Assembly: GCA_002067315.1 (NCBI GenBank)
Contig: MVRA01000061.1
Location: forward strand, 1 to 55,432
Reading direction: 5' to 3'
From: Methanocella sp. PtaU1.Bin125
GTDB lineage: Archaea > Halobacteriota > Methanocellia > Methanocellales > Methanocellaceae
Length of the DNA: 55,432 nucleotides
The notes beneath the pieces were generated by a model. The model saw nothing but the letters and a program-made list of their open reading frames with translations. It was not told the origin of the DNA and ran no database searches. A program made the position numbers and the translations under genes. Every line of letters starts with the position of its first letter. The stretch's first letter is position 1. Positions 1-55,432 of this stretch are shown piece after piece.

Positions 1-562
1 AGCAGATGTATTCTCATTCAGAGAATCATCGGCCAGGAAATATCGAACAACCAACCAAACATCAGATCCACGACCACACCCCACAGGGGAGCGTCCCTCG
101 GATCCTCACCACGACCCCGGAGGGGTCGTCATATGCCGCGGCCTTAGAACAGCCACTCATCCCGTGCTGACGCACTGGGTCTGGGCCGTATGAGCAGACC
201 ACGGCTATGATTTCTAACATTTTCCCGAAATTTCTCGGGAATGATATATTGTCTCGCCATCATACTTATATCTTTTCGTTGATGGCTCGCCCGTTCGCGT
301 CATTGCCGACTTTTGTCTCAATGCCGCGCGGGATTACATCTTAAGCGTTCCATCGTATTTAAAGTTTTTCGCTGATGGACGCGAAAGACATCATATATGG
401 TCAGTTTTTACGCCAGCCAGTGACCAGACGGGCTGACCACGCAGATGGCAGGAAGCGACGGCCATGTTGAGCGATCAACCTTGCCCTGCAACCGCGCCAC
501 GCGCGAGTCATCAAAAGGCCTTTTTCGTACTTAAAGCTTTCGCCGGCCAGCATGTGATCCTG
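1..562. other. Intergenic region at window edge
   Basis: I see no convincing gene here. It holds two clean hairpins: an 8-bp stem at 111-129 (ACGACCCC, loop GGA, GGGGTCGT) and a 7-bp stem at about 222-241 (TTCCCGA / TCGGGAA). Either could be a terminator or an RNA-processing site for a gene lying left of the window or for the CHAT gene that ends at 563 on the minus strand. The rest is moderately AT-rich with no long open frame. Confidence 0.4.
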
Positions 563-2587
563 CTATGACGGCACATTCGTCTTACACCTGCGCTGCGTAA
601 CCATACGCCGGAGATCGCTCAGCGCGGAATTGACGGCGGCCGCGACGCTGTCGTACAGGCTGCCGCTATAAAGGCACATACCGTCCATCCGGTTGCATTC
701 ATCGGGAAGATCGCTGGCATGCAGCCCGGAAAGCTGGAAGCCGGTATCCGGTATCGCGCAGCCGCTCCCGGTCCCGATGATCAGGCCTTTTTCACTGCCT
801 GACATGTGGCAATGTAGTGTAAACCGGCGCCCGTTTCTGCGCAGGCGATAGAACGGCAGGGCGACGCCGCGGGCGTTGAAGACGTTATGATAGCCGTCGC
901 CGATCATCAGGTATTCCCTGCCGGTCACCGAGCACTCCCTGGCGCCCAGGTACGAGGTCATCACCGGATAGCCGTAGGCCAGCATCCGGTAGAAGCCGGC
1001 ACAGACGTCGAGCGCGGCCTCGTCGATCACCCGGAACAGGGTGGCGATCCCGCAGACGGAGCCTTTTTCGATGAGCCGGGTGCCCTGGATGTAGCTGGAG
1101 CAGCAGTTGAGGAAAAAGAACGGGACGTTGTTCTCTTCGGCCCGGGAAAGGTCCGCGTAGCCGTCCGGGCATTTCAGGCCCGCGCGCTCGCTGTGGCCCG
1201 CATAGTGCAGCACGTCGAAGCCTTCGGATAACGTATGCAACAGGTCGCGGCAGCCCAGGTTCGCCCTGACTTCGATGGTTGCGATCCTTTCGAGCTGTCG
1301 CTGGATGAGAAGGGATTCCTTCAGCATCGGCGGCTCGTTACATATGATACAGACCTCGGGCTTCGTCCTGTCCCGCCCATGCTTCCGGCCGTTCTTCAAT
1401 GCGCCGATGCTGGAGAGAGCCGCATCCACCGGGCATCCCCCGGAGAACCAGAGCTGTGACTGCGCGCCGTAGAGTGATGGGAGCAGGACAGTCTCCGCAG
1501 TATCCGTACCGCCCCTCGTTACAGGTGTCCGTCGCGCCCGGTAATCCCTGACGGAGAGCGAGACGACGTCCCGCTCGGTGACCGGCGAGCCTGCGGGCGC
1601 ATACACGGCAGACAGCGACCGCATCAGGTATGGCATCAGCTCTACGCTGGACGGGACCGGGTCTACATAGGCGGCAGTGTGCGGGGCGTTAAAAGCCCGG
1701 CCGGCTGACCGCAGCCTCTCCATGTAGAGCCGGAAACGGTCCGGCATGCCCATGAGCATTAGCTCTTCCGGCGCATAGCCAAGGATAGCCTGCAGGTCTA
1801 TGCCTGCCAGCTGCCTTCCGGGGGTTGAAGCATACCGTGCGGCACAGTCAGCCTGGAATGAACGGGACAACATCCGGCCCGCCCACCGCTCGAACTGGCG
1901 ATAGCCTGCCGGTAAATCGATGATCTCGCCGCGAATGCTGACGGACGGGGTGTCGCCGACGCCGACCGATGCGCCAAGGTAACAGGATAACGGAGCCATC
2001 GCATACAAATATCGAAGGTCTGGCGGAAGGCGAAAGGCGATGGGGGAGACTGCCTGCTCGTGCCTGACGCTGGTACCTGCGGGCAGGAGACTGATGTCCG
2101 GGAGATCGGGGCGGAAGAACGGGTGGCTCCGCCAGGGCGATATCTTATCCCTGACAGCGCAAAGCGCAGATATGCACCGGAATAAGGATTCGGTGTCGGG
2201 ACCGGTCGCCACGGTGCATACGGGCTTTCGCCTGATCCCGACAGACACTGTTTTACTGCCTTTGCCCTGCATGATCAATCTCGCTTTCCCGGGGGTGAAT
2301 TCCAGCATGCAGTCTTCCCCGGGCGTCACGTAAAGCCGGTCGCCCGATTCGAGAACGACAGCCTGGCGGTTGCCGTATATATGGTGTCTGCCGTATCCGG
2401 CGCAACGGACGGACTCGATATCGGCCAGGTCAACGATGTATGCCGCATATACCCTTACGGTCAGCTGATCGATCGATGTCTCGACCCGGCGGTCCACGGG
2501 AAAGAACATTCCCGGCTGCCGGCTGGCCGCCATACAGGGGCCAACGGCCTCCGCTTCGCTAATCCCGGCGCTGCTCTCGCTTATCAT
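563..2587 (-). CDS. CHAT-domain (caspase-like) protein
   Basis: This is a 674-residue protein whose C-terminal part (about 410-570) looks like a CHAT domain, the caspase/separase-like peptidase fold. The candidate catalytic dyad is visible: His in HYAGH (461-465), on the strand FDVLHYAGH, and Cys in FFLNCCSSY (491-499, Cys495/496). The following stretch, with QGTRLIEKGS, RECSVTG and YLMIGDG, resembles the long archaeal CHAT proteins I know from haloarchaea. The N-terminal 400 residues match nothing I recognise and are predicted to be soluble; there is no signal peptide. An SD-like GAGGGG lies 7 nt before the ATG. It stands alone, with no effector or sensor gene next to it. CHAT proteases elsewhere cleave partner proteins in defence or cell-death pathways; a protease role here is inference. 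Confidence 0.75.
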   Translation of the reverse strand: MISESSAGISEAEAVGPCMAASRQPGMFFPVDRRVETSIDQLTVRVYAAYIVDLADIESVRCAGYGRHHIYGNRQAVVLESGDRLYVTPGEDCMLEFTPGKARLIMQGKGSKTVSVGIRRKPVCTVATGPDTESLFRCISALCAVRDKISPWRSHPFFRPDLPDISLLPAGTSVRHEQAVSPIAFRLPPDLRYLYAMAPLSCYLGASVGVGDTPSVSIRGEIIDLPAGYRQFERWAGRMLSRSFQADCAARYASTPGRQLAGIDLQAILGYAPEELMLMGMPDRFRLYMERLRSAGRAFNAPHTAAYVDPVPSSVELMPYLMRSLSAVYAPAGSPVTERDVVSLSVRDYRARRTPVTRGGTDTAETVLLPSLYGAQSQLWFSGGCPVDAALSSIGALKNGRKHGRDRTKPEVCIICNEPPMLKESLLIQRQLERIATIEVRANLGCRDLLHTLSEGFDVLHYAGHSERAGLKCPDGYADLSRAEENNVPFFFLNCCSSYIQGTRLIEKGSVCGIATLFRVIDEAALDVCAGFYRMLAYGYPVMTSYLGARECSVTGREYLMIGDGYHNVFNARGVALPFYRLRRNGRRFTLHCHMSGSEKGLIIGTGSGCAIPDTGFQLSGLHASDLPDECNRMDGMCLYSGSLYDSVAAAVNSALSDLRRMVTQRRCKTNVPS

Positions 2588-2714
2588 ACATACCCCTCAA
2601 TACAATGCCCGACAGGTCGGGCGTTCGTGCAATGAGGGTTGCGGCTGAAACGAGATATAAGTGATTTTGTCTGATCTTAAATGGGCCGTTTAATTTTAAT
2701 GACCCGGTATAACG

Positions 2715-3125
2715 TTATGGCTGGTAGAGATAGAATGTGGCCTGCTTAAAATTAATACACCGCGAATGCCGGTAGAACCGGCCAAGGTCGGCGTGCTCGG
2801 ACGAGAACGGGCGGATGATGAGATCGGCGCCCGCCTTCGCGGCCACTTCGGCGATCGGGCCCATCATGTCGGGCGGCGGCCGGATGGAGTAGACCAGCGC
2901 AGCGCCCCGGTAGAGGCTGAAGTCCGGGCGGAAGATGTCGTCCCGTACAAAGCGAATGCCGGATATCCCGGGATCCGTGACGTCCGTACATACGAGATCG
3001 AAGCGCTCCTGCAGCAGCCGGGCGACGTCCGGGTGTCTGCCCACACCCACTTCTACGATGCGGGCGCCGGGCGGATAGCGGGATAAAATGTAGCCGGCGA
3101 GGTCATCATAACCTATAATGCCCAT
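2715..3125 (-). CDS. UPF0146 family protein
   Basis: A 136-residue protein of the archaeal UPF0146 family. The fold is Rossmann-like, as in small SAM-dependent methyltransferases: the motif ARIVEVGVGRHPDVA near the N-terminus corresponds to the glycine-rich SAM loop and LVCTDVTD to the following acidic strand. No substrate is known for the family. I prefer the start at 3125 (MGIIGYDDLA), because GGAGG sits about 4 nt upstream; the reading frame is open to 3146 but the extra residues (MIIIWRL) would cover that ribosome-binding site. It is divergent from the acetyltransferase gene, with only about 40 bp between starts, so the two probably share a promoter region. Confidence 0.75.
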   Translation of the reverse strand: MGIIGYDDLAGYILSRYPPGARIVEVGVGRHPDVARLLQERFDLVCTDVTDPGISGIRFVRDDIFRPDFSLYRGAALVYSIRPPPDMMGPIAEVAAKAGADLIIRPFSSEHADLGRFYRHSRCINFKQATFYLYQP

Positions 3126-3164
3126 GAGCCTCCATATGATGATCAAAACGGTAAATACTTACGG

Positions 3165-3623
3165 GTGATGCCGCTGATCAATATCAGGCCGTTCGAGCTT
3201 AGCGATTCCCGGGATGTCCTGGAGATAGAGGAAGCTATTTTTAACGAGCCGAACCCGCTGCTGTACCAGGTGATGGAGAGCCTGCCTTCGGAAGGCTTCA
3301 TGGTCGCCGAATGCGACGGGACCGTCTGCGGCTACCTCGTGGGGACCATCTTCATGGACGAGGCGCGGGTGCTCCTGCTGGCGGTCAAAGAAGGCTACCG
3401 GAACCGGAAGATCGGCACGAAGCTGATGAACACGTTCATCGAATCGATACAGGGCCGGGCCAACATGGTGCGCCTCGAGGTGCGGAGCAACAACCTGGCC
3501 GCCCAGACGTTCTATTTCAAGATGGGCTTCCGGTTCATCGGGATCGTGAAGAACTATTATAAGAACGGCGACAGCGCCTACATCATGGTCAAGCCTTTAG
3601 ACCGGCTAACGCTTTTTCTCTGA
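3165..3623 (+). CDS. GNAT family N-acetyltransferase (RimI-like)
   Basis: A 152-residue GNAT acetyltransferase. The acetyl-CoA motif A is visible around residues 70-90 (LLLAVKEGYRNRKIGTKLM, the R/Q-x-x-G-x-G/A type loop), and motif B follows with LEVRSNNLAAQTFYFKMGF, which is typical of the RimI/NAA10 group that acetylates protein N-termini. The substrate cannot be read from the sequence. Two adjacent starts are possible, GTG at 3165 or ATG at 3168; neither has a clear SD, so a leaderless transcript is plausible. Its 3' end overlaps the 3' end of the convergent UPF0058 gene by 35 bp. Confidence 0.8.
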   Translation: MMPLINIRPFELSDSRDVLEIEEAIFNEPNPLLYQVMESLPSEGFMVAECDGTVCGYLVGTIFMDEARVLLLAVKEGYRNRKIGTKLMNTFIESIQGRANMVRLEVRSNNLAAQTFYFKMGFRFIGIVKNYYKNGDSAYIMVKPLDRLTLFL

Positions 3624-3861
3624 TGCCGGAGATCTCGATCCGCTTTCCCGCGGGGACGATGGAGTGGCCGGTGGCCCGGGTGATTTCCTCGCCAAGGACA
3701 TAGATCGCCCGCTTGTGGTCGTTTTTGCTGCGATGCACATGCGCCGGGCTGATGCGCAGTGCTTCGTAGCCGCTGAAGTCGGCGTCCGGGCATCCGGCCT
3801 CGATGTGGCGTTTCACCTGCGCCAGCACGCTGTGAATGTAAAGTAGCTCCTCTTTCTGCAT
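3589..3861 (-). CDS. UPF0058 family protein
   Basis: A 90-residue protein beginning MQKEELLYIHSVLAQVKRHIE, which is the signature opening of the archaeal UPF0058 family. A conserved GYEALRISPAHVHRSKNDHKRAIYVLGEEI stretch follows; the His residues there could bind metal, as the family is sometimes described as metal-binding. The frame is open to 3894, but the family begins at the Met at 3861. The function is unknown. The gene is convergent with the acetyltransferase gene and overlaps its last 35 bp, so antisense pairing of the two mRNA ends is possible. Confidence 0.75.
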   Translation of the reverse strand: MQKEELLYIHSVLAQVKRHIEAGCPDADFSGYEALRISPAHVHRSKNDHKRAIYVLGEEITRATGHSIVPAGKRIEISGIREKALAGLKA

Positions 3862-3996
3862 CGTACCATCCATAAGCCCCGCCGGGCTGAACATTGTAGC
3901 TACATATGGAGTATATACTTATTGGTTGGTAGATCGGCTGATGCAGGCCTAATTGCCAGGCAATCGTTAAAAAATAGAAAGGGGCTCGATGCCCCT

Positions 3997-5481
3997 TTAC
4001 TCGCTGGTAATCACTTTCACGTTGGCGGGCTGCTTGACAATGCTGCCCATCTTGACGCCCACGAGGTACTCGAGGTTCTTCTCGGCCGCGATGTCCAGCA
4101 TGCGCTGGGTGATCACGCCGTCGAAGACGACGCTCTTGACGTCGCCGTTGGTCTCCTTGAGCGTGTTGGCCAGGTCGCGGACCGCGACCGTCTGGAGCAC
4201 GTTCTTGTTCGCGTCCAGCAGCCTGGCGCTCAGGGTGCCCGAAAGCTCCTTCATGATGCCGTCGAACTCGCTGGGCTCCTTCTCCTTCCGGGGTGCGGCC
4301 TGCTCGCGGGGCTCGCGGGGCTCGCGCTGCTCGCGCTCCCTGCGGTCCTCGCGGCGGTCATCCCGGCGGGACTCCCTGCGGTCCTCGCGGCGGGACTCGC
4401 GGCGGTCGGATTCCTCGTCCGAGCCACGCCTCAGGCTCTTGCGCCTCGGGGTCTCTCCGCGCTCCGGGCGTTCCCGGCGCTCCTCGCGGCGCTCCTCGCG
4501 GCGTTCCTCGCGCTGCGGGTACTCGCGCTGCGGGGCTTCGCGCTGCGACGGCGCCTGCTGGGGCTCGGGCCGGGCGGCGAGTGCCTGCGCGGCCTCCGAC
4601 ATGGGCTCCTTCGCCCGCTCGGCCGACTGCGGCGAGGGGGTGATCTGCTTGTTGCGCCTGCGCTGCGGCACGTCGACGACCTGCTCGACCGGGACCTTGC
4701 TGCGGAGGGCCTTGATGACCTCTTTCTGGGTCAGCTCTTCCACGCCCTTGCCGTCCGGCGCGCGGGCGACGAAGTCCACGTCGGCCACCTGGAGCAGTTC
4801 CTTGAGAATGAGCTCTCCGCCCCGGTCGCCGTCGGTGAATACCGTCACGGTCTTCTTCTTGCTGAGCTCGGCCACGAGCTGCGGGACGTTGGTGCCCTCG
4901 ACGGCGATCGCGTTCTTGATGCCGAACTTGAGCAGGTTGAGCACGTCCGCCCGGCCCTCGACGACCAGGATCGCGTCCGAGTCGAGCACGTTCGGGCCGG
5001 CCGGCAGGTTGTCGATGAAGGTGACTTCCTCGACCCGCACCGCCTGCTTGACGGCGTCGGTGATCTCCTGGCTCTCGGGCACGGTATTATCGAACATCTC
5101 CGTCAGGATGTGCTTCGCGCGGTCGATGATCTGCTTCCGCTTGGACGAGCGCACGTCCTCGATCTTGGTGACCGTGATCTTCGAGATGCACGGGCCCACG
5201 CGGTCGATGGTCTCCAGCGCCGCCGCCAGGATCGAGGTCTCGACCTTGTCCAGGCTGCTCGGGATGAGGATGTTGCCGCTCGACTTGCCGTACTTAGAGG
5301 TGATGTTGACTTCGATCCTGCCGATGCGGCCGGTCTTCTGCAGCTCGCGAAGGTCCAGGTCCGCACCGAGGAGTCCCTCGGTCTGGCCGAAAACTGCCCC
5401 TACCACGTCGGGGCGTTCGACGACGCCCTCGGCGCTGATATGAGCGTGAATTACGTATTTTGTCGTGTCAGATTCTTCCAT
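3997..5481 (-). CDS. dnaG: Archaeal DnaG primase-like protein
   Basis: A 494-residue archaeal DnaG, the bacterial-primase-like Toprim protein that in archaea also associates with the RNA exosome. The Toprim domain lies at about 168-250, with the catalytic Glu in [10 protein letters not shown] (Glu175) and the DGDRGG metal site at 217-222. An N-terminal helical domain precedes it, and a conserved C-terminal domain runs from about 405 to 494. Between them, residues 310-400 form an extremely Arg/Glu-rich stretch ([10 protein letters not shown]-type repeats), probably disordered or helical and able to bind nucleic acid. The frame is open to 5673, but those extra residues are only translated repeat DNA; the family start is [10 protein letters not shown] at 5481. 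Confidence 0.93.
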
Positions 5482-5946
5482 TTTTAACACTTCCCTGGTC
5501 CCTGACACTCTCGAAAATAGCCGGGTAATAAAAGTGGTCTGTCCGCAGGCCTTACATGCCATGCATGTCAATGTGCTTTGCACGTCGCACATGCCCCGCA
5601 TGTCGAACATGCCCCGCATGTCGAACATGCCCCGCATGTCGAACATGCCCCGCATGTCGAACATGCCTTGCATGTTAAGGACGCTTTACCAGACCTATGG
5701 CGTACCTGTATGCTGTACGCCATACGCTCATATATATCCGCTAAACGGCAATGCACAAATGGTGGGAGGTGTCACGCCGTTTTCGTGAAGTATGATGAAT
5801 GGATGATTATTACCCTGACTATTGAAGTGTAGGGAACCGTTGTCTCTACTTTTCAATGGAATGCCGCCGTCAACGGGCCTTCGTCATTATAGCGATCAGG
5901 CATGGTTGATCCGGCTTATTGGCGTACTACTGTGTGCGCTAGAGGT
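5482..5946. other. Intergenic region between Toprim gene and dnaG
   Basis: A 465-bp gap. Its main content is the palindromic repeat array at 5554-5678. On the minus strand, AT-rich stretches around 5730-5740 (tatatatccg) could be a TATA element for dnaG, which would put the repeats in or just before the transcript start. The remaining 200 bp up to the Toprim gene show no gene that I can support; the small frames across the repeats are artefacts of the 18-bp period. Confidence 0.5.
5554..5678. repeat. Tandem palindromic 18-bp repeats upstream of dnaG
   Basis: Seven head-to-tail units of 17-18 bp. Four are perfect copies at 5589-5660 (unit acatgccccgcatgtcga); degenerate copies lie at 5554-5570, 5571-5588 and 5661-5678. 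Each unit is a hairpin or palindrome: ACATGC, three bases, GCATGT. The spacer varies (CCC, CAT, CTT, TTT) while the arms are kept. In the second unit (ATGTGC-TTT-GCACGT) both arms change, so that pairing survives (one A:T to G:C swap, one G-T wobble). The array ends about 70 bp before the dnaG start, so it may be a multi-site operator or sit in the dnaG leader RNA. There are no unique spacers, so it is not a CRISPR. Confidence 0.9.
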
Positions 5947-6360
5947 TTAATAATGTTGTGGTTTCATGGAACAAACTACGCGCATCTTTTCCACGAAACT
6001 GTGCAGGCTCTCCACGTCCTTGATTTCCTTTTTCAGAAGGTCTCTGAGAGAATACCTGATGCTGTCGTCGGGCCGGGCGCCGTCCGCTTCCATGAACCGG
6101 CGGATCTGCAGGGCGACCTCTTCGCCACGCTCGTCCCAGTCGGTCAGTATGATAATGTCTTTCTTTGACCGGGCCAGGCGCTCGGACAGGTTCAAGAGCG
6201 ATTGCTGCGAGGTCATGACGATCTCGCCGGTGACGCCCAGTTTCTCCAGGGCTTCGCGATCGCGCCGGCCCTCGACCAGGACGACCGCGCCGCACAGGAC
6301 CCGATCTTTAAGCTCGTCGATGGCCTGATCGATCGCGGCGAGCCGCTCGCAGTCATCCAT
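5947..6360 (-). CDS. Small Toprim-domain protein
   Basis: A 137-residue protein that is essentially a lone Toprim domain. The acidic residues are present: Glu30 in VVLVEGRRD and the DWDERGEE motif at 74-81. It resembles the small archaeal Toprim proteins and the N-terminal part of RNase M5; it lacks the longer C-terminal half of RNase M5. A nuclease or nucleotidyl-transfer role on RNA or DNA follows from the family, but the substrate is unknown. Its start overlaps the end of the UPF0235 gene by 8 bp, so the two are co-translated, and dnaG, another Toprim gene, follows downstream. Confidence 0.75.
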   Translation of the reverse strand: MDDCERLAAIDQAIDELKDRVLCGAVVLVEGRRDREALEKLGVTGEIVMTSQQSLLNLSERLARSKKDIIILTDWDERGEEVALQIRRFMEADGARPDDSIRYSLRDLLKKEIKDVESLHSFVEKMRVVCSMKPQHY

Positions 6361-6670
6361 CCAGACGGGCCCCCATGAGCTTTATGACGGCTTCGACGCC
6401 GACGCCGCGTATCAAAACGCTCTTCCGGCTGTTCGTGGCGCCGGAAGTGATCTCTATGCTGGTCGAAGGTATGCTAAAAAGGCCTGAGAGCGCCCTGATC
6501 AGCTCATCGTTGGCCTTGCCCTTTTCCGGCGGGGCCATCAGCCTGACCTCGATGCGCTTCCGCCACGGGTTATAGCCGCTCGGCACCACGGTGCTCCGCG
6601 AGCCCGGGGATACTTCCAGGTCGATGACAGCGCCTTCTTTCGTGGCCCGGATGGCCTCTGCGAACGACAT
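6353..6670 (-). CDS. UPF0235 (DUF167, YggU) family protein
   Basis: A 105-residue UPF0235/DUF167 protein. The family pattern is clear: an N-terminal beta strand with VSPGSRSTVV, the conserved RLMAPPEKGKANDELIRALSG block in the middle, and ITSGATNSRKSVLI near the end (usually G..SR.K...I). The function is unknown. There is no SD before the ATG at 6670, but an AT-rich box (TTTTTATC on the minus strand) lies about 30 bp upstream, which suits a leaderless transcript. First gene of a short operon with the Toprim gene. Confidence 0.85.
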   Translation of the reverse strand: MSFAEAIRATKEGAVIDLEVSPGSRSTVVPSGYNPWRKRIEVRLMAPPEKGKANDELIRALSGLFSIPSTSIEITSGATNSRKSVLIRGVGVEAVIKLMGARLDG

Positions 6671-7153
6671 TAGTGTGTTGTTATCGAGTTTTGATAAAAA
6701 GCGTTGCGGTTTGCTACGGCTGTGAGATGAAAAATAATAACAGGGAACTATCCCCTGGCCGCTAACTCCGGGAGATCATCCTCGTATGAGTAATCTCGCT
6801 GTCCTTCCCGGTTACCCTCGCAGCCGGGGTTGAATATTCCGCGTTGAGGTTGTCTTGTCCCTCACAGACAGGAATACCCATTAACTCGGGCAAGGACCTT
6901 ACAACACGGATGTATGATTTTGCTCCCATTATGCACGGACGATCACAAAATCATTGACTGATGCATTCACGCCCGTCCTCGTAGAGAGCAGGATATAGTG
7001 TACGGTGCGAGGTTATAAAGTTTATCATCGCGGAAAGTCGAGAGACCGGCAAGGAAGAGGCGATGATCGCCCATTCTGGCGACCGGGACGCTGGCGGGCG
7101 GTCGCGCACGCGATGGCAGGAAAGGTGCCCGGATAATGGCCGACAGGCAATTG
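6671..7153. other. Intergenic region upstream of UPF0235 and downstream of pyrC
   Basis: A 480-bp stretch between two minus-strand genes. The part next to 6671 must hold the promoter of the UPF0235/Toprim operon. The only frame with coding-like look is the 55-codon frame at 6762-6929 (separate entry). No repeat or RNA structure was recognised. Confidence 0.35.
6762..6929 (-). CDS. Possible small protein, unrecognised
   Basis: An ATG-started 55-codon frame that reads MGAKSYIRVVRSLPELMGIP and continues with one Cys and a Thr/Ser/Arg-rich tail. The start of it looks like a real amphipathic peptide, but there is no SD before the ATG and I recognise no family. It could equally be a decayed gene or chance. 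It is listed only because the surrounding 480 bp are otherwise empty. Confidence 0.2.
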   Translation of the reverse strand: MGAKSYIRVVRSLPELMGIPVCEGQDNLNAEYSTPAARVTGKDSEITHTRMISRS

Positions 7154-8485
7154 TTAACGAGCAGACTTCGGCCGACGGGCATAGCCCTTACCGCGGATGA
7201 GCCGCCCGGCGCCCCGCTTCGCGTAGAACTCTTTACCGTCGAGCAGCAGCTCGCCCCGCAGCATCACGGCAGAGGGAAAGATGCCCTCGAAGCCCTCGTA
7301 GGGGGTCCACCCGGCCTTGCTGTGCAGGTTCGCGGCAGTAATCACGCTCTTTGCGCCCATATCGACGAAGATGAGGTCCGCGTCGTACCCGCGCGCCAAT
7401 CGTCCTTTCCCGCCGATGCCGAAGACCATCGCCGGGTTCGCCGAGGTCATGTCGATCAGCCGCTGGAGCGGGAGCCGCCCGTCTGCCACGGCTTTCAGCA
7501 TCAGCGGCATCATGGTCTCCACCCCCGGGACGCCGGCGGGCGCTTCCCTGACGGGCAGCTTCTTCTCATCGGCTGTGTGGGGCGCGTGGTCCGAGGCCAG
7601 TACTTCGACGGTGCCCTCGTTGACCGCCTTCCACAGCGCGTTCACGTCCCGGTCGTCGCGGATGGGCGGGTTCATCTTGGCCCGGGCGCCCAGCCGCTTC
7701 CAGTGGCCCATGGTCAGGAACAGGTGATGTGGGGTGACGTCACAGGTAATCCCGGCCTTGCTGATCAGCTCGATCGACTTCGCGGTGCTGACGTGGGTGA
7801 TATGCATGGGGACCTTCGTCAGCCGCTGCAGCTCGATGGCCTCCGTCACGGCGTTGACCTCGGATTCCGGGGGACGCATCTGCGAGTAGACCGACGCCGA
7901 CGTATCGTTCTTCAGCGTTTTCTTGAGCCGTTCATGCAGGGCCTCGTCCTCGGCGTGGATGCTGGCCATCGCCCCCAGCCGGGCGATCATTTTTAGCGCT
8001 TCCCGGAGCGTTTCGGGGTCCAGGCCCATGCCCCCGGTGCTGTGCGCCATGAACACCTCCCCGAACGCCAGCACGCCCAGTTCCCACAGCCGGGGCAGCC
8101 GCTTCAGGTTACCGGACACGCCGCCGTTGATGGCGAAGTCAATCATGCATCGGTTCTGCGCCACTGTGCGCTTGACCTCGAAGGAGTCTTCGTCGACCGT
8201 CGGCGGGTCGGTGTTGGGCATGTCGACCACCGTGGTGACGCCCCCGTAGATCGCCGCCCTCGAGCCGGTCAGCCAGTCCTCTTTCTCCTCCTGTCGGAGG
8301 TCGCGGAAGTGGACGTGCGTGTCGATAGCGCCCGGCATGACCAGCATGCCCCGGGCGTCGAACGTCTCCTCGCCCTTCAAAATTTTCCCGATGCGGCTGA
8401 TCTTTCCCTCGTCGATGCCAATGGAACAGGAAATGATCTCGCCGTCCAGGAGCGCCCTTGCGTTCTCCACTACCAGCCCGTGCAT
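7154..8485 (-). CDS. pyrC: Dihydroorotase
   Basis: A 443-residue amidohydrolase that closes carbamoyl-aspartate to dihydroorotate in pyrimidine synthesis. All metal-site motifs are visible: DTHVHFRD (55-62), the HAED His (177), ITHVS (229-233), TPHHL (251-255) and SDHAPHT (298-304). MNPPIR (271-276) is the substrate-binding region typical of the long 'multifunctional complex type' dihydroorotases. The length is normal. Neighbours do not include other pyr genes. The start region faces the phosphate transporter operon across 240 bp that hold two palindromes. Confidence 0.93.
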   Translation of the reverse strand: MHGLVVENARALLDGEIISCSIGIDEGKISRIGKILKGEETFDARGMLVMPGAIDTHVHFRDLRQEEKEDWLTGSRAAIYGGVTTVVDMPNTDPPTVDEDSFEVKRTVAQNRCMIDFAINGGVSGNLKRLPRLWELGVLAFGEVFMAHSTGGMGLDPETLREALKMIARLGAMASIHAEDEALHERLKKTLKNDTSASVYSQMRPPESEVNAVTEAIELQRLTKVPMHITHVSTAKSIELISKAGITCDVTPHHLFLTMGHWKRLGARAKMNPPIRDDRDVNALWKAVNEGTVEVLASDHAPHTADEKKLPVREAPAGVPGVETMMPLMLKAVADGRLPLQRLIDMTSANPAMVFGIGGKGRLARGYDADLIFVDMGAKSVITAANLHSKAGWTPYEGFEGIFPSAVMLRGELLLDGKEFYAKRGAGRLIRGKGYARRPKSAR

Positions 8486-8532
8486 AATGGTAGAGACTGC
8501 CTGCCGGGATAAATAGGTTTTTACGGCATCTT

Positions 8533-8653
8533 ATGATTCTATATATATTTGAGAATCATCCGCCGACAGATAAAAATAATACAGATGCCTCGACAGATCG
8601 GCAAATATTAAAATGATCGTTCGTTATAGACTAACTATATAGAATATATAGTT
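8533..8653. promoter_or_regulatory. Two palindromes between pyrC and the phosphate transporter
   Basis: Two inverted repeats lie in the divergent promoter region. One is ATGATTCT (8533-8540) and AGAATCAT (8552-8559), flanking ATATATATTTG. The other is AACTATATA (8633-8641) and TATATAGTT (8645-8653), around GAA. Both contain or adjoin TATA-like runs, so a repressor bound there would block the transcription pre-initiation complex. The regulator is unknown; a phosphate or pyrimidine regulator would fit the neighbours. Confidence 0.45.
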
Positions 8654-8726
8654 ATATATAGCAAGCGTTATGCCGGATTAAGGGTTCATAGATTCCCGGA
8701 TAAACAGGATTTCTGGAGGCTGGTGG

Positions 8727-9731
8727 ATGGACCCGTTCGTTCTGATGATCATCGCGATTCTGGTGGCGCTGGCGTTCGACGTAATGAACGGCTTCCACGA
8801 CACGGCCAATTCCGTGGCCACCGTCATATACACCAAGGCGCTGCCGCCACAGGTGGCCATCGGCATCGCGTCGATCATGAACATCGTCGGGCCGTTCCTC
8901 CTCGGGACGGCCGTCGCCAAAGTCATCGCTTCCAGCATCATCCCCACCGAAGTCCTTTCTATCGAAATTGTCATGGCCGCCCTCATGGGCGCGATCATCT
9001 GGGACCTGATCACCTGGTGGTACGGGCTCCCGGTCAGCTCTTCCCACGCGCTGATCGGCGGCCTCGTCGGCAGCGGGCTCATCGCGGTCGGGCTTAGCGG
9101 CATCAAGTGGTCGGGGCTGACCAACGTGGTCCTGGCGCTGTTCATATCGCCGATCGTGGGCATCATCCTCGGCATGGTCGTCATGTTCCTGGTCGGCCGG
9201 TACGTGATTACGAGGCTCGGCGCGGCCCGGAGCAACTCCATTTTTAAGAAGATACAGATCCTCTCGTCCGCGTGCGTCAGCCTGACGCACGGCTCGAACG
9301 ACGCGCAGAAGACCATGGGTATCGTGGCCATGTTCGTGGCCGTCACCTACGGCTACGACAAGATCGTCATCGAGCCATGGATGGTGCTCGCATGCGCGCT
9401 GGCCATCGGCCTCGGCACGGCCCTGGGCGGCTGGCGCATCATCCGGACGCTGGGCGAGAAGATCGGCAAGGAAGAGCTATCCCCGTCGCAGGGCTTCGCC
9501 GCTGAAACCGGTACAGCCATCACCATTGCGATCGGCTCTCATGTAGGAGCACCTATAAGTACCACCCACGTATTATCATCTAGCGTAGTCGGCACTGTAA
9601 TGATCGGTGGTATCGGCGTCCTCAACAAGAATGTCGTGATGAACATCCTCATGGCATGGGGGCTCACCATACCGGTCTCCGCCGTTGCAGCTGCCATCTC
9701 ATACCTCGCGTTAACGCTGGTGGGAATATGA
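8727..9731 (+). CDS. PiT-family inorganic phosphate transporter
   Basis: A 334-residue multi-spanning membrane protein of the PiT family, which imports phosphate driven by H+ or Na+. The duplicated family signature is present: DVMNGFHDTANSVAT near residue 20 and SLTHGSNDAQKTMG near residue 190; LPVSSSHALIGG and AAETGTAITIAIGSHVGAPISTTH are further conserved substrate and membrane segments. About 8-10 transmembrane helices are expected. GGAGG lies about 9 nt before the ATG. Its TGA overlaps the ATG of the PhoU-like gene (ATGA), so the two are translationally coupled. Confidence 0.93.
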   Translation: MDPFVLMIIAILVALAFDVMNGFHDTANSVATVIYTKALPPQVAIGIASIMNIVGPFLLGTAVAKVIASSIIPTEVLSIEIVMAALMGAIIWDLITWWYGLPVSSSHALIGGLVGSGLIAVGLSGIKWSGLTNVVLALFISPIVGIILGMVVMFLVGRYVITRLGAARSNSIFKKIQILSSACVSLTHGSNDAQKTMGIVAMFVAVTYGYDKIVIEPWMVLACALAIGLGTALGGWRIIRTLGEKIGKEELSPSQGFAAETGTAITIAIGSHVGAPISTTHVLSSSVVGTVMIGGIGVLNKNVVMNILMAWGLTIPVSAVAAAISYLALTLVGI

Positions 9732-10417
9732 CAGACCCTCTACGATCGATAATGAATCTCTTCGCCAAGTCCCCCTTCAAGCCGCTGACGGAGCATGCCG
9801 TAAAGGTCAAGGTCACCGTGGAGAAGATGGACGAAGCGGTGAAGGCGTATATCGAAGGCGCGGAGCCGGCAAAGATCAAAGAGTATTACCTCCAGATCAG
9901 CCAGCTCGAGCACGACGCGGACACGGTGAAGGATACTATCCGCATGCAGCTCCCGTCAACGTTGCTCATGCCGGTGGACCGGACGGACATCCTCACCTTC
10001 CTGAAGCAGGAGGACGACGTCGCCAACAGCGCGGAGATGGTCGCGGAGATCCTCACTATCCGGCCGATAAGGCTGCCGCCCCTGGTGAAAGAGCAGATCG
10101 TAAAGCTGGAGGCCGCGGTCATCGCGACAGTGAACGAACACCTGCAGGCGGTCGACAAGATCGTCGACCTCCTCGACTCGTCCTTCTCCTCGAAGCGTGT
10201 ACGCGAGGTGCAGGAGATCATCGGCAAGGTGGACACCAGGAAGCACGAGGTCGACATTATCCGGCGCAAGGCCATGAAAACCGTCTACGAGCACGAGGCC
10301 GAACTGGGCGCGGTCAACATCATGATCCTGATCGAGCTGATCGAGGAGCTGTCCTGGGTCGCCGGCCACGCCGAAAACTCGTCCGACCGGCTGCGGATGA
10401 TTACCGCCAAGCGCTGA
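9728..10417 (+). CDS. DUF47 / PhoU-like phosphate transport accessory protein
   Basis: A 229-residue all-helical protein of the DUF47 (TIGR00153) family, the PhoU-like partner usually encoded beside PiT transporters and thought to regulate phosphate uptake. Visible family features are the repeated acidic helix motifs, such as ISQLEHDADTVKDTIR and LKQEDDVANSAEMVAE, that bind metal clusters in PhoU. The true start is the ATG at 9728, which overlaps the transporter stop; the frame is open upstream, but that part is transporter sequence read in another frame. The family link is strong; the exact regulatory mechanism is inference. Confidence 0.9.
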   Translation: MTDPLRSIMNLFAKSPFKPLTEHAVKVKVTVEKMDEAVKAYIEGAEPAKIKEYYLQISQLEHDADTVKDTIRMQLPSTLLMPVDRTDILTFLKQEDDVANSAEMVAEILTIRPIRLPPLVKEQIVKLEAAVIATVNEHLQAVDKIVDLLDSSFSSKRVREVQEIIGKVDTRKHEVDIIRRKAMKTVYEHEAELGAVNIMILIELIEELSWVAGHAENSSDRLRMITAKR

Positions 10418-10421
10418 TCCA

Positions 10422-10654
10422 GGGCGCCAAGGGTCCAAGAGAAGAGGCCAAGACGCCACTGTAGAAAATATGAGACGCCAAGGCGCCAAGTGTTTTTTTT
10501 AATTTTAAGGCGCCAAGCTACAAAGATAAAGCATATGCTCTTTATAACAATAGGCTTGGACCCCTGGCATCTTGAACAAAAAATTCACTTGGACCCTTGG
10601 CGCCTCTTAGTTTCTACAGTGGTCTTGGCGGCTCATCTTGGACCCTTGGCGGCC
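10422..10654. repeat. Imperfect long inverted repeat of GCCAAG units
   Basis: A roughly 67-nt arm at 10422-10491 pairs imperfectly with an inverted arm at 10588-10654 across a 95-nt spacer. The arms consist of short units such as gcgccaagggtccaag and gccaagacgccactgtagaaa, the second recurring inverted as tttctacagtggtcttggc. It lies between the 3' ends of the PhoU-like and AMMECR1 genes, which converge here, so as RNA it would form a big hairpin able to terminate both transcripts. Other elements of the same style are at 15.7, 21.0, 24.5 and 28.7 kb. Confidence 0.8.
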
Positions 10655-10658
10655 TGGC

Positions 10659-11279
10659 TTATTTGCGGACTTCGCACCGGTCAAGGGCGGCGTCGATCTG
10701 CAGCTCGATCACGTCGCCGCGGGGCTCTTTTTCTGCGAATATCTGGCCGGTGAAGGTATACACGTTCGTCCGGTCGTCGACCCACATGTCGGGCAACAGC
10801 CCGGCCTTCATGCACGCGCCTTCCAGGAACTCCTCCGGCCCCCACCGCTGCTCGACGGGCACCTGGGGGAGCAACAGGCCACGGTACAGCCCGCGCTCGA
10901 TGATCAGGCCGTCGCGCCCGATCCTGATGCTCTTCGGGCGATCGGCGGGCTTCACCCGTAACAGCTCAGGCTCGGACAACACGGTCACCTCGAGTTCGAT
11001 GTCACCCATCTCCGCTGTCCTGACGCGCGGGAACCGGGGGTCCTGGGTGGCCGCCTGGACGGCCGCGTCGACGACCGCTTTCCCTAAGGGCAGGTCGGGA
11101 TAAGGATAGCCGATGCAGCCCCGCAGGTCGCCCATCATCTTCAGCGTCACGAATACGCCGCCGGGCTCATCGAAGGCCGGAGGGAGGCCGACATCAGGGA
11201 CCTTATTGGTCTTCAGGTACGCCTCGATGACCTTACGGGCCGTTTTTACCGCGATGGTTCCTTCCTCCAGGCTGAGCAT
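10659..11279 (-). CDS. AMMECR1 domain protein
   Basis: A 206-residue AMMECR1 (TIGR00296) protein. The invariant LRGCIGYP-type motif is present at about 53-60 (DLRGCIGYPYP), with FVTLK before it and QDPRFP after it, as in the crystal-structure family from archaea. AMMECR1 proteins are found in all archaea and eukaryotes; the biochemical role is not established, though a link to Memo and radical-SAM proteins is often seen. Neither partner is here. The length is standard, and the start MLSLEEGTIAVKTAR is typical. Confidence 0.9.
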   Translation of the reverse strand: MLSLEEGTIAVKTARKVIEAYLKTNKVPDVGLPPAFDEPGGVFVTLKMMGDLRGCIGYPYPDLPLGKAVVDAAVQAATQDPRFPRVRTAEMGDIELEVTVLSEPELLRVKPADRPKSIRIGRDGLIIERGLYRGLLLPQVPVEQRWGPEEFLEGACMKAGLLPDMWVDDRTNVYTFTGQIFAEKEPRGDVIELQIDAALDRCEVRK

Positions 11280-11415
11280 GATCTCATGTACGTGCTACCG
11301 CGTGAAAAATGTACTGATTGCCCGCCTCCTTTAACCATACAGCAGTCGGACAGTTACCCGCGCGCGTGTACCGGGGAGGCTGGCGTGTCACCGACAGGGA
11401 GCGACTGCAGCAATA

Positions 11416-11427
11416 TTTATATATAAA
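11416..11427 (+). promoter_or_regulatory. TATA box for RNase P RNA
   Basis: TTTATATATAAA is centred about 30 bp before the first paired base of the RNase P RNA. This is the usual archaeal distance from TATA box to transcription start and indicates that the RNA has its own strong promoter. Confidence 0.7.
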
Positions 11428-11451
11428 CTCCGGACATGTATAACCAGAAAT

Positions 11452-11799
11452 TAAGACCGTGAGAGAGGAGGGACGGCCGCCGCCGTTGACCGGCACGAAG
11501 GTGCCTCAGGTCAATGGTGAGGAAAGTCCCCCCACCGCCTGGACACACAAATGTCTGCAAGGGCATACGGCGAGAGTCGTGGCAATGTCACAGAAACGCT
11601 ACGGCCGCGCGTCAATGCGATGATTCGGCGACGATGAGGTCGCGCGCAGGCCGATGAAACGGTCAATCCTTGTGGGTGCAAGCTGAAGCGGGCCTGTTCG
11701 GGAAGTCCAGTCCCGGCCCCGGTTATAGCGCATAGATGAATGCCGTCGGCCTTCGGGCCATGAACACAAGGGGGCTTACTATCCCCACTCACGGTCTTA
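11452..11799 (+). ncRNA. rnpB: RNase P RNA (archaeal type A)
   Basis: This is the catalytic RNA that matures tRNA 5' ends. The outer helix P1 closes the element: AAGACCGTGAG at the left end pairs with CTCACGGTCTT at 11788-11798. Conserved region I is visible as GAGGAAAGTCC (11519-11529), conserved region IV as ACAGAAA (11590-11596), and a CR-V-like GGGGGCTTACT stretch lies near 11770-11780. The length, about 347 nt, fits archaeal type A RNAs. It sits just upstream of the KaiC/GTPase operon and carries its own TATA box. Confidence 0.93.
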
Positions 11800-11902
11800 T
11801 AAAATAAGGTTGTTCGACCGTCTGGCGAACGATCATTTTTATACAAAATTGAGTAAGTTATATCACTATTGCTGCTTACCTACAGTATGGTCGACGGATG
11901 CT

Positions 11903-12589
11903 ATGCGCAGGTATAATCTGGGCTTGAAAGAGCTTGACGAGGAGATCGGCGGCATCAGAAGCGGGGCCAATATCTTGCTCATCGGCCCTGCCATGTCCGG
12001 CAAGAATGCGGTGCTCAACAGCATCATGTCCTGTGGCCTGCAGAACGGCGAGGCCATCGTGCTGGTCGAGACACGCGTCCCGGGAGCCGAGGCGCTCGAG
12101 AAGCTCGATCTTCACGGATCGTCTCACATCGGCGTCGTCGACTGCGTTGCCCGGACGCTGGGCGTCAACGCGAAAGACACGCCCAGCATCAGGCACGTGT
12201 CCAGTCCCGTCGACCTGACGGGCGTCGGGGTGCGGGTGAGCCAGCTCATGGAGGACTTCGGCCGGGTGAACGGCGGCGAGGCGCGGCTGTGCGTCGACTC
12301 GGTCTCGACCATGCTGATGTATTCGAACCTCCAGGTCGTGTTCCGTTTCCTGCACGTCATGGCCGGCCGGGTCGCCCTGCAGGGCGACCTCGGCATATAC
12401 GTGGTGGACGAAGGCATGCATGACAGTCAGACCATCGCCACGCTGAAACAGCTTTTTAACGCGGTGCTACAGGTGAAGGTCGAGGACGACCGCACATACA
12501 TCAGGGCTGTCGGGCTAACGCCGCGCCCGACCTCGTGGCTGGAGTACGAGATCGTCGGCCAGGCGGCCGCGATCAGGAAGTCGTCATGA
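11903..12589 (+). CDS. KaiC-like RecA-superfamily ATPase
   Basis: A 228-residue single-domain protein of the KaiC/RadA-like ATPase group. The opening NLGLKELDEEIGGIRSGANILLIGPAMSGKNAVL is the KaiC family pattern (x-G-hydrophobic-ELD-x-x-x-GG-x-x-x-G). The P-loop at 28-35, GPAMSGKN, has Asn where Ser/Thr normally coordinates magnesium, so ATP hydrolysis may be altered. A Walker B-like strand is seen in GEARLCVDSVSTML. I choose the ATG at 11903 because the family begins there; the frame is open to 11810 without a homologous extension. Its stop overlaps the next gene's start (ATGA). KaiC-like proteins act as molecular switches in archaeal motility and signalling. Confidence 0.8.
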   Translation: MRRYNLGLKELDEEIGGIRSGANILLIGPAMSGKNAVLNSIMSCGLQNGEAIVLVETRVPGAEALEKLDLHGSSHIGVVDCVARTLGVNAKDTPSIRHVSSPVDLTGVGVRVSQLMEDFGRVNGGEARLCVDSVSTMLMYSNLQVVFRFLHVMAGRVALQGDLGIYVVDEGMHDSQTIATLKQLFNAVLQVKVEDDRTYIRAVGLTPRPTSWLEYEIVGQAAAIRKSS

Positions 12590-13782
12590 TCAAGACGGGC
12601 ATTGCCACGCTGGACGAGCAGCTGAAAGGCGGGATACCGATCGGCAAGACCCTCGTCTACTTCGTCGCCCCCGGCGTCAACGGCGACGTGTTTACCCTCC
12701 AGGCGGTCTACTCGGACCTGGTCGAGAACGGAGTCTGCTATTACGTGACCAGCAACTGCGCCCCGGACGTCGTGCGGACCGGTTTCCGGGAATACGGCTG
12801 GGACCTGACGCCCCACGCGGCCCGGTTCGCCATCGTGGACGGCTATTCGGGGCAGCTCGGTGTCCCCTCGCAGGAGACCTTCGTGGTCGACGACCCGGAG
12901 AGCATCGCTTCGGTGGACCGGACGATCATGGCGATCATCGAGACGCTGTCGCCGGGAGACATGATCGTCTTCTCGTCGCTGGCGACGATCTTCGACAAGT
13001 GCCGGAACGAGAGCACCGGGCAGTCCATCCTCGACTACGTGAGGAAATGGAACAAGATGGCCGTGCTGAACGGCGGTGTCGTACTCTACAGCTTCGCTGA
13101 CCGGGGCTATGACCGGGAGCTGACTGACCAGATCAAGAACGGCTTGTGCAACGCTTCCATCCTGGTCGGCGGCGTGGGCGGCGGGCACATCTACGGAGAC
13201 TATTTCAAGCTGCACACCTGCGACTGGGCCCGGCCCCCGGAATGGCCCACGCCCTACAAGGTCATCAAGCCGGGCGGAGTCAGGGTATACATCCCGAAAA
13301 TTCTGGTCACGGGCCCGAAGGGCTCCGGCAAGTCGACCTTCGTCCGGACGGCGTCACTCCTCTCGTCAGGTAAGGCGGTCTCCGTCGACCGGGCCGGGAC
13401 CACGGTGGCGCTCGACTACGCGAACGTCACGCTGCAGGGCTTTACCATCGACATTTTCGGCACCCCGGGACAGGCGCGGTTCAACCCGATCCTGAAGACG
13501 CTCGCCAGGGACGCGATCGGCGTCGTGCTGGTCGTGGACTCGACGGACGCCCGGAGCTTCGACCGGGCCGTGGAGATCCTCAAGATTACCTGCGGGAAGA
13601 AGACGCCCTACGTCGTGGCCGCGAACAAGCAGGACCTCCAGGGCGCCATGGACCCGGAGACCGTCCATAAAAAGCTCGAGATGCCCGGGGACGTACCCGT
13701 GCTCGGCACCTGTGCCCTCGACCCGGCCAGCGTGGTGGAGACACTGGAAGAGATCGTCCGGAAGATCGTGGAGGTGCGCTAG
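12586..13782 (+). CDS. KaiC-like domain fused to a Ras/MglA-like small GTPase
   Basis: A 398-residue fusion. Residues 1-230 repeat the KaiC-like fold of the preceding gene (TGIATLDEQLKGGIPIGKTL), but the P-loop position (about 28-36, APGVNGDVF) has lost the GK-S/T signature, so this half is probably inactive as an ATPase. Residues 237-398 are a complete small GTPase: G1 GPKGSGKST (243-251), an SVDRAGTT switch I region (266-273), G3 DIFGTPGQ (289-296) and G4 NKQD (347-350). The TTVALDY...LFGTPGQ style resembles the MglA/CvnD group of bacterial GTPases, whose partners are Roadblock proteins, and a Roadblock gene follows directly. The start at 12586 overlaps the previous stop. Confidence 0.85.
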   Translation: MIKTGIATLDEQLKGGIPIGKTLVYFVAPGVNGDVFTLQAVYSDLVENGVCYYVTSNCAPDVVRTGFREYGWDLTPHAARFAIVDGYSGQLGVPSQETFVVDDPESIASVDRTIMAIIETLSPGDMIVFSSLATIFDKCRNESTGQSILDYVRKWNKMAVLNGGVVLYSFADRGYDRELTDQIKNGLCNASILVGGVGGGHIYGDYFKLHTCDWARPPEWPTPYKVIKPGGVRVYIPKILVTGPKGSGKSTFVRTASLLSSGKAVSVDRAGTTVALDYANVTLQGFTIDIFGTPGQARFNPILKTLARDAIGVVLVVDSTDARSFDRAVEILKITCGKKTPYVVAANKQDLQGAMDPETVHKKLEMPGDVPVLGTCALDPASVVETLEEIVRKIVEVR

Positions 13783-14157
13783 ATGCCCGTCACTGAGCTG
13801 GACCAGGTGCTGGCCGACATGAGGCGGGCCGGTGGCATCCGGGCCATCGCCATCGTGTCCCGCGACGGCATCCTGATCGCCTCGGACATGCCCGCGGAAA
13901 TCCATCCCGAGACCTTCGCCGCAATGTCCGCCATCATACTGGGCGCGGCCGAAACGGCGGCGCTGGAGATCAACACCCCGGCTCCCGATCGCATCATTGT
14001 GGAGACCGACGAGGGCCGGCTGGTCGTGTCAGGGGCCGGCGAGCGGATGATGCTGGTCGCGCTGGCAGAAGCGCAGGCGGGCCTGGGGCACGTGATCGTC
14101 GAGATGAGCCGCGCTGTAGACCGGATCAAAGAGCTCTTCGGTGAATCTCCTGGATAA
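13783..14157 (+). CDS. Roadblock/LC7 domain protein
   Basis: A 124-residue Roadblock/LC7 protein. The pattern is typical: an N-terminal helix (ELDQVLADMRRAGGIRAIAIVSRDGILIAS), a central helix rich in Ala (AAMSAIILGAAETAAL), the strand RIIVETDEGRLVVSGAGERMMLVAL and a C-terminal helix. Such proteins dimerise and bind Ras-like GTPases, often as activating proteins or platforms (MglB for MglA). GGAGGTG lies 6 nt before the ATG, inside the end of the GTPase gene, so expression is coupled. Its likely partner is the GTPase domain encoded just upstream; that pairing is inferred from gene order. Confidence 0.88.
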   Translation: MPVTELDQVLADMRRAGGIRAIAIVSRDGILIASDMPAEIHPETFAAMSAIILGAAETAALEINTPAPDRIIVETDEGRLVVSGAGERMMLVALAEAQAGLGHVIVEMSRAVDRIKELFGESPG

Positions 14158-14368
14158 ACATTCCTTGAAGGTCAGGAACTGTCCGCGGAGCTATCGGCTG
14201 CCTCGCGCGCGCACGCGAGACCGGGCCGGAAGAGCCCTTTATCGAAGGCCCGGCATGTCACGCGTCCCACGGGGCTCTGCGTGCCACGCGGGACGATGGC
14301 CCGGTTTAAAACCGTTTAGAGATGACTGCTAAAAAGATACCTGACGCCGTCGATGCTCGCGGTTATTA

Positions 14369-14815
14369 TCAGCGGCGTTTTCCTTGTGGAGCGCCGCGGC
14401 CTTTTTGTCCTTTAAACCCTTGCGGTCTGCCGCCTGCGTTCTTCGGCGCGCCCTGGCGGGGTGGCGTCCGCCTCCGGGCGTTCTGTGCGGCAGGCCCGGG
14501 AGACGCGCCCCTCCGGGTCTCCTGTACGACAGGCCGGGAAGGCGAGCGCACCGCAGGAAGCTTCTTCTGGCTGCGTGCCAGCGTCTCCTTGGTGCGGAGC
14601 GGCACGAAAGGCGCCTTGTTCAGCGTCCTCCGCCGGACCTCCCGCCTGCCGCCCTGTTCGGCATACAGCATGATGGCGGCAGCGGCGATGTCCTCCGCGT
14701 AAAACGAGTCCTCGAGCGCCTTCACGATGTCGAGGTACTCGTCGTCTACGCCTTCTTTGATCGTTTCGGTAATGCGCTGCCTGATCTCAGAAAGTTCGAT
14801 GTCTGTGATAGTCAT
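14369..14815 (-). CDS. Small protein with basic disordered tail, possibly RNA-binding
   Basis: A 148-residue protein that I do not recognise as a known family. Residues 1-55 are acidic and helical (ELSEIRQRITETIKEGVDD, then DSFYAEDIAAAAIMLYAEQ); the second helix resembles the short segment that follows the helicase core in DeaD-type RNA helicases. Residues 56-148 are a long Arg/Lys/Pro/Gly/Gln-rich tail with no hydrophobic core, suited to binding RNA. An AGGTGG sits immediately before the ATG. The codon pattern is coding-like and no helicase domain is present nearby. It could be a remnant or companion of a DEAD-box helicase. Confidence 0.6.
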   Translation of the reverse strand: MTITDIELSEIRQRITETIKEGVDDEYLDIVKALEDSFYAEDIAAAAIMLYAEQGGRREVRRRTLNKAPFVPLRTKETLARSQKKLPAVRSPSRPVVQETRRGASPGPAAQNARRRTPPRQGAPKNAGGRPQGFKGQKGRGAPQGKRR

Positions 14816-14971
14816 TCCACCTGAAATTTTTAATATGAAGGTCGGATACGATCATAAATACAGCACATATCGTTTAAAGTTAATCCCCGGCATCTCTGAC
14901 GGTTTAAAAAAAATAGTGTCGGAGAGGCGGTATACTCCTGTACGGGAGATAACGGGCAATGGCGGGTCTTT

Positions 14972-15412
14972 TCAATTGATCGGTATGCTGCTGCCCTTCT
15001 TTTTCTCGGCCTTGGGCATGGTGATCTCCAGTACGCCGTTGTTGAAGCTCGCGTGGGACTTGCTCTCGTCGACCGGCGTCGGCAGCCGGATGGCCCGGTA
15101 GAACCGCGAATAGCCCCGTTCCCGCCGCAGGTAGCCTTCGTCCTCGCGCTCTTTCGCCGTCTTCTTCTCGGCGCTGATCTCCAGTATATTGTCCTTCACG
15201 CTGACGTTGATGTCGCTCTTGTCCACGCCCGGGAGATCGGCGGTGATCACGATGTCGCTGTCCCGGTCGATGACGTCGACATAGGGGACCTGCGCCTCTC
15301 TCGGCGCGGGCATCTGCGAAGACTCGATATACTCCGGGAACTCCTCGAAGAGGCGGCTCATCCGGTATTGCATCCGTCTTAACTCGTCAATTGGATCCCA
15401 TGTGTATGGCAT
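14972..15412 (-). CDS. Hsp20 / alpha-crystallin small heat shock protein
   Basis: A 146-residue small heat shock protein, a chaperone that holds unfolded proteins as large oligomers. The alpha-crystallin domain spans about 45-135: VPYVDVIDRDSDIVITADLPGVDKSDI, then LEISAEKKTA, RRERGYSRFYRAIRLPTPVD, and the terminal NNGVLEITMPKAE. The C-terminal tail ends SSIPIN, an IxI-type anchoring motif (IPI) used in oligomer assembly. GGAGGG lies 7 nt before the start. The promoter carries a TATA box and a palindrome (separate entry), consistent with heat-shock control. Confidence 0.95.
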   Translation of the reverse strand: MPYTWDPIDELRRMQYRMSRLFEEFPEYIESSQMPAPREAQVPYVDVIDRDSDIVITADLPGVDKSDINVSVKDNILEISAEKKTAKEREDEGYLRRERGYSRFYRAIRLPTPVDESKSHASFNNGVLEITMPKAEKKKGSSIPIN

Positions 15413-15432
15413 TCGGTATCCCTCCTGACATG

Positions 15433-15473
15433 AACTAATGTTTAGTTAGTCTTTTATGTATATATAGTTAACT
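15433..15473 (-). promoter_or_regulatory. hsp20 promoter with palindrome
   Basis: On the minus strand, a TATA box (CTATATATA, about 15459-15468) precedes the hsp20 gene. Between it and the SD lies AACTAA-TGT-TTAGTT (15433-15447), an exact inverted repeat. A repressor bound there would block transcription start, as the archaeal heat-shock regulator Phr does, although the sequence is not the known Phr site. Confidence 0.45.
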
Positions 15474-15670
15474 CATACACCGCCTCGATGAGGTCGGGAG
15501 TGATAATAAATCCACTACAGGTGATGATTCGTGTACGTCCTTTTTAAAGAATCGTGCCTTTTCGGCGGCCGGCACGGACCGGCGACTATACCCTCCACTG
15601 GCGCATGCGCGCGCGTGCGCAGGGAGAGCGGACAATGGCACTGTACACCGAGGAAATGCAAGGTACAGTA

Positions 15671-15786
15671 AAAGGCCGCAGAGACCGCAGAGGTTCGCAG
15701 AGATCGCAGTTTCCCTTTTAGAAATGGCACAGCGTAAAGCTATAGAACCGCGTTCTCTGCGAACCTCTGCGGTCTCTGCGGCCTTT
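15671..15786. repeat. Perfect 33-bp inverted repeat of GCAGAG units
   Basis: A 33-bp arm (15671-15703) is repeated exactly as its reverse complement at 15754-15786, across a 50-nt spacer. The arm is itself made of 10-12-bp units around CCGCAGAG. As RNA or cruciform DNA it would form a very stable hairpin. It lies in the 570-bp gap (15413-15984) between divergent hsp20 and debranching enzyme genes; the rest of that gap holds the two promoters and no gene I can support. It has no transposase and no target-site duplication that I can see. Confidence 0.9.
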
Positions 15787-15984
15787 AACCGCGCCCTGTG
15801 TGTCCAGTCACGCAATTAAAGAATCGGAAAATACGCGATCCGGTGTACTGTTCATCCGTATAAGAATGTCTGTTGCCTTGCCGCTATCTCCGGGACATTA
15901 ATACTCTAGCATAGTGACGACGTGCCTGTCGTCGCGAGAAGTCGGCTATAGCCATAAATACATAACGACCAGAGACTCAGATCG

Positions 15985-18033
15985 ATGCCTGCGGATGATT
16001 TTTCGGTGACGCTCGCGCCCGTGGAGGATATGGACGGAGGTGGGTCGAGGACACACCACGTCATCCTGAAGCGCAGGTACGCGTCCCTCGCACAGTCGGC
16101 CTTCTCCTGCCGTATCCATGATAAGATCGCCCCGAACAGGGACTACCCGTACGAAGGCCTGTTCTGCCTTTCGGGCAGCGATAACTGGAAATTCATCGAC
16201 ACGATCGCGCTGGGGCTGCGAAGGGGAGAAGAATGGCTGACGCTGTCACCGGAAGCCGTGAGGGCGTGGCCGTGGAAGTGCGAATACGTCTACGGGGCAG
16301 ACGGCATTTCCGCCACCGCAGCGTACTATCTCTTCGAGGCAGACGGCGGCGCCGGCGTCATGGACGTCTCGCTGAAGGGCAGAAAAGCGGATAAGACGAC
16401 GATCGTCCTGGAGCCGTTTTTCGACATACGGTTCATGTATGACCCTTCCATTCCCGATCGTCACCGGGCCAGTATCGATAAAAACAAACTCTATGTGAGC
16501 GCAGGCGATCATACCGCCTGCATCAGGGCAGACCGTGCCCGTTTCACCGGGAACGGCAGGCAGATATCGTGGGAGTACAAGCTGGGCTCCGGCAGCCGGC
16601 AGATGCAGGACGACACGCCCCGGTTCGTGCCTGAGTTCCGGGTGGTCTCCTCGTTCTATGAGATCGAAGCCGAAGGGCCCGAAGTCGCGCTCCATTTCGC
16701 CTGCGGCGACAGCGTTTCCGCGGCTGTGGCACTGATCGGTAAGGACTACGGCCGGGAAGACGAAAGCCGGGCCGTTGAGATCAAAGAAGCGCTCTTCCCC
16801 GGCGATATGCCGGTAGACCGGGACGTGCTGTTCCGGGCCCTGGGAATGGACCGGTTCGGCATCATGGTGGACGGCGTACGCTTCCGCGAGGCCGGTGACT
16901 TCTGGTTCCGGAGCGTGTGGTTCCGGGACGAGTTCGAAGGGCTTTTGAGTAACTACCGGGCGATCCGCGCGACGGGCGGGACGGCCGGGATGAAAGCCGC
17001 GCTGCTGAAGGCGTTCGACCTGCAGGACGACTGCGGACGCGTACCAAACCGGCTCGTTCCGGGTGGCGAAGGCCGGAAGGCCGACTACAACAGCGCCGAC
17101 GCCACGCTGCTGGCCTTCGTCCTGGCCGGCCGGCTGGTCCGGGACACGGACGACGGCGACCTCGGGCGCAGCGCGGCAGGGGCCTTCCGTAAGTACCTGA
17201 AGGGCATCCAGCAGAGCGATCTGGCCGAGAACGGGCCGCCCCGCATCCGGCCCAACGGGCTCATCAGTGTCCCGTCATGGCATTCGTGGACCGACGGCAT
17301 GCGCGCGGTAGACGGCCGCAGCCTGCCCATCCGGGTGGACGAGGCGTGGGAGCGCGCGCTGATCGAAAGGAACGCCACGGAAGACCTGTGCCTGCAAAAA
17401 TTTTTCCTGCCGGAGATCTGCGCCCAGTGGATGCGGGCACTGGAGGCGGGCTGGCTGTTTGCACGGTATGACCGCGATTTCGTGATGGCCGACGAGTGCA
17501 AGAAGTACTACAATCGCGCGCTCGGGTGTTATAAGGCATTGTTCCTCAACCCGGACCGTGGCTGTATTAATAACCTGGTCACGACTGACGACTTTGCGCT
17601 GGGACGGCAGACCGATAAGACGCCAGGCTCGCCCGGCATCGTCGCGGCGGCCATGCTGGGACGGGATGTCTTCAGCCTGCGAGAGCTGGAGGACATAGTG
17701 GCGTTCGCGAAGTCCCGGCTCATGAGAAGCTGGCGTGGTATGCCGTTCGGGATCATCGTCAAAGACTCGCCCCGCGGCCGGTACCTCGGTGACCCGGAAT
17801 ACCACGAGGCCGTCGTGTGGCCCCGGGACACGCCGTACCTCGTCCGGCTGCTGCGGCTGACTGGCGATACGGCGACCGCCGAAGCGCTCCTGGCGTCGAA
17901 CCTGCGGCACCAGATGGAGGAGGGCTTCGTCTTCTACAACCAGGAGCTGTTCAGCTGCGACCACGACCTCGTCCCGGTGAAGAACCCGGTACAGTGGTGG
18001 TCCCAGTGGGTCGACCCGTACCTCGAACGGTAA
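15985..18033 (+). CDS. Glycogen debranching enzyme (amylo-alpha-1,6-glucosidase type)
   Basis: A 682-residue protein of the archaeal/bacterial glycogen debranching enzyme family, which removes alpha-1,6 branches during glycogen breakdown. The N-terminal 270 residues are the beta-rich domain; the C-terminal part is an (alpha/alpha)6 barrel. Typical motifs are FWFRSVWFRDEFEGLLSNYR (about 305-324), YNSADATLLAFVLAG (370-384), ISVPSWHSWTDGM and EYHEAVVWPRDTPYLVRLL (about 604-622). No signal peptide is present, so it acts in the cytoplasm. It is followed 165 bp downstream by a sugar nucleotidyltransferase on the same strand, which fits a carbohydrate storage region. Confidence 0.85.
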   Translation: MPADDFSVTLAPVEDMDGGGSRTHHVILKRRYASLAQSAFSCRIHDKIAPNRDYPYEGLFCLSGSDNWKFIDTIALGLRRGEEWLTLSPEAVRAWPWKCEYVYGADGISATAAYYLFEADGGAGVMDVSLKGRKADKTTIVLEPFFDIRFMYDPSIPDRHRASIDKNKLYVSAGDHTACIRADRARFTGNGRQISWEYKLGSGSRQMQDDTPRFVPEFRVVSSFYEIEAEGPEVALHFACGDSVSAAVALIGKDYGREDESRAVEIKEALFPGDMPVDRDVLFRALGMDRFGIMVDGVRFREAGDFWFRSVWFRDEFEGLLSNYRAIRATGGTAGMKAALLKAFDLQDDCGRVPNRLVPGGEGRKADYNSADATLLAFVLAGRLVRDTDDGDLGRSAAGAFRKYLKGIQQSDLAENGPPRIRPNGLISVPSWHSWTDGMRAVDGRSLPIRVDEAWERALIERNATEDLCLQKFFLPEICAQWMRALEAGWLFARYDRDFVMADECKKYYNRALGCYKALFLNPDRGCINNLVTTDDFALGRQTDKTPGSPGIVAAAMLGRDVFSLRELEDIVAFAKSRLMRSWRGMPFGIIVKDSPRGRYLGDPEYHEAVVWPRDTPYLVRLLRLTGDTATAEALLASNLRHQMEEGFVFYNQELFSCDHDLVPVKNPVQWWSQWVDPYLER

Positions 18034-18198
18034 ACGGCGGGGGAGCAATCGTTAAGTATTTTCCCGGTCATGTGATACAGATATATAGACGAAATGACTA
18101 GAGGAAAAACAGGTCGATGACAGCGGACCGGACGAGCGGACCGGTCGCAACGAGAGACTGCGTCGCTCACCATGACTTTGACAGGGAGGTAATCATCG

Positions 18199-19374
18199 AT
18201 GAAAGCATGTATACTCTGCGGGGGGACGGGCACCAGGCTGCGCCCGCTGACGTTCGAGAGGCCGAAGCCCAGCATCCCGATTCTGAACAAGCCGTCCGTG
18301 GGGCACCTCGTGGAGCACCTGTCCAAGAACGGCTTTAACGAGATCGTGATCACCCTCGGGTATATGGGCGAGTGCATCGAGAACTACCTCGGCGACGGCT
18401 CGCTCTTCGGGGTCGACATCAAGTACGTCTACGAGCGCGAAAAGCTCGGCACTGCCGGCAGCGTGAAGAACGCCGAGAAGTACCTCGAAGGCCAGCCGTT
18501 CCTGGTGGTCGGCGGCGACCACGTGCTGAACCTGAACCTGCGAGAGCTGTACGACTTCCACAACCGCACGGACAGCATGGTCACCATCTCGGTGCTCAGC
18601 ATCGACGACCCGCGGGAGTTCGGCATCGTCGACCTGGACAACAACATGATCATCCACCGCTTCCGGGAAAAGCCCGGGCCGGGCCAGATCTTCTCGAACC
18701 TCGCTTCGACAGGCATCTACGCGCTCAGCCCGGAGATCCTCGATTACATCCCGAAGCAGAAGTACGACTTCGCCAAAGACCTGTTCCCGAAGCTGCTGGC
18801 CGAGAACCGGAAGATCACAGGCTGGCTGGCGCGCGGGCAGTGGACCGACGTTGGCAGCCCCCACGCGCTCCGGGAGGCGCAGAAGTGGATGCTGGACAAC
18901 CTGGCCGGCACGTCCCTGCAGGGGCGACTGCTCATCGAGAACGCCAAGCTGAACGGGCCGCTGGTCATCGGCAACAACGTGACCGTGGGCCGTAACTCCG
19001 TCATCGTGGGCCCCGTCGTCATCGGCGACAACTCCGTGATCGGCGACAACGTGCTCATCGGCCCGTATACGTCGATCGGCAACTCCTGCCACATCGGCAG
19101 CGACTGCCGCATCCTGTCGTCCTACCTGTACAACGGCGTGAAGATCGGGGCCGGCTGTTCCGTCTCGGGTGCTATCACGGACAACGACGTCTCCATCGGC
19201 AAGAACTGTACCCTCGAGAACGGCACGGTGATCGGGCCGCGGACGATGATCGGCAACGACGTGACCGTGCACTCGGACGTGCGCATCTGGCCGGAAGTGG
19301 TGATCACTTCGGGCATCAGCGTGGCCAAAGATACCATGAACGAAAGTTTCGCGACCGACGTCAACGGGTCCTGA
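18199..19374 (+). CDS. Sugar-phosphate nucleotidyltransferase with left-handed beta-helix
   Basis: A 391-residue enzyme that joins a sugar 1-phosphate to an NTP, of the mannose-1-phosphate guanylyltransferase/glucose-1-phosphate type. The catalytic N-terminal domain begins with ILCGGTGTRLRPLT (5-18) and has the KP of FERPKPSIPI, GGDH (about 110) and the ASTGIYAL strand. From about residue 250 the sequence becomes hexapeptide repeats (IGNNVTVGRNSVIVGPVVIGDNSVIG), a left-handed beta-helix that usually assembles trimers or carries a second activity. No acetyltransferase-specific residues are evident. GGAGGT lies 9 nt before the ATG. The product may feed surface polysaccharide or glycan synthesis. 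Confidence 0.88.
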   Translation: MKACILCGGTGTRLRPLTFERPKPSIPILNKPSVGHLVEHLSKNGFNEIVITLGYMGECIENYLGDGSLFGVDIKYVYEREKLGTAGSVKNAEKYLEGQPFLVVGGDHVLNLNLRELYDFHNRTDSMVTISVLSIDDPREFGIVDLDNNMIIHRFREKPGPGQIFSNLASTGIYALSPEILDYIPKQKYDFAKDLFPKLLAENRKITGWLARGQWTDVGSPHALREAQKWMLDNLAGTSLQGRLLIENAKLNGPLVIGNNVTVGRNSVIVGPVVIGDNSVIGDNVLIGPYTSIGNSCHIGSDCRILSSYLYNGVKIGAGCSVSGAITDNDVSIGKNCTLENGTVIGPRTMIGNDVTVHSDVRIWPEVVITSGISVAKDTMNESFATDVNGS

Positions 19375-19837
19375 GCTTCTCCCCCTTTTTCTGCCGGTGA
19401 TCCCGGGACTCGTCGGTCTGTCATACATCAGCCGGGGCCGGGGCTGTAACGCTGGCTGGCGGCGCCCTCGCGCGCGTGCGAACTTCCGGACATGCTATCA
19501 CCAGGTATAGCAGGTAAAGTTGAGACGGTTTATTCTGACTATCGTCAATGAACATACAGGCGCGCATGCGCGCCCCGGGCGGGAGGGCGGGCAGTACGGT
19601 TGAACCGCCGAAGGCGGCATACGACAGCTATCGGCGCGCAAATATTCCCTTTTTACCCGGCCGGCTATATCCGAATTGACGGATGTCTGATGAAATTTTT
19701 ACACAGATACGGGCGATCGATGAAAATATTGTTCTTCGACGTATTTTTTCTGTATTTTTTAGCCGTTAGCTACAGTTTAAATCGCACCTTAAGCCATTTT
19801 TAAATAAACAGACGTTATTCATATCATTGTGATAATC
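19375..19837. other. Intergenic region between nucleotidyltransferase and DUF4349 genes
   Basis: A 460-bp gap. The left end has a run of C and T (cttctcccccttttt, 19377-19391) that could end the nucleotidyltransferase transcript. The right half is AT-rich and contains T-runs and tttaaat boxes near 19775-19805 that probably form the promoter of the lipoprotein gene. The 67-codon frame across 19600-19803 shows no coding character. Confidence 0.4.
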
Positions 19838-20761
19838 ATGAGGACAAATCACATGCTGATCATCATGGCCTGTGCCATCGTCGTCGCCACGGCGATGGTC
19901 GCCGGCTGTACCAACGTGGGGGATTCCACCTCTAAGGGCGGGGACAGCGGCAGCCAGTATGCGCCGGAGTCGCCGACGTACCCGGGCGGGCCCGGCACAG
20001 ACGCTTACCCGTACCCGACCCCGCAGCCGACGGTGGCACCGGATGCCTATTCGGACGTCAGCAACCGGAAGGTGATCATGACGGCGACCATCCAGATCGA
20101 GACGGGCGACCTGGACCAGGTGGTCGGCAGGGTCCGGACGCTGTGCTCGGACGCCGGCGGCTACGTGCAGTCGTCGTATCTCGACACGTACAGCAACAAC
20201 CGCCGGACGGCCACGGTCACGATCAAGGTCCCGTCGTCGGCCTACGAGAGCACGATCACCGAGATCAAGAAGCTGGGCACGGTCAAGTCCGACCGCTCGA
20301 CCGGCACGGACGTGACCGGCAGGTATGTCGACCTGGAGGCCCGGCTGAACAACCTGAAGTCTACTGAGTCGCGGCTCGTCGCCATCATGGATAAGGCTAA
20401 CAACGTATCGGACATCCTCGCCGTCGAAAAGGAGCTCTCCCGGGTACGTGGCGACATCGAGTCGTACCAGGCCCAGATGAACACGCTGAAGAACCAGATC
20501 GACTTCTCGACGATCACGGTCACCGTCACCGAGCCGCAGCCCGTCGTCGCCTACGACTGGGGCATCGGCGAAGCGTTTAGCGAGGGCGTCCACATGTTCG
20601 TCGCCGTAATCGGCGTGCTGATCGTCCTGACGGGCATCCTGATCCCTCTGGCATTGTACGTCGTGCTCATCGCCGCCGTGCTCTACCTGCTCTACAGGCT
20701 CGCGTTGTACGCGTACCGGCGGTGGGGCAAGAAGAAAATGTCTGTCGAAGAGAAGAAATGA
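19838..20761 (+). CDS. DUF4349 lipoprotein
   Basis: A 307-residue membrane protein. The N-terminus is a lipoprotein signal: a hydrophobic run then VAGC with the lipobox Cys at 24, followed by a Gly/Ser/Pro/Thr/Tyr-rich flexible linker to about 75. The DUF4349 domain follows (VIMTATIQIETGDLDQVVGRV, then GGYVQSSYLDTY, then VTGRYVDLEARLNNLKSTESRL), including the predicted coiled coil KELSRVRGDIESYQAQMN. A C-terminal transmembrane helix pair (VAVIGVLIVLTGILIPLALYVV) and a basic KKK tail close it. The family's role is unknown. An in-frame GTG at 19829 would add three residues; I prefer the ATG at 19838. Confidence 0.85.
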   Translation: MRTNHMLIIMACAIVVATAMVAGCTNVGDSTSKGGDSGSQYAPESPTYPGGPGTDAYPYPTPQPTVAPDAYSDVSNRKVIMTATIQIETGDLDQVVGRVRTLCSDAGGYVQSSYLDTYSNNRRTATVTIKVPSSAYESTITEIKKLGTVKSDRSTGTDVTGRYVDLEARLNNLKSTESRLVAIMDKANNVSDILAVEKELSRVRGDIESYQAQMNTLKNQIDFSTITVTVTEPQPVVAYDWGIGEAFSEGVHMFVAVIGVLIVLTGILIPLALYVVLIAAVLYLLYRLALYAYRRWGKKKMSVEEKK

Positions 20762-21112
20762 TGGGTAATCAGGTAATAGCCGCCCGCCACCATGGCAAGA
20801 TACAGCCCGGACATGGCCCGCGCACGCGCGCGAGGGCGGGCGGCCACAAGCAGCTTCCGCCGAATATTCATGCGACTCCTGATACAGAGAACAGTTAAAA
20901 ACCGCAGAGAGCACCCCTCTGCGTTCCACGAAAATTTTCCTTGTATAGGCTATGTGACTCCTGTCACGCTCTTGGCGAGCGTGACCGGGGTCGCATGCAT
21001 TGACAAGGCCTGATTTTCATATGCCTATACATGATAATACCCGTTTTCATCCATTGGGTTCTCTGCGGCCTTTCACCACGTCCGGCATTCCGCTACGCCT
21101 GACCCGGACACG
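20762..21112. repeat. Inverted-repeat element, sister of the one at 24.5 kb
   Basis: This 350-bp gap between convergent genes contains an IR element. GTCACGCTC-TTGGC-GAGCGTGAC (20963-20985) forms a 9-bp hairpin. Around it lie GTATAGGC (20943-20950) with its inverse GCCTATAC (21023-21030), and the outer pair ACCGCAGAGA (20901-20910) with TCTCTGCGGC. The core sequence tgtgactcctgtcacgctc recurs, inverted, at 24490-24520 (gagcgtgacaggagtcaca), so the two are copies of one element. No gene is seen. Confidence 0.7.
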
Positions 21113-22828
21113 TTACATCTCTTCGACAGCCTCGATGCCCAGCATCTCCAGCGACGCCGCCAGCGCGATGCGGGCGCCGTCGACTAACGCCAGCCGGGCC
21201 TCGCGTATGCCGGGCTCCGCCTTGAGCACGGGCACGAACCGGTAGAACTGGTTGAAGGACTCGGCCAGCTCGCGGGCGTACGTGGCGATGAAGTGCGGCT
21301 TCAGGTCGGTCGCCGCGTTTTTGATCACGTACGGCAGCATCGCCATCTTCTTGACCAGCGCGATCTCCTCTTTCTCCTTCAGCAGCGTGTAATCGACCCG
21401 GGCAGGGGGTTGCGCGTTCTCAAGGATGCTGCACGCGCGGGCGTGGGAGTACTGGATGAACGGGGCGCCCTGCTTCTCGAAGTCCAGCGCCTGCTCCCAC
21501 TTGAAGGTGATCGACTTCTCGGGGGCCACACGGATGATGTCGAAGCGTACCGCGCCGATGCCCACGGCTTCGGCGATCTGCTTTTTCCTGTCATCGGGCA
21601 GCTCGGCACGCCGCTTGTCGACCTCGGCGTAGGCGCGGACGATGGCCTCGTCGAGCAGGTCGTCCATGTTGACCACGACGCCCTTGCGGGTCGACATCCG
21701 GCCCTCGGGGAGCGAGATGAACGAGTAGAAGACGATGGTGGGCACCTTCGTTTCGCCGATGATCTTCAGCGCCGCCTCGAGCCGGGCCATGGCGAGCTTC
21801 TGGTCTTCGCCCAGCACGTTCACCGCCATGTCGCAGTTCGCCAGCTTCCAGACATGGTAGGCGATGTCCCGGGTCGTGTACAGCGAGGTGCCGTCCGCCC
21901 GGGTCAGCACGAACGCTTTTTCCATACCGAAGGAGGACAGGTCCAGCTCCAGCGCGCCGTCCTTGCGCCGGGCGTAGGGCGTCTCCGCGAGCTGCCGGAC
22001 GATCCGGTCGACCTCGCCGTCGAACACGAAGCCGGACTCCCAGACGAACCGGTCGTAACGGACGTTCATCCGGTCCAGCGTCATGCGCTGGCCTTCCAGG
22101 CACTTCTCCACCATCTGTTTGAACTTCGGCGCGATCGCCGGGTCCTTGTGCTCGTACCGGTTCAGGATGTCCGACACGGCCTTATCGACACTTTCGTCGG
22201 TTTTCCGCCGGTCGGTCGCCGCCCGGTAGACCTCGACGATCTCGTGGTCGGGCTTCGCGACCTCGGGCTTGAGCTGGCTGACGTCCAGGTTTTCGTAGCC
22301 CCAGACGATGGTCGCTTCCTGCTTGCCCATATCGTCGACGTAGTACTGGACCTCCACGTTGTATCCGGCGTTACGCAGGATGCGGGCCAGCGTGTCGCCG
22401 ATGATGGGGTTCCGTCCCCGGCCCACGTGGAGCGGCCCGGTCGGGTTCGCGGACGTGTGTTCCAGGATCACCCGGATGCCGTTATCCCTAAGCCGGTAGA
22501 ACGGCGTGTTCGTGTCCCGGATTGCGGTCAGCGATTCTGTCACGAATTTCTCGCTGGCAAAAAAGTTGATGTAGGCGCCGGTGACCTCGACCTTCGCGAT
22601 GTAGTCGCTCCGGCCCATTTTTGCGACGATCGCCTGCGCGATCTCCCGCGGGTTCTTTTTCAGCTCTTTGGCCAGCTTGAACGGCAGCGAAGAGCTCAGG
22701 TCGGCGTGGGCAGATTCCGTCAGGCCCGTATCGTCGGCCGTCAAGCCCGCTTCGCCCGGCGCGAATCCAGCGTCGGCCACCGCCTGCTTCATCAGCCGGC
22801 CCGCCTCTTCGATGAGCTTCAGGTACAT
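21113..22828 (-). CDS. argS: Arginyl-tRNA synthetase
   Basis: A 571-residue class I synthetase that charges tRNA-Arg. The HIGH-type motif is HVGRGRN (134-140) inside EHTSANPTGPLHVGRGRN, and the KMSKS-type loop is replaced by MSTRKG (about 377-382), as is normal for archaeal ArgRS. The N-terminal Add-1 domain (1-115), the VYRAATD region and the C-terminal anticodon-binding DALR domain (YARELAESFNQFYRFVPVL) are all present. The frame is open to 23104, inside prf1, but an SD GAGGTG at 22836-22841 is 7 nt from the ATG at 22828, which fits better than the ATG at 22834. It follows prf1 with 11 bp between the coding regions. Confidence 0.95.
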   Translation of the reverse strand: MYLKLIEEAGRLMKQAVADAGFAPGEAGLTADDTGLTESAHADLSSSLPFKLAKELKKNPREIAQAIVAKMGRSDYIAKVEVTGAYINFFASEKFVTESLTAIRDTNTPFYRLRDNGIRVILEHTSANPTGPLHVGRGRNPIIGDTLARILRNAGYNVEVQYYVDDMGKQEATIVWGYENLDVSQLKPEVAKPDHEIVEVYRAATDRRKTDESVDKAVSDILNRYEHKDPAIAPKFKQMVEKCLEGQRMTLDRMNVRYDRFVWESGFVFDGEVDRIVRQLAETPYARRKDGALELDLSSFGMEKAFVLTRADGTSLYTTRDIAYHVWKLANCDMAVNVLGEDQKLAMARLEAALKIIGETKVPTIVFYSFISLPEGRMSTRKGVVVNMDDLLDEAIVRAYAEVDKRRAELPDDRKKQIAEAVGIGAVRFDIIRVAPEKSITFKWEQALDFEKQGAPFIQYSHARACSILENAQPPARVDYTLLKEKEEIALVKKMAMLPYVIKNAATDLKPHFIATYARELAESFNQFYRFVPVLKAEPGIREARLALVDGARIALAASLEMLGIEAVEEM

Positions 22829-22839
22829 GTACATCCACC

Positions 22840-24087
22840 TCAAATGCCGGTCTTGTACCGGAGGATCGCGGCGATGCCGCCGAACGCGTTCAGCAGCTGC
22901 TCGCCTTCCTCGTAGTCCGTCGAGATGAACTGCACGTCGGTGTTCATCTGCTCGGCGATCAGGGAAAGCTCGTCGACCACGTCGACCTTCTCGGCGATGC
23001 TCAGCGACGACTGGCACTTCGGGCACTTGTCGCTGCCGATCGCCGGCTCCTCGCCGGCCCGGTGCTTCAGCGTCTTCGTGCTGGTGTAGTCGCAGTTGGC
23101 GCACTTGATGGTGATGCGCGTCTTCCGCAGGTCCTCCGAGAGCAGCAGCGTCTCGACCGCGCCGGCCTTCAGGTTGGCGCGGACCGAGTCCTCGCCGTAG
23201 GCCGCGAGGCCCTTGTCGCTGACCAGCTCTTTCATGAACCGCTCCATCAGCTTCTTCTCCTTGACCACCTCGAGGTTCGAGAGCAGGTCGCTGGCGGCGT
23301 CCATGAGCTCGTAGAGGCCGGACTCGTCGGTGTAGGCCGTGTCGAACAGGCCCAGGATCTTCGGCTGGAGCTCGTGGTGCAGGTACTCGCCCTTTTCGAA
23401 CTCCTCCTTGGTCGGCGTCGGCCCGCCGATCAGGATGCCCTGGAAGTCGTTGCGGTCGATGTTCAGGAAAATGTCGTTCGCGGCGTCGCCGATCCGCTTG
23501 TTGAACTCGTTGATCGCGATGAGCCTGAGCTGCTGGAAACGGTGGGACGACTGGCCGCCCTTACGCTGCTTGCCCGGGACCATGCTGGTCAGGTGCCGCA
23601 TAGGCGTGATATGCTTGCCCTTCAGCGTCCCGATGCTCGCCTCGCGCCGGTCCACGACGATCAGGCCGTAGGTCTTCTTGTCCACCAGCATTTCTTCCAG
23701 CTTCTCCAGCTCGAAGTTGCTGCCGCACCGGTACGAGAACGAGGAGATCGGCTGCGGGGGCACGACTACGATGGACTCCATGGCCTGCTTGTCTCCTCCG
23801 AGGGACACGGCACCGGTGAAGATGATCATGCCGTTCTCCGGGGGCTCCTTGTAGTACTTGAGCCGGGACATGATAGACTCGAGCGCACTCTGGACATTCG
23901 TCCGGGTGGACTTCGATTTGATGTTCGCCGCCGACCCGTGCTCGTCCCGCAGGTAAGCGACCACGTCGGAGATGCGCTTGTCGTGGGGTATGTATAGCGA
24001 GATCAGCTCCGTGCCCTGGCCCTGCTTGCTTCGCAGCTCCTCGAGCTGGCGCTTGAACTCGTACTTGTGCCTTGCTTCTTCAGACAT
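22840..24087 (-). CDS. prf1: Peptide chain release factor aRF1
   Basis: A 415-residue archaeal release factor that reads all three stop codons. The stop-codon-reading NIKS motif is at 55-58 (AANIKSKSTRTNV), and the peptidyl-hydrolysis GGQ at 177-179 (KQRKGGQSSHRF). The C-terminal domain has four Cys in two CxxC pairs (IKCANCDYTS and SDKCPKCQSSL), a zinc-ribbon-like finger found in archaeal aRF1. The length is standard. It is transcribed with argS, so two translation genes share an operon. Confidence 0.96.
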   Translation of the reverse strand: MSEEARHKYEFKRQLEELRSKQGQGTELISLYIPHDKRISDVVAYLRDEHGSAANIKSKSTRTNVQSALESIMSRLKYYKEPPENGMIIFTGAVSLGGDKQAMESIVVVPPQPISSFSYRCGSNFELEKLEEMLVDKKTYGLIVVDRREASIGTLKGKHITPMRHLTSMVPGKQRKGGQSSHRFQQLRLIAINEFNKRIGDAANDIFLNIDRNDFQGILIGGPTPTKEEFEKGEYLHHELQPKILGLFDTAYTDESGLYELMDAASDLLSNLEVVKEKKLMERFMKELVSDKGLAAYGEDSVRANLKAGAVETLLLSEDLRKTRITIKCANCDYTSTKTLKHRAGEEPAIGSDKCPKCQSSLSIAEKVDVVDELSLIAEQMNTDVQFISTDYEEGEQLLNAFGGIAAILRYKTGI

Positions 24088-24461
24088 ATGAGGATGAACC
24101 TGTCGATTTTATATGGAGACCGCTGCCGTGCGAAAATACGATAAAATCGCAGGCTGCGCTGGCCTCGCGAATGAGAATATGCTAATCGCGCCTGGCGACG
24201 TCCGCAGCCCCGGCTAACGTCAAAACTGCTGCCTTCGGGCCGGAAACGTCACAGTGCCTGCACATGCTGCAGTGAAATTACCGGCGCGTATATATATAAT
24301 TTGCGTCGACGTGTTGCGAAAAAGAGCCCCTGCTCCAGAGGAAATGAAGGGGTTCGCGGAGGCCTCGAAACGGTTTACTATACGGAGATAATCCCTATCT
24401 GGCAAAACGCAGAACTCTACGGTTTATTTGCATTACAGCAGTATTTCGTAATCATAATAGT
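24088..24461. other. Promoter region of prf1 and empty stretch
   Basis: This is the promoter side of prf1, together with a TATA-like run (gcgtatatatataatttgc, near 24284-24302) that may belong to another transcript. The frames here (about 60 codons) lack SD sequences and coding bias. I see no gene. Confidence 0.4.
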
Positions 24462-24602
24462 CTTGGCGCTCCTGGCTACCTGGCGCCCCTGGCGAGCGTG
24501 ACAGGAGTCACATAGCCTGAACAACAACGACCCAAAGCCCTGTCAGGTCAATGCGACCCCTGTCGAAAGCGCCAGGGGCGCCAGGTAACCAGGAGCGCCA
24601 GG
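24462..24602. repeat. Inverted-repeat element of CCAGG units
   Basis: A 33-bp arm at 24462-24494 (ending ctacctggcgcccctggcg) recurs inverted at 24570-24602 with only two differences. The central 75 nt holds gagcgtgacaggagtcacatagcc, which also occurs inverted at 20.95 kb, and the same tgcgacccc block. The element therefore has two layers: variable unit-repeat arms and a shared core. It lies directly downstream of the methyltransferase gene, where it could act as terminator. Confidence 0.85.
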
Positions 24603-24624
24603 TTAATTAAAGACGCTTTGGATT

Positions 24625-25488
24625 TCATTTAGCTTCGTGCCTTTGCGGCTTCCGGAAGACCACCAGGAACGAGCAGTTCTGGTTCGTGTAGAACACGGAC
24701 GGGTAGCCCAGCAGGATCAGGGAACGCTGGTCGTTCTGGTCCCAGACGATCAGGTCGTGGAAGCGGAAGCCGCACGCTTCGCCGATCCGGGCCAGGTCGG
24801 TGTGAAAGGATACATAGGGCACGCCGTTCCGCGTATCCCGGTAATCTTTGACCACCCAGACGTTGTAGCCGCCGGGCTTCGTGACCTTGTACAGCTTTGC
24901 GATCAACGCTTCCAGCTCGCCGAGGAAATCGGGGTAGGGCAGGTTTCCGAAATCTCGGAGGTCGTCGCTGTACGGCTTCACCTGTGAGTTGTTGTCAATG
25001 GCGATCATCGATTTTTTATGGCTCTTCGTCCGGTCAGCCACGGACCGCCGGATGAAATTGGCGTACGGTGGCGAGGTGATCACGAGCTGGACTGTGTCCT
25101 CTGGCACGTGCGCCAGAAGGTTCCGGCAGTCGTCGTTGACGACCTTGATACGCCCGGCAGACGGGAGCCCTTTTCTGGCGATGGCGCAAAAGTCCGGGCT
25201 CAGCTCGATGCCGGCGCCACGTCTCCCCGTCCTCGCGCAGGCTTCGAGGGTGGTCCCGGTGCCCATGAAAGGGTCCAGGATGAGGTCACCCGGCCCGCTA
25301 TAGATCGTGATCAGCCTGGCCGCCAGCTTTTCCGGGTAGGTAGCCCCGTGCTCGATGTGTTTTTCCCGGCGGGGGGAGCTGACGTCGGCCCAGACGTTCC
25401 GGCTCATGGATGCCCATTCCCGGGCCGACAGCCCGTTAAATGTCCTCTTCCTCTGCCGATCGGCGTGGTCCATTAATGGGATTAGCAT
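24625..25488 (-). CDS. Orphan DNA (cytosine-N4/adenine-N6) methyltransferase
   Basis: A 287-residue amino-group DNA methyltransferase. Motif I (SAM binding) is DPFMGTGTT at 72-80, preceded by the motif X stretch YPEKLAARLI; motif IV (catalysis) is TSPPY at 138-142, the form most often seen in N4-cytosine enzymes; VWVVKDYRD is the motif VIII region. The order X-I-IV is compact and no separate target-recognition domain is evident beyond about 190-260. No restriction endonuclease gene is nearby, so it is probably an orphan. I prefer the ATG at 25488, after GGAGA; an in-frame TTG start exists at 25515. Confidence 0.85.
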   Translation of the reverse strand: MLIPLMDHADRQRKRTFNGLSAREWASMSRNVWADVSSPRREKHIEHGATYPEKLAARLITIYSGPGDLILDPFMGTGTTLEACARTGRRGAGIELSPDFCAIARKGLPSAGRIKVVNDDCRNLLAHVPEDTVQLVITSPPYANFIRRSVADRTKSHKKSMIAIDNNSQVKPYSDDLRDFGNLPYPDFLGELEALIAKLYKVTKPGGYNVWVVKDYRDTRNGVPYVSFHTDLARIGEACGFRFHDLIVWDQNDQRSLILLGYPSVFYTNQNCSFLVVFRKPQRHEAK

Positions 25489-25593
25489 TCTCCGTGCTAT
25501 TAAGTTCACGCACAAAAAGCCGCCGCTATTCGGGAAACCGGCAGAAAAAAGAAGGGAAAGTGGAGGATTGCCTCCACTTGTACAGTTTCAGGT

Positions 25594-26565
25594 TTATACG
25601 ATGTACTTGCCGATGAGGCGGATGGCCTTGTTCTTGTCCGCGCCGATCGGGGAGCCTGCGACGATCTGCGTGCAGCCCGCTGCCTCGAGGCCGGCGATCT
25701 TGGCCTTCATGTCATCGGGGGTGCCGTAGATGGAGAACGCGTCGATCATCGCGTCGCTGACCGCGCCGAACGCCGTCTTGAAGTCGCCCTTCGCGAGGCC
25801 GCCCTTGATGGTGTTGACCGCGTTCAGGTCGAGGCCGTGCCTCTGCAGGACGGGTACCGGTGCGCCGGCGGTGATGAACCCGACGACTGGCCTGACTGCG
25901 CCCTTGGCCTTCTTTGCGTCCTTGTCGATCGCGAAGGAGGTGTATGCGGCGATGTCGAACTTCTTCTCGCCCGCGGCCTTCTTGATGATGGGCACCGCGA
26001 ACGCGAAGTCCTTCGGGTTGGACGCGTTGATCAGGGCACCGTCACCGATCTTGCCGGCGGTCTCGAGCATCTTCTCGCCCTGGGCGCCGATGTAGACGGG
26101 GATGGCCTTCTGCTTGGGCTTGTAGGCAAGCTGTGCGCCCGCGAACTTGAATACCTTGTTCTCGGGGGTGCTGACGGCCTCGCCGGCCCACATCTTCTTG
26201 ATCACGGTCACGGCCTCAGTGAGGCGGGCGACCGGGGTCTCCATGGCCATGCCGATCTTCGGCAGCGTGCTCAGGTCACCGGGGCCGATGCCCAGGGTCG
26301 CCCTGCCGTCGGAGATCTCATCGATGCTGCAGATTGCGGATGCGGTCACTGCCGGGCTGGCGGTGAACGCGTTGGTGATGCCCGGACCGAGCTTGATGCG
26401 GGACGTCTTGTCCGCGATCAGGGCCAGTGCCTCGAAGACGTTGCGGTTGTTGTAGTGGTCAGTGATCCACAGGAAGTCCAGACCGTTGTCTTCTGCGTAT
26501 TTACAATAGTCCACGAGTTTCTTGAATGATTCGTTCGGGACGAATTCAATGCCGAATGTAGCCAT
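25594..26565 (-). CDS. mer: 5,10-methylenetetrahydromethanopterin reductase
   Basis: A 323-residue F420-dependent enzyme of the methanogenesis pathway that reduces methylene- to methyl-tetrahydromethanopterin. It belongs to the luciferase-like family, and the sequence is the classic Mer type: MATFGIEFVPNESFKKLVDYCKYAEDNGLDFLWITDHYNNR, IKLGPGITNAFTASPAVTASAICSIDEISDGRATLGIGPGD and the end IVAGSPIGADKNKAIRLIGKYIV. The true start is the Met at 26565, preceded by GAGGT at 7 nt. This gene is the strongest sign that the organism is a methanogen or a close relative. It stands alone with its own promoter region of about 130 bp. Confidence 0.97.
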   Translation of the reverse strand: MATFGIEFVPNESFKKLVDYCKYAEDNGLDFLWITDHYNNRNVFEALALIADKTSRIKLGPGITNAFTASPAVTASAICSIDEISDGRATLGIGPGDLSTLPKIGMAMETPVARLTEAVTVIKKMWAGEAVSTPENKVFKFAGAQLAYKPKQKAIPVYIGAQGEKMLETAGKIGDGALINASNPKDFAFAVPIIKKAAGEKKFDIAAYTSFAIDKDAKKAKGAVRPVVGFITAGAPVPVLQRHGLDLNAVNTIKGGLAKGDFKTAFGAVSDAMIDAFSIYGTPDDMKAKIAGLEAAGCTQIVAGSPIGADKNKAIRLIGKYIV

Positions 26566-26746
26566 AATTATACCTCTCTTACCTTTATTGGAAAAACGTT
26601 TTTTCTCCAAGTAAGTATCTTATAAGACTTATCACATAAAAGAATATCGGTTTTTGGTATTACCGCTCAGTAAGCAACCGGAACGGCACATCCTGTAAGG
26701 CGGATGATTACGTCACCATGCGATCGCCCGAGAAAAGTTTATATAG

Positions 26747-27427
26747 TTAGCGTTTACCGTCCGCGCGAGCGCCCCGGACGATCGACGGCCCTGCGCTCGC
26801 GCCGATGCGGGACGCGCCCGCCTCGACCAGCGCCCATGCCTGCTCAAAGGTGCGGATGCCGCCGGATGCTTTGATCTTAATCCCCGGCACCTCCCGCTTC
26901 AGCAGGGCGACGTCCTCCAGCCGGGCACCGGAAGGCCCGTAGCCCGTCGACGTCTTCACGAAGTCGGCGCCGGCGTCCCTTACGATCCGGCCGGCCTCGA
27001 CTTTCCGGGCGTCCGTCAGGTAGCATGTCTCGATGATGATCTTGACCGTCGCGCCCGCGGCGGCGTCCACGACGCCCTCGACGTCCAGCCGGGCCAGGTC
27101 TGCGAGCCCCGAGCGTAAAAAGCCGACGTTGATGACCGCGTCGATCTCTCCGGCGCCGTCTCCGACGGCCGCCTTCGTCTCCTGCACTTTCGCCCATGTC
27201 GACGCGGAGCCGAACGGGAAACCCACAACCGAGCAGACGGGTATGTCCGTCGCCCCCAGACGGTCCAGCTCTTCGCGCGCGAACGACGCCCAGCAGGAGG
27301 CCACGCAGGCCGAGGCGAACCGGTATTGAGCCGTCTCCTCGCACAGCCGCCGGATATTATCCGCAGTCGCGTCAGGCCGCAGAAGGGTATGATCGATGAG
27401 CGCTGCCACATCGTCTGGTCTCAACAT
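26747..27427 (-). CDS. deoC: Deoxyribose-phosphate aldolase
   Basis: A 226-residue class I aldolase that splits deoxyribose 5-phosphate to glyceraldehyde 3-phosphate and acetaldehyde. The Schiff-base lysine is in DFVKTSTGYG (about 157), and the second Lys in IKASGGIRT (about 184-192). The opening VAALIDHTLLRPDATADNIRRLCEE is typical. The start at 27427 has GAGGTG 3-4 nt upstream; a GTG two codons earlier is also possible. It lies 15 bp downstream of the TPR gene and is probably co-transcribed with it. It may serve nucleoside salvage. Confidence 0.9.
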   Translation of the reverse strand: MLRPDDVAALIDHTLLRPDATADNIRRLCEETAQYRFASACVASCWASFAREELDRLGATDIPVCSVVGFPFGSASTWAKVQETKAAVGDGAGEIDAVINVGFLRSGLADLARLDVEGVVDAAAGATVKIIIETCYLTDARKVEAGRIVRDAGADFVKTSTGYGPSGARLEDVALLKREVPGIKIKASGGIRTFEQAWALVEAGASRIGASAGPSIVRGARADGKR

Positions 27428-27441
27428 AAACACCTCAACAG

Positions 27442-28551
27442 TCAGGTGCTGGCGTCCAGGCCGTCCTTGATCATCTCGAAAATTTTCGGGTCGAGCCCGA
27501 TGGCTTTGTCGATGCAGGCCGCCGCCTCTTCCTTACGGCCCATCATGCCGAGCAGCAGCCCTTTCCGGTACCAGGCTTCGGCATAGTCCGGCTTGAGCGC
27601 GATCGCCTTATCGAAGCAGTCGATCGCCGGCCCGCATTCGCCGGTACGGCCCAGCAGCACGCCTTTCATGTACCAGGCGACCGCGTTGCGGGGGTCGGCC
27701 TCGAGGGCTTTGCCGTAACTCTCCACCGCGTCCGCGACACGGGCCAGCATCTCCAGCGCCCACCCGCGGTACAGCCAGAAGTCGGCATAGTCCGGGTATA
27801 TCTCGATAGCCTTGTCGAAGGCGCGGAGCGCGTCCTCGTACCGGCTTTCCAGCAGCAGCACCCTGCCGCGCCCGTACCACGGGTCGGGCAGTGACGGCTC
27901 GATGGCACAGGCCCGCTCGAAGCAGAGCAGCGTCGCCTGCCGGTCGCCCATGGCCGCCAGCGCTTCGCCCTTGCCGCACCAGGCCCGGGCGTGCTCGTTG
28001 TTGATCTCGATGGCCCGGTCGAAGGAACGGACGGCCCGCTCGTACGCCCCCAGCAGGGACTCGCATGTACCCCGGTGGTACCACATGTCGGCGTTGAACG
28101 GCTCCAGCTCGATGCACTTCTCGAGGCACTGCAGCGCCTCTTCCAGCTCGCCCAGCTGCGACAGCGCCCGCGCCCGGCCGTACCAGGCCATCGCGAACCT
28201 GCTGTCGATCTTGATGGCGTTCAGGCACGCCTGGGCCTCGTCCTCGTGCATGTTCAGCCGCCGGAAGAGCAGGCTCTTGCTGTACCAGAACTTGGGGTTC
28301 CCGGGCGCCAGCCCTGTAGCCTTCTCCAGGCACTGGAACGCCTCTTCGAGGCGGCCGGTCTCCATGAGCACCAGGCCCTTGCAGTTGTAGGCTTCCGCGT
28401 ACTCCGGGTCCAGGCGGATGGCGAAGTCGAAGAACTCGACGGACTCCTGCAGCCTGCCGGCGCTCACCGCCTCCAGCCCTACCCCGAGCACCTCTCCCGG
28501 CCGCGGCATCTGCATCGCCACGGCCTCGTTGTCCTGGCGTTCACCTGTCAT
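27442..28551 (-). CDS. Tetratricopeptide repeat protein
   Basis: A 369-residue protein built almost entirely of TPR units, about ten of 34 residues, e.g. AWYGRARALSQLGELEEALQCLEKCIELEP and AWYMKGVLLGRTGECGPAIDCFDKAIALKP. No signal peptide or enzyme domain is present, so it is a cytoplasmic scaffold; its partner is unknown. There is no SD. A TATA-like box ATTTAAAT lies about 20 bp before the ATG at 28551, so the transcript may be leaderless or nearly so; an in-frame TTG at 28557 is an alternative. It forms an operon with deoC. Confidence 0.85.
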   Translation of the reverse strand: MTGERQDNEAVAMQMPRPGEVLGVGLEAVSAGRLQESVEFFDFAIRLDPEYAEAYNCKGLVLMETGRLEEAFQCLEKATGLAPGNPKFWYSKSLLFRRLNMHEDEAQACLNAIKIDSRFAMAWYGRARALSQLGELEEALQCLEKCIELEPFNADMWYHRGTCESLLGAYERAVRSFDRAIEINNEHARAWCGKGEALAAMGDRQATLLCFERACAIEPSLPDPWYGRGRVLLLESRYEDALRAFDKAIEIYPDYADFWLYRGWALEMLARVADAVESYGKALEADPRNAVAWYMKGVLLGRTGECGPAIDCFDKAIALKPDYAEAWYRKGLLLGMMGRKEEAAACIDKAIGLDPKIFEMIKDGLDAST

Positions 28552-28654
28552 CTGCAATACCCGAATTTAAATAATATTGCATGCGCATGGTTTAAAGGCT
28601 TTCCTGTATGCCGGGATTCAGCAGTTTCCGCAGGCAGGCTGGAATCCCGGAAGG

Positions 28655-28786
28655 CACCAAGGACGCAAAGGTGGCACAGAGGTGGCACAGAGGTCTTTTC
28701 CGGGGAGGGCTGCGGTGGAGCTTCGTTCTTAAACAAACCTCTACGTACCTCTGTGCGCTCTATGGCCTCTGTGATTCCCTGAGGAT
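28655..28786. repeat. GCACAGAG-type repeat element
   Basis: The gap between the TPR and ilvE promoters holds repeated units: gtggcacagag occurs twice in tandem (about 28671-28692), and acctctgtgcg and gcctctgtg appear inverted at 28747-28772. It is a degenerate member of the same family of inverted unit repeats seen at 10.4, 15.7, 21.0 and 24.5 kb. Confidence 0.6.
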
Positions 28787-28851
28787 AGCCACGACACCCT
28801 GAAGCGTGCTAGATGATAACTCTTATATGATAGGGCGCCGATATCGTATGG

Positions 28852-29733
28852 GTGTTTACGACGACCGAATACATCTATATCGACGGTAAGTTCTATGACA
28901 GGGCTGACGCGAAAGTTTCGGTTTTTGATCATGGCTTATTATACGGTGACGGCGTGTTCGAAGGGATCCGGGCCTACAACGGCCGGGTGTTCCGGCTGGA
29001 CGAGCATATCGACCGGATGTATGACGGGGCAAAGGCGATTATGCTGCAGCCGCCCCTGAGCAAGGCGCAGATGAAGAAAGCGATCATCGACACGCTGAAG
29101 AAGAACAAGCTCACGGACGCTTACATACGGCCGATCATCACGCGGGGCGTGGGCGACCTGGGCCTGGACCCGCGGAAGTGCGCGAAGGCCAGCGTCATCA
29201 TCATTACAGTGTACTGGGGCGCCATGTACGGCGACCTGTACGAGAAGGGCCTGACAGCGGTCTCGGTCAGCACGCGCAGGAACGCTTCCGAGGCGCTGCC
29301 GACGAACATCAAGTCGCTGAACTACCTCAACAACATCCTGGCCAAGATCGAGGCCAACGAAAAAGGCGGCGACGAGGCAGTGATCTTCGACACCCGCGGG
29401 AACATCGCCGAGGGCTCGGGCGACAATATCTTCATCATCAAGGGCGGCAAGGTCTTCACCCCGCCGGTCCTCCAGAACCTGAACGGCATCACGCGGGCCT
29501 GCGTGGTCGAGCTGTGCCCGAAGCTGAAGATCCCCTTCGTCGAGCAGAACCTCGGCTACTTCGACATGTACACGGCCGACGAGGTCTTCGTCACGGGGAC
29601 GGCCGCGGAGATCGCGCCTATCACGAAGATCGACGGCCGCATCATCGGCGACGGCAAGCCGGGGCCGATCACGAAGAAGCTGATGGCCGCCTATAAGAAG
29701 CTCACCCAGACGACGGGCACGCCGATCAAGTAA
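28852..29733 (+). CDS. ilvE: Branched-chain amino acid aminotransferase
   Basis: A 293-residue fold-type IV PLP aminotransferase that makes the last step of leucine, isoleucine and valine synthesis. The family motifs are clear: EYIYIDGKF at the start, [30 protein letters not shown] (about 25-55), the PLP lysine in [11 protein letters not shown] (about 152-162), [25 protein letters not shown] and [14 protein letters not shown]. The start is a GTG at 28852 (no in-frame ATG fits). It stands alone on the plus strand. Confidence 0.93.
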
Positions 29734-30022
29734 GGCGCCCGTTTTTTTCTTTTTCCAGGTATTGTCAGGGCATAGTATATCACTTCACGCAGCCGGACGG
29801 GCAACCGCCCGCGCGCGTGACGGGCGGCCGTGAGATGACTAGGTCAGCGCCGGGCGGCACGGGGTTGAACTCGGACACGCTTTCTGTTGCCGTAGATTTT
29901 TATCGTACAGGAACGACACGGGCGCGTAGTGCCTGCCGGACAAGGTTTATACTCTATGCGCCCGATAGTAGTTGATATACGGCGTCAGCCCGGGAGCGGG
30001 GCAGACGCCACAGAGAGGCGCG
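29734..30022. other. Intergenic region upstream of antiporter gene
   Basis: About 290 bp with no gene. A T-run just after the ilvE stop (cccgtttttttctttttcc, near 29740-29756) is a likely terminator of ilvE. The right end has an AT-rich stretch (agatttttatcgtac, near 29895) that could be the promoter of the antiporter/protease operon. Confidence 0.45.
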
Positions 30023-31510
30023 ATGTACGAATTCCTTGCCCTTAGCCCGGTCATACTGCCCCTCGTCGGGGCCCTGATCGTCCTGGTGATCTACGACCGC
30101 TTCAAGCCGCTGTTCGAGCCGTTCATCGTCGGGTATGCGGCGCTGCTCTTCGTCGCAGAGGCGGCCTACCTCCTGATGCTCGAGGCGGGGACCATCGCGA
30201 AGCCGTGGGCTTACGGGTTCATCGTGCTGGACGCCCCGGGCATGCTGATCACCACTCTGGTGAGTTTCCTGGGCATGCTCGTGCTGTTCTACTCCTTTAC
30301 CTACAAGAAGGTCCCGACGTACGACAGCACCTACTTCGCTCTGTACCTGTTGCTGATGGGCGTCATGGCCGGACTGGCCAACACCTACAACGTGATCGTG
30401 ATGCTCGTCCTGCTGGAAGCAGCGACCGTGTTCAGCGGCGTGCTCATCCTGTTCGGCCGTACGAAGCGCGCCATCAACGCGACGACGATCTACCTGCTGA
30501 TCAGCATCATCGAGGTGCTGCTGGTATTGTACGGTGCTTTTATCCTCTACAACTACACGGGCTCGCTGAACGTGACCGACGGCCTCGACCTGATACCGGA
30601 AGGCGATAAGATGCTGCTCGTCTTCCTGTTCCTGTTCGGCTTCGGCACCAAGGCCGGCGTCATACCGCTGAGCCTGATCTGGCTGCCGCCGGCCCACGCC
30701 GAGGCGCCGCCCCCGATCAGCGCCACCATGTCGGGCATCCTGGTCAAGGCCGCCGCCATTGCGATGGCCAAATCGCTGTACCCCTTCGTCTTTTCGGCGG
30801 GCGCGCAAACGATTGCGATCGCCATCGTCGTCATCGGGGTCCTCGGCATCCTGATCGGCGTGATCCTGGCGATCCTGCAGGAAGACCTGAAGCGCCTGCT
30901 GGCCTACCATACGGTCAGCCAGATCGGCTACGTGCTGGTCGGGCTGGGCATCGGCTGCCTGTTCGCCCTCGGCAACGACTGGGAAGCCGTCGCCGGCGAA
31001 GGCGTCTTCGGGGCGGTCTTCCATATCACCAACCACATGCTTTTCAAGGGCGGCCTCTTCCTTATCTCGGGCGCGCTCATCCTCCGGGCCAACACCCGCC
31101 GCATGCACAAAATGGGCGGGCTGCTGAAGCAGATGCCCGTGACCGCGATCTGTTTCCTGGTCATGTCTCTCGCGATGTCCGGCTTCCCGCTCCTGAACGG
31201 CGCGGTGAGCAAGGAAGCCGTACACGCTGCGACGGTGGAAGCCACACCGCTCTGGTGGGGCTTCGAATGGATGGGGTACCTGCAGGTACTGGGCAGCATC
31301 CTGACCTTCCTCTGCCTGATCCATGCGTTCTACGTCATCTTCATGGGCAAGCCCATGGAAGGGTCGGAAAAGGTCACCGAGCCGCCCCTGTACATGCTGC
31401 TGCCCATCGTGCTCATGGCGGCGCTGTGCGTCATCATCGGCCTGTTCCCCGGCACCGTCGAGAGCGTGCTCCGGTTCGCCGCTGACTCGCTGTTGCACAT
31501 AGGTGTCTGA
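30023..31510 (+). CDS. Mrp/NuoN/HyfB-like ion-pumping membrane subunit
   Basis: A 495-residue polytopic membrane protein of the complex I/Mrp antiporter family (NuoL/M/N, MrpD, HycC). About 13-14 transmembrane helices are visible. The conserved core runs FGTKAGVIPLSLIWLPPAHAEAPPPISATMSGILVKAA (about 206-243), and the lysine and histidine of the proton path appear in LKRLLAYHTVSQIGYVLVGLGIG. The HAEAPPPISA form is closer to the hydrogenase-4/Ech-type subunit than to NuoL. I choose the ATG at 30023 (MYEFLALSP), which has AGAGG upstream; the open frame to 29972 is not homologous. The next gene, 3 bp away, is a hydrogenase maturation protease, so this may serve an energy-converting hydrogenase encoded elsewhere. 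Confidence 0.8.
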   Translation: MYEFLALSPVILPLVGALIVLVIYDRFKPLFEPFIVGYAALLFVAEAAYLLMLEAGTIAKPWAYGFIVLDAPGMLITTLVSFLGMLVLFYSFTYKKVPTYDSTYFALYLLLMGVMAGLANTYNVIVMLVLLEAATVFSGVLILFGRTKRAINATTIYLLISIIEVLLVLYGAFILYNYTGSLNVTDGLDLIPEGDKMLLVFLFLFGFGTKAGVIPLSLIWLPPAHAEAPPPISATMSGILVKAAAIAMAKSLYPFVFSAGAQTIAIAIVVIGVLGILIGVILAILQEDLKRLLAYHTVSQIGYVLVGLGIGCLFALGNDWEAVAGEGVFGAVFHITNHMLFKGGLFLISGALILRANTRRMHKMGGLLKQMPVTAICFLVMSLAMSGFPLLNGAVSKEAVHAATVEATPLWWGFEWMGYLQVLGSILTFLCLIHAFYVIFMGKPMEGSEKVTEPPLYMLLPIVLMAALCVIIGLFPGTVESVLRFAADSLLHIGV

Positions 31511-31513
31511 GCC

Positions 31514-32008
31514 ATGGACCGTTTTTCGGGGCTCGAGGCTAAACTTAAGGCTCGGGTAGGCGATCTGTCGCCGGAAAAGGTGGTCTTCGTGGGCGTGGGG
31601 AACCGGTCGCGCGGCGACGACGCCGTCGGGCCGGCGGTGATCGACATGCTGGCCGATCGCGTGCCGCAGGCCATCGACGCGGGGCCTGCCCCGGAGAACG
31701 TCACGGGATTAATAAAGAGACTGAAGCCGTCCGCCGTGGTCTTCATCGACGCTTTGCTTTTCAGGGACCTGCCGCCGGGAACGCCCGCCATCGTCGAAAC
31801 CGGGGACATCAGGCACCTGGGTGAGTCGACGCACACGCTCTCGCTCGACGTGGTCATGGAGTACTTGAAAGCTGAGACGGGGGCCGACGTGTTCATGATC
31901 GGCGTCCAGCCGGAGCGGATCGCAGACGGCGAAGGGATGACGCCCGGGCTCGAGACGGCGACGGAAAAAATAGCCTCTGCAATCGCATCGGCGTTAAAGA
32001 AAGGCTAA
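31514..32008 (+). CDS. Hydrogenase maturation protease
   Basis: A 164-residue HycI/HoxM-type endopeptidase that trims the C-terminus of the large [NiFe]-hydrogenase subunit once nickel is inserted. The signature VFVGVGNRSRGDDAVGPAVID (about 24-44) contains the Asp-Glu-like metal residues, and the family's DALLF and THTLSLD (with the conserved His) follow. The fit to HycI is good. No hydrogenase structural gene is in the window, so its substrate is encoded elsewhere. It is coupled to the antiporter-like gene by a 3-bp gap. Confidence 0.88.
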   Translation: MDRFSGLEAKLKARVGDLSPEKVVFVGVGNRSRGDDAVGPAVIDMLADRVPQAIDAGPAPENVTGLIKRLKPSAVVFIDALLFRDLPPGTPAIVETGDIRHLGESTHTLSLDVVMEYLKAETGADVFMIGVQPERIADGEGMTPGLETATEKIASAIASALKKG

Positions 32009-32019
32009 AGCCGGGCGGT

Positions 32020-32286
32020 TTATCGCACTTCGAAGCCCCGGTACCCGGAATGCCCGATCGCCTGCACCTTGAAGTCCCGCACCTCGGCCATCATCGGGCC
32101 CTGTCTGATCAGCTCCAGCATCTTGTCGACCTGGTGCCCGTCGCCCTCCAGCACGGCATGGACCCTGCCGTCGTCCAGGTTCTCGACGTAGCCTTTTACG
32201 CCCAGCATGAGGGCGTTCTTCTTCGTATAAGCCCGGAACCCGACCCGCTGGACGCGGCCCGAAACGATGACGTCGACGGCCTTCAT
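32020..32286 (-). CDS. acyP: Acylphosphatase
   Basis: An 88-residue acylphosphatase that hydrolyses carboxyl-phosphate bonds. The catalytic residues are visible: Arg18 in GRVQRVGFR (10-18) and Asn36 in GYVENLDDG (32-40). Size and order match the family exactly. It stands convergent to the hydrogenase protease gene, with only 11 bp between their ends. Confidence 0.95.
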   Translation of the reverse strand: MKAVDVIVSGRVQRVGFRAYTKKNALMLGVKGYVENLDDGRVHAVLEGDGHQVDKMLELIRQGPMMAEVRDFKVQAIGHSGYRGFEVR

Positions 32287-32342
32287 GGCGCCTCAAAAAA
32301 GAGGTGAAAGGGCTATGACAGCCCTTTCGCGACCGCCATTTT

Positions 32343-33395
32343 TTACGGCGAGCACTTCCACGGGGAGACGACGCCGATGTTCAGCGTCTTATTGGTCTTC
32401 GCCATGGACTTCATGTTGTCCTTCTCGATGCCGGTCATGGCCCGGATGCAGTCGACGTTCTCCGGGACGACGTCCGACTCCTGGTGGATGCCCTGGAAGA
32501 GGTTCAGCTCGTCGCCGTCCATGGTCACGGACTCCTCCCAGATGGCGTTCTCCATCATGTCGTTCCGGGGCCGGCCCAGCTCGCGGCCGAACTCGATGAC
32601 GTCGGCCGTCGACTTGATGTTCATCCACGACGGGATGAGCCACATGCGCGGCCACTGCCTGATGGCTCCGAGGATCTCGTCCCGGCTCACGGCCTTGTTC
32701 AGGGTCATGTTCACGAAGTGCATGTGCATCAGCGTGGTCGGCACCTTGACCGCCGAAGTCACGATCGGCAGGTTGTGGAGCACGGTCTGCACGTCCGGGC
32801 CGTGGTGGGACGGCAGGTGGATCGGGTCGGGCACGATGGCGTTCATGGGCCCGCGCTTGATGTCGTTCGGGTCGCCGCCGCGGCGGATCAGGATCACGCG
32901 CGCCTTCTTCACGCCGACAGCCTTGTCTACCGCATACAGCAGCCGGCACAGGCCGGTGGTGTTACATGATACGACGCGTACGAACTGTTTGCCGATGGCT
33001 TCATTGTAGTTAGCCGCCGCGTTGAACGACGTGCCTGCCACTTCATGCTCCTCGCCGCCCTGGAAGATGGCGGGCTTCTTGAGCTCTTCGTACAGCTTCT
33101 TGTTCTCCTCGCCGATGCCCTCCGGGGCGCAGTCGACGATGATGTCGGCCTTCTTGATCATCTCCTTGTTCGAACCGGCGATCGACAGCCCCGCGGCCTT
33201 GAACTTGGACTCCGCCTTGCCCGGGTCCACAGCGTAGATAGGGTAGCCCTTCTTTGCCGCGACGTACGCCTCGTAATCGGGCTTGGTCTTGGCGATCCCT
33301 ACCAGGGTCATATCATCCTGCCTCATGACGGCGTCGGCGACTCTCTTCCCGATCGTGCCGTACCCGTTGAGCGCAACTTTGATTTTATCAGCCAT
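32343..33395 (-). CDS. gap: Archaeal glyceraldehyde-3-phosphate dehydrogenase
   Basis: A 350-residue archaeal (type II) phosphorylating GAPDH that interconverts GAP and 1,3-bisphosphoglycerate. The nucleotide-binding loop is NGYGTIGKRVADAV near the start, and the catalytic Cys lies in VVSCNTTGLCRLL (about 140-152). HHGPDVQTVLHNLPIV is the archaeal signature. The start at 33395 (MADKIKVALNGYG) has GAGGT 8 nt upstream; the frame is open to 33569, but those residues are not homologous. It is divergent from the DUF2085 gene. Confidence 0.95.
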   Translation of the reverse strand: MADKIKVALNGYGTIGKRVADAVMRQDDMTLVGIAKTKPDYEAYVAAKKGYPIYAVDPGKAESKFKAAGLSIAGSNKEMIKKADIIVDCAPEGIGEENKKLYEELKKPAIFQGGEEHEVAGTSFNAAANYNEAIGKQFVRVVSCNTTGLCRLLYAVDKAVGVKKARVILIRRGGDPNDIKRGPMNAIVPDPIHLPSHHGPDVQTVLHNLPIVTSAVKVPTTLMHMHFVNMTLNKAVSRDEILGAIRQWPRMWLIPSWMNIKSTADVIEFGRELGRPRNDMMENAIWEESVTMDGDELNLFQGIHQESDVVPENVDCIRAMTGIEKDNMKSMAKTNKTLNIGVVSPWKCSP

Positions 33396-33546
33396 GTGAA
33401 TACCTCTTAAATTATAATTTACGGGCTTTATATTATATTTTGCTAAAAAGCGCAAGGAGAGTACGACCGTGTGGTACAGGGCTCGCGCGGCGGGGCACGC
33501 GTGCCCGTAAAGGCATTTATAGGAAGACATCGCTATTCCCTGTCGG

Positions 33547-34110
33547 ATGCCCGGCGCGAAACAGTTCATCTACGACGCGATCACCGTCGCGTACATCGTC
33601 ATCGCAATCTCGATCTTCCTGCCCTGGGCGCTGTTATCCATCGCTCCGGAGAACGGCCTGTTCCTGGGCATCACCGACTTCCTCCACTGGTTCTACTCGT
33701 TCCTGTGCCACCAGCTCCCGTTCCGGACGATTTATTTCAACGGCATCAAGATGCCGGTCTGCGCGCGGGACCTTTCGATCTACGTGGCCACCGCGCTGGG
33801 GCTGGTCTACTTCCGGCTGAAGGGCTTCGGGGAGAAGGAGTTTAAAATTAATTACGTCCTCGTCGTGCTCCTGTTCCTGCCCACCGCCCTCGACGGGTTC
33901 ACGCAGCTGTTCGGCTGGCGGGAGAGCACCAACCTGCTCCGGCTGGTCACCGGCTTCCCCTACGGCGTCGGCTACGCTTACCTCATCGCCTGGGTGCTGC
34001 CGTTCATCTTTTTGCTGGCCTCGCTGATCGGCGCCCTGCTGACCGGCAAAGACGCCGAGTCGGACGAGCTGATCGCGCGGGTGAAAAAGATGCTCTGGCC
34101 ACCGTTATAA
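33547..34110 (+). CDS. DUF2085 membrane protein
   Basis: A 187-residue integral membrane protein of the DUF2085 family. The family signature FLCHQLPFRTIYFNGIKMPVCARDLSIYVATALG (about 53-86) is present, with the CHQ...R and PVCAR Cys residues that may bind metal. About five transmembrane helices are visible, with a C-terminal hydrophilic tail (KDAESDELIARVKKMLW). The family role is unknown. It faces gap across about 150 bp and converges on the cobN gene end. Confidence 0.82.
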   Translation: MPGAKQFIYDAITVAYIVIAISIFLPWALLSIAPENGLFLGITDFLHWFYSFLCHQLPFRTIYFNGIKMPVCARDLSIYVATALGLVYFRLKGFGEKEFKINYVLVVLLFLPTALDGFTQLFGWRESTNLLRLVTGFPYGVGYAYLIAWVLPFIFLLASLIGALLTGKDAESDELIARVKKMLWPPL

Positions 34111-34159
34111 TAACCCGGACTTAAATAGCACCACCTCAGGCCATTCTTTTATGGAGACA

Positions 34160-37100
34160 TTACCCCATGTTTTCCAGCTCTAGCTCGATCTGCAGATAGA
34201 TGGATTTCAGCCGCTCGACGTCCTCCGGCCGGGCTGCCCAGTACCCGCGCCTCTCCGCCTCCAGCAGCCGCTTTGCCACCTCGCGCGTCGCGAACGGGTT
34301 GTTCTCCCTGAGCCTCCGTAGCGTCTCGTCGTCGAACATGAGCCGCTCCGAGACGTTCTGGAACACCTCGCTCCTTACGCCCACTGTGGCGGCGAAGCCT
34401 ATCAGGTAACCCACCCGGTCAGCCACCTTCTGGGCCCCGTGGAAGTCGTGGGCGAGCAGGCCGTCGATCCACTCCGGATTCAGCAGCCGGGTGTGCGTGC
34501 CCCGGGCCACCGCCTTCGAGGCGTCCGTGGTACGGATCCTCTCGTTCGTGGTATCAGACACCAGCGTCACCGGACGGCGGCCGCTCGCCACCTGGACCGA
34601 CTTCGACAGCCCGCCCAGGAACTCATAGTAGTGGTCGAGGTCCGACACCTCGTACTCGTTCGTGTCGCGTACCTGGGACACCATCTCCGTCGAGCCCAGC
34701 ACCTGCCTGAAGAGGCCGTCGCTGCGCACGCCCATCATACCGTCGCCGTAGACGTGGCACATGTTCTCCACGTACTGCCCGGCCAGCTGCGCCTCTTCCT
34801 GCCAGTCGGACGTCTCGATGATCGAGGGCAGGTTCGTCCCGTACTCGCCAGAGGCCGGGCCGAAGATGCGGGCGGTCGAGAGCCGTGCCGCGTTGCCCGT
34901 GCCGGATCTCTCCAGCCCGGCCCGGATCGCGGTCGTGTGCTTCCGGACGTAGTTCACCGTCGCGTCCTCGTCCAGCGCGGCAACTTTGGCGACGCCCTGG
35001 CTCAGCGACTGGATCAGGTTGGGGAACATGTCACGGAAGAACCCGCAGATGTTGACGTTCACGTCGATGCGCGGCCGTCCGAGCTCCTCGACGGGCACGA
35101 CCTTGATCGATGGGTACCAGCTCTTGCCCTGCACCACCTTCAGCCCGAGGTACGCCAGCGCCTGCGCCACGGTCTCCCCGCGGGTCTTGGCGGTCTCGAA
35201 GCCCCAGAGTACCATGCCCACCGTCTCGGGGTACCGGCCGTGCTCCCGGTAGAACTCGCGCAGGGTGTTCTCCGCGATCTCCCGGCCCCGCTCGTAGGCG
35301 GCCTCGCTCGGGACGAGCCGCGGGTCGAACTGGTAGGAGTTGCGGCCGGTCGGGAAGACCTCGGGCGTGCGGATCGGGTCGCCGGAGATGTTGGGCAGGA
35401 CGAAGCGGCCGTCCAGTGCCCTGGTGAGCGCGCCCAGCTCGTCGCTCTCCGCGATGCGGCGCCTCAGCTCCCGGCCGTACTCGAGCGTCGGCTCCACGCC
35501 CTCAGGCAGGGCCGCGTCATCGCCGGACATCACGCAATCCCTGATCAGCGCGCGTGCTGCCTCTTCGGCGTCCGCCCGGCTGCCCACCGCCCGGACGAGC
35601 GAGGGCGCCCCCGGGTTATCCCGGCACAGGACGAAGTACAGCAGGTTCTCCAGGGACTGGTCCTCTAAGGGCTGGCCCAGGACATGGAGCCCCTTAGGGA
35701 TGACCGACGCCTTCATCGAGGACAGCTCCTCGTGCAGCTGCTCCGCGCTTTGGAAGTCCAGGCCGAGCCTGGCGCACGTCTCCCGGACCTTCTCCAGGAC
35801 GGCCGCCCGCTTGCCGTCCGACGCAGCGGCGTCGCCGTGCTCGGCCAGCAGATCCTCCAGCGCCAGCAGATCGCCGTAGAGGCCGGCCGTGGTGAACGCC
35901 GGAGGGGCGTAGTTGATCAGGGTGCCATAGGACCGGCGCTTGGCGATCACCGCCTCAGACGGGTTGGTGACGTGGTAAAAGTAGAAGTGGGGGAGGTCGC
36001 CGGTAAGCAGGTCCGGGTAGCACCGGGAGGAGAGCGCCACCTCCTTGCCGGGCAGGAACTCCAGCGTGCCGTGGGTGCCGACGTGCACCAGTGCGTCCGC
36101 CCCGAACTCACGCTCCAGCCACAGGTAGAAGGCGAGGTACTGGTGGTGAGGCGGCAGGTGCTTGTCGTGATAGGCTTTCCCCCGCTCGTGGATACCTCGG
36201 GACGGCTGGATGCCGAGGAACACGTTGCCAGAGCGTACGGCCGGCAGCAGGATATCTTTGCCCTCGACCATCACGTTGCCGGGCGGCGGGCCCCAGTTGC
36301 GCTCCACGTCCTCCCGGACCGGGGCGGGCAGCCGGCCATACCAATCCAAATACCTGGAAACAGGCAGCCTGAGCGCGCCGCTGGAGCGCAGGAACTCGGG
36401 AGAGTTGGCCGCCCCGGCGGACAGGAGCGCCCCTTTCACCCTGAACGGCTCTACACGGTATCCTTCAGCGGCCAGCCGCTCCATGATGGCCTCCACGCTC
36501 CGGAAGGTGTCCAGGTATGCGGCGCCACCGATGCTGGCCTCGCCCGGCGGGTAGTCGTAGATGACGAGCGCCACGCGCTTGTCGCGGTTGGGCTTCCGCC
36601 GGAGGGCGACGCGGCGCAGGACTCGTGCCACTATCCGGTCGGCCCGGTCGGCGATGGGGACCGCCTGCCGGACCTCGCCGTAGCCGGGGACCGGCTGGAG
36701 CCCGAAGATCGGGATCGGCTCGGCCGAGCCGTCGATCTCCGGGAATACCACGGTGGCCAGCACCTCCACTCCCCCGGCGCCGTTGGGCGACTCCTCCCAG
36801 TCCCCGAGGTCCGTGGAGTAGAGCGTCACCGGCGTGTAGAGCGGCACGTCCACGGACGACAGCAGCGCCATGGTCTTCGCCGGATCGCCGCCCATGGGCC
36901 CGCCGTTGAGCCGGAACCAGATGATCGAGACGATCGCATCGACCGGGAACCGCTCATCGTTAAAATACCGCTCGAGAGCGGGCAGGTTCTTCACCCCGCC
37001 GGTGAAGGCCGGCACGACGTTCGCGTGCGGCCTCAGCCGCTCTGCCAGCGCCCTCACCCCCACGACCGAGACGTCGTAGTGCACGTTGCCGTAGAACAGG

Positions 37101-37783
37101 ATGCCGATCGTCGGCTTTTCCGGGTCGTACCCCGTCGCCGTCATGTACGCGCCGAGGTCCACGTACACCGCGTCCTGCCAGGGGTCGTAGACGCCGAACT
37201 CGGGCTTCTCGAACGGGGGGCTGACCTCGACGCCGGCGAGGCCGTCGCCGCCGTACTCCCGGGCCATGAACAGGATGAGGTTCTTCAGGTTATCGCGGTG
37301 AGGGTTGTTCCAGTACTTGATCGCTTTAGTCCAGTTCCTCATGTCCCGCACGGAGAGCCCCGGCACAGCTTCGGCCAGCCGGTCCACCGTGAGGTCGAGC
37401 TGCTGCATCTTCGTGTAGTCCACCTGCGCCTGGCCGCCCGTGCGCCGTGCCAGGTCCTGGATGGAAAAGCCCCCCAGCCGGGTCAGCGACAGGATTTCCG
37501 GCGAGCCGCCGTGGATGCTGCACATGGCCACGCCCGACGAGTCGTACAGCCGCTTTAGCAGCTGGTAAGTGCGGCCGTTGCCCCGGATGTCGTACAGGAT
37601 GATGCTGCTGCCCCGGAGCTGCTCGGATACGTCCGCCTCGTCGAGCCGGCCGGCGTCGATCTGTGCCACGGGGAACACGCGGGCCCGGACGATATCGCCG
37701 TACTTTTCCCTTATCTCTTCCATGACGGCCGGAAGGTCGCCCATCGGCGAGTTTGTGATGAGGTCTATGGTAACGGCCGCCAT
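34160..37783 (-). CDS. cobN: CobN/BchH-type cobaltochelatase large subunit
   Basis: A 1207-residue chelatase large subunit of the CobN/BchH/ChlH family, which inserts a metal ion into a tetrapyrrole with ATP from an AAA+ partner. Hallmarks include HVGTHGTLEFLPGKEVALSSRCYPD in the middle, RIDVNVNICGFFRDMFPNLI and TTNERIRTTDASK in the C-terminal part; the length is right for CobN. The start at 37783 overlaps the stop of the chelatase ATPase gene by one base (TGATG), so it is translated with it; a GTG at 37789 is an alternative. The metal may be cobalt for cobamides, but a nickel or other tetrapyrrole cannot be excluded. Confidence 0.88.
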   Translation of the reverse strand: MAAVTIDLITNSPMGDLPAVMEEIREKYGDIVRARVFPVAQIDAGRLDEADVSEQLRGSSIILYDIRGNGRTYQLLKRLYDSSGVAMCSIHGGSPEILSLTRLGGFSIQDLARRTGGQAQVDYTKMQQLDLTVDRLAEAVPGLSVRDMRNWTKAIKYWNNPHRDNLKNLILFMAREYGGDGLAGVEVSPPFEKPEFGVYDPWQDAVYVDLGAYMTATGYDPEKPTIGILFYGNVHYDVSVVGVRALAERLRPHANVVPAFTGGVKNLPALERYFNDERFPVDAIVSIIWFRLNGGPMGGDPAKTMALLSSVDVPLYTPVTLYSTDLGDWEESPNGAGGVEVLATVVFPEIDGSAEPIPIFGLQPVPGYGEVRQAVPIADRADRIVARVLRRVALRRKPNRDKRVALVIYDYPPGEASIGGAAYLDTFRSVEAIMERLAAEGYRVEPFRVKGALLSAGAANSPEFLRSSGALRLPVSRYLDWYGRLPAPVREDVERNWGPPPGNVMVEGKDILLPAVRSGNVFLGIQPSRGIHERGKAYHDKHLPPHHQYLAFYLWLEREFGADALVHVGTHGTLEFLPGKEVALSSRCYPDLLTGDLPHFYFYHVTNPSEAVIAKRRSYGTLINYAPPAFTTAGLYGDLLALEDLLAEHGDAAASDGKRAAVLEKVRETCARLGLDFQSAEQLHEELSSMKASVIPKGLHVLGQPLEDQSLENLLYFVLCRDNPGAPSLVRAVGSRADAEEAARALIRDCVMSGDDAALPEGVEPTLEYGRELRRRIAESDELGALTRALDGRFVLPNISGDPIRTPEVFPTGRNSYQFDPRLVPSEAAYERGREIAENTLREFYREHGRYPETVGMVLWGFETAKTRGETVAQALAYLGLKVVQGKSWYPSIKVVPVEELGRPRIDVNVNICGFFRDMFPNLIQSLSQGVAKVAALDEDATVNYVRKHTTAIRAGLERSGTGNAARLSTARIFGPASGEYGTNLPSIIETSDWQEEAQLAGQYVENMCHVYGDGMMGVRSDGLFRQVLGSTEMVSQVRDTNEYEVSDLDHYYEFLGGLSKSVQVASGRRPVTLVSDTTNERIRTTDASKAVARGTHTRLLNPEWIDGLLAHDFHGAQKVADRVGYLIGFAATVGVRSEVFQNVSERLMFDDETLRRLRENNPFATREVAKRLLEAERRGYWAARPEDVERLKSIYLQIELELENMG

Positions 37784-39732
37784 CAGCACAGCACCCCGGA
37801 GTCGCGGACCACGCCGACGATGCCTTCCGCGCTGACCTCGTCGAGCTTGCAGTACTGCGCCCCCGCCGCCTCCGCAATGGACCGCGCCAGGCCCAGGTTG
37901 ATGAAGTCGCTCTCGGTGTCGATGACCATCATGGGCAGCCCCTCGCCGGCAATCTCGCCGGCAATGCCCAGCGCTTCCCGGACCGGGTCTCCCCCGTTCA
38001 GCGGCACGTTGGCCTTGCCGTCGGTCACCAGCACCAGCACGGGCTTGCTCTCGGGGCTCGTGCGCATCTCGGACCGGAGCACCTCTATCGCTTTCGACAG
38101 GCCCCGGGCCAGCGGCGTCTTGCCCCCGGTGGGCAGGGACTCCAGTCCATTCTTCGCCAGCTCCACGCTGGACGTCGGCTGCAGGAGCACCTCCGCGCCG
38201 TCTCCCCGGAACGCGATCATGCCCACCCGGTCCCGGTGCTGGTAGGCGTCCACCAGCAGGGACATCACCGCACCCTTGGCGGATTCCATGCGCTGCCGCG
38301 CACCCATGGAGCCGCTGGCGTCGACCACGAACAGGATCGTCGACCCGACCTTGCGCTGCCGGACCTTACGCCGGAGGTCGCTCTTCTCGATGGCGATGCT
38401 GACCGCATCACGGTCCCGCCGGGCCTGGTAAGGGGCGGCGGCCCGGAGGGTGGCGTCGAAAGCGACGTCGGTGTCGCCATCCCGGAACGGCTCGCTGCGC
38501 ACGTAGGCGCCCGCGGTCGTGCTGGCGGGGCTGTCCACCCGGCGGCCGGCGACGCTGCGCGGCATCCGGTCCTTTTTGGGGGCGATCGCCGGTAGGGCCG
38601 CGGGCCCGCCGATGGAGAACTGGCGGTCCTGGCCACTGTCGCCATCCCCCGGCGGCGGGCTGTTCTGGCGTTCCCCCTCGCCGGGGGCCTCGTCGGGCTG
38701 CGTGTGGCGGTCGATAGCATCGCTGATCTTCTCGCTGCCCGCGGACTCCTCGAAAGGCTTCTTCCGCATCCGGTGAGGGTAGACGAGCTCTGCCGCCTCT
38801 TTCACGTCGTCCGCCGTGACCGCGTCACGGCCCCTGAACGCCGCGATCGTCGCCGCTGCCTTCATCATGACGATGTCCGCCCGGTGGCCGTCCACGCCCA
38901 GATCAACGGAAATGCGGGCGATCATCCGGAGCACGTCATCTGGCATGGCGACGCCTGGCAGGGCCTTCTCCGAGGCGACGATCTGTTCCGCCAGCGTGCG
39001 CTGCTCGTCGGCCCACCGGTGGCAGAACGCGTGCGGGTCGGCCTCGTAGGCCAGGCGCCGCTGGATGATGGCCACCCGGCCCTCGATATCCCTGATGCCC
39101 TCCACGTCCACGCACAGCGCGAACCGGTCGAGGAGCTGCGGGCGGATCTCGCCTTCCTCGGGGTTCATGGTGCCCACCAGGATGAAGTGGGCCTGGTGGG
39201 AGTAGGAGACGCCCTCGCGCTCCACCACGTTGACGCCCATGGCCGCCGAGTCCAGGAGGATGTCGACGATGTGGTCGCCCAGCAGGTTCACCTCGTCGAC
39301 GTAGAGGATGCCCCGGTTGGCCTCGGCCAGGATGCCGGGATCGAACTTCTTCTCCCCCTTTTTTATGGCGTGCTCGATGTCGATGGTGCCCGCCACCCGG
39401 TCCTGCGTCGCGTTGATCGGCAGGTTCACCACCCGCATCTTCCGGCGGGACGATGTCAGTTCCTCGCCGCGGGACATGCGCTCGCGGCATTCGACGCAGA
39501 GCATCGCCTCATCGCGAGGGTCACAGCCGTACCGGCAGCCGTCGACTACCTCGATCTCGGGGAGGAGGTCCGCCAGCGCCCTGACGACGGTGGATTTTGC
39601 GGTGCCCTTCTCCCCGCGGATCAACACGCCCCCGATTTTCGGGTTGACGGCGTTGAGGACGAGGGCCTTTTTCATCTTCTCCTGGCCGACGATGGCGGTG
39701 AACGGGTAAACGTGATCCTTGAAGCAGCTCAT
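37783..39732 (-). CDS. ChlI/ChlD-like chelatase ATPase with VWA domain
   Basis: A 649-residue AAA+ ATPase that drives the neighbouring CobN. The ChlI-like half (1-330) has the P-loop GEKGTAKST (40-48), the cysteine-containing insert DGCRYGCDP...LCVEC, Walker [11 protein letters not shown] and the arginine finger region [19 protein letters not shown] Pro/Gly/Asp-rich linker (about 345-400) leads to the ChlD-like VWA domain with MIDAS motif DASGSMG (471-477). ChlI and ChlD are thus fused. The frame runs to 39765, but the usual family start is [20 protein letters not shown] at 39732. It is divergent from the ECF transporter. Confidence 0.88.
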
Positions 39733-39978
39733 GAAGACCAATGGTATATCATTCGATAATAACATATTAAATTTGTGTAATACTATACGTTACTTTTCAA
39801 ATTTTAAATAAAAAATTCCATTTTTCTTAATAGACATTTTTACTATCATAGTTGAATACAGCATTTCTTTAAAAATGTATAATAGATCATAGCATAGCAA
39901 TCTTTATATTTTTCATCGTTAGTAATACAAATACAAAAAAATGTAGCAAATGATACGTAATTATGTGATGGTGATATT
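39733..39978. promoter_or_regulatory. AT-rich divergent promoter region of chelatase and ECF transporter
   Basis: A strongly AT-rich 210-bp gap against GC-rich neighbours. It must hold both promoters. GTAATACTATACGTTAC (39776-39792) has matching ends GTAA...TTAC, and 'taatacaaatac' occurs near 39922. The S-component start at 39979 has GGTGATATT directly before it. A shared metal- or cobamide-responsive regulator would be logical, but no known site is recognised. Confidence 0.4.
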
Positions 39979-40527
39979 ATGGCATTTCTCAACTTTACTG
40001 TCAAGGACGTCGTGTTCATGGCGCTGATCGCCGTGGCGATGAACGTGGCCAGCTTCCTGACCGTGCCGCTGGTGGTCGCGTTGCCGATACCGGGCATCCG
40101 CAACGTGGTGGTGGCGCCGTTCTTCGGGCTGCTGCTGGCCATCGCGCTGCTGAAGATAAAGAAAGTTGGTACCGCTACCATCGTGTCGTTCTTCACCGGG
40201 GCGCTGCTCGTCTTCATCTCGCCCTCGATCCTGCTCTTCGAGCTGGCCAGCGGCATCGTGGCCGACGTCATGGGGCTGCTGTGGAAGGGCGCGTACTCGA
40301 AGCCGGTGCCTGTGGTCGTGATCTGCGCTGTGTACATGCTGGTCAACGTCTGGTTCGGCATCATCTTCGGGGCGCTGCTCGCGGTGGGCGACTTCAGCCT
40401 GGGCTGGTTCGTCGAGCAGCCGCTGATCGTGGCGGCGGCCTCGGCCGTGTCGCTGCTGCTGGGCGCGGCCGGCGCGCTGATCGGCGCCCGGGTGAGCGGG
40501 GAGTTCAAGAAGGCTGGCGTGGCCTGA
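39979..40527 (+). CDS. ECF transporter S component (substrate unknown)
   Basis: A 182-residue membrane protein with about six transmembrane helices and no other domain, encoded just before an ECF T component and an ECF ATPase. It therefore looks like a substrate-binding S component of an energy-coupling-factor importer. It lacks the N-terminal His-rich MHIxEG motif of CbiM, so it is not a CbiM-type cobalt carrier. The opening FLNFTVKDVVFMALIAVAMNVAS resembles the 'MptE/Trep_Strep-like' S components. Its location opposite the CobN/ChlID pair suggests a tetrapyrrole- or metal-related substrate, which is inference only. Confidence 0.7.
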   Translation: MAFLNFTVKDVVFMALIAVAMNVASFLTVPLVVALPIPGIRNVVVAPFFGLLLAIALLKIKKVGTATIVSFFTGALLVFISPSILLFELASGIVADVMGLLWKGAYSKPVPVVVICAVYMLVNVWFGIIFGALLAVGDFSLGWFVEQPLIVAAASAVSLLLGAAGALIGARVSGEFKKAGVA

Positions 40528-40536
40528 GGCTGCCCG

Positions 40537-41232
40537 ATGGCCTGGCCCGGCTTCACGGTGGCTGAGCGCGGCTTCCTCCGGCGGGTACACCCGCTGGTGA
40601 AGGTCGCCTGCGCTGCCGCGGTGTTCATCGTCAGCGTGGCCCTCCACAGCGTGCCGGCTGCCCTCGCCTACTTCGGGCTCGTGTTCGTGGTCATGGCGGC
40701 CTCGGGCATGACCAGGCTCACCGTCAAGATACTGCTGATGCTATCGCCCCTGGCGCTGTTCATCGTCGCGGTCAACTACCTGATCGCGCCGGGCATGGAC
40801 GGCAGCATCATCGCAGGCCTGCGCATCCTGTTTTTCGGGATGAGTATGGCCCTGTTCGCGTTCACGACAAGCCCGGCCGAGCTGGTGCGGGCGCTGGAGT
40901 CGGCACGGTTCCCCCGGATGCTGACGCTGGGCGTCCTGATCGCCATGCGGTTCACCCCCGTCTTCATCGAGGAATGTGGCCGCATCTCGCAGTCGGTCCG
41001 GATGCGGGGCGGGGCGTTCCGACGGAACCTCTACTTCTACTACCGGGCGCTGCTGGTGCCGCTGATCTACAGGATCTTCACGGTCTCGGATACTCTGGCG
41101 CTGAGCCTCCACGCCCGGGGGTTTCGGCCGGACGGGCCGCGGACGGCGCTCCGCCACCTCAGCTTTCGTGTGGAAGACATAGCGTTCCTCGCCTTGTTCC
41201 TGTCCGTATCATGTGCGCTGGCGGTGATCTGA
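40537..41232 (+). CDS. ECF transporter T component (CbiQ/EcfT-like)
   Basis: A 231-residue membrane protein of the EcfT/CbiQ family that couples the ATPases to the S component. It has about five transmembrane helices and the two cytosolic coupling-helix motifs in recognisable form: ALESARFPRM (about 107-116) and SLHARGFR (about 188-195). The length is standard. The stop TGA at 41230-41232 is immediately followed, in the same reading frame, by the ATPase coding sequence. Confidence 0.85.
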   Translation: MAWPGFTVAERGFLRRVHPLVKVACAAAVFIVSVALHSVPAALAYFGLVFVVMAASGMTRLTVKILLMLSPLALFIVAVNYLIAPGMDGSIIAGLRILFFGMSMALFAFTTSPAELVRALESARFPRMLTLGVLIAMRFTPVFIEECGRISQSVRMRGGAFRRNLYFYYRALLVPLIYRIFTVSDTLALSLHARGFRPDGPRTALRHLSFRVEDIAFLALFLSVSCALAVI

Positions 41233-42609
41233 ACGGCGCTGCTGGAGGTCAGTAGCCTGTCGTACGCCCACCCGACGGGAGCGGAATGCCTGAAGGACGT
41301 CACGTTCTCCTGCGACCGCGGGGAGCTCGTGGTCGTCGCAGGGCCCAGCGGCTGCGGGAAGTCCACGCTGCTGCGGTGCATCAACGGCATCTACCCCCAC
41401 CTGGGCGGCGGCTCGCTGTCGGGCGACGTACTGCTGGACGGCGTCCCGGTCACGCGGGACCCGCCGGAAAAGCGCTGCGCCCGGATGGGCACGGTGTTCC
41501 AGGACTTCGAGGCCCAGATCGTCCACCTCACCGTCGAGGACGAGCTGGCCTTCGGCCCGGAGAACATGGCCCTGGACCGGGAGGTGATCGGCCAGCGCAT
41601 CGCGCGGGTGCTGCCCGTGATCGGCCTGCCCCCGGACGCGGACACGGGCCGGCTGTCGGGCGGCCAGAAGCAGCGCCTCTGCGTGGGAAGCGCGCTCGCC
41701 TGCGAGCCGGACCTGGTGCTCCTGGACGAGCCGCTCTCGAACCTGGACGCGGAGAGTGCGCGGGGGCTCGTCGAGTTCCTGCGGCGGGTGAAGAGCGAAG
41801 GCAGGGCCGTGCTCGTCGTCGAGCACCGGCTGGACCTCGTGTCAGGGTGCGCCGACCGGGTGCTCTGGATGGAAGAGGGAAAGCTGTCGGCGGCCGTGCC
41901 GCCGTCCACGCCGGTCCCGGATGGCGCGCGGAGACCGCACGATTATGGCCCCAGGAGAGGGGCGGTGAGCGTCAAAGGCCTGTCGTACGCCTATCGCGAA
42001 GGCGAGCCGGTGTTCAATGGCCTGAGCATGGAGGTCATGCAGGGCGAGATGGCCGTCCTGCTCGGCAGGAACGGCAGCGGCAAGTCGACGCTGCTGAAGG
42101 TGCTCGCCGGGCTGCTGCCGGTGCAGCAGGGCGACGTGAGCATCATGGGCGAGCCAGCCCGGCGCAAGCCACCCTCCTTCTTCCGGCGCAACGTCGGCCT
42201 GGTCACCCAGAACCCGAACCACCAGCTGTTCATGGACAGCGTGTACAACGAGGTCTACATGAGCTGTGGGAACCCGGTGACCGCTACTGAGGTGCTGGAG
42301 GTGTTCGGGCTGTCCCGCATCCGGGACCGGCACCCCTACTCGCTGAGCGAGGGGGAGAAGCGCCGCACGGCGCTCGCTGCGGTCGTTGCGTCGGGGCCGC
42401 GGGTGCTGTTGCTGGACGAGCCTACCCTTGGCCAGGACCGGCAAAGCCTGATCAGGATGGTTGAAGCGCTACGGCGTTACAGCCTGGAGAAGAGTCTCAC
42501 CGTGATCACAGTGACCCACGAGGAAACTGCCGCAAAGGCGCTGGGGGAACGGGCATTCAGGTTTACGGACGGCAGCCTGACAGAAGTAGACGTCCTGATG
42601 GAAATGTGA
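41233..42609 (+). CDS. Fused ECF double ATPase (EcfA-EcfA')
   Basis: A 458-residue fusion of two ABC ATPase domains that powers the ECF importer. Domain 1: the aromatic A-loop SLSYAHP (about 7-13), Walker A GPSGCGKST (37-45), signature LSGGQKQRL (141-149), Walker B LVLLDEP. Domain 2: Walker A GRNGSGKST (278-286), signature SLSEGEKRR, Walker B VLLLDEPT. The first conventional start codon in the frame is GTG at 41329, which would cut off the first two beta strands and the A-loop. Upstream there is only ACG (41233) or CTG (41239, 41242). GGTGAT at 41223-41228 lies 4 nt before the ACG. The true start is therefore uncertain. Confidence 0.85.
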   Translation, partial: TALLEVSSLSYAHPTGAECLKDVTFSCDRGELVVVAGPSGCGKSTLLRCINGIYPHLGGGSLSGDVLLDGVPVTRDPPEKRCARMGTVFQDFEAQIVHLTVEDELAFGPENMALDREVIGQRIARVLPVIGLPPDADTGRLSGGQKQRLCVGSALACEPDLVLLDEPLSNLDAESARGLVEFLRRVKSEGRAVLVVEHRLDLVSGCADRVLWMEEGKLSAAVPPSTPVPDGARRPHDYGPRRGAVSVKGLSYAYREGEPVFNGLSMEVMQGEMAVLLGRNGSGKSTLLKVLAGLLPVQQGDVSIMGEPARRKPPSFFRRNVGLVTQNPNHQLFMDSVYNEVYMSCGNPVTATEVLEVFGLSRIRDRHPYSLSEGEKRRTALAAVVASGPRVLLLDEPTLGQDRQSLIRMVEALRRYSLEKSLTVITVTHEETAAKALGERAFRFTDGSLTEVDVLMEM

Positions 42610-42956
42610 ACGCCTCCGCGTGGGAGAAGCCCGGGAGGACGGGAAGCCCGGGGCCACACTCTTGATCGGCGGGCCCTGCAGAGAGGGAAGAGCGGCACGA
42701 GATCCGCTTCCGGGTATAGATGGCGCCCCATCCCGGAAACATACGACGTTCTCCGGTACCGGCAACCGAAGCGGATCAATGTCGCGAGGGCGAAATACTG
42801 GGGCCATGGCACTATCAGCGGGGGGTCGTCTACAGTATGATCCGCTGGAACTTGCCCGGCCGAGATGCCTGATGGGCCATGACACAAGTTTTTCCTTTTG
42901 TGACCACAAACTGATATATTCTATTTAGCAATAAAAAGGGAAACGTTTTTCGCCTT
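42610..42956. other. Intergenic region after the ECF operon
   Basis: About 350 bp. The left part is GC-rich with partial inverted repeats (gggaagcccgggg) that may terminate the ECF transcript. The right end turns AT-rich (gatatattctatttagcaataaaaaggg, near 42913-42940) and marks the border of the AT-rich zone that holds the next small genes. No gene is seen. Confidence 0.4.
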
Positions 42957-43148
42957 TCAAGGCTTCGCTGGAGCGAGCTTGGCTCCACATACGCTGCAAG
43001 TGCCATCCTTTGTAATACAAGGGTTCTGGGATACCTCCTTGCCGCACAGGCCGCACCTGGTCTTTTCTGCTGCCTTCTTCGCAACAGCTTTCTGCTCAGT
43101 CGCCTTCTTTTCCATAACCTTGGGTTCCATTGTTTTCTTAACTGCCAG
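42957..43148 (-). CDS. Small zinc-ribbon protein with Lys/Ala-rich N-terminus
   Basis: A small protein of about 63 residues. The C-terminal 30 residues form a four-Cys zinc ribbon: CGLC ... CSVC, with CITKDG between; the first half is a Lys/Ala/Glu helix (KKATEQKAVAKKAAEKT). A short RNA/DNA-binding or structural protein is likely; no partner is known. The start is unclear. A full GGAGGTG sits 5 nt before a CTG codon at 43148, which would give (M)AVKKTMEPK; the next ATG is at 43130 and in-frame GTGs lie at 43166 and 43205. I chose the CTG because of the SD spacing. Confidence 0.7.
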   Translation of the reverse strand: MAVKKTMEPKVMEKKATEQKAVAKKAAEKTRCGLCGKEVSQNPCITKDGTCSVCGAKLAPAKP

Positions 43149-43205
43149 TACTACACCTCCGATCACTGTTCTACCCGTTGGTAATAATATGCAGAGATCG
43201 CTCAC

Positions 43206-43466
43206 ATCATTAAGGATTTATTAGCGAACGATAACGGTGAGACAATAGTATCGGGAGGTCTTCCGTTGCCCTGCATATTATTACTTTTATTTTGTTATGT
43301 ATTACTAATTGATAAATTTTTTCATTATCGTAATATATTGTCAGACTGACTAATATTATTTTAAAACTAAAATTTTAATGTATAATGTTACGAAAAAGAA
43401 AAAATATATCATCTAGTAATACAATAATTAAAATACGTAGCACACAAACGTGCGATATGCGGGTTT
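43206..43466. other. AT-rich non-coding stretch
   Basis: 260 bp of very AT-rich DNA with TATA-like runs (aaaaatatatcatc, near 43400) and no usable reading frame. Its left part must carry the promoter of the zinc-ribbon gene on the minus strand. A similar AT-rich stretch fills the gap between the candidate RNA (43583) and the micro-gene promoter (43863); I see no gene there either. Confidence 0.4.
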
Positions 43467-43582
43467 AGAGTACGTGGCAATGTCAGGTTAATCGTCTTTC
43501 CTTCCTCCTAAGACGGGAACAACGATAGTATCTAAAGAACAATAACGATAGCACCGCCTCATAAACAACTATCACGTACTCT
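43467..43582. ncRNA. Candidate structured small RNA
   Basis: A perfect 10-bp inverted repeat, AGAGTACGTG (43467-43476) and CACGTACTCT (43573-43582), encloses a 96-nt interior. Inside, CGTCTT (43493-43498) and AAGACG (43510-43515) form a second perfect hairpin with an 11-nt loop TCCTTCCTCCT. On the plus strand that loop holds CCTCCT, the exact complement of the Shine-Dalgarno sequence AGGAGG. The direct repeat aacgatag occurs twice further on. No protein frame spans it. The strand is unresolved: a TATA-like aatatgg near 43597 would suit a minus-strand transcript beginning at 43573-43582, followed by a small hairpin and T-rich run near 43430-43455. Confidence 0.4.
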
Positions 43583-43862
43583 GTGGCCCCATATTTTCAT
43601 TGTTTTATGAATGAGCAATTACTGCAGAGAAAGGTGTAATAAGCATTATCCCGATTTTTCTGTAAATTTTCACTCGACCCATCTATATCGGTACCATCGA
43701 TGGCGTTTTACAGCAAATTTGATACGGTGCCTTTAATGTTACCTTTATTTGTATTCATGCTACATCTGAATATGATCTATGATAAAAAATGCTAATAGTT
43801 ATGTCGCAGAGCTGATGAAAATCGGCATGCGTGACAAGAAATTTAATTTTATTGATAAGCGA

Positions 43863-43873
43863 AAATATTTATA
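43863..43873 (+). promoter_or_regulatory. TATA box for the micro-gene
   Basis: AAATATTTATA lies about 25 bp before the expected transcript start near 43892, which would give a leader of about 24 nt containing the SD at 43901-43906. Confidence 0.6.
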
Positions 43874-43915
43874 GGACCGTGCCTGATCGATACATGTTAA
43901 AGGAGGTTAATTGAC

Positions 43916-43960
43916 ATGTGTGCGACCTGCGCCAAGCATAACCCCAAGAAGCCCAAGTAA
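43916..43960 (+). CDS. Micro-gene for a 14-residue CxxC peptide
   Basis: A 14-codon gene, MCATCAKHNPKKPK. The signals are those of a real, well-translated gene: an AT-rich TATA box at 43863-43873, a textbook SD AAAGGAGGT (AGGAGG at 43901-43906) with 9 nt to the ATG, a TAA stop, and directly after it a hairpin with a T-run. The peptide has a C-x-x-C pair and a His that could bind a metal, then a basic tail. A small frame (MLKEVN, 43894-43914) overlaps the SD and stops 2 nt before the ATG, which could tune translation. It is too short for homology judgement. A regulatory leader is the alternative, but no gene follows within 100 bp. Confidence 0.6.
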   Translation: MCATCAKHNPKKPK

Positions 43961-43982
43961 CTAAGGATCAGTTACCTTTTTT
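43957..43982 (+). terminator. Hairpin-T-run terminator of the micro-gene
   Basis: GTAACT (43957-43962) pairs with AGTTAC (43970-43975) around a 7-nt loop and is followed by C and six T (43977-43982). The stem includes the TAA stop of the micro-gene, so transcription ends right behind it. Confidence 0.65.
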
Positions 43983-44088
43983 ATTCGCTCTTTTATCGCA
44001 TTGTTCCGGTTCATGTGCGATTTCGCTATACGTCAGCTTCGGCGAGAAGACAATAAAAAATGATAGCGTTTTTTGAAAAAGAGATGGA

Positions 44089-44316
44089 TCAGCTCTGCCG
44101 TCGCCACCACGTGTAGAAGATCGCGGCCACTCCGGCGATCGCCAGTAATCCGATAACGACGGCCCAGTACGGCGTCGTCGCAGCCTCGGTGGTTATAGCA
44201 GGCGTGGCTGTCGGGGGAGCCGTCGGCTGCACAGCCGTGGCAGCCTGGGTCTGCTCCGAAGCGGCCGTGGGCCTAGTCTGGGCAGTCGGTGCTGTCGTGA
44301 CCATCGAAGTGGCCAT
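44089..44316 (-). CDS. Stalk and membrane-anchor fragment, possibly truncated
   Basis: A 75-residue protein with a Thr/Ala/Pro/Gln-rich N-terminal half (about 1-47) that looks like a surface stalk, and one C-terminal transmembrane helix (YWAVVIGLLAIAGVAAIFYTW) ending WRRQS. This is the usual C-terminal anchor of archaeal surface proteins, but there is no signal peptide and no ectodomain. The frame runs only 16 codons further upstream to a stop, and I see no SD. It may be the 3' remnant of a larger surface gene, or a small single-pass protein. Confidence 0.45.
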   Translation of the reverse strand: MATSMVTTAPTAQTRPTAASEQTQAATAVQPTAPPTATPAITTEAATTPYWAVVIGLLAIAGVAAIFYTWWRRQS

Positions 44317-44502
44317 TGCGGTTGCAGCTGCCGGAGATGATGCCGGCTGCGGCGCCGCCGCGGGTTAATCGACCTGTGAAACGGATGGCCCATAAAAAGA
44401 CGTTACAATGAACATCACAATACGGAAGATGCGCCCGGGTGGTCTAAACGCTATCGGACTGCTGAATACACTTTTTAACGCATCAAATAAATGAGGTTCT
44501 CA

Positions 44503-45429
44503 TTAACGTCTTCTGGAGGGATGGCTTATCCATAATCCAACACTAATTGCTATCAAGGCTATGCCTATGCCAAATCCGGGAGATCTCGTCGGTTCTGGAA
44601 TAGCCGTCGTTGCCTTCAGGATCTCCTCTTGCTCGGCGAGGAGTGAGCCATCCCCTCGCTCAACCCGGGTGATCAGCTTATATGCCGTGTCAGGGATGCC
44701 GTTCTCGATCGACACGTTAAACTGTACCTCCGGGCCGGGCAAGAGCGCCACCACTAATGGCACAGTCGTTTGACTGCTCAGTATAGAACCATGAGCATCG
44801 ATGAGCGTCACTTTATTGACCGCCCCGTAAATATGGTGGTTCCCGGTGTTCTGGAACCAGGTCACTATACGTGCCGACTCCCCATCTGTATAGGTGGTAT
44901 ACTCGAGTCCGGTGATCACCCCCGTCTCGCTGACGTTCCCGCCCTTGATACTCAGGAAGACTGGAATCGTCGCGACGGGTTGTGCAGTCGATGTGCTCGA
45001 AGGTGACGCAGCATCGTAGGCCATGATAAGCGCGTATCGGCCTCCATCGCGGACATCTGCCGGCAACGCGATCTCGGCAGTTATCGTGGCTCTCCCACCT
45101 GGCATCAAAGTACAGCCATCTTTTTCAAGCGATATGAAAGGCCGGGCAGTGTACGGGCCTGTGTCTTCCTCGGGGGCGATGCCCATATATGTCCCATCGA
45201 AGGGCGACTGCCCGAACCCGGCCACTTTCAGGGTAAATGTTCCCCCGGGCTCCCCCTGTGAAACCGTTAGATTGATCGGTACGAAATACGTCCTGCCGGG
45301 CTCAACGTCGAGAGAAATTTGCTCATTCTCGAACCGGGCGGCCGAAGCCGGTGGTATACATATAGCCATGAGTACAACAGTGGTAAATAACGTAAAAAGA
45401 CAGGCGTGTAGTAGTGTTATCTTGATCAT
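44503..45429 (-). CDS. Secreted PGF-CTERM protein of the DUF916-like family (copy 1)
   Basis: A 308-residue surface protein. A signal peptide (1-30, ending PPASA) precedes a beta-sandwich region with the pattern ISLDVEPGRTYFVPINL, AGFGQSPFDGTYMGIAPEEDTGPYTARPFISL, and DGGRYALIMAYDA, which resembles DUF916/WxL-associated domains. A Thr/Pro linker leads to a C-terminal SPGFGIGIALIAISVGLW helix and HPSRRR: a PGF-CTERM sorting signal, which archaeosortase cleaves and links to a lipid anchor. The gene at 51675-52628 is a clear paralogue (same blocks, same ending TPGFG). The pair brackets the PKD/DUF3344 genes. Confidence 0.75.
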   Translation of the reverse strand: MIKITLLHACLFTLFTTVVLMAICIPPASAARFENEQISLDVEPGRTYFVPINLTVSQGEPGGTFTLKVAGFGQSPFDGTYMGIAPEEDTGPYTARPFISLEKDGCTLMPGGRATITAEIALPADVRDGGRYALIMAYDAASPSSTSTAQPVATIPVFLSIKGGNVSETGVITGLEYTTYTDGESARIVTWFQNTGNHHIYGAVNKVTLIDAHGSILSSQTTVPLVVALLPGPEVQFNVSIENGIPDTAYKLITRVERGDGSLLAEQEEILKATTAIPEPTRSPGFGIGIALIAISVGLWISHPSRRR

Positions 45430-45594
45430 GAGAGATTCATGCCTCTAAAATAATGAATAGTGTCATATGATTCCAACGTGTCAATCTTTTGGCCGAGCTG
45501 GATCGGCACTGCACTATGGCAAGGCGGGAGCGAAAAACTCTCATCGCCCCCACCCTGACTTCTATGTACATCTATTGCCCCAGCGGTCTTCCCC

Positions 45595-46512
45595 CTACTT
45601 CACATTAATGTAGTTATACCGTATCTGTGTACTCGTCATAAGCGCATTCGAGACCCGCAGCTTGACGGAATACTTGCCCTTCGCCGGGTACGTGAACGAA
45701 GGGTTCTCGAGCATGCTATCGTACGTCCCGTCGTTCTGGAAGTCCCATTCCCGGACATCGACGTTGCCGTAGCTTTGGTCCTTGAACTGGACCGTGAGCG
45801 GCCTGTTGCCGCTGGTCGGCGACCCGGAGAAATACGCGATCACAATGCCCATATGACCCACCCGGATATAGCCGACCCTGGTCTCGGTATCGCTGCCAGC
45901 CTCGTTGGTCGCCGTCAGCCGGATGCTATAGTAGCCGACCCCGGTAAAGGTGTACGCTGGGTTCTGAGCAGACGAAAACGTTGTCCAGTCGCCCGCACCT
46001 AACCTTTTGTACTCCCATTTCCACGAGGTCGGCGAGTTCTTCGACTTATCCGTGAAGAAGACGGTGAGAGGCGGATAGCCATGGGTCGGTGTGGCGGAGA
46101 ATTTCGCGACCGGCTTTAAAGCAGCATTGACATGGATATAGCAGGCTTTTGTCAGCGTATTACTTCCCGCGCCATTGGTCGCCGTCAGCCGGATACTGTA
46201 AGTGCCCGCCGACGTGAAGACATACGACGGGTTCCGGGCCGTCGAGAACCGGACCCAGCAGCCAGAGCCCTGCTTGTACTCCCACTTCCACGACGTCGGA
46301 TCATTAGCCGACTGGTCCGTGAACTGGACCGCCAGCGGCGCGATCCCCGACGTCGGGGCTCCGACGAAGGCCACAACCGGCACGGCCTGGGGGCTGATCT
46401 CGCCCGACACCGTTACAGAGTTCCCTGCCTCAACAGGGACCGCGGCCGAGGCCATCGTCACAATCACGAGCACCAAGAATACGATTCCCCGGCTCCACGC
46501 AGCAGACCTCAC
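45595..46512 (-). CDS. Secreted protein with three PKD domains
   Basis: A 305-residue secreted protein. A signal peptide (GIVFLVLVIVTMASAAVPVEAG) is followed by three PKD domains of about 85 residues, each with the pattern P-x-x-x-F-x-x-x-P-T-S-G-x-x-P-L-x-V-x-F-x-D-x-S and the W-x-W-E/D-F strand. PKD domains are protein- or sugar-binding modules on archaeal surfaces. I choose the GTG at 46512 because GGGAGG lies 6 nt upstream and the signal peptide then starts properly; the frame is open to 46584 without homology. It ends IRYNYINVK, like its neighbour at 46661, without a membrane anchor. Confidence 0.8.
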   Translation of the reverse strand: MRSAAWSRGIVFLVLVIVTMASAAVPVEAGNSVTVSGEISPQAVPVVAFVGAPTSGIAPLAVQFTDQSANDPTSWKWEYKQGSGCWVRFSTARNPSYVFTSAGTYSIRLTATNGAGSNTLTKACYIHVNAALKPVAKFSATPTHGYPPLTVFFTDKSKNSPTSWKWEYKRLGAGDWTTFSSAQNPAYTFTGVGYYSIRLTATNEAGSDTETRVGYIRVGHMGIVIAYFSGSPTSGNRPLTVQFKDQSYGNVDVREWDFQNDGTYDSMLENPSFTYPAKGKYSVKLRVSNALMTSTQIRYNYINVK

Positions 46513-46660
46513 GAGATCCCTCCCGCACAGGCGACGGTATACCGGAGTCCGCTGCTCCGCTCCTCGATGGTACAGGCCGGCCATGCACAGCCTTCAGCCA
46601 ATATCAAAGCGCTCATCATATTGCTCCGATGTAATTTTTCTTCCCGCTTCGAACCCTCCC

Positions 46661-47818
46661 CTACTTCACGTTGATGTAGCTGTACCGGATCATCGTGCTC
46701 ACGCTGTTGGCGTTCGAGACCCGCAGCTTGACCGAGTACTTGCCTTTAGCCGTGTACGTGTATGACGGGTTCTGGAGGGTGCTGTCGTAGATTCCGTCGT
46801 TGTTGAAGTCCCATTCCCAGACGTCGATGCCCCCCAGACTACCGTCCGTGAACTGGACCGTCAGCGGCTTGTTGCCGCTGGTCGGCGAGCCGGTGAAGTA
46901 CGCGATCACGATTCCGGTATGGCCGACGGTGATGTGGCCGGTTTTCGTCGTGGTGCTGCTACCGCCGGCGTTAGTCGCCGTCAGGCGGATACTGTAGACT
47001 CCCACTGAGGTGAACGTGTAGGACGGGTTCTTAGCCGTGGAGAACTGAGTCCAACTGCTGGTCCCCGATTTCTGATATTCCCACTTCCACGACGTCGGAT
47101 TGTTCGTCGACTGGTCCGTGAACTGGACCGCCAGCGGCGGCAGGCCGCTGGTCGGCGTGGCCGTGAACGCGGCGACCGGCTTCGGCGGAGTGCTGACCGT
47201 GATATAGTTCGTCTTTGTCAGGGTGTTGCTCCCCGCCGCGTTCGTCGCTGTCAGCCGGATGCTGTACGTGCCCGTCGCAGTGAAGGTATATGACGGGCTC
47301 TGGTCCGTCGAGAACTGCGTCCAGCTGCCCGAGCCCTTCTTGTATTCCCACTTCCACGAGGTAGGGCTGTTCGTCGACTGGTCCGTGAACTGGACCGTCA
47401 GCGGCGCGTAACCGGATGTCGGGGTCCCGGTAAACGCGGCGACCGGCTTCTGCAGTGCGGTTACGGTGATGTAGCCGGGCTTGACCTCATCGTCAGTCCC
47501 GCCCGGCCCGGTGACCGTGAGCTTCACGGTATAGGTGCCGGCAGCGGAGTAGGTCCATACCGGGTTCTGAAGCGTGCTGTCCGTGGCCCCGTTGTTGTCG
47601 AAGTCCCAGGCCCATGCGGTGATCGAGCCGGTCGACTGGTCCGTGAACGCTACAGAGAGCGGCGCCATGCCCGAGAGCGGGTTGCCGCTAAACTGGGCCA
47701 CCGGGGCCGGCACCGCGGATATCTCGCCCAGGAACGTCGCCATGTTCCCGGCTAAGGCCGGGGCGGCCAGCACGGCTAGCATGACCACGACCGCTACCGG
47801 GGCAATAAGCTTTCTCAT
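46661..47818 (-). CDS. Secreted protein with four PKD domains
   Basis: A 385-residue secreted protein. A signal peptide (1-23, ending APALA) leads into four PKD domains in tandem; GTPTSGYAPLTVQFTDQS and similar stretches recur, and the inner repeats are near identical (SPTSWKWEYKKGSGSWTQFST and NPTSWKWEYQKSGTSSWTQFS). It ends without an anchor (IRYSYINVK). The start overlaps the stop of the 1230-residue gene upstream by ATGA, so both are translated from one transcript, and the two proteins may work together on the cell surface. It is a close paralogue of the gene at 45595. Confidence 0.85.
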   Translation of the reverse strand: MRKLIAPVAVVVMLAVLAAPALAGNMATFLGEISAVPAPVAQFSGNPLSGMAPLSVAFTDQSTGSITAWAWDFDNNGATDSTLQNPVWTYSAAGTYTVKLTVTGPGGTDDEVKPGYITVTALQKPVAAFTGTPTSGYAPLTVQFTDQSTNSPTSWKWEYKKGSGSWTQFSTDQSPSYTFTATGTYSIRLTATNAAGSNTLTKTNYITVSTPPKPVAAFTATPTSGLPPLAVQFTDQSTNNPTSWKWEYQKSGTSSWTQFSTAKNPSYTFTSVGVYSIRLTATNAGGSSTTTKTGHITVGHTGIVIAYFTGSPTSGNKPLTVQFTDGSLGGIDVWEWDFNNDGIYDSTLQNPSYTYTAKGKYSVKLRVSNANSVSTMIRYSYINVK

Positions 47819-50800
47819 GAGATCGACCCCGTGAAGGTTACGGTGATGCTATAGTCACCGACAGCGTCCCCTGTCACGATCGGCTGTTTAAAGCTGGCCG
47901 TCGCGGAGAAGACCCCCATCGTTGTCCCTGACATGAACCCCGTATAGTCGGAAGTGAGTGCCTGGTAGCCGGATCCGTCCTTCCCGAGCTGGAACGGGTT
48001 CGCGAGCGGAGTGCTACCGCTCACCATGTACCCCTTGTTCGTCGTCTTCCCGTCCGAGGCCGAGACCGACCAGCTGCTGCCGTCACTCGCGACCACGTTC
48101 ACCGTGGTCGAGCCCGTGGCATCCTGGCCGGCGATCATGTTCGTGAGGGTCGCTGAACTACTGCCAAGGGTCACCTCGATTACCGGCAAGGCAGAGTATT
48201 CCACGACGAGGAACTGCTGGGCTGCAGCCAGGCACGGCGATGGACGGGCCGTTGCCCGGATACCGGCTTCATTGGTACCTGCAGTCAGGTAGTTTTTAAC
48301 TTCCCGGGTATCAACGGCAACCTGCGTTCCCTCTGTAGAACCATAGTCCCAGACATCCGAGGCAATGGTCTCGCCATTGAAGAGCAGGTCTCCCTCGTTG
48401 CTTTCACCCGAAGGCACAAAGGTGATCAGCGTTGCGCTTGCGACATCCGCGGGGACAATGGTTTGTCCGCTGAAGGGGATGTACGCCGTCGCCTCCTCCT
48501 CGGAGGTGGCATAGTCGCCCTCGCTTGCGCCGAGCAGGTCGAACTCTTCGTTCAGGAAGATCTGTTTACGGGTGGCCGTGGCATCTTCGTACACCACCGC
48601 CAGCGTGAAGCCGTAGGGCGAGATCTTGTCCAGGGATCCCTGCCGGGTGAAGACAGCCGTATTCACGCCGTTCTTCTGGAACTGTGTAGTAACGTCGTAA
48701 GTGAGGAGGCCGTACACGTGGTCATAGTATGCGCCGAAGTTGCTCACGTCGTGGTACCAGTCCCGGTATGGCAGATCTATTGCCGTATTGAAGTCGATCT
48801 GGATATCGTCCGGCGCCTCGTTCGAGTTGTCCCAGGTGTAGGGCACGTAGAGCCGGGCTTCCCGGACCGTGGCACCGGCAGGGATCGGGAGATCCGCTGC
48901 AGTCCAGGTCACGGTGAAGGTTGTCCAGCCTGAGCCGAAACTGCCTGAGCGGTACACGCTGTCACCGAAGGAGTAGACGAGCCCGCCATGGAGGTCGAAC
49001 GAGTCCCTCGTGGTGACATCGCTCTGTCCGGCCCAATAGCGCTTGCCCTTGTACCCGTTGTAGGTCACCGTCTTTGCCGCGCTTGTCTTGACGTTGTTCG
49101 CCTCGTCCGTCTCGATAACCGTATTGTCCGGGTCGAGCGTTGCCGTATAGGTTACTGAGCCTCCCGCAGTGTCCCGGATGGTGGTGTCGGTGATGGTGAT
49201 GGTTGTTACACCGTCTTTTGCCAGCGAGGGGACGGCCGCCCGTGCGCTAAAACCGTCACTCGATGTAAGAAGCACCTCAGTTGCCGCCGAGGTGCCCGGG
49301 CCGTTGTTCTTGATGGAGTTGATAACAATGCTGTTAGGCTCGCGGGCGAAGAGGACCGAGGGGGATTTGACGTTCACGATGCCCGAGATGGTCAGGTCGC
49401 AGGCAGTCGGCGGGGGTGCGATGTTCTTGAACGCTGAGGATGTCCCGGCATTAGAACCCACGAGAAGGTCATAGTTCCCGTCGTTATCAAGGTCAGCCGC
49501 GCAGGGTGCCGCATAGGTCCCGACGGAAACAACCATATCCCACGCGGGTTTCGCGCCCCATACCGGGCTGGAAGCCGAGCCCGTGTTCTCGTAGGCAAAC
49601 ACTTCCCCGCTGCCTGATTCGCCGATCAGCAGGTCAAAGTCGCCGTCCCAGTCAATGTCGGCAAATGCCGGTACCGAGTTCGCGCCTGCATCCGGTGTAT
49701 TCCACCCGGTCCTCGCCGTCCACGTGGGGCTGGTTGCCGACCCGGTGTTCTCGTAGGCTTTCGTAACACCCGCCGATTCGCCGACCATCAGGTCATAGTC
49801 CCCGTCGTTATCAAGATCGGCGAAAGCCGGTGCCGAATTCGATCCGGCGTCTGGGGCATTCCATCCAGGCCGGGCCGTCCATGCGGGGCTGGTTGCTGAG
49901 CCGGTGTTCTCATAGGCAATGCACGTTCCTCCCGGAACACCGACAAGGACATCGAAGTCCCCGTCGTTATCAAGATCGGCGAATGCCGGTGACGAGTATG
50001 TTCCGACGTCCGGTATATTCCATCCGGACCGGGCTGTCCACACAGGGCTGGATACTGACCCGGTGTTCTCGTAGGCTTTCGAAACACCCGCCGATTCGCC
50101 GACCATCAAATCATAGTCCCCGTCGTTATCAAGATCGGCGAGGGCAGCCCGTGAACGGACTCCGGCATCCGGTGCGCCCCATGCGGATTCAGCCCCCCAT
50201 ATTGAGGAGACAGTAATATAATCAGTCTTGGTTTCTGTGTCATCCCCGATGATGTTGTATGCGGTGAGGCTCACCGTGTAGGTGCCCGGGCGCACATACT
50301 CATGGCTCGGGTTCTGGTCTTCGCTGTTCTCTTCATCGCCGAATTCCCAGAACCACTGGTTGGGGAGATTGGTCGACAGGTCGGTGAACTGGACCGTGAG
50401 CGGGGGATCGCCGGAGGTCGGGTCCGCCGAGAACTCCGCGTCCGGCGGGTCGGTAATCTCGAGTTCCGTCCCCTTAACCGTGAGGAGCGCAAGCGGGATC
50501 TTGTAGAACGCCGCTGTCCCTGTTGCCGGGAAGTACCTGGCGTACCCGAGCGTCGTCGCGGCGCTGCCGGTGACCGAAGAGGTCACGTCCCACGAGTCGA
50601 CACCGGAGTAGGAGCCCTGTACGTCAGGAGTATTGTCAAGCGCGAAATTGGTAAATGTCCCCGTCACCGGGGGGGTGCCACCGGTCCAGATGAAGGTGTT
50701 GTCCTTTGTCGGGAACCCGTAGTACCCGTTGTTGCTCGCCATGTAGATCGAGGTCAGGGTGGCGGAGTCGACACTGTCGAACCCGGTCGTGGCAAAGGTC

Positions 50801-51507
50801 GTGCTGCCGACAGCAGCCACGTGATAGTTATCCTCCGGGTAGTAAGAGCAGACATCGTGGCCCTGGTTCACCCAGTACCGGATATAGTCGGAATCCCCGT
50901 CGTCGTAAGCGACAACCAGCGCGACCTCCTTGATCCGGCCGTCGAAGCTGGAGCCCCCGACAGCCGTTGCCACTGCATTGACCCGGACGGTCCCCGAGGT
51001 GAGCAGGCCCAGGTCCTTTACATCGTACCACATGAAGTAGTCGCTCGTGACCCGGTTGCAGTGGTCGTTGACGATTTTATACGGATCGTGCAACCCCCCG
51101 CCCTCTCCAGTGTTGTCGTTGCCTCCGTTCACTTTATAGACGAAGGGGACATCTAGGTCCTCGGTCCAGGTCTCTTCTATTACGGAGTCTGCGTCATTGT
51201 CCCACGTGATCGCGATCGACCCGTGGCGCTGGTCCTGCATGTGACCGTTATACGTAGATACATAGAGCCGGGCCCATGTGGCGCCACTTACCACCTCCGC
51301 GGGGAGGGCGAAGTCCTTGGTCACGCTCGTATCAAACGTGGGCGGGACCGCGTCATACCACAGTCCACCCGAGACGGTGCCGGTCTGCACCGTGGTGAGC
51401 GGCTGGCCTCCGATATAGGTGTCCGCGAGAGCTCCCGGAATATTACATAGGAGCAGTACGATTATTGCGGTGAAACTAATTAAGGATATTTTCGCGATTC
51501 TATCCAT
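47815..51507 (-). CDS. Giant surface protein: DUF3344, PKD, FG-GAP/VCBS, CARDB
   Basis: A 1230-residue secreted protein. Domains in order: signal peptide (1-29, ending GALA); a DUF3344 domain (30-345, opening TYIGGQPLTTVQTGTVSGG); one PKD domain (about 352-434); five FG-GAP/VCBS-like repeats (437-695), each with the calcium-type loop DLDNDGDYDLMVG; a CARDB domain (702-812); a second DUF3344-like domain (815-1105); and a C-terminal beta domain (about 1108-1230) ending TVTFTGSIS, shared with the 812-residue paralogue. There is no PGF-CTERM or membrane helix, so anchoring is through another partner. The fold repertoire is that of adhesins or S-layer-associated proteins. Confidence 0.85.
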   Translation of the reverse strand: MDRIAKISLISFTAIIVLLLCNIPGALADTYIGGQPLTTVQTGTVSGGLWYDAVPPTFDTSVTKDFALPAEVVSGATWARLYVSTYNGHMQDQRHGSIAITWDNDADSVIEETWTEDLDVPFVYKVNGGNDNTGEGGGLHDPYKIVNDHCNRVTSDYFMWYDVKDLGLLTSGTVRVNAVATAVGGSSFDGRIKEVALVVAYDDGDSDYIRYWVNQGHDVCSYYPEDNYHVAAVGSTTFATTGFDSVDSATLTSIYMASNNGYYGFPTKDNTFIWTGGTPPVTGTFTNFALDNTPDVQGSYSGVDSWDVTSSVTGSAATTLGYARYFPATGTAAFYKIPLALLTVKGTELEITDPPDAEFSADPTSGDPPLTVQFTDLSTNLPNQWFWEFGDEENSEDQNPSHEYVRPGTYTVSLTAYNIIGDDTETKTDYITVSSIWGAESAWGAPDAGVRSRAALADLDNDGDYDLMVGESAGVSKAYENTGSVSSPVWTARSGWNIPDVGTYSSPAFADLDNDGDFDVLVGVPGGTCIAYENTGSATSPAWTARPGWNAPDAGSNSAPAFADLDNDGDYDLMVGESAGVTKAYENTGSATSPTWTARTGWNTPDAGANSVPAFADIDWDGDFDLLIGESGSGEVFAYENTGSASSPVWGAKPAWDMVVSVGTYAAPCAADLDNDGNYDLLVGSNAGTSSAFKNIAPPPTACDLTISGIVNVKSPSVLFAREPNSIVINSIKNNGPGTSAATEVLLTSSDGFSARAAVPSLAKDGVTTITITDTTIRDTAGGSVTYTATLDPDNTVIETDEANNVKTSAAKTVTYNGYKGKRYWAGQSDVTTRDSFDLHGGLVYSFGDSVYRSGSFGSGWTTFTVTWTAADLPIPAGATVREARLYVPYTWDNSNEAPDDIQIDFNTAIDLPYRDWYHDVSNFGAYYDHVYGLLTYDVTTQFQKNGVNTAVFTRQGSLDKISPYGFTLAVVYEDATATRKQIFLNEEFDLLGASEGDYATSEEEATAYIPFSGQTIVPADVASATLITFVPSGESNEGDLLFNGETIASDVWDYGSTEGTQVAVDTREVKNYLTAGTNEAGIRATARPSPCLAAAQQFLVVEYSALPVIEVTLGSSSATLTNMIAGQDATGSTTVNVVASDGSSWSVSASDGKTTNKGYMVSGSTPLANPFQLGKDGSGYQALTSDYTGFMSGTTMGVFSATASFKQPIVTGDAVGDYSITVTFTGSIS
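49423..50199 (-). repeat. Five tandem FG-GAP/VCBS coding repeats
   Basis: Inside the 1230-residue gene, about 150-bp units repeat five times. The middle copies are almost the same in DNA (ccgtcgttatcaagatcggcga and similar strings recur), so the repeat number probably changes by unequal crossing-over or slipped replication. Confidence 0.85.
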
Positions 51508-51674
51508 AGGTTATCATCATCCATCAGTACAGGAATGAGGTTCACTTCCCGTTGGCCAATTCATGTCAAGGCGGTGCCGCTGCACTGGTGCCACGGCACT
51601 TAAAGGTCCCACAGCCCTGCGAAGGTAAGGGGGTGAAGAACCTTCACAGTGAGGCTTCCTACCCAACCCTGCAT

Positions 51675-52628
51675 TCACGGCTTGCCACCCTTCCTTTGCC
51701 ATAGTGTTCCGATGAACACGGCAAGAATTCCCAGGATTGCCATCGGCAGGCCGAAGCCCGGAGTCTTCGGAGACGGAGCCGGAGTCGGCCGGGCCGTGGC
51801 GACGCTCCCCACCTGCAGGGCCGCCGTCTTCTCGGCGAACACCGTCCCGTCCTGCTGCCCCACCTTCGCTTTGATGATATAAGTGCCGCGGGGGAGCCCC
51901 ACTGCGAGCTCGTTCGTGAAGTTCACCGCCTGCCCGGGCACGATCGCCTTCTCGAAGGGCTTCGTGACGGCAGTGGCGACCACCGCTCCGCTGGCGTCAG
52001 TGATCGTCGTGTTGATCATCGCGCCGTAGTAGTGGTAGTTGCCGGTGTTCTTGAAGGTCGCGAAGACCTCGAACGCCTGCCCCGGGTCGACGCTGGCGGG
52101 CCCGATCGCCGTGATCTCGCCGGCCTCGGTGAGCTGGCCGCCCTTCACGGTCAGGAACACCGGGATCGCGACCGCGGTCGCGAACGCCGCCGGCGCCCCG
52201 GAGGCCGATGTGGCCGGGTGGATCAGGATGATCGCGTACCGGCCGCCGTCCTTCGTCCCCGCCGGCACCGCGATGGTCGCGGTGACGTCCGCCCGCTCGC
52301 CGGGCTTCAGGTGTACGGTCGGCTTGTCGACCGTGATGAAGGGGCGCGCGGTGTAGGGGCTCGTGTCGGCCGAAGCGTCCAGGCCCTTGTACGTCCCGTC
52401 GGCGGGCATCTGCCCGAAGCCCAGGACGTCGATGGCCAGGGTCGTTTCGGAATCGTTCGCGTTAATCGAGATGCCGATCGGGTACGTGTATGTCTTTCCG
52501 GGCTCGACGTCGAGCGAGATCCGCGCCCCCTCGACCCGGAGGGCGTGAGAGGGCGCCGCGATCATGGCTACTGCTATGATGAGCCCCAGTCCGATCACGA
52601 CGATGTTACGGCAGGTGTTCCTTTTCAT
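51675..52628 (-). CDS. Secreted PGF-CTERM protein of the DUF916-like family (copy 2)
   Basis: A 317-residue surface protein. A signal peptide (VVIGLGLIIAVAMIAAPSHA) leads to the block ISLDVEPGKTYTYPIGISI, VLGFGQMPADGTYKGLDASADTSPYTARPFITV, PGERADVTATIAVPAGTKDGGRYAIILIHPA and a Thr/Pro linker. It ends KTPGFGLPMAILGILAVFIGTLWQRKGGKP, a canonical PGF-CTERM sorting signal. It is a paralogue of the gene at 44503; motifs agree block by block. It sits between the two giant DUF3344 genes on the same strand. Confidence 0.8.
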   Translation of the reverse strand: MKRNTCRNIVVIGLGLIIAVAMIAAPSHALRVEGARISLDVEPGKTYTYPIGISINANDSETTLAIDVLGFGQMPADGTYKGLDASADTSPYTARPFITVDKPTVHLKPGERADVTATIAVPAGTKDGGRYAIILIHPATSASGAPAAFATAVAIPVFLTVKGGQLTEAGEITAIGPASVDPGQAFEVFATFKNTGNYHYYGAMINTTITDASGAVVATAVTKPFEKAIVPGQAVNFTNELAVGLPRGTYIIKAKVGQQDGTVFAEKTAALQVGSVATARPTPAPSPKTPGFGLPMAILGILAVFIGTLWQRKGGKP

Positions 52629-52707
52629 GCTTGGGTTTGCTCCATCGATTTTTTATTCCATTTTTATGGGAATTCTGGCTTTCGGGGAGATTACCCCGGC
52701 GGGCTGC

Positions 52708-55146
52708 TCAGCCGAACGCCCCCGTGAAGGTCAGCGTGATGCTGTAGTCGCCGGGCTGGTCGCCTGCGGAGATCGCCTGCTTCAGGTTCGCCGTGTCCGT
52801 CCGGTCCTCGTTCGCGCTGCCAGTCATGAACCCGGTAAATGCCGAGGTCATGGCCTGGAACGCGCCGCCGCCGTTCGCGAGCTGGAACGGGCTGGCAAGC
52901 TGGTTCGCGCCGGACTTCATGTACCCGCCGTTGTTCGCGGCCGCGTCGACCGACCAGGCGGTGCCGCCGTCGGTGGTGACCGCGACCTGAGCGGACCCGG
53001 TCTCTTCGATGCCGGCGGACATAGTGCCGAAGTCGACGCTTGCCGGAGTGACCTCGACTGAGATGGACGAGGTGCCGACCGTGATGATATTGGTCTTGAA
53101 CTCCTCATCGCTGTAGTCCGGGCCCGTCACCGTGAGCTTCACGGAGTAAGTGCCGGCCGCGTTGTAGGTCCAGCTCGGGTTCTGCAGGGTGCTGTCCGTG
53201 GTCCCGTCGTTGTTGAAGTCCCACGCGTAGCTGTTGATCACGCCACTGGACGTGGACGTGAACGCGACGGTGAGCGGGGCTGCGCCAGAGGCGGGCGCGT
53301 AGGTGAAGTCAGCGACCGGGGCCGGTGTCTTGACCATAATGTAGCTGGTCTTGACCTCGTCATCCGATCCGCCCGGCCCGGTTACGGCGAGCTTCACCGT
53401 GTAAATTCCCGGTGTGTCGTAGCTGTAGCCCGGGTTCTGCAGGGTGCTGTCCGTGGTTCCGTCGTTGTTGAAGTCCCACGCGTAGCTGGCGATGATTCCT
53501 GTTGATGCGTCCGTGAATGCCACGGTAAGCGGAGCATCGCCCGAGGTCGGGGTTGCACTGAACCCTGCGACCGGGGGAGCTGCCGTATACTCCACGACAA
53601 GGATCTGCTGGATCGCGCCCATTCCTCCGCTCTGGGTCTCCTGGATGCCGGCCTCGTTGCCGGTAGCAGTGAGGTAGGCCTTCACATTAAAGGTCTGCGC
53701 TGATGCGGTGCTGGCTGTTCCCTGCCAGGCATTGGTCGCAACCGTGGCACCGTTGAAGAGCAGGTTGCCCTCGTTCGGCCCGGCACTTGCGGCAAAGCTG
53801 TACAGGGTGGCAGTCTGAACGCCCCCGGTGTCAATCGTCATGCCGGAGAATGGCACGTAGGCCGTCGCCTCATCCATCGTTGTCCCGTAGGAGGACAGCG
53901 AATAGGCAAGGTAATCGAACTCCTCGTTGATGAAAATTTGCTTCCGCGTCTTCGTGGGATCGCTGTAGACCACGACGAGCGTGCTCGGGTAGAGTGCGTT
54001 GCTGTTCCCGGTGTTCGGGGTCATAACGAGCGTGTTCGTGCCGCCATTGACAAAGAGCGAGGTCACGTCGATCGCGGGATACAGGCCGTACTTGTAACTT
54101 GCATAGGTGCCGAAATTGCTCTGGTCCGTATAGGGGGTGCCCAGCGCGATAGTATTGCCGTTGAAGGTGGTCGCAATGCTCGGGACGCCGCCCGGGGTCG
54201 TGTCCCAGTTATAGGAGACGTAGAGGTACACGTTCTCGATAGTTGCACCGGAGGGTACCGGCAGGTTCGCCGCGTCCCAGGTCTCTGTCCGCGTTGTCCA
54301 CCCTACGCCCTTGTAGGCACTCGCCGGCTGGGTATAATACAGCAAGTCGCCGTTCAGGTCGTAGGTCTTCTTCGTGGTGAGGTCGCTCCCGCCTTCCCAG
54401 TAGCGCTTACCTTTGTACCCGTTATAAACCAGTGACTTGGCCGAACTCGCAGCGTTGTTGTTCGCTTCGTTTGTCTCGGCAATCAGGTTGTCCGGATCTA
54501 CCTTCGCAGTGTAGGTGACCGTACCGCCTGCAAGGCTCCTGACGGTCGGGTCGACGAGGTTGAGCGTCGTCTGGGCTCCCGCAGCCAGCGACGCGATGGT
54601 AGTCGAAACTACGGGGGTTTCCCCGCCGCCCACGTCACTTGCGTAGAGCGATACCACGATGTTGCTCGCCGGGTCGGTCCCCATGTTCTTGACGTTCGTG
54701 ACCGTGATCGCGTTCGGCTCCTTGGCGAAGATGGCCGTCGCCGGGACGCTGTCCACGGAGCCGGCAATGGTGAAGTCCAGGTTGGCGAGCACGGTGATGT
54801 AGTTATCCTTAGTTTCGGTGTCGCTCCCGCCGGCATTGGTGGCGGTGAGCTTCACGGTGTAGGTGCCGCCTGCGCTATAAGTGTAGCTCGGGTTCTGGAG
54901 CGTGCTGTCGATGGTCCCGTCATTGTTAAAGTCCCAGGCCCAGGTGTCCGCAGCGCCGCCGGTATTAGTGGCGGTGAAGGCGACAGTGAGCGGTCGGGCG
55001 CCGCTGGTCGGCGTGCCGGTGAAGTCGATGTCCGGCGCGGCCGGGAGGATGCTCCCGGAAACCGTAATATCGGCTGCCGATACCACTCCAGGAATTACTA
55101 TTAGTAGAATGACCGCGATTACAGCCAGTATTTTTAAGTTGCCCAT
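52708..55146 (-). CDS. Surface protein: PKD, CARDB, DUF3344-like, two PKD
   Basis: An 812-residue secreted protein. Order: signal peptide (1-25, ending VVSA); a PKD domain (about 36-120); a CARDB-like domain (about 122-230); a DUF3344-like domain (about 232-525, opening YNGYKGKRYWEGGSDLTT); two PKD domains (about 530-700); and the C-terminal beta domain ending SITLTFTGAFG. The CARDB to DUF3344 part is a paralogue of residues 702-1105 of the 1230-residue protein. No anchor helix is present. Its last 70 bp of C-terminal coding DNA are identical to the partial gene at the window end. Confidence 0.85.
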   Translation of the reverse strand: MGNLKILAVIAVILLIVIPGVVSAADITVSGSILPAAPDIDFTGTPTSGARPLTVAFTATNTGGAADTWAWDFNNDGTIDSTLQNPSYTYSAGGTYTVKLTATNAGGSDTETKDNYITVLANLDFTIAGSVDSVPATAIFAKEPNAITVTNVKNMGTDPASNIVVSLYASDVGGGETPVVSTTIASLAAGAQTTLNLVDPTVRSLAGGTVTYTAKVDPDNLIAETNEANNNAASSAKSLVYNGYKGKRYWEGGSDLTTKKTYDLNGDLLYYTQPASAYKGVGWTTRTETWDAANLPVPSGATIENVYLYVSYNWDTTPGGVPSIATTFNGNTIALGTPYTDQSNFGTYASYKYGLYPAIDVTSLFVNGGTNTLVMTPNTGNSNALYPSTLVVVYSDPTKTRKQIFINEEFDYLAYSLSSYGTTMDEATAYVPFSGMTIDTGGVQTATLYSFAASAGPNEGNLLFNGATVATNAWQGTASTASAQTFNVKAYLTATGNEAGIQETQSGGMGAIQQILVVEYTAAPPVAGFSATPTSGDAPLTVAFTDASTGIIASYAWDFNNDGTTDSTLQNPGYSYDTPGIYTVKLAVTGPGGSDDEVKTSYIMVKTPAPVADFTYAPASGAAPLTVAFTSTSSGVINSYAWDFNNDGTTDSTLQNPSWTYNAAGTYSVKLTVTGPDYSDEEFKTNIITVGTSSISVEVTPASVDFGTMSAGIEETGSAQVAVTTDGGTAWSVDAAANNGGYMKSGANQLASPFQLANGGGAFQAMTSAFTGFMTGSANEDRTDTANLKQAISAGDQPGDYSITLTFTGAFG

Positions 55147-55224
55147 ATGGTAATTCTCCTTTCCATCGTCCTATTGCAGTAATTGCTGCAATGATATCGT
55201 TTTCACATGCCAGTTATTAGAAAT

Positions 55225-55256
55225 AATAAAGAGGAGGCAAAGCCCCCTCCTTATTC
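55225..55256 (-). terminator. Possible terminator of the partial surface gene
   Basis: On the minus strand, downstream of the gene that ends at 55280, a GGAGGGGGC / GCCTCCTC-type stem (one mismatch, AAA loop) is followed by TTTATTATTT. It probably ends that transcript before the 812-residue gene. Confidence 0.5.
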
Positions 55257-55279
55257 TTAGCTATTCAATATGCGAGCCC

Positions 55280-55432
55280 TCAGACGAACGCTCCCGTGAA
55301 GGTCAGCTCGATGCTGTAGCTGCCCGGCTGGTCGCCGGCGCCCCTCACCTGCTTCACGTTCGCCGTGTCCGTCCGGTCCTCGTTCGCGCTGCCAGTCATG
55401 AACCCGGTAAATGCCGAGGTCATGGCCTGGAA
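55280..55432 (-). CDS. Surface protein C-terminus, partial at window edge
   Basis: This is the 3' end of a gene that continues beyond the window. The visible 50 residues read FQAMTSAFTGFMTGSANEDR, then TDTANVKQVRGAGD, and end YSIELTFTGAFV. They are nearly the same as the end of the 812-residue protein (FQAMTSAFTGFMTG..., ...SITLTFTGAFG). The far 70 bp are identical at DNA level to 52787-52860. It is therefore another member of the giant DUF3344/PKD surface family. Confidence 0.85.
   Translation of the reverse strand, partial: FQAMTSAFTGFMTGSANEDRTDTANVKQVRGAGDQPGSYSIELTFTGAFV

Follow-up and report, generated by a model that had tools for sequence, protein, structure and literature searches.

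A widespread archaeal gene trio encoding a pseudo-KaiC domain fused to an MglA-type GTPase, a second KaiC-family protein and a Roadblock protein

The three genes and their folds

Region 11903-14157 of contig MVRA01000061.1 from Methanocella sp. PtaU1.Bin125 (hereafter, the window is the whole analysed stretch of 55,432 nucleotides) carries three co-directional genes on the + strand, whose ends overlap or abut. Gene 1 (11903..12589, + strand) encodes a DUF7504-family protein of 228 amino acids with a KaiC/RecA fold, predicted to be a partner subunit on the basis of its profile (PF24336), its structural model and its conserved position beside gene 2. Gene 2 (12586..13782, + strand) encodes a chain of 398 amino acids in which a pseudo-KaiC domain is fused to an MglA-type small GTPase, as assigned by Pfam, TIGR00231 and the model, and gene 3 (13783..14157, + strand) encodes a Roadblock/LC7 protein of 124 amino acids, a predicted GAP/GEF-type GTPase regulator by its PF03259 match and by comparison of its family profile with the PDB. 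The open reading frames of genes 1 and 2 share four bases, ATGA (12586..12589, + strand), through which the two genes are likely to be translationally coupled, and gene 3 starts at the first base after the stop codon of gene 2. The linkage of a KaiC-like gene, a KaiC-GTPase fusion and a Roadblock gene, which the first-pass annotation had proposed, was thus confirmed by coordinates, Pfam profiles and models. An archaeal RNase P RNA gene (window 11461-11790, + strand; RF00373, 184.7 bits) lies directly 5' of the module, and also adjoins it in four relatives (loci L037, L038, L039 and L040).

The gene 1 product matched DUF7504 at 96.3 bits (cut-off 27), and its score for the KaiC family of Pfam was 17.8 bits, under the cut-off of that family. 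Its AlphaFold model (mean pLDDT 93.4) has the RecA/KaiC fold, and the best-fitting single-domain PDB entry was PH0284 (2dr3, target TM 0.71-0.77). The Walker A motif is degenerate (GPAMSGKN, 11984..12007, + strand): in the alignments, Asp, Glu or Asn takes the place of the Ser/Thr of GK[ST] in most relatives, GKD or GKE being the usual form and GKN that of the window. Gene 1 relatives of several Archaeoglobaceae and of locus L147 have an intact GK[ST], and in such lineages the gene 1-family protein looks ATP-competent from its sequence. The nearest relative (G001) lacks gene 1, and no close copy was found elsewhere in its genome.

The N-terminal domain of gene 2 (residues 1-212, 12586..13221, + strand) matched KaiC (PF06745) over residues 2-154 at 49.6 bits. 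In Foldseek comparison of the AlphaFold model (mean pLDDT 89.8), its closest single-domain PDB match was again the KaiC-family ATPase PH0284 (2dr3, target TM 0.84); two-domain KaiC entries gave slightly better E-values than 2dr3 with much poorer superpositions. By this comparison of the predicted model, the RecA/KaiC fold is present in the fused domain.

Retained GTPase motifs and a lost Walker A motif

At the former P-loop of the fused domain (VAPGVNGDVF, 12664..12693, + strand), the window has APGVNGDVF at the Walker A position, with no GxxxxGK[ST]. This motif was absent from all 93 aligned homologues (the window, 12 sequences from genomes and 80 from contigs, with at least four sequences entering twice), most of which resemble the family consensus xxPGVEGxVF at this position. 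Judged from these sequences, the fused KaiC domain has lost ATP binding in its usual mode. Its mean column identity in the alignment is 0.55, as compared with 0.74 for the GTPase domain, a level indicating that the dead domain has been retained and is not freely decaying.

The GTPase domain (residues 236-395, 13291..13770, + strand) matched Arf, Ras and small_GTP (TIGR00231) at 44.4, 38.8 and 52.6 bits, respectively, and its best PDB match by sequence was MglA (3t12, E 6e-8). All motifs lie on the + strand and are seen in the alignment: G1 or P-loop GPKGSGKS (13312..13335), G2 Thr272-Thr273 (13399..13404), G3 GTPGQ (13459..13473) and G4 NKQD (13624..13635). The TT in G2 is that of MglA groups 2-5, with no intrinsic Arg finger; according to PMC4316618, these groups have GTPGQ in G3 and, next to the G2 Thr, a Thr and no Arg. 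The features of MglA group 1, namely an Arg finger in G2 and TVPGQ in G3, are absent from the fused GTPase in the alignment. Across the 93 homologues, which come from several archaeal phyla, G1 GxxxxGK[ST], G2 TT, G3 GTPGQ and G4 NKxD are retained with few exceptions. T272-T273 was invariant in an alignment of 52 sequences, and AT was found instead in two loci of the wider alignment (L153 and L156), which also have GIPGQ in G3; other G3 variants were GTPGH (L039), GTPGE (L048), GTPSQ (L129 and L137) and GTVGQ, GTIGQ and GTTGQ (L147-L149), and G4 was altered in a few homologues. From these motifs, we infer that gene 2 carries a GTPase domain able to bind and hydrolyse GTP.

These results divide what the first-pass annotation had said of the nucleotide sites. 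Its label 'KaiC-like ATPase' holds for the fold, given the match to 2dr3, but not for the ATP site, which reads APGVNGDVF in the fused domain and GPAMSGKN in gene 1, and its idea of one chain housing both an ATP-switch and a GTP-switch fold is, as a statement on function, not supported, the Walker A motif being missing in 93/93 sequences. For the same reason, the energy-state sensing that it suggested is unlikely for the fused domain. In a broader form of this idea, ATP binding by the KaiC proteins would gate the GTPase, and the module would integrate the levels of both ATP and GTP; in its strongest form, ATP would be bound by a separate KaiC partner and not by the fused domain. This form can draw on the gene 1 relatives with intact GK[ST] in several Archaeoglobaceae and L147, on the GPPKTGKS of the partner in a paralogous module (L180 and L181) and on an additional upstream KaiC with an intact Walker A motif in some Thermoproteota-type loci. 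However, the fused domain lacks a P-loop in every sequence inspected, and gene 1 has GKN in the window and GKD or GKE in most relatives, so that an ATP-sensing role is not general. We therefore regard the energy-state sensor as an unlikely account of the module, while energy sensing by the partner is possible in the lineages with intact GK[ST].

Distribution, gene order and the probable Roadblock partner

Among 60 whole genomes searched, 13 contained the full fusion, that of the window included. In a profile search of 393 genomes from the phylum, 69 contained proteins matching almost the entire KaiC-GTPase model (counted manually from the table of matches, leaving out many proteins that matched over the KaiC or the GTPase part only). 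An alignment-based scan of GTDB contigs confirmed at least 545 relatives; a query with the single protein had returned no confirmed relative from these contigs. The best 80 of the at least 545 relatives were all archaeal by record title, and covered Methanoperedens, Methanosarcinales/ANME-2, Archaeoglobaceae, Methanocellales, Alkanophagales, Altiarchaeota, Nano- and Woesearchaeota, Undinarchaeales, Bathyarchaeota, Hecatellales, Thermoproteota and Thermoplasmata, these names being taken from titles of records that are mostly metagenome bins and can be wrong. Only 7 of 250 genomes around the Bathyarchaeota locus had full-length matches, indicating that the module is widespread but patchy. Since the fusion is widespread and its G-motifs are intact, it is neither confined to this locus nor accompanied by a general disruption of the GTPase in its relatives, and the proposal of an archaeal switch module gains support. 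In a tree of 107 GTPase domains, the 91 fused ones were set apart on one branch (support 99/98, found in 100% of 200 bootstrap trees), suggesting that the fusion probably arose once. As the stand-alone GTPases in this tree were only 16 archaeal sequences of the same phylum and long branches drew a warning, a single fusion event is likely but not proven.

In 57 of the 80 contig loci, the genes for DUF7504, the fusion and Roadblock follow one another in this order on one strand, and permuted arrangements were also seen, with Roadblock leading, gene 1 at the end or gene 1 on the opposite strand. Of the 80 loci, four showed just genes 1 and 2 and two just gene 2, some of these lying at contig ends. 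Across loci, the reading frames of the module overlap or nearly abut, the distances being taken from open frames and not from start codons. A paralogous second module was seen at L180 (832-3094) and L181 (2414-4676) in the order Roadblock, fused gene and separate KaiC-like gene, in which Walker A is missing from the fused KaiC domain and intact in the partner. At L158 (764-1474), L159 (2682-3392) and L160 (714-1460), the fused gene is immediately preceded by an extra KaiC gene with an intact Walker A motif (GEAGAGKTTF or GETGTGKTTF), and at L166 (1081-2368) and L167 (479-1729) a stand-alone MglA-type GTPase has Roadblock genes on both sides.

The gene 3 product matched Robl_LC7 (PF03259) at 54.2 bits (cut-off 23), and the profile of its family matched PDB chains of MglB as well as CvnB5 (3leq). 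The Asp28-Gly29 pair (13864..13869, + strand) is near-invariant in the family, and a D-G pair is reported in PMC4316618 to be conserved among the Roadblock partners of MglA groups 2-5. According to PMC11016934, MglB has both GAP and GEF activity on MglA. A Roadblock gene lies no more than 2.5 kb from the fused gene in 74 of the 80 contig loci. In six distinct genomes (G012, G074, G080, G111, G140 and G395; G407 is the same as G140 by coordinates), the sole Roadblock gene detected at the search threshold adjoins the fused gene, although some of these genomes are drafts, in which a second copy was possibly missed. In genome G003 (locus L039), a single open frame, 568 codons long from stop to stop, spans pseudo-KaiC, GTPase and Roadblock; as this frame was seen in one genome, a sequence error at the stop codon is possible. 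The pairing of the GTPase with the Roadblock protein, taken from gene order in the first-pass annotation, therefore has a wider basis in the linkage conserved through permuted orders, the single-Roadblock genomes and one natural fusion, and by analogy the Roadblock protein probably controls the fused GTPase. No adjacent Roadblock gene was found in the Methanomicrobiales-like families f11, f14 and f22, whose genomes have Roadblock genes elsewhere. The Methanomicrobiales-like loci L044-L048, L179, L182 and L183 keep genes 1 and 2 with no Roadblock gene found alongside.

Beyond the trio, no neighbour was found to recur across lineages, as judged from BLAST-linked clusters, most of which were named without a profile. 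Within lineages, Methanoperedens-type loci (such as L083, L104 and L108) have downstream YhbY-like, ribosomal S19e-like and PDCD5-like genes, identified by eye, in 23 to 35 loci, and the next gene in the Methanomicrobiales-like L044 and L048 is, by eye, one for diphthine synthase. The idea that the module is a housekeeping GTPase system linked to translation or the ribosome draws on such neighbours, together with the RNase P RNA that adjoins it in the window and four relatives. The neighbours vary by lineage, however, none being common to several, and the protein-coding ones were named by eye; moreover, genes of these kinds are common and conserved, which makes chance proximity plausible, and we consider a translation link very improbable.

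The resemblance of the GTPase and the Roadblock protein to MglA and MglB also raises an MglAB-like role in polarity, as in Myxococcus, with the module placing pili or archaella, in line with the earlier suggestion that it positions surface structures. This suggestion did not find support: no motility or pilus gene was seen to recur beside the module, pilus genes being judged from the neighbours only, and 7 of 25 carriers checked (24 distinct genomes, as the coordinates of G388 and G403 are identical) had no ArlH match, while the match in an eighth was under the family cut-off. We thus hold such a positioning role to be improbable. A link to the archaellum in particular was considered and ruled unsupported by the ArlH-negative carriers.

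A probable GTP-only switch and its relation to known systems

The reading that we favour, at a probability of roughly two in three, is that the module works as an MglA-type switch driven by GTP alone and under Roadblock control, in which the pseudo-KaiC domain serves as scaffold and a second KaiC-family protein as partner. GTP would be bound and hydrolysed by the GTPase domain of gene 2, as its motifs suggest, and a Roadblock dimer would dock on this domain and control its cycle as GAP and/or GEF, as MglB and the linkage suggest. The N-terminal KaiC-like domain, whose nucleotide site is lost, may act as a scaffold or effector arm, and the gene 1 product would most likely associate with gene 2 by RecA-type contacts and relay an input or output signal. 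We favour this mechanism because the G-motifs are kept and Walker A is lost, and because of the retention of the dead domain, the linkage, the single-Roadblock genomes, the G003 fusion, the single clade of fused GTPases, the match of the Roadblock profile to MglB and CvnB5, and the paralogous modules of L180 and L181. The points against it are families f11, f14 and f22 without a Roadblock neighbour, G001 without gene 1, and the altered G-motifs in some members.

Like bacterial MglA/MglB, the module combines a small GTPase with a nearby Roadblock gene, as the 3t12 match and the match of the Roadblock profile to MglB reflect; here, however, the GTPase shares its chain with a pseudo-KaiC domain, a second KaiC-family gene stands alongside, and TT in G2 and GTPGQ in G3 are found where MglA group 1 has its Arg finger and TVPGQ. 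With MglA group 4 and other stand-alone archaeal MglA-type GTPases, as described in PMC4316618, it shares GTPGQ, Thr beside the G2 Thr and a canonical G4. That survey (Wuichet and Sogaard-Andersen 2014, PMC4316618) dealt with single-domain GTPases and gave no conserved neighbours for group 4, whereas the GTPase here is fused to KaiC throughout its clade and has conserved neighbours; in our tree the fused GTPases are separate from the 16 stand-alone archaeal ones. The Streptomyces conservons (CvnA-D) likewise have a GTPase and a Roadblock protein in one operon, GTPGQ and, in CvnB5 (3leq), a match to our Roadblock profile. In contrast to them, profiles detected no kinase among the three genes of the recurrent module, which has KaiC-family proteins instead, and G4 is canonical NKxD, from which MglA group 2 deviates according to PMC4316618.

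Archaeal KaiC-like signalling proteins, including the inactivated iKaiC, were treated, according to PMC5847659, by Makarova, Galperin and Koonin (2017); iKaiC resembles the fused domain in that both are archaeal KaiC-fold domains which have lost the ATPase site and are linked to further signalling components. In keyword-matched passages of PMC5847659 and PMC4858521, a KaiC-GTPase fusion is not mentioned. Asgard GTPase-Roadblock fusions and eukaryotic Rag GTPases have the GTPase joined in cis to Roadblock (PMC10933270, PMC11016934); such an arrangement also occurs in L039, where Roadblock extends the KaiC-GTPase chain at its C-terminus, but no KaiC domain is described for Asgard or Rag proteins in those papers. 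A keyword search of the literature, screened at the level of titles and abstracts, found no paper describing the fusion or an experiment on the module, although Makarova et al. 2017 may already describe it.

More tentatively, and with somewhat less than even confidence, the trio may represent an ancient and widespread archaeal complex that relies on two KaiC-family proteins, one or both of them dead, to scaffold a Roadblock-controlled MglA-type GTPase, as an unrecognised counterpart of MglAB, the conservons and Rag-Ragulator. GTPase-Roadblock pairs are shared by polarity systems in bacteria, conservons in actinobacteria and Rag/Ragulator signalling in eukaryotes. If this picture is correct, it would add an archaeal branch to the history of such pairs, in which a pseudo-enzyme is fused to the switch across several archaeal phyla, and would offer a tractable three-protein system. 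It would also provide a clear case for the signalling role that has been proposed for inactivated KaiC proteins in archaea.
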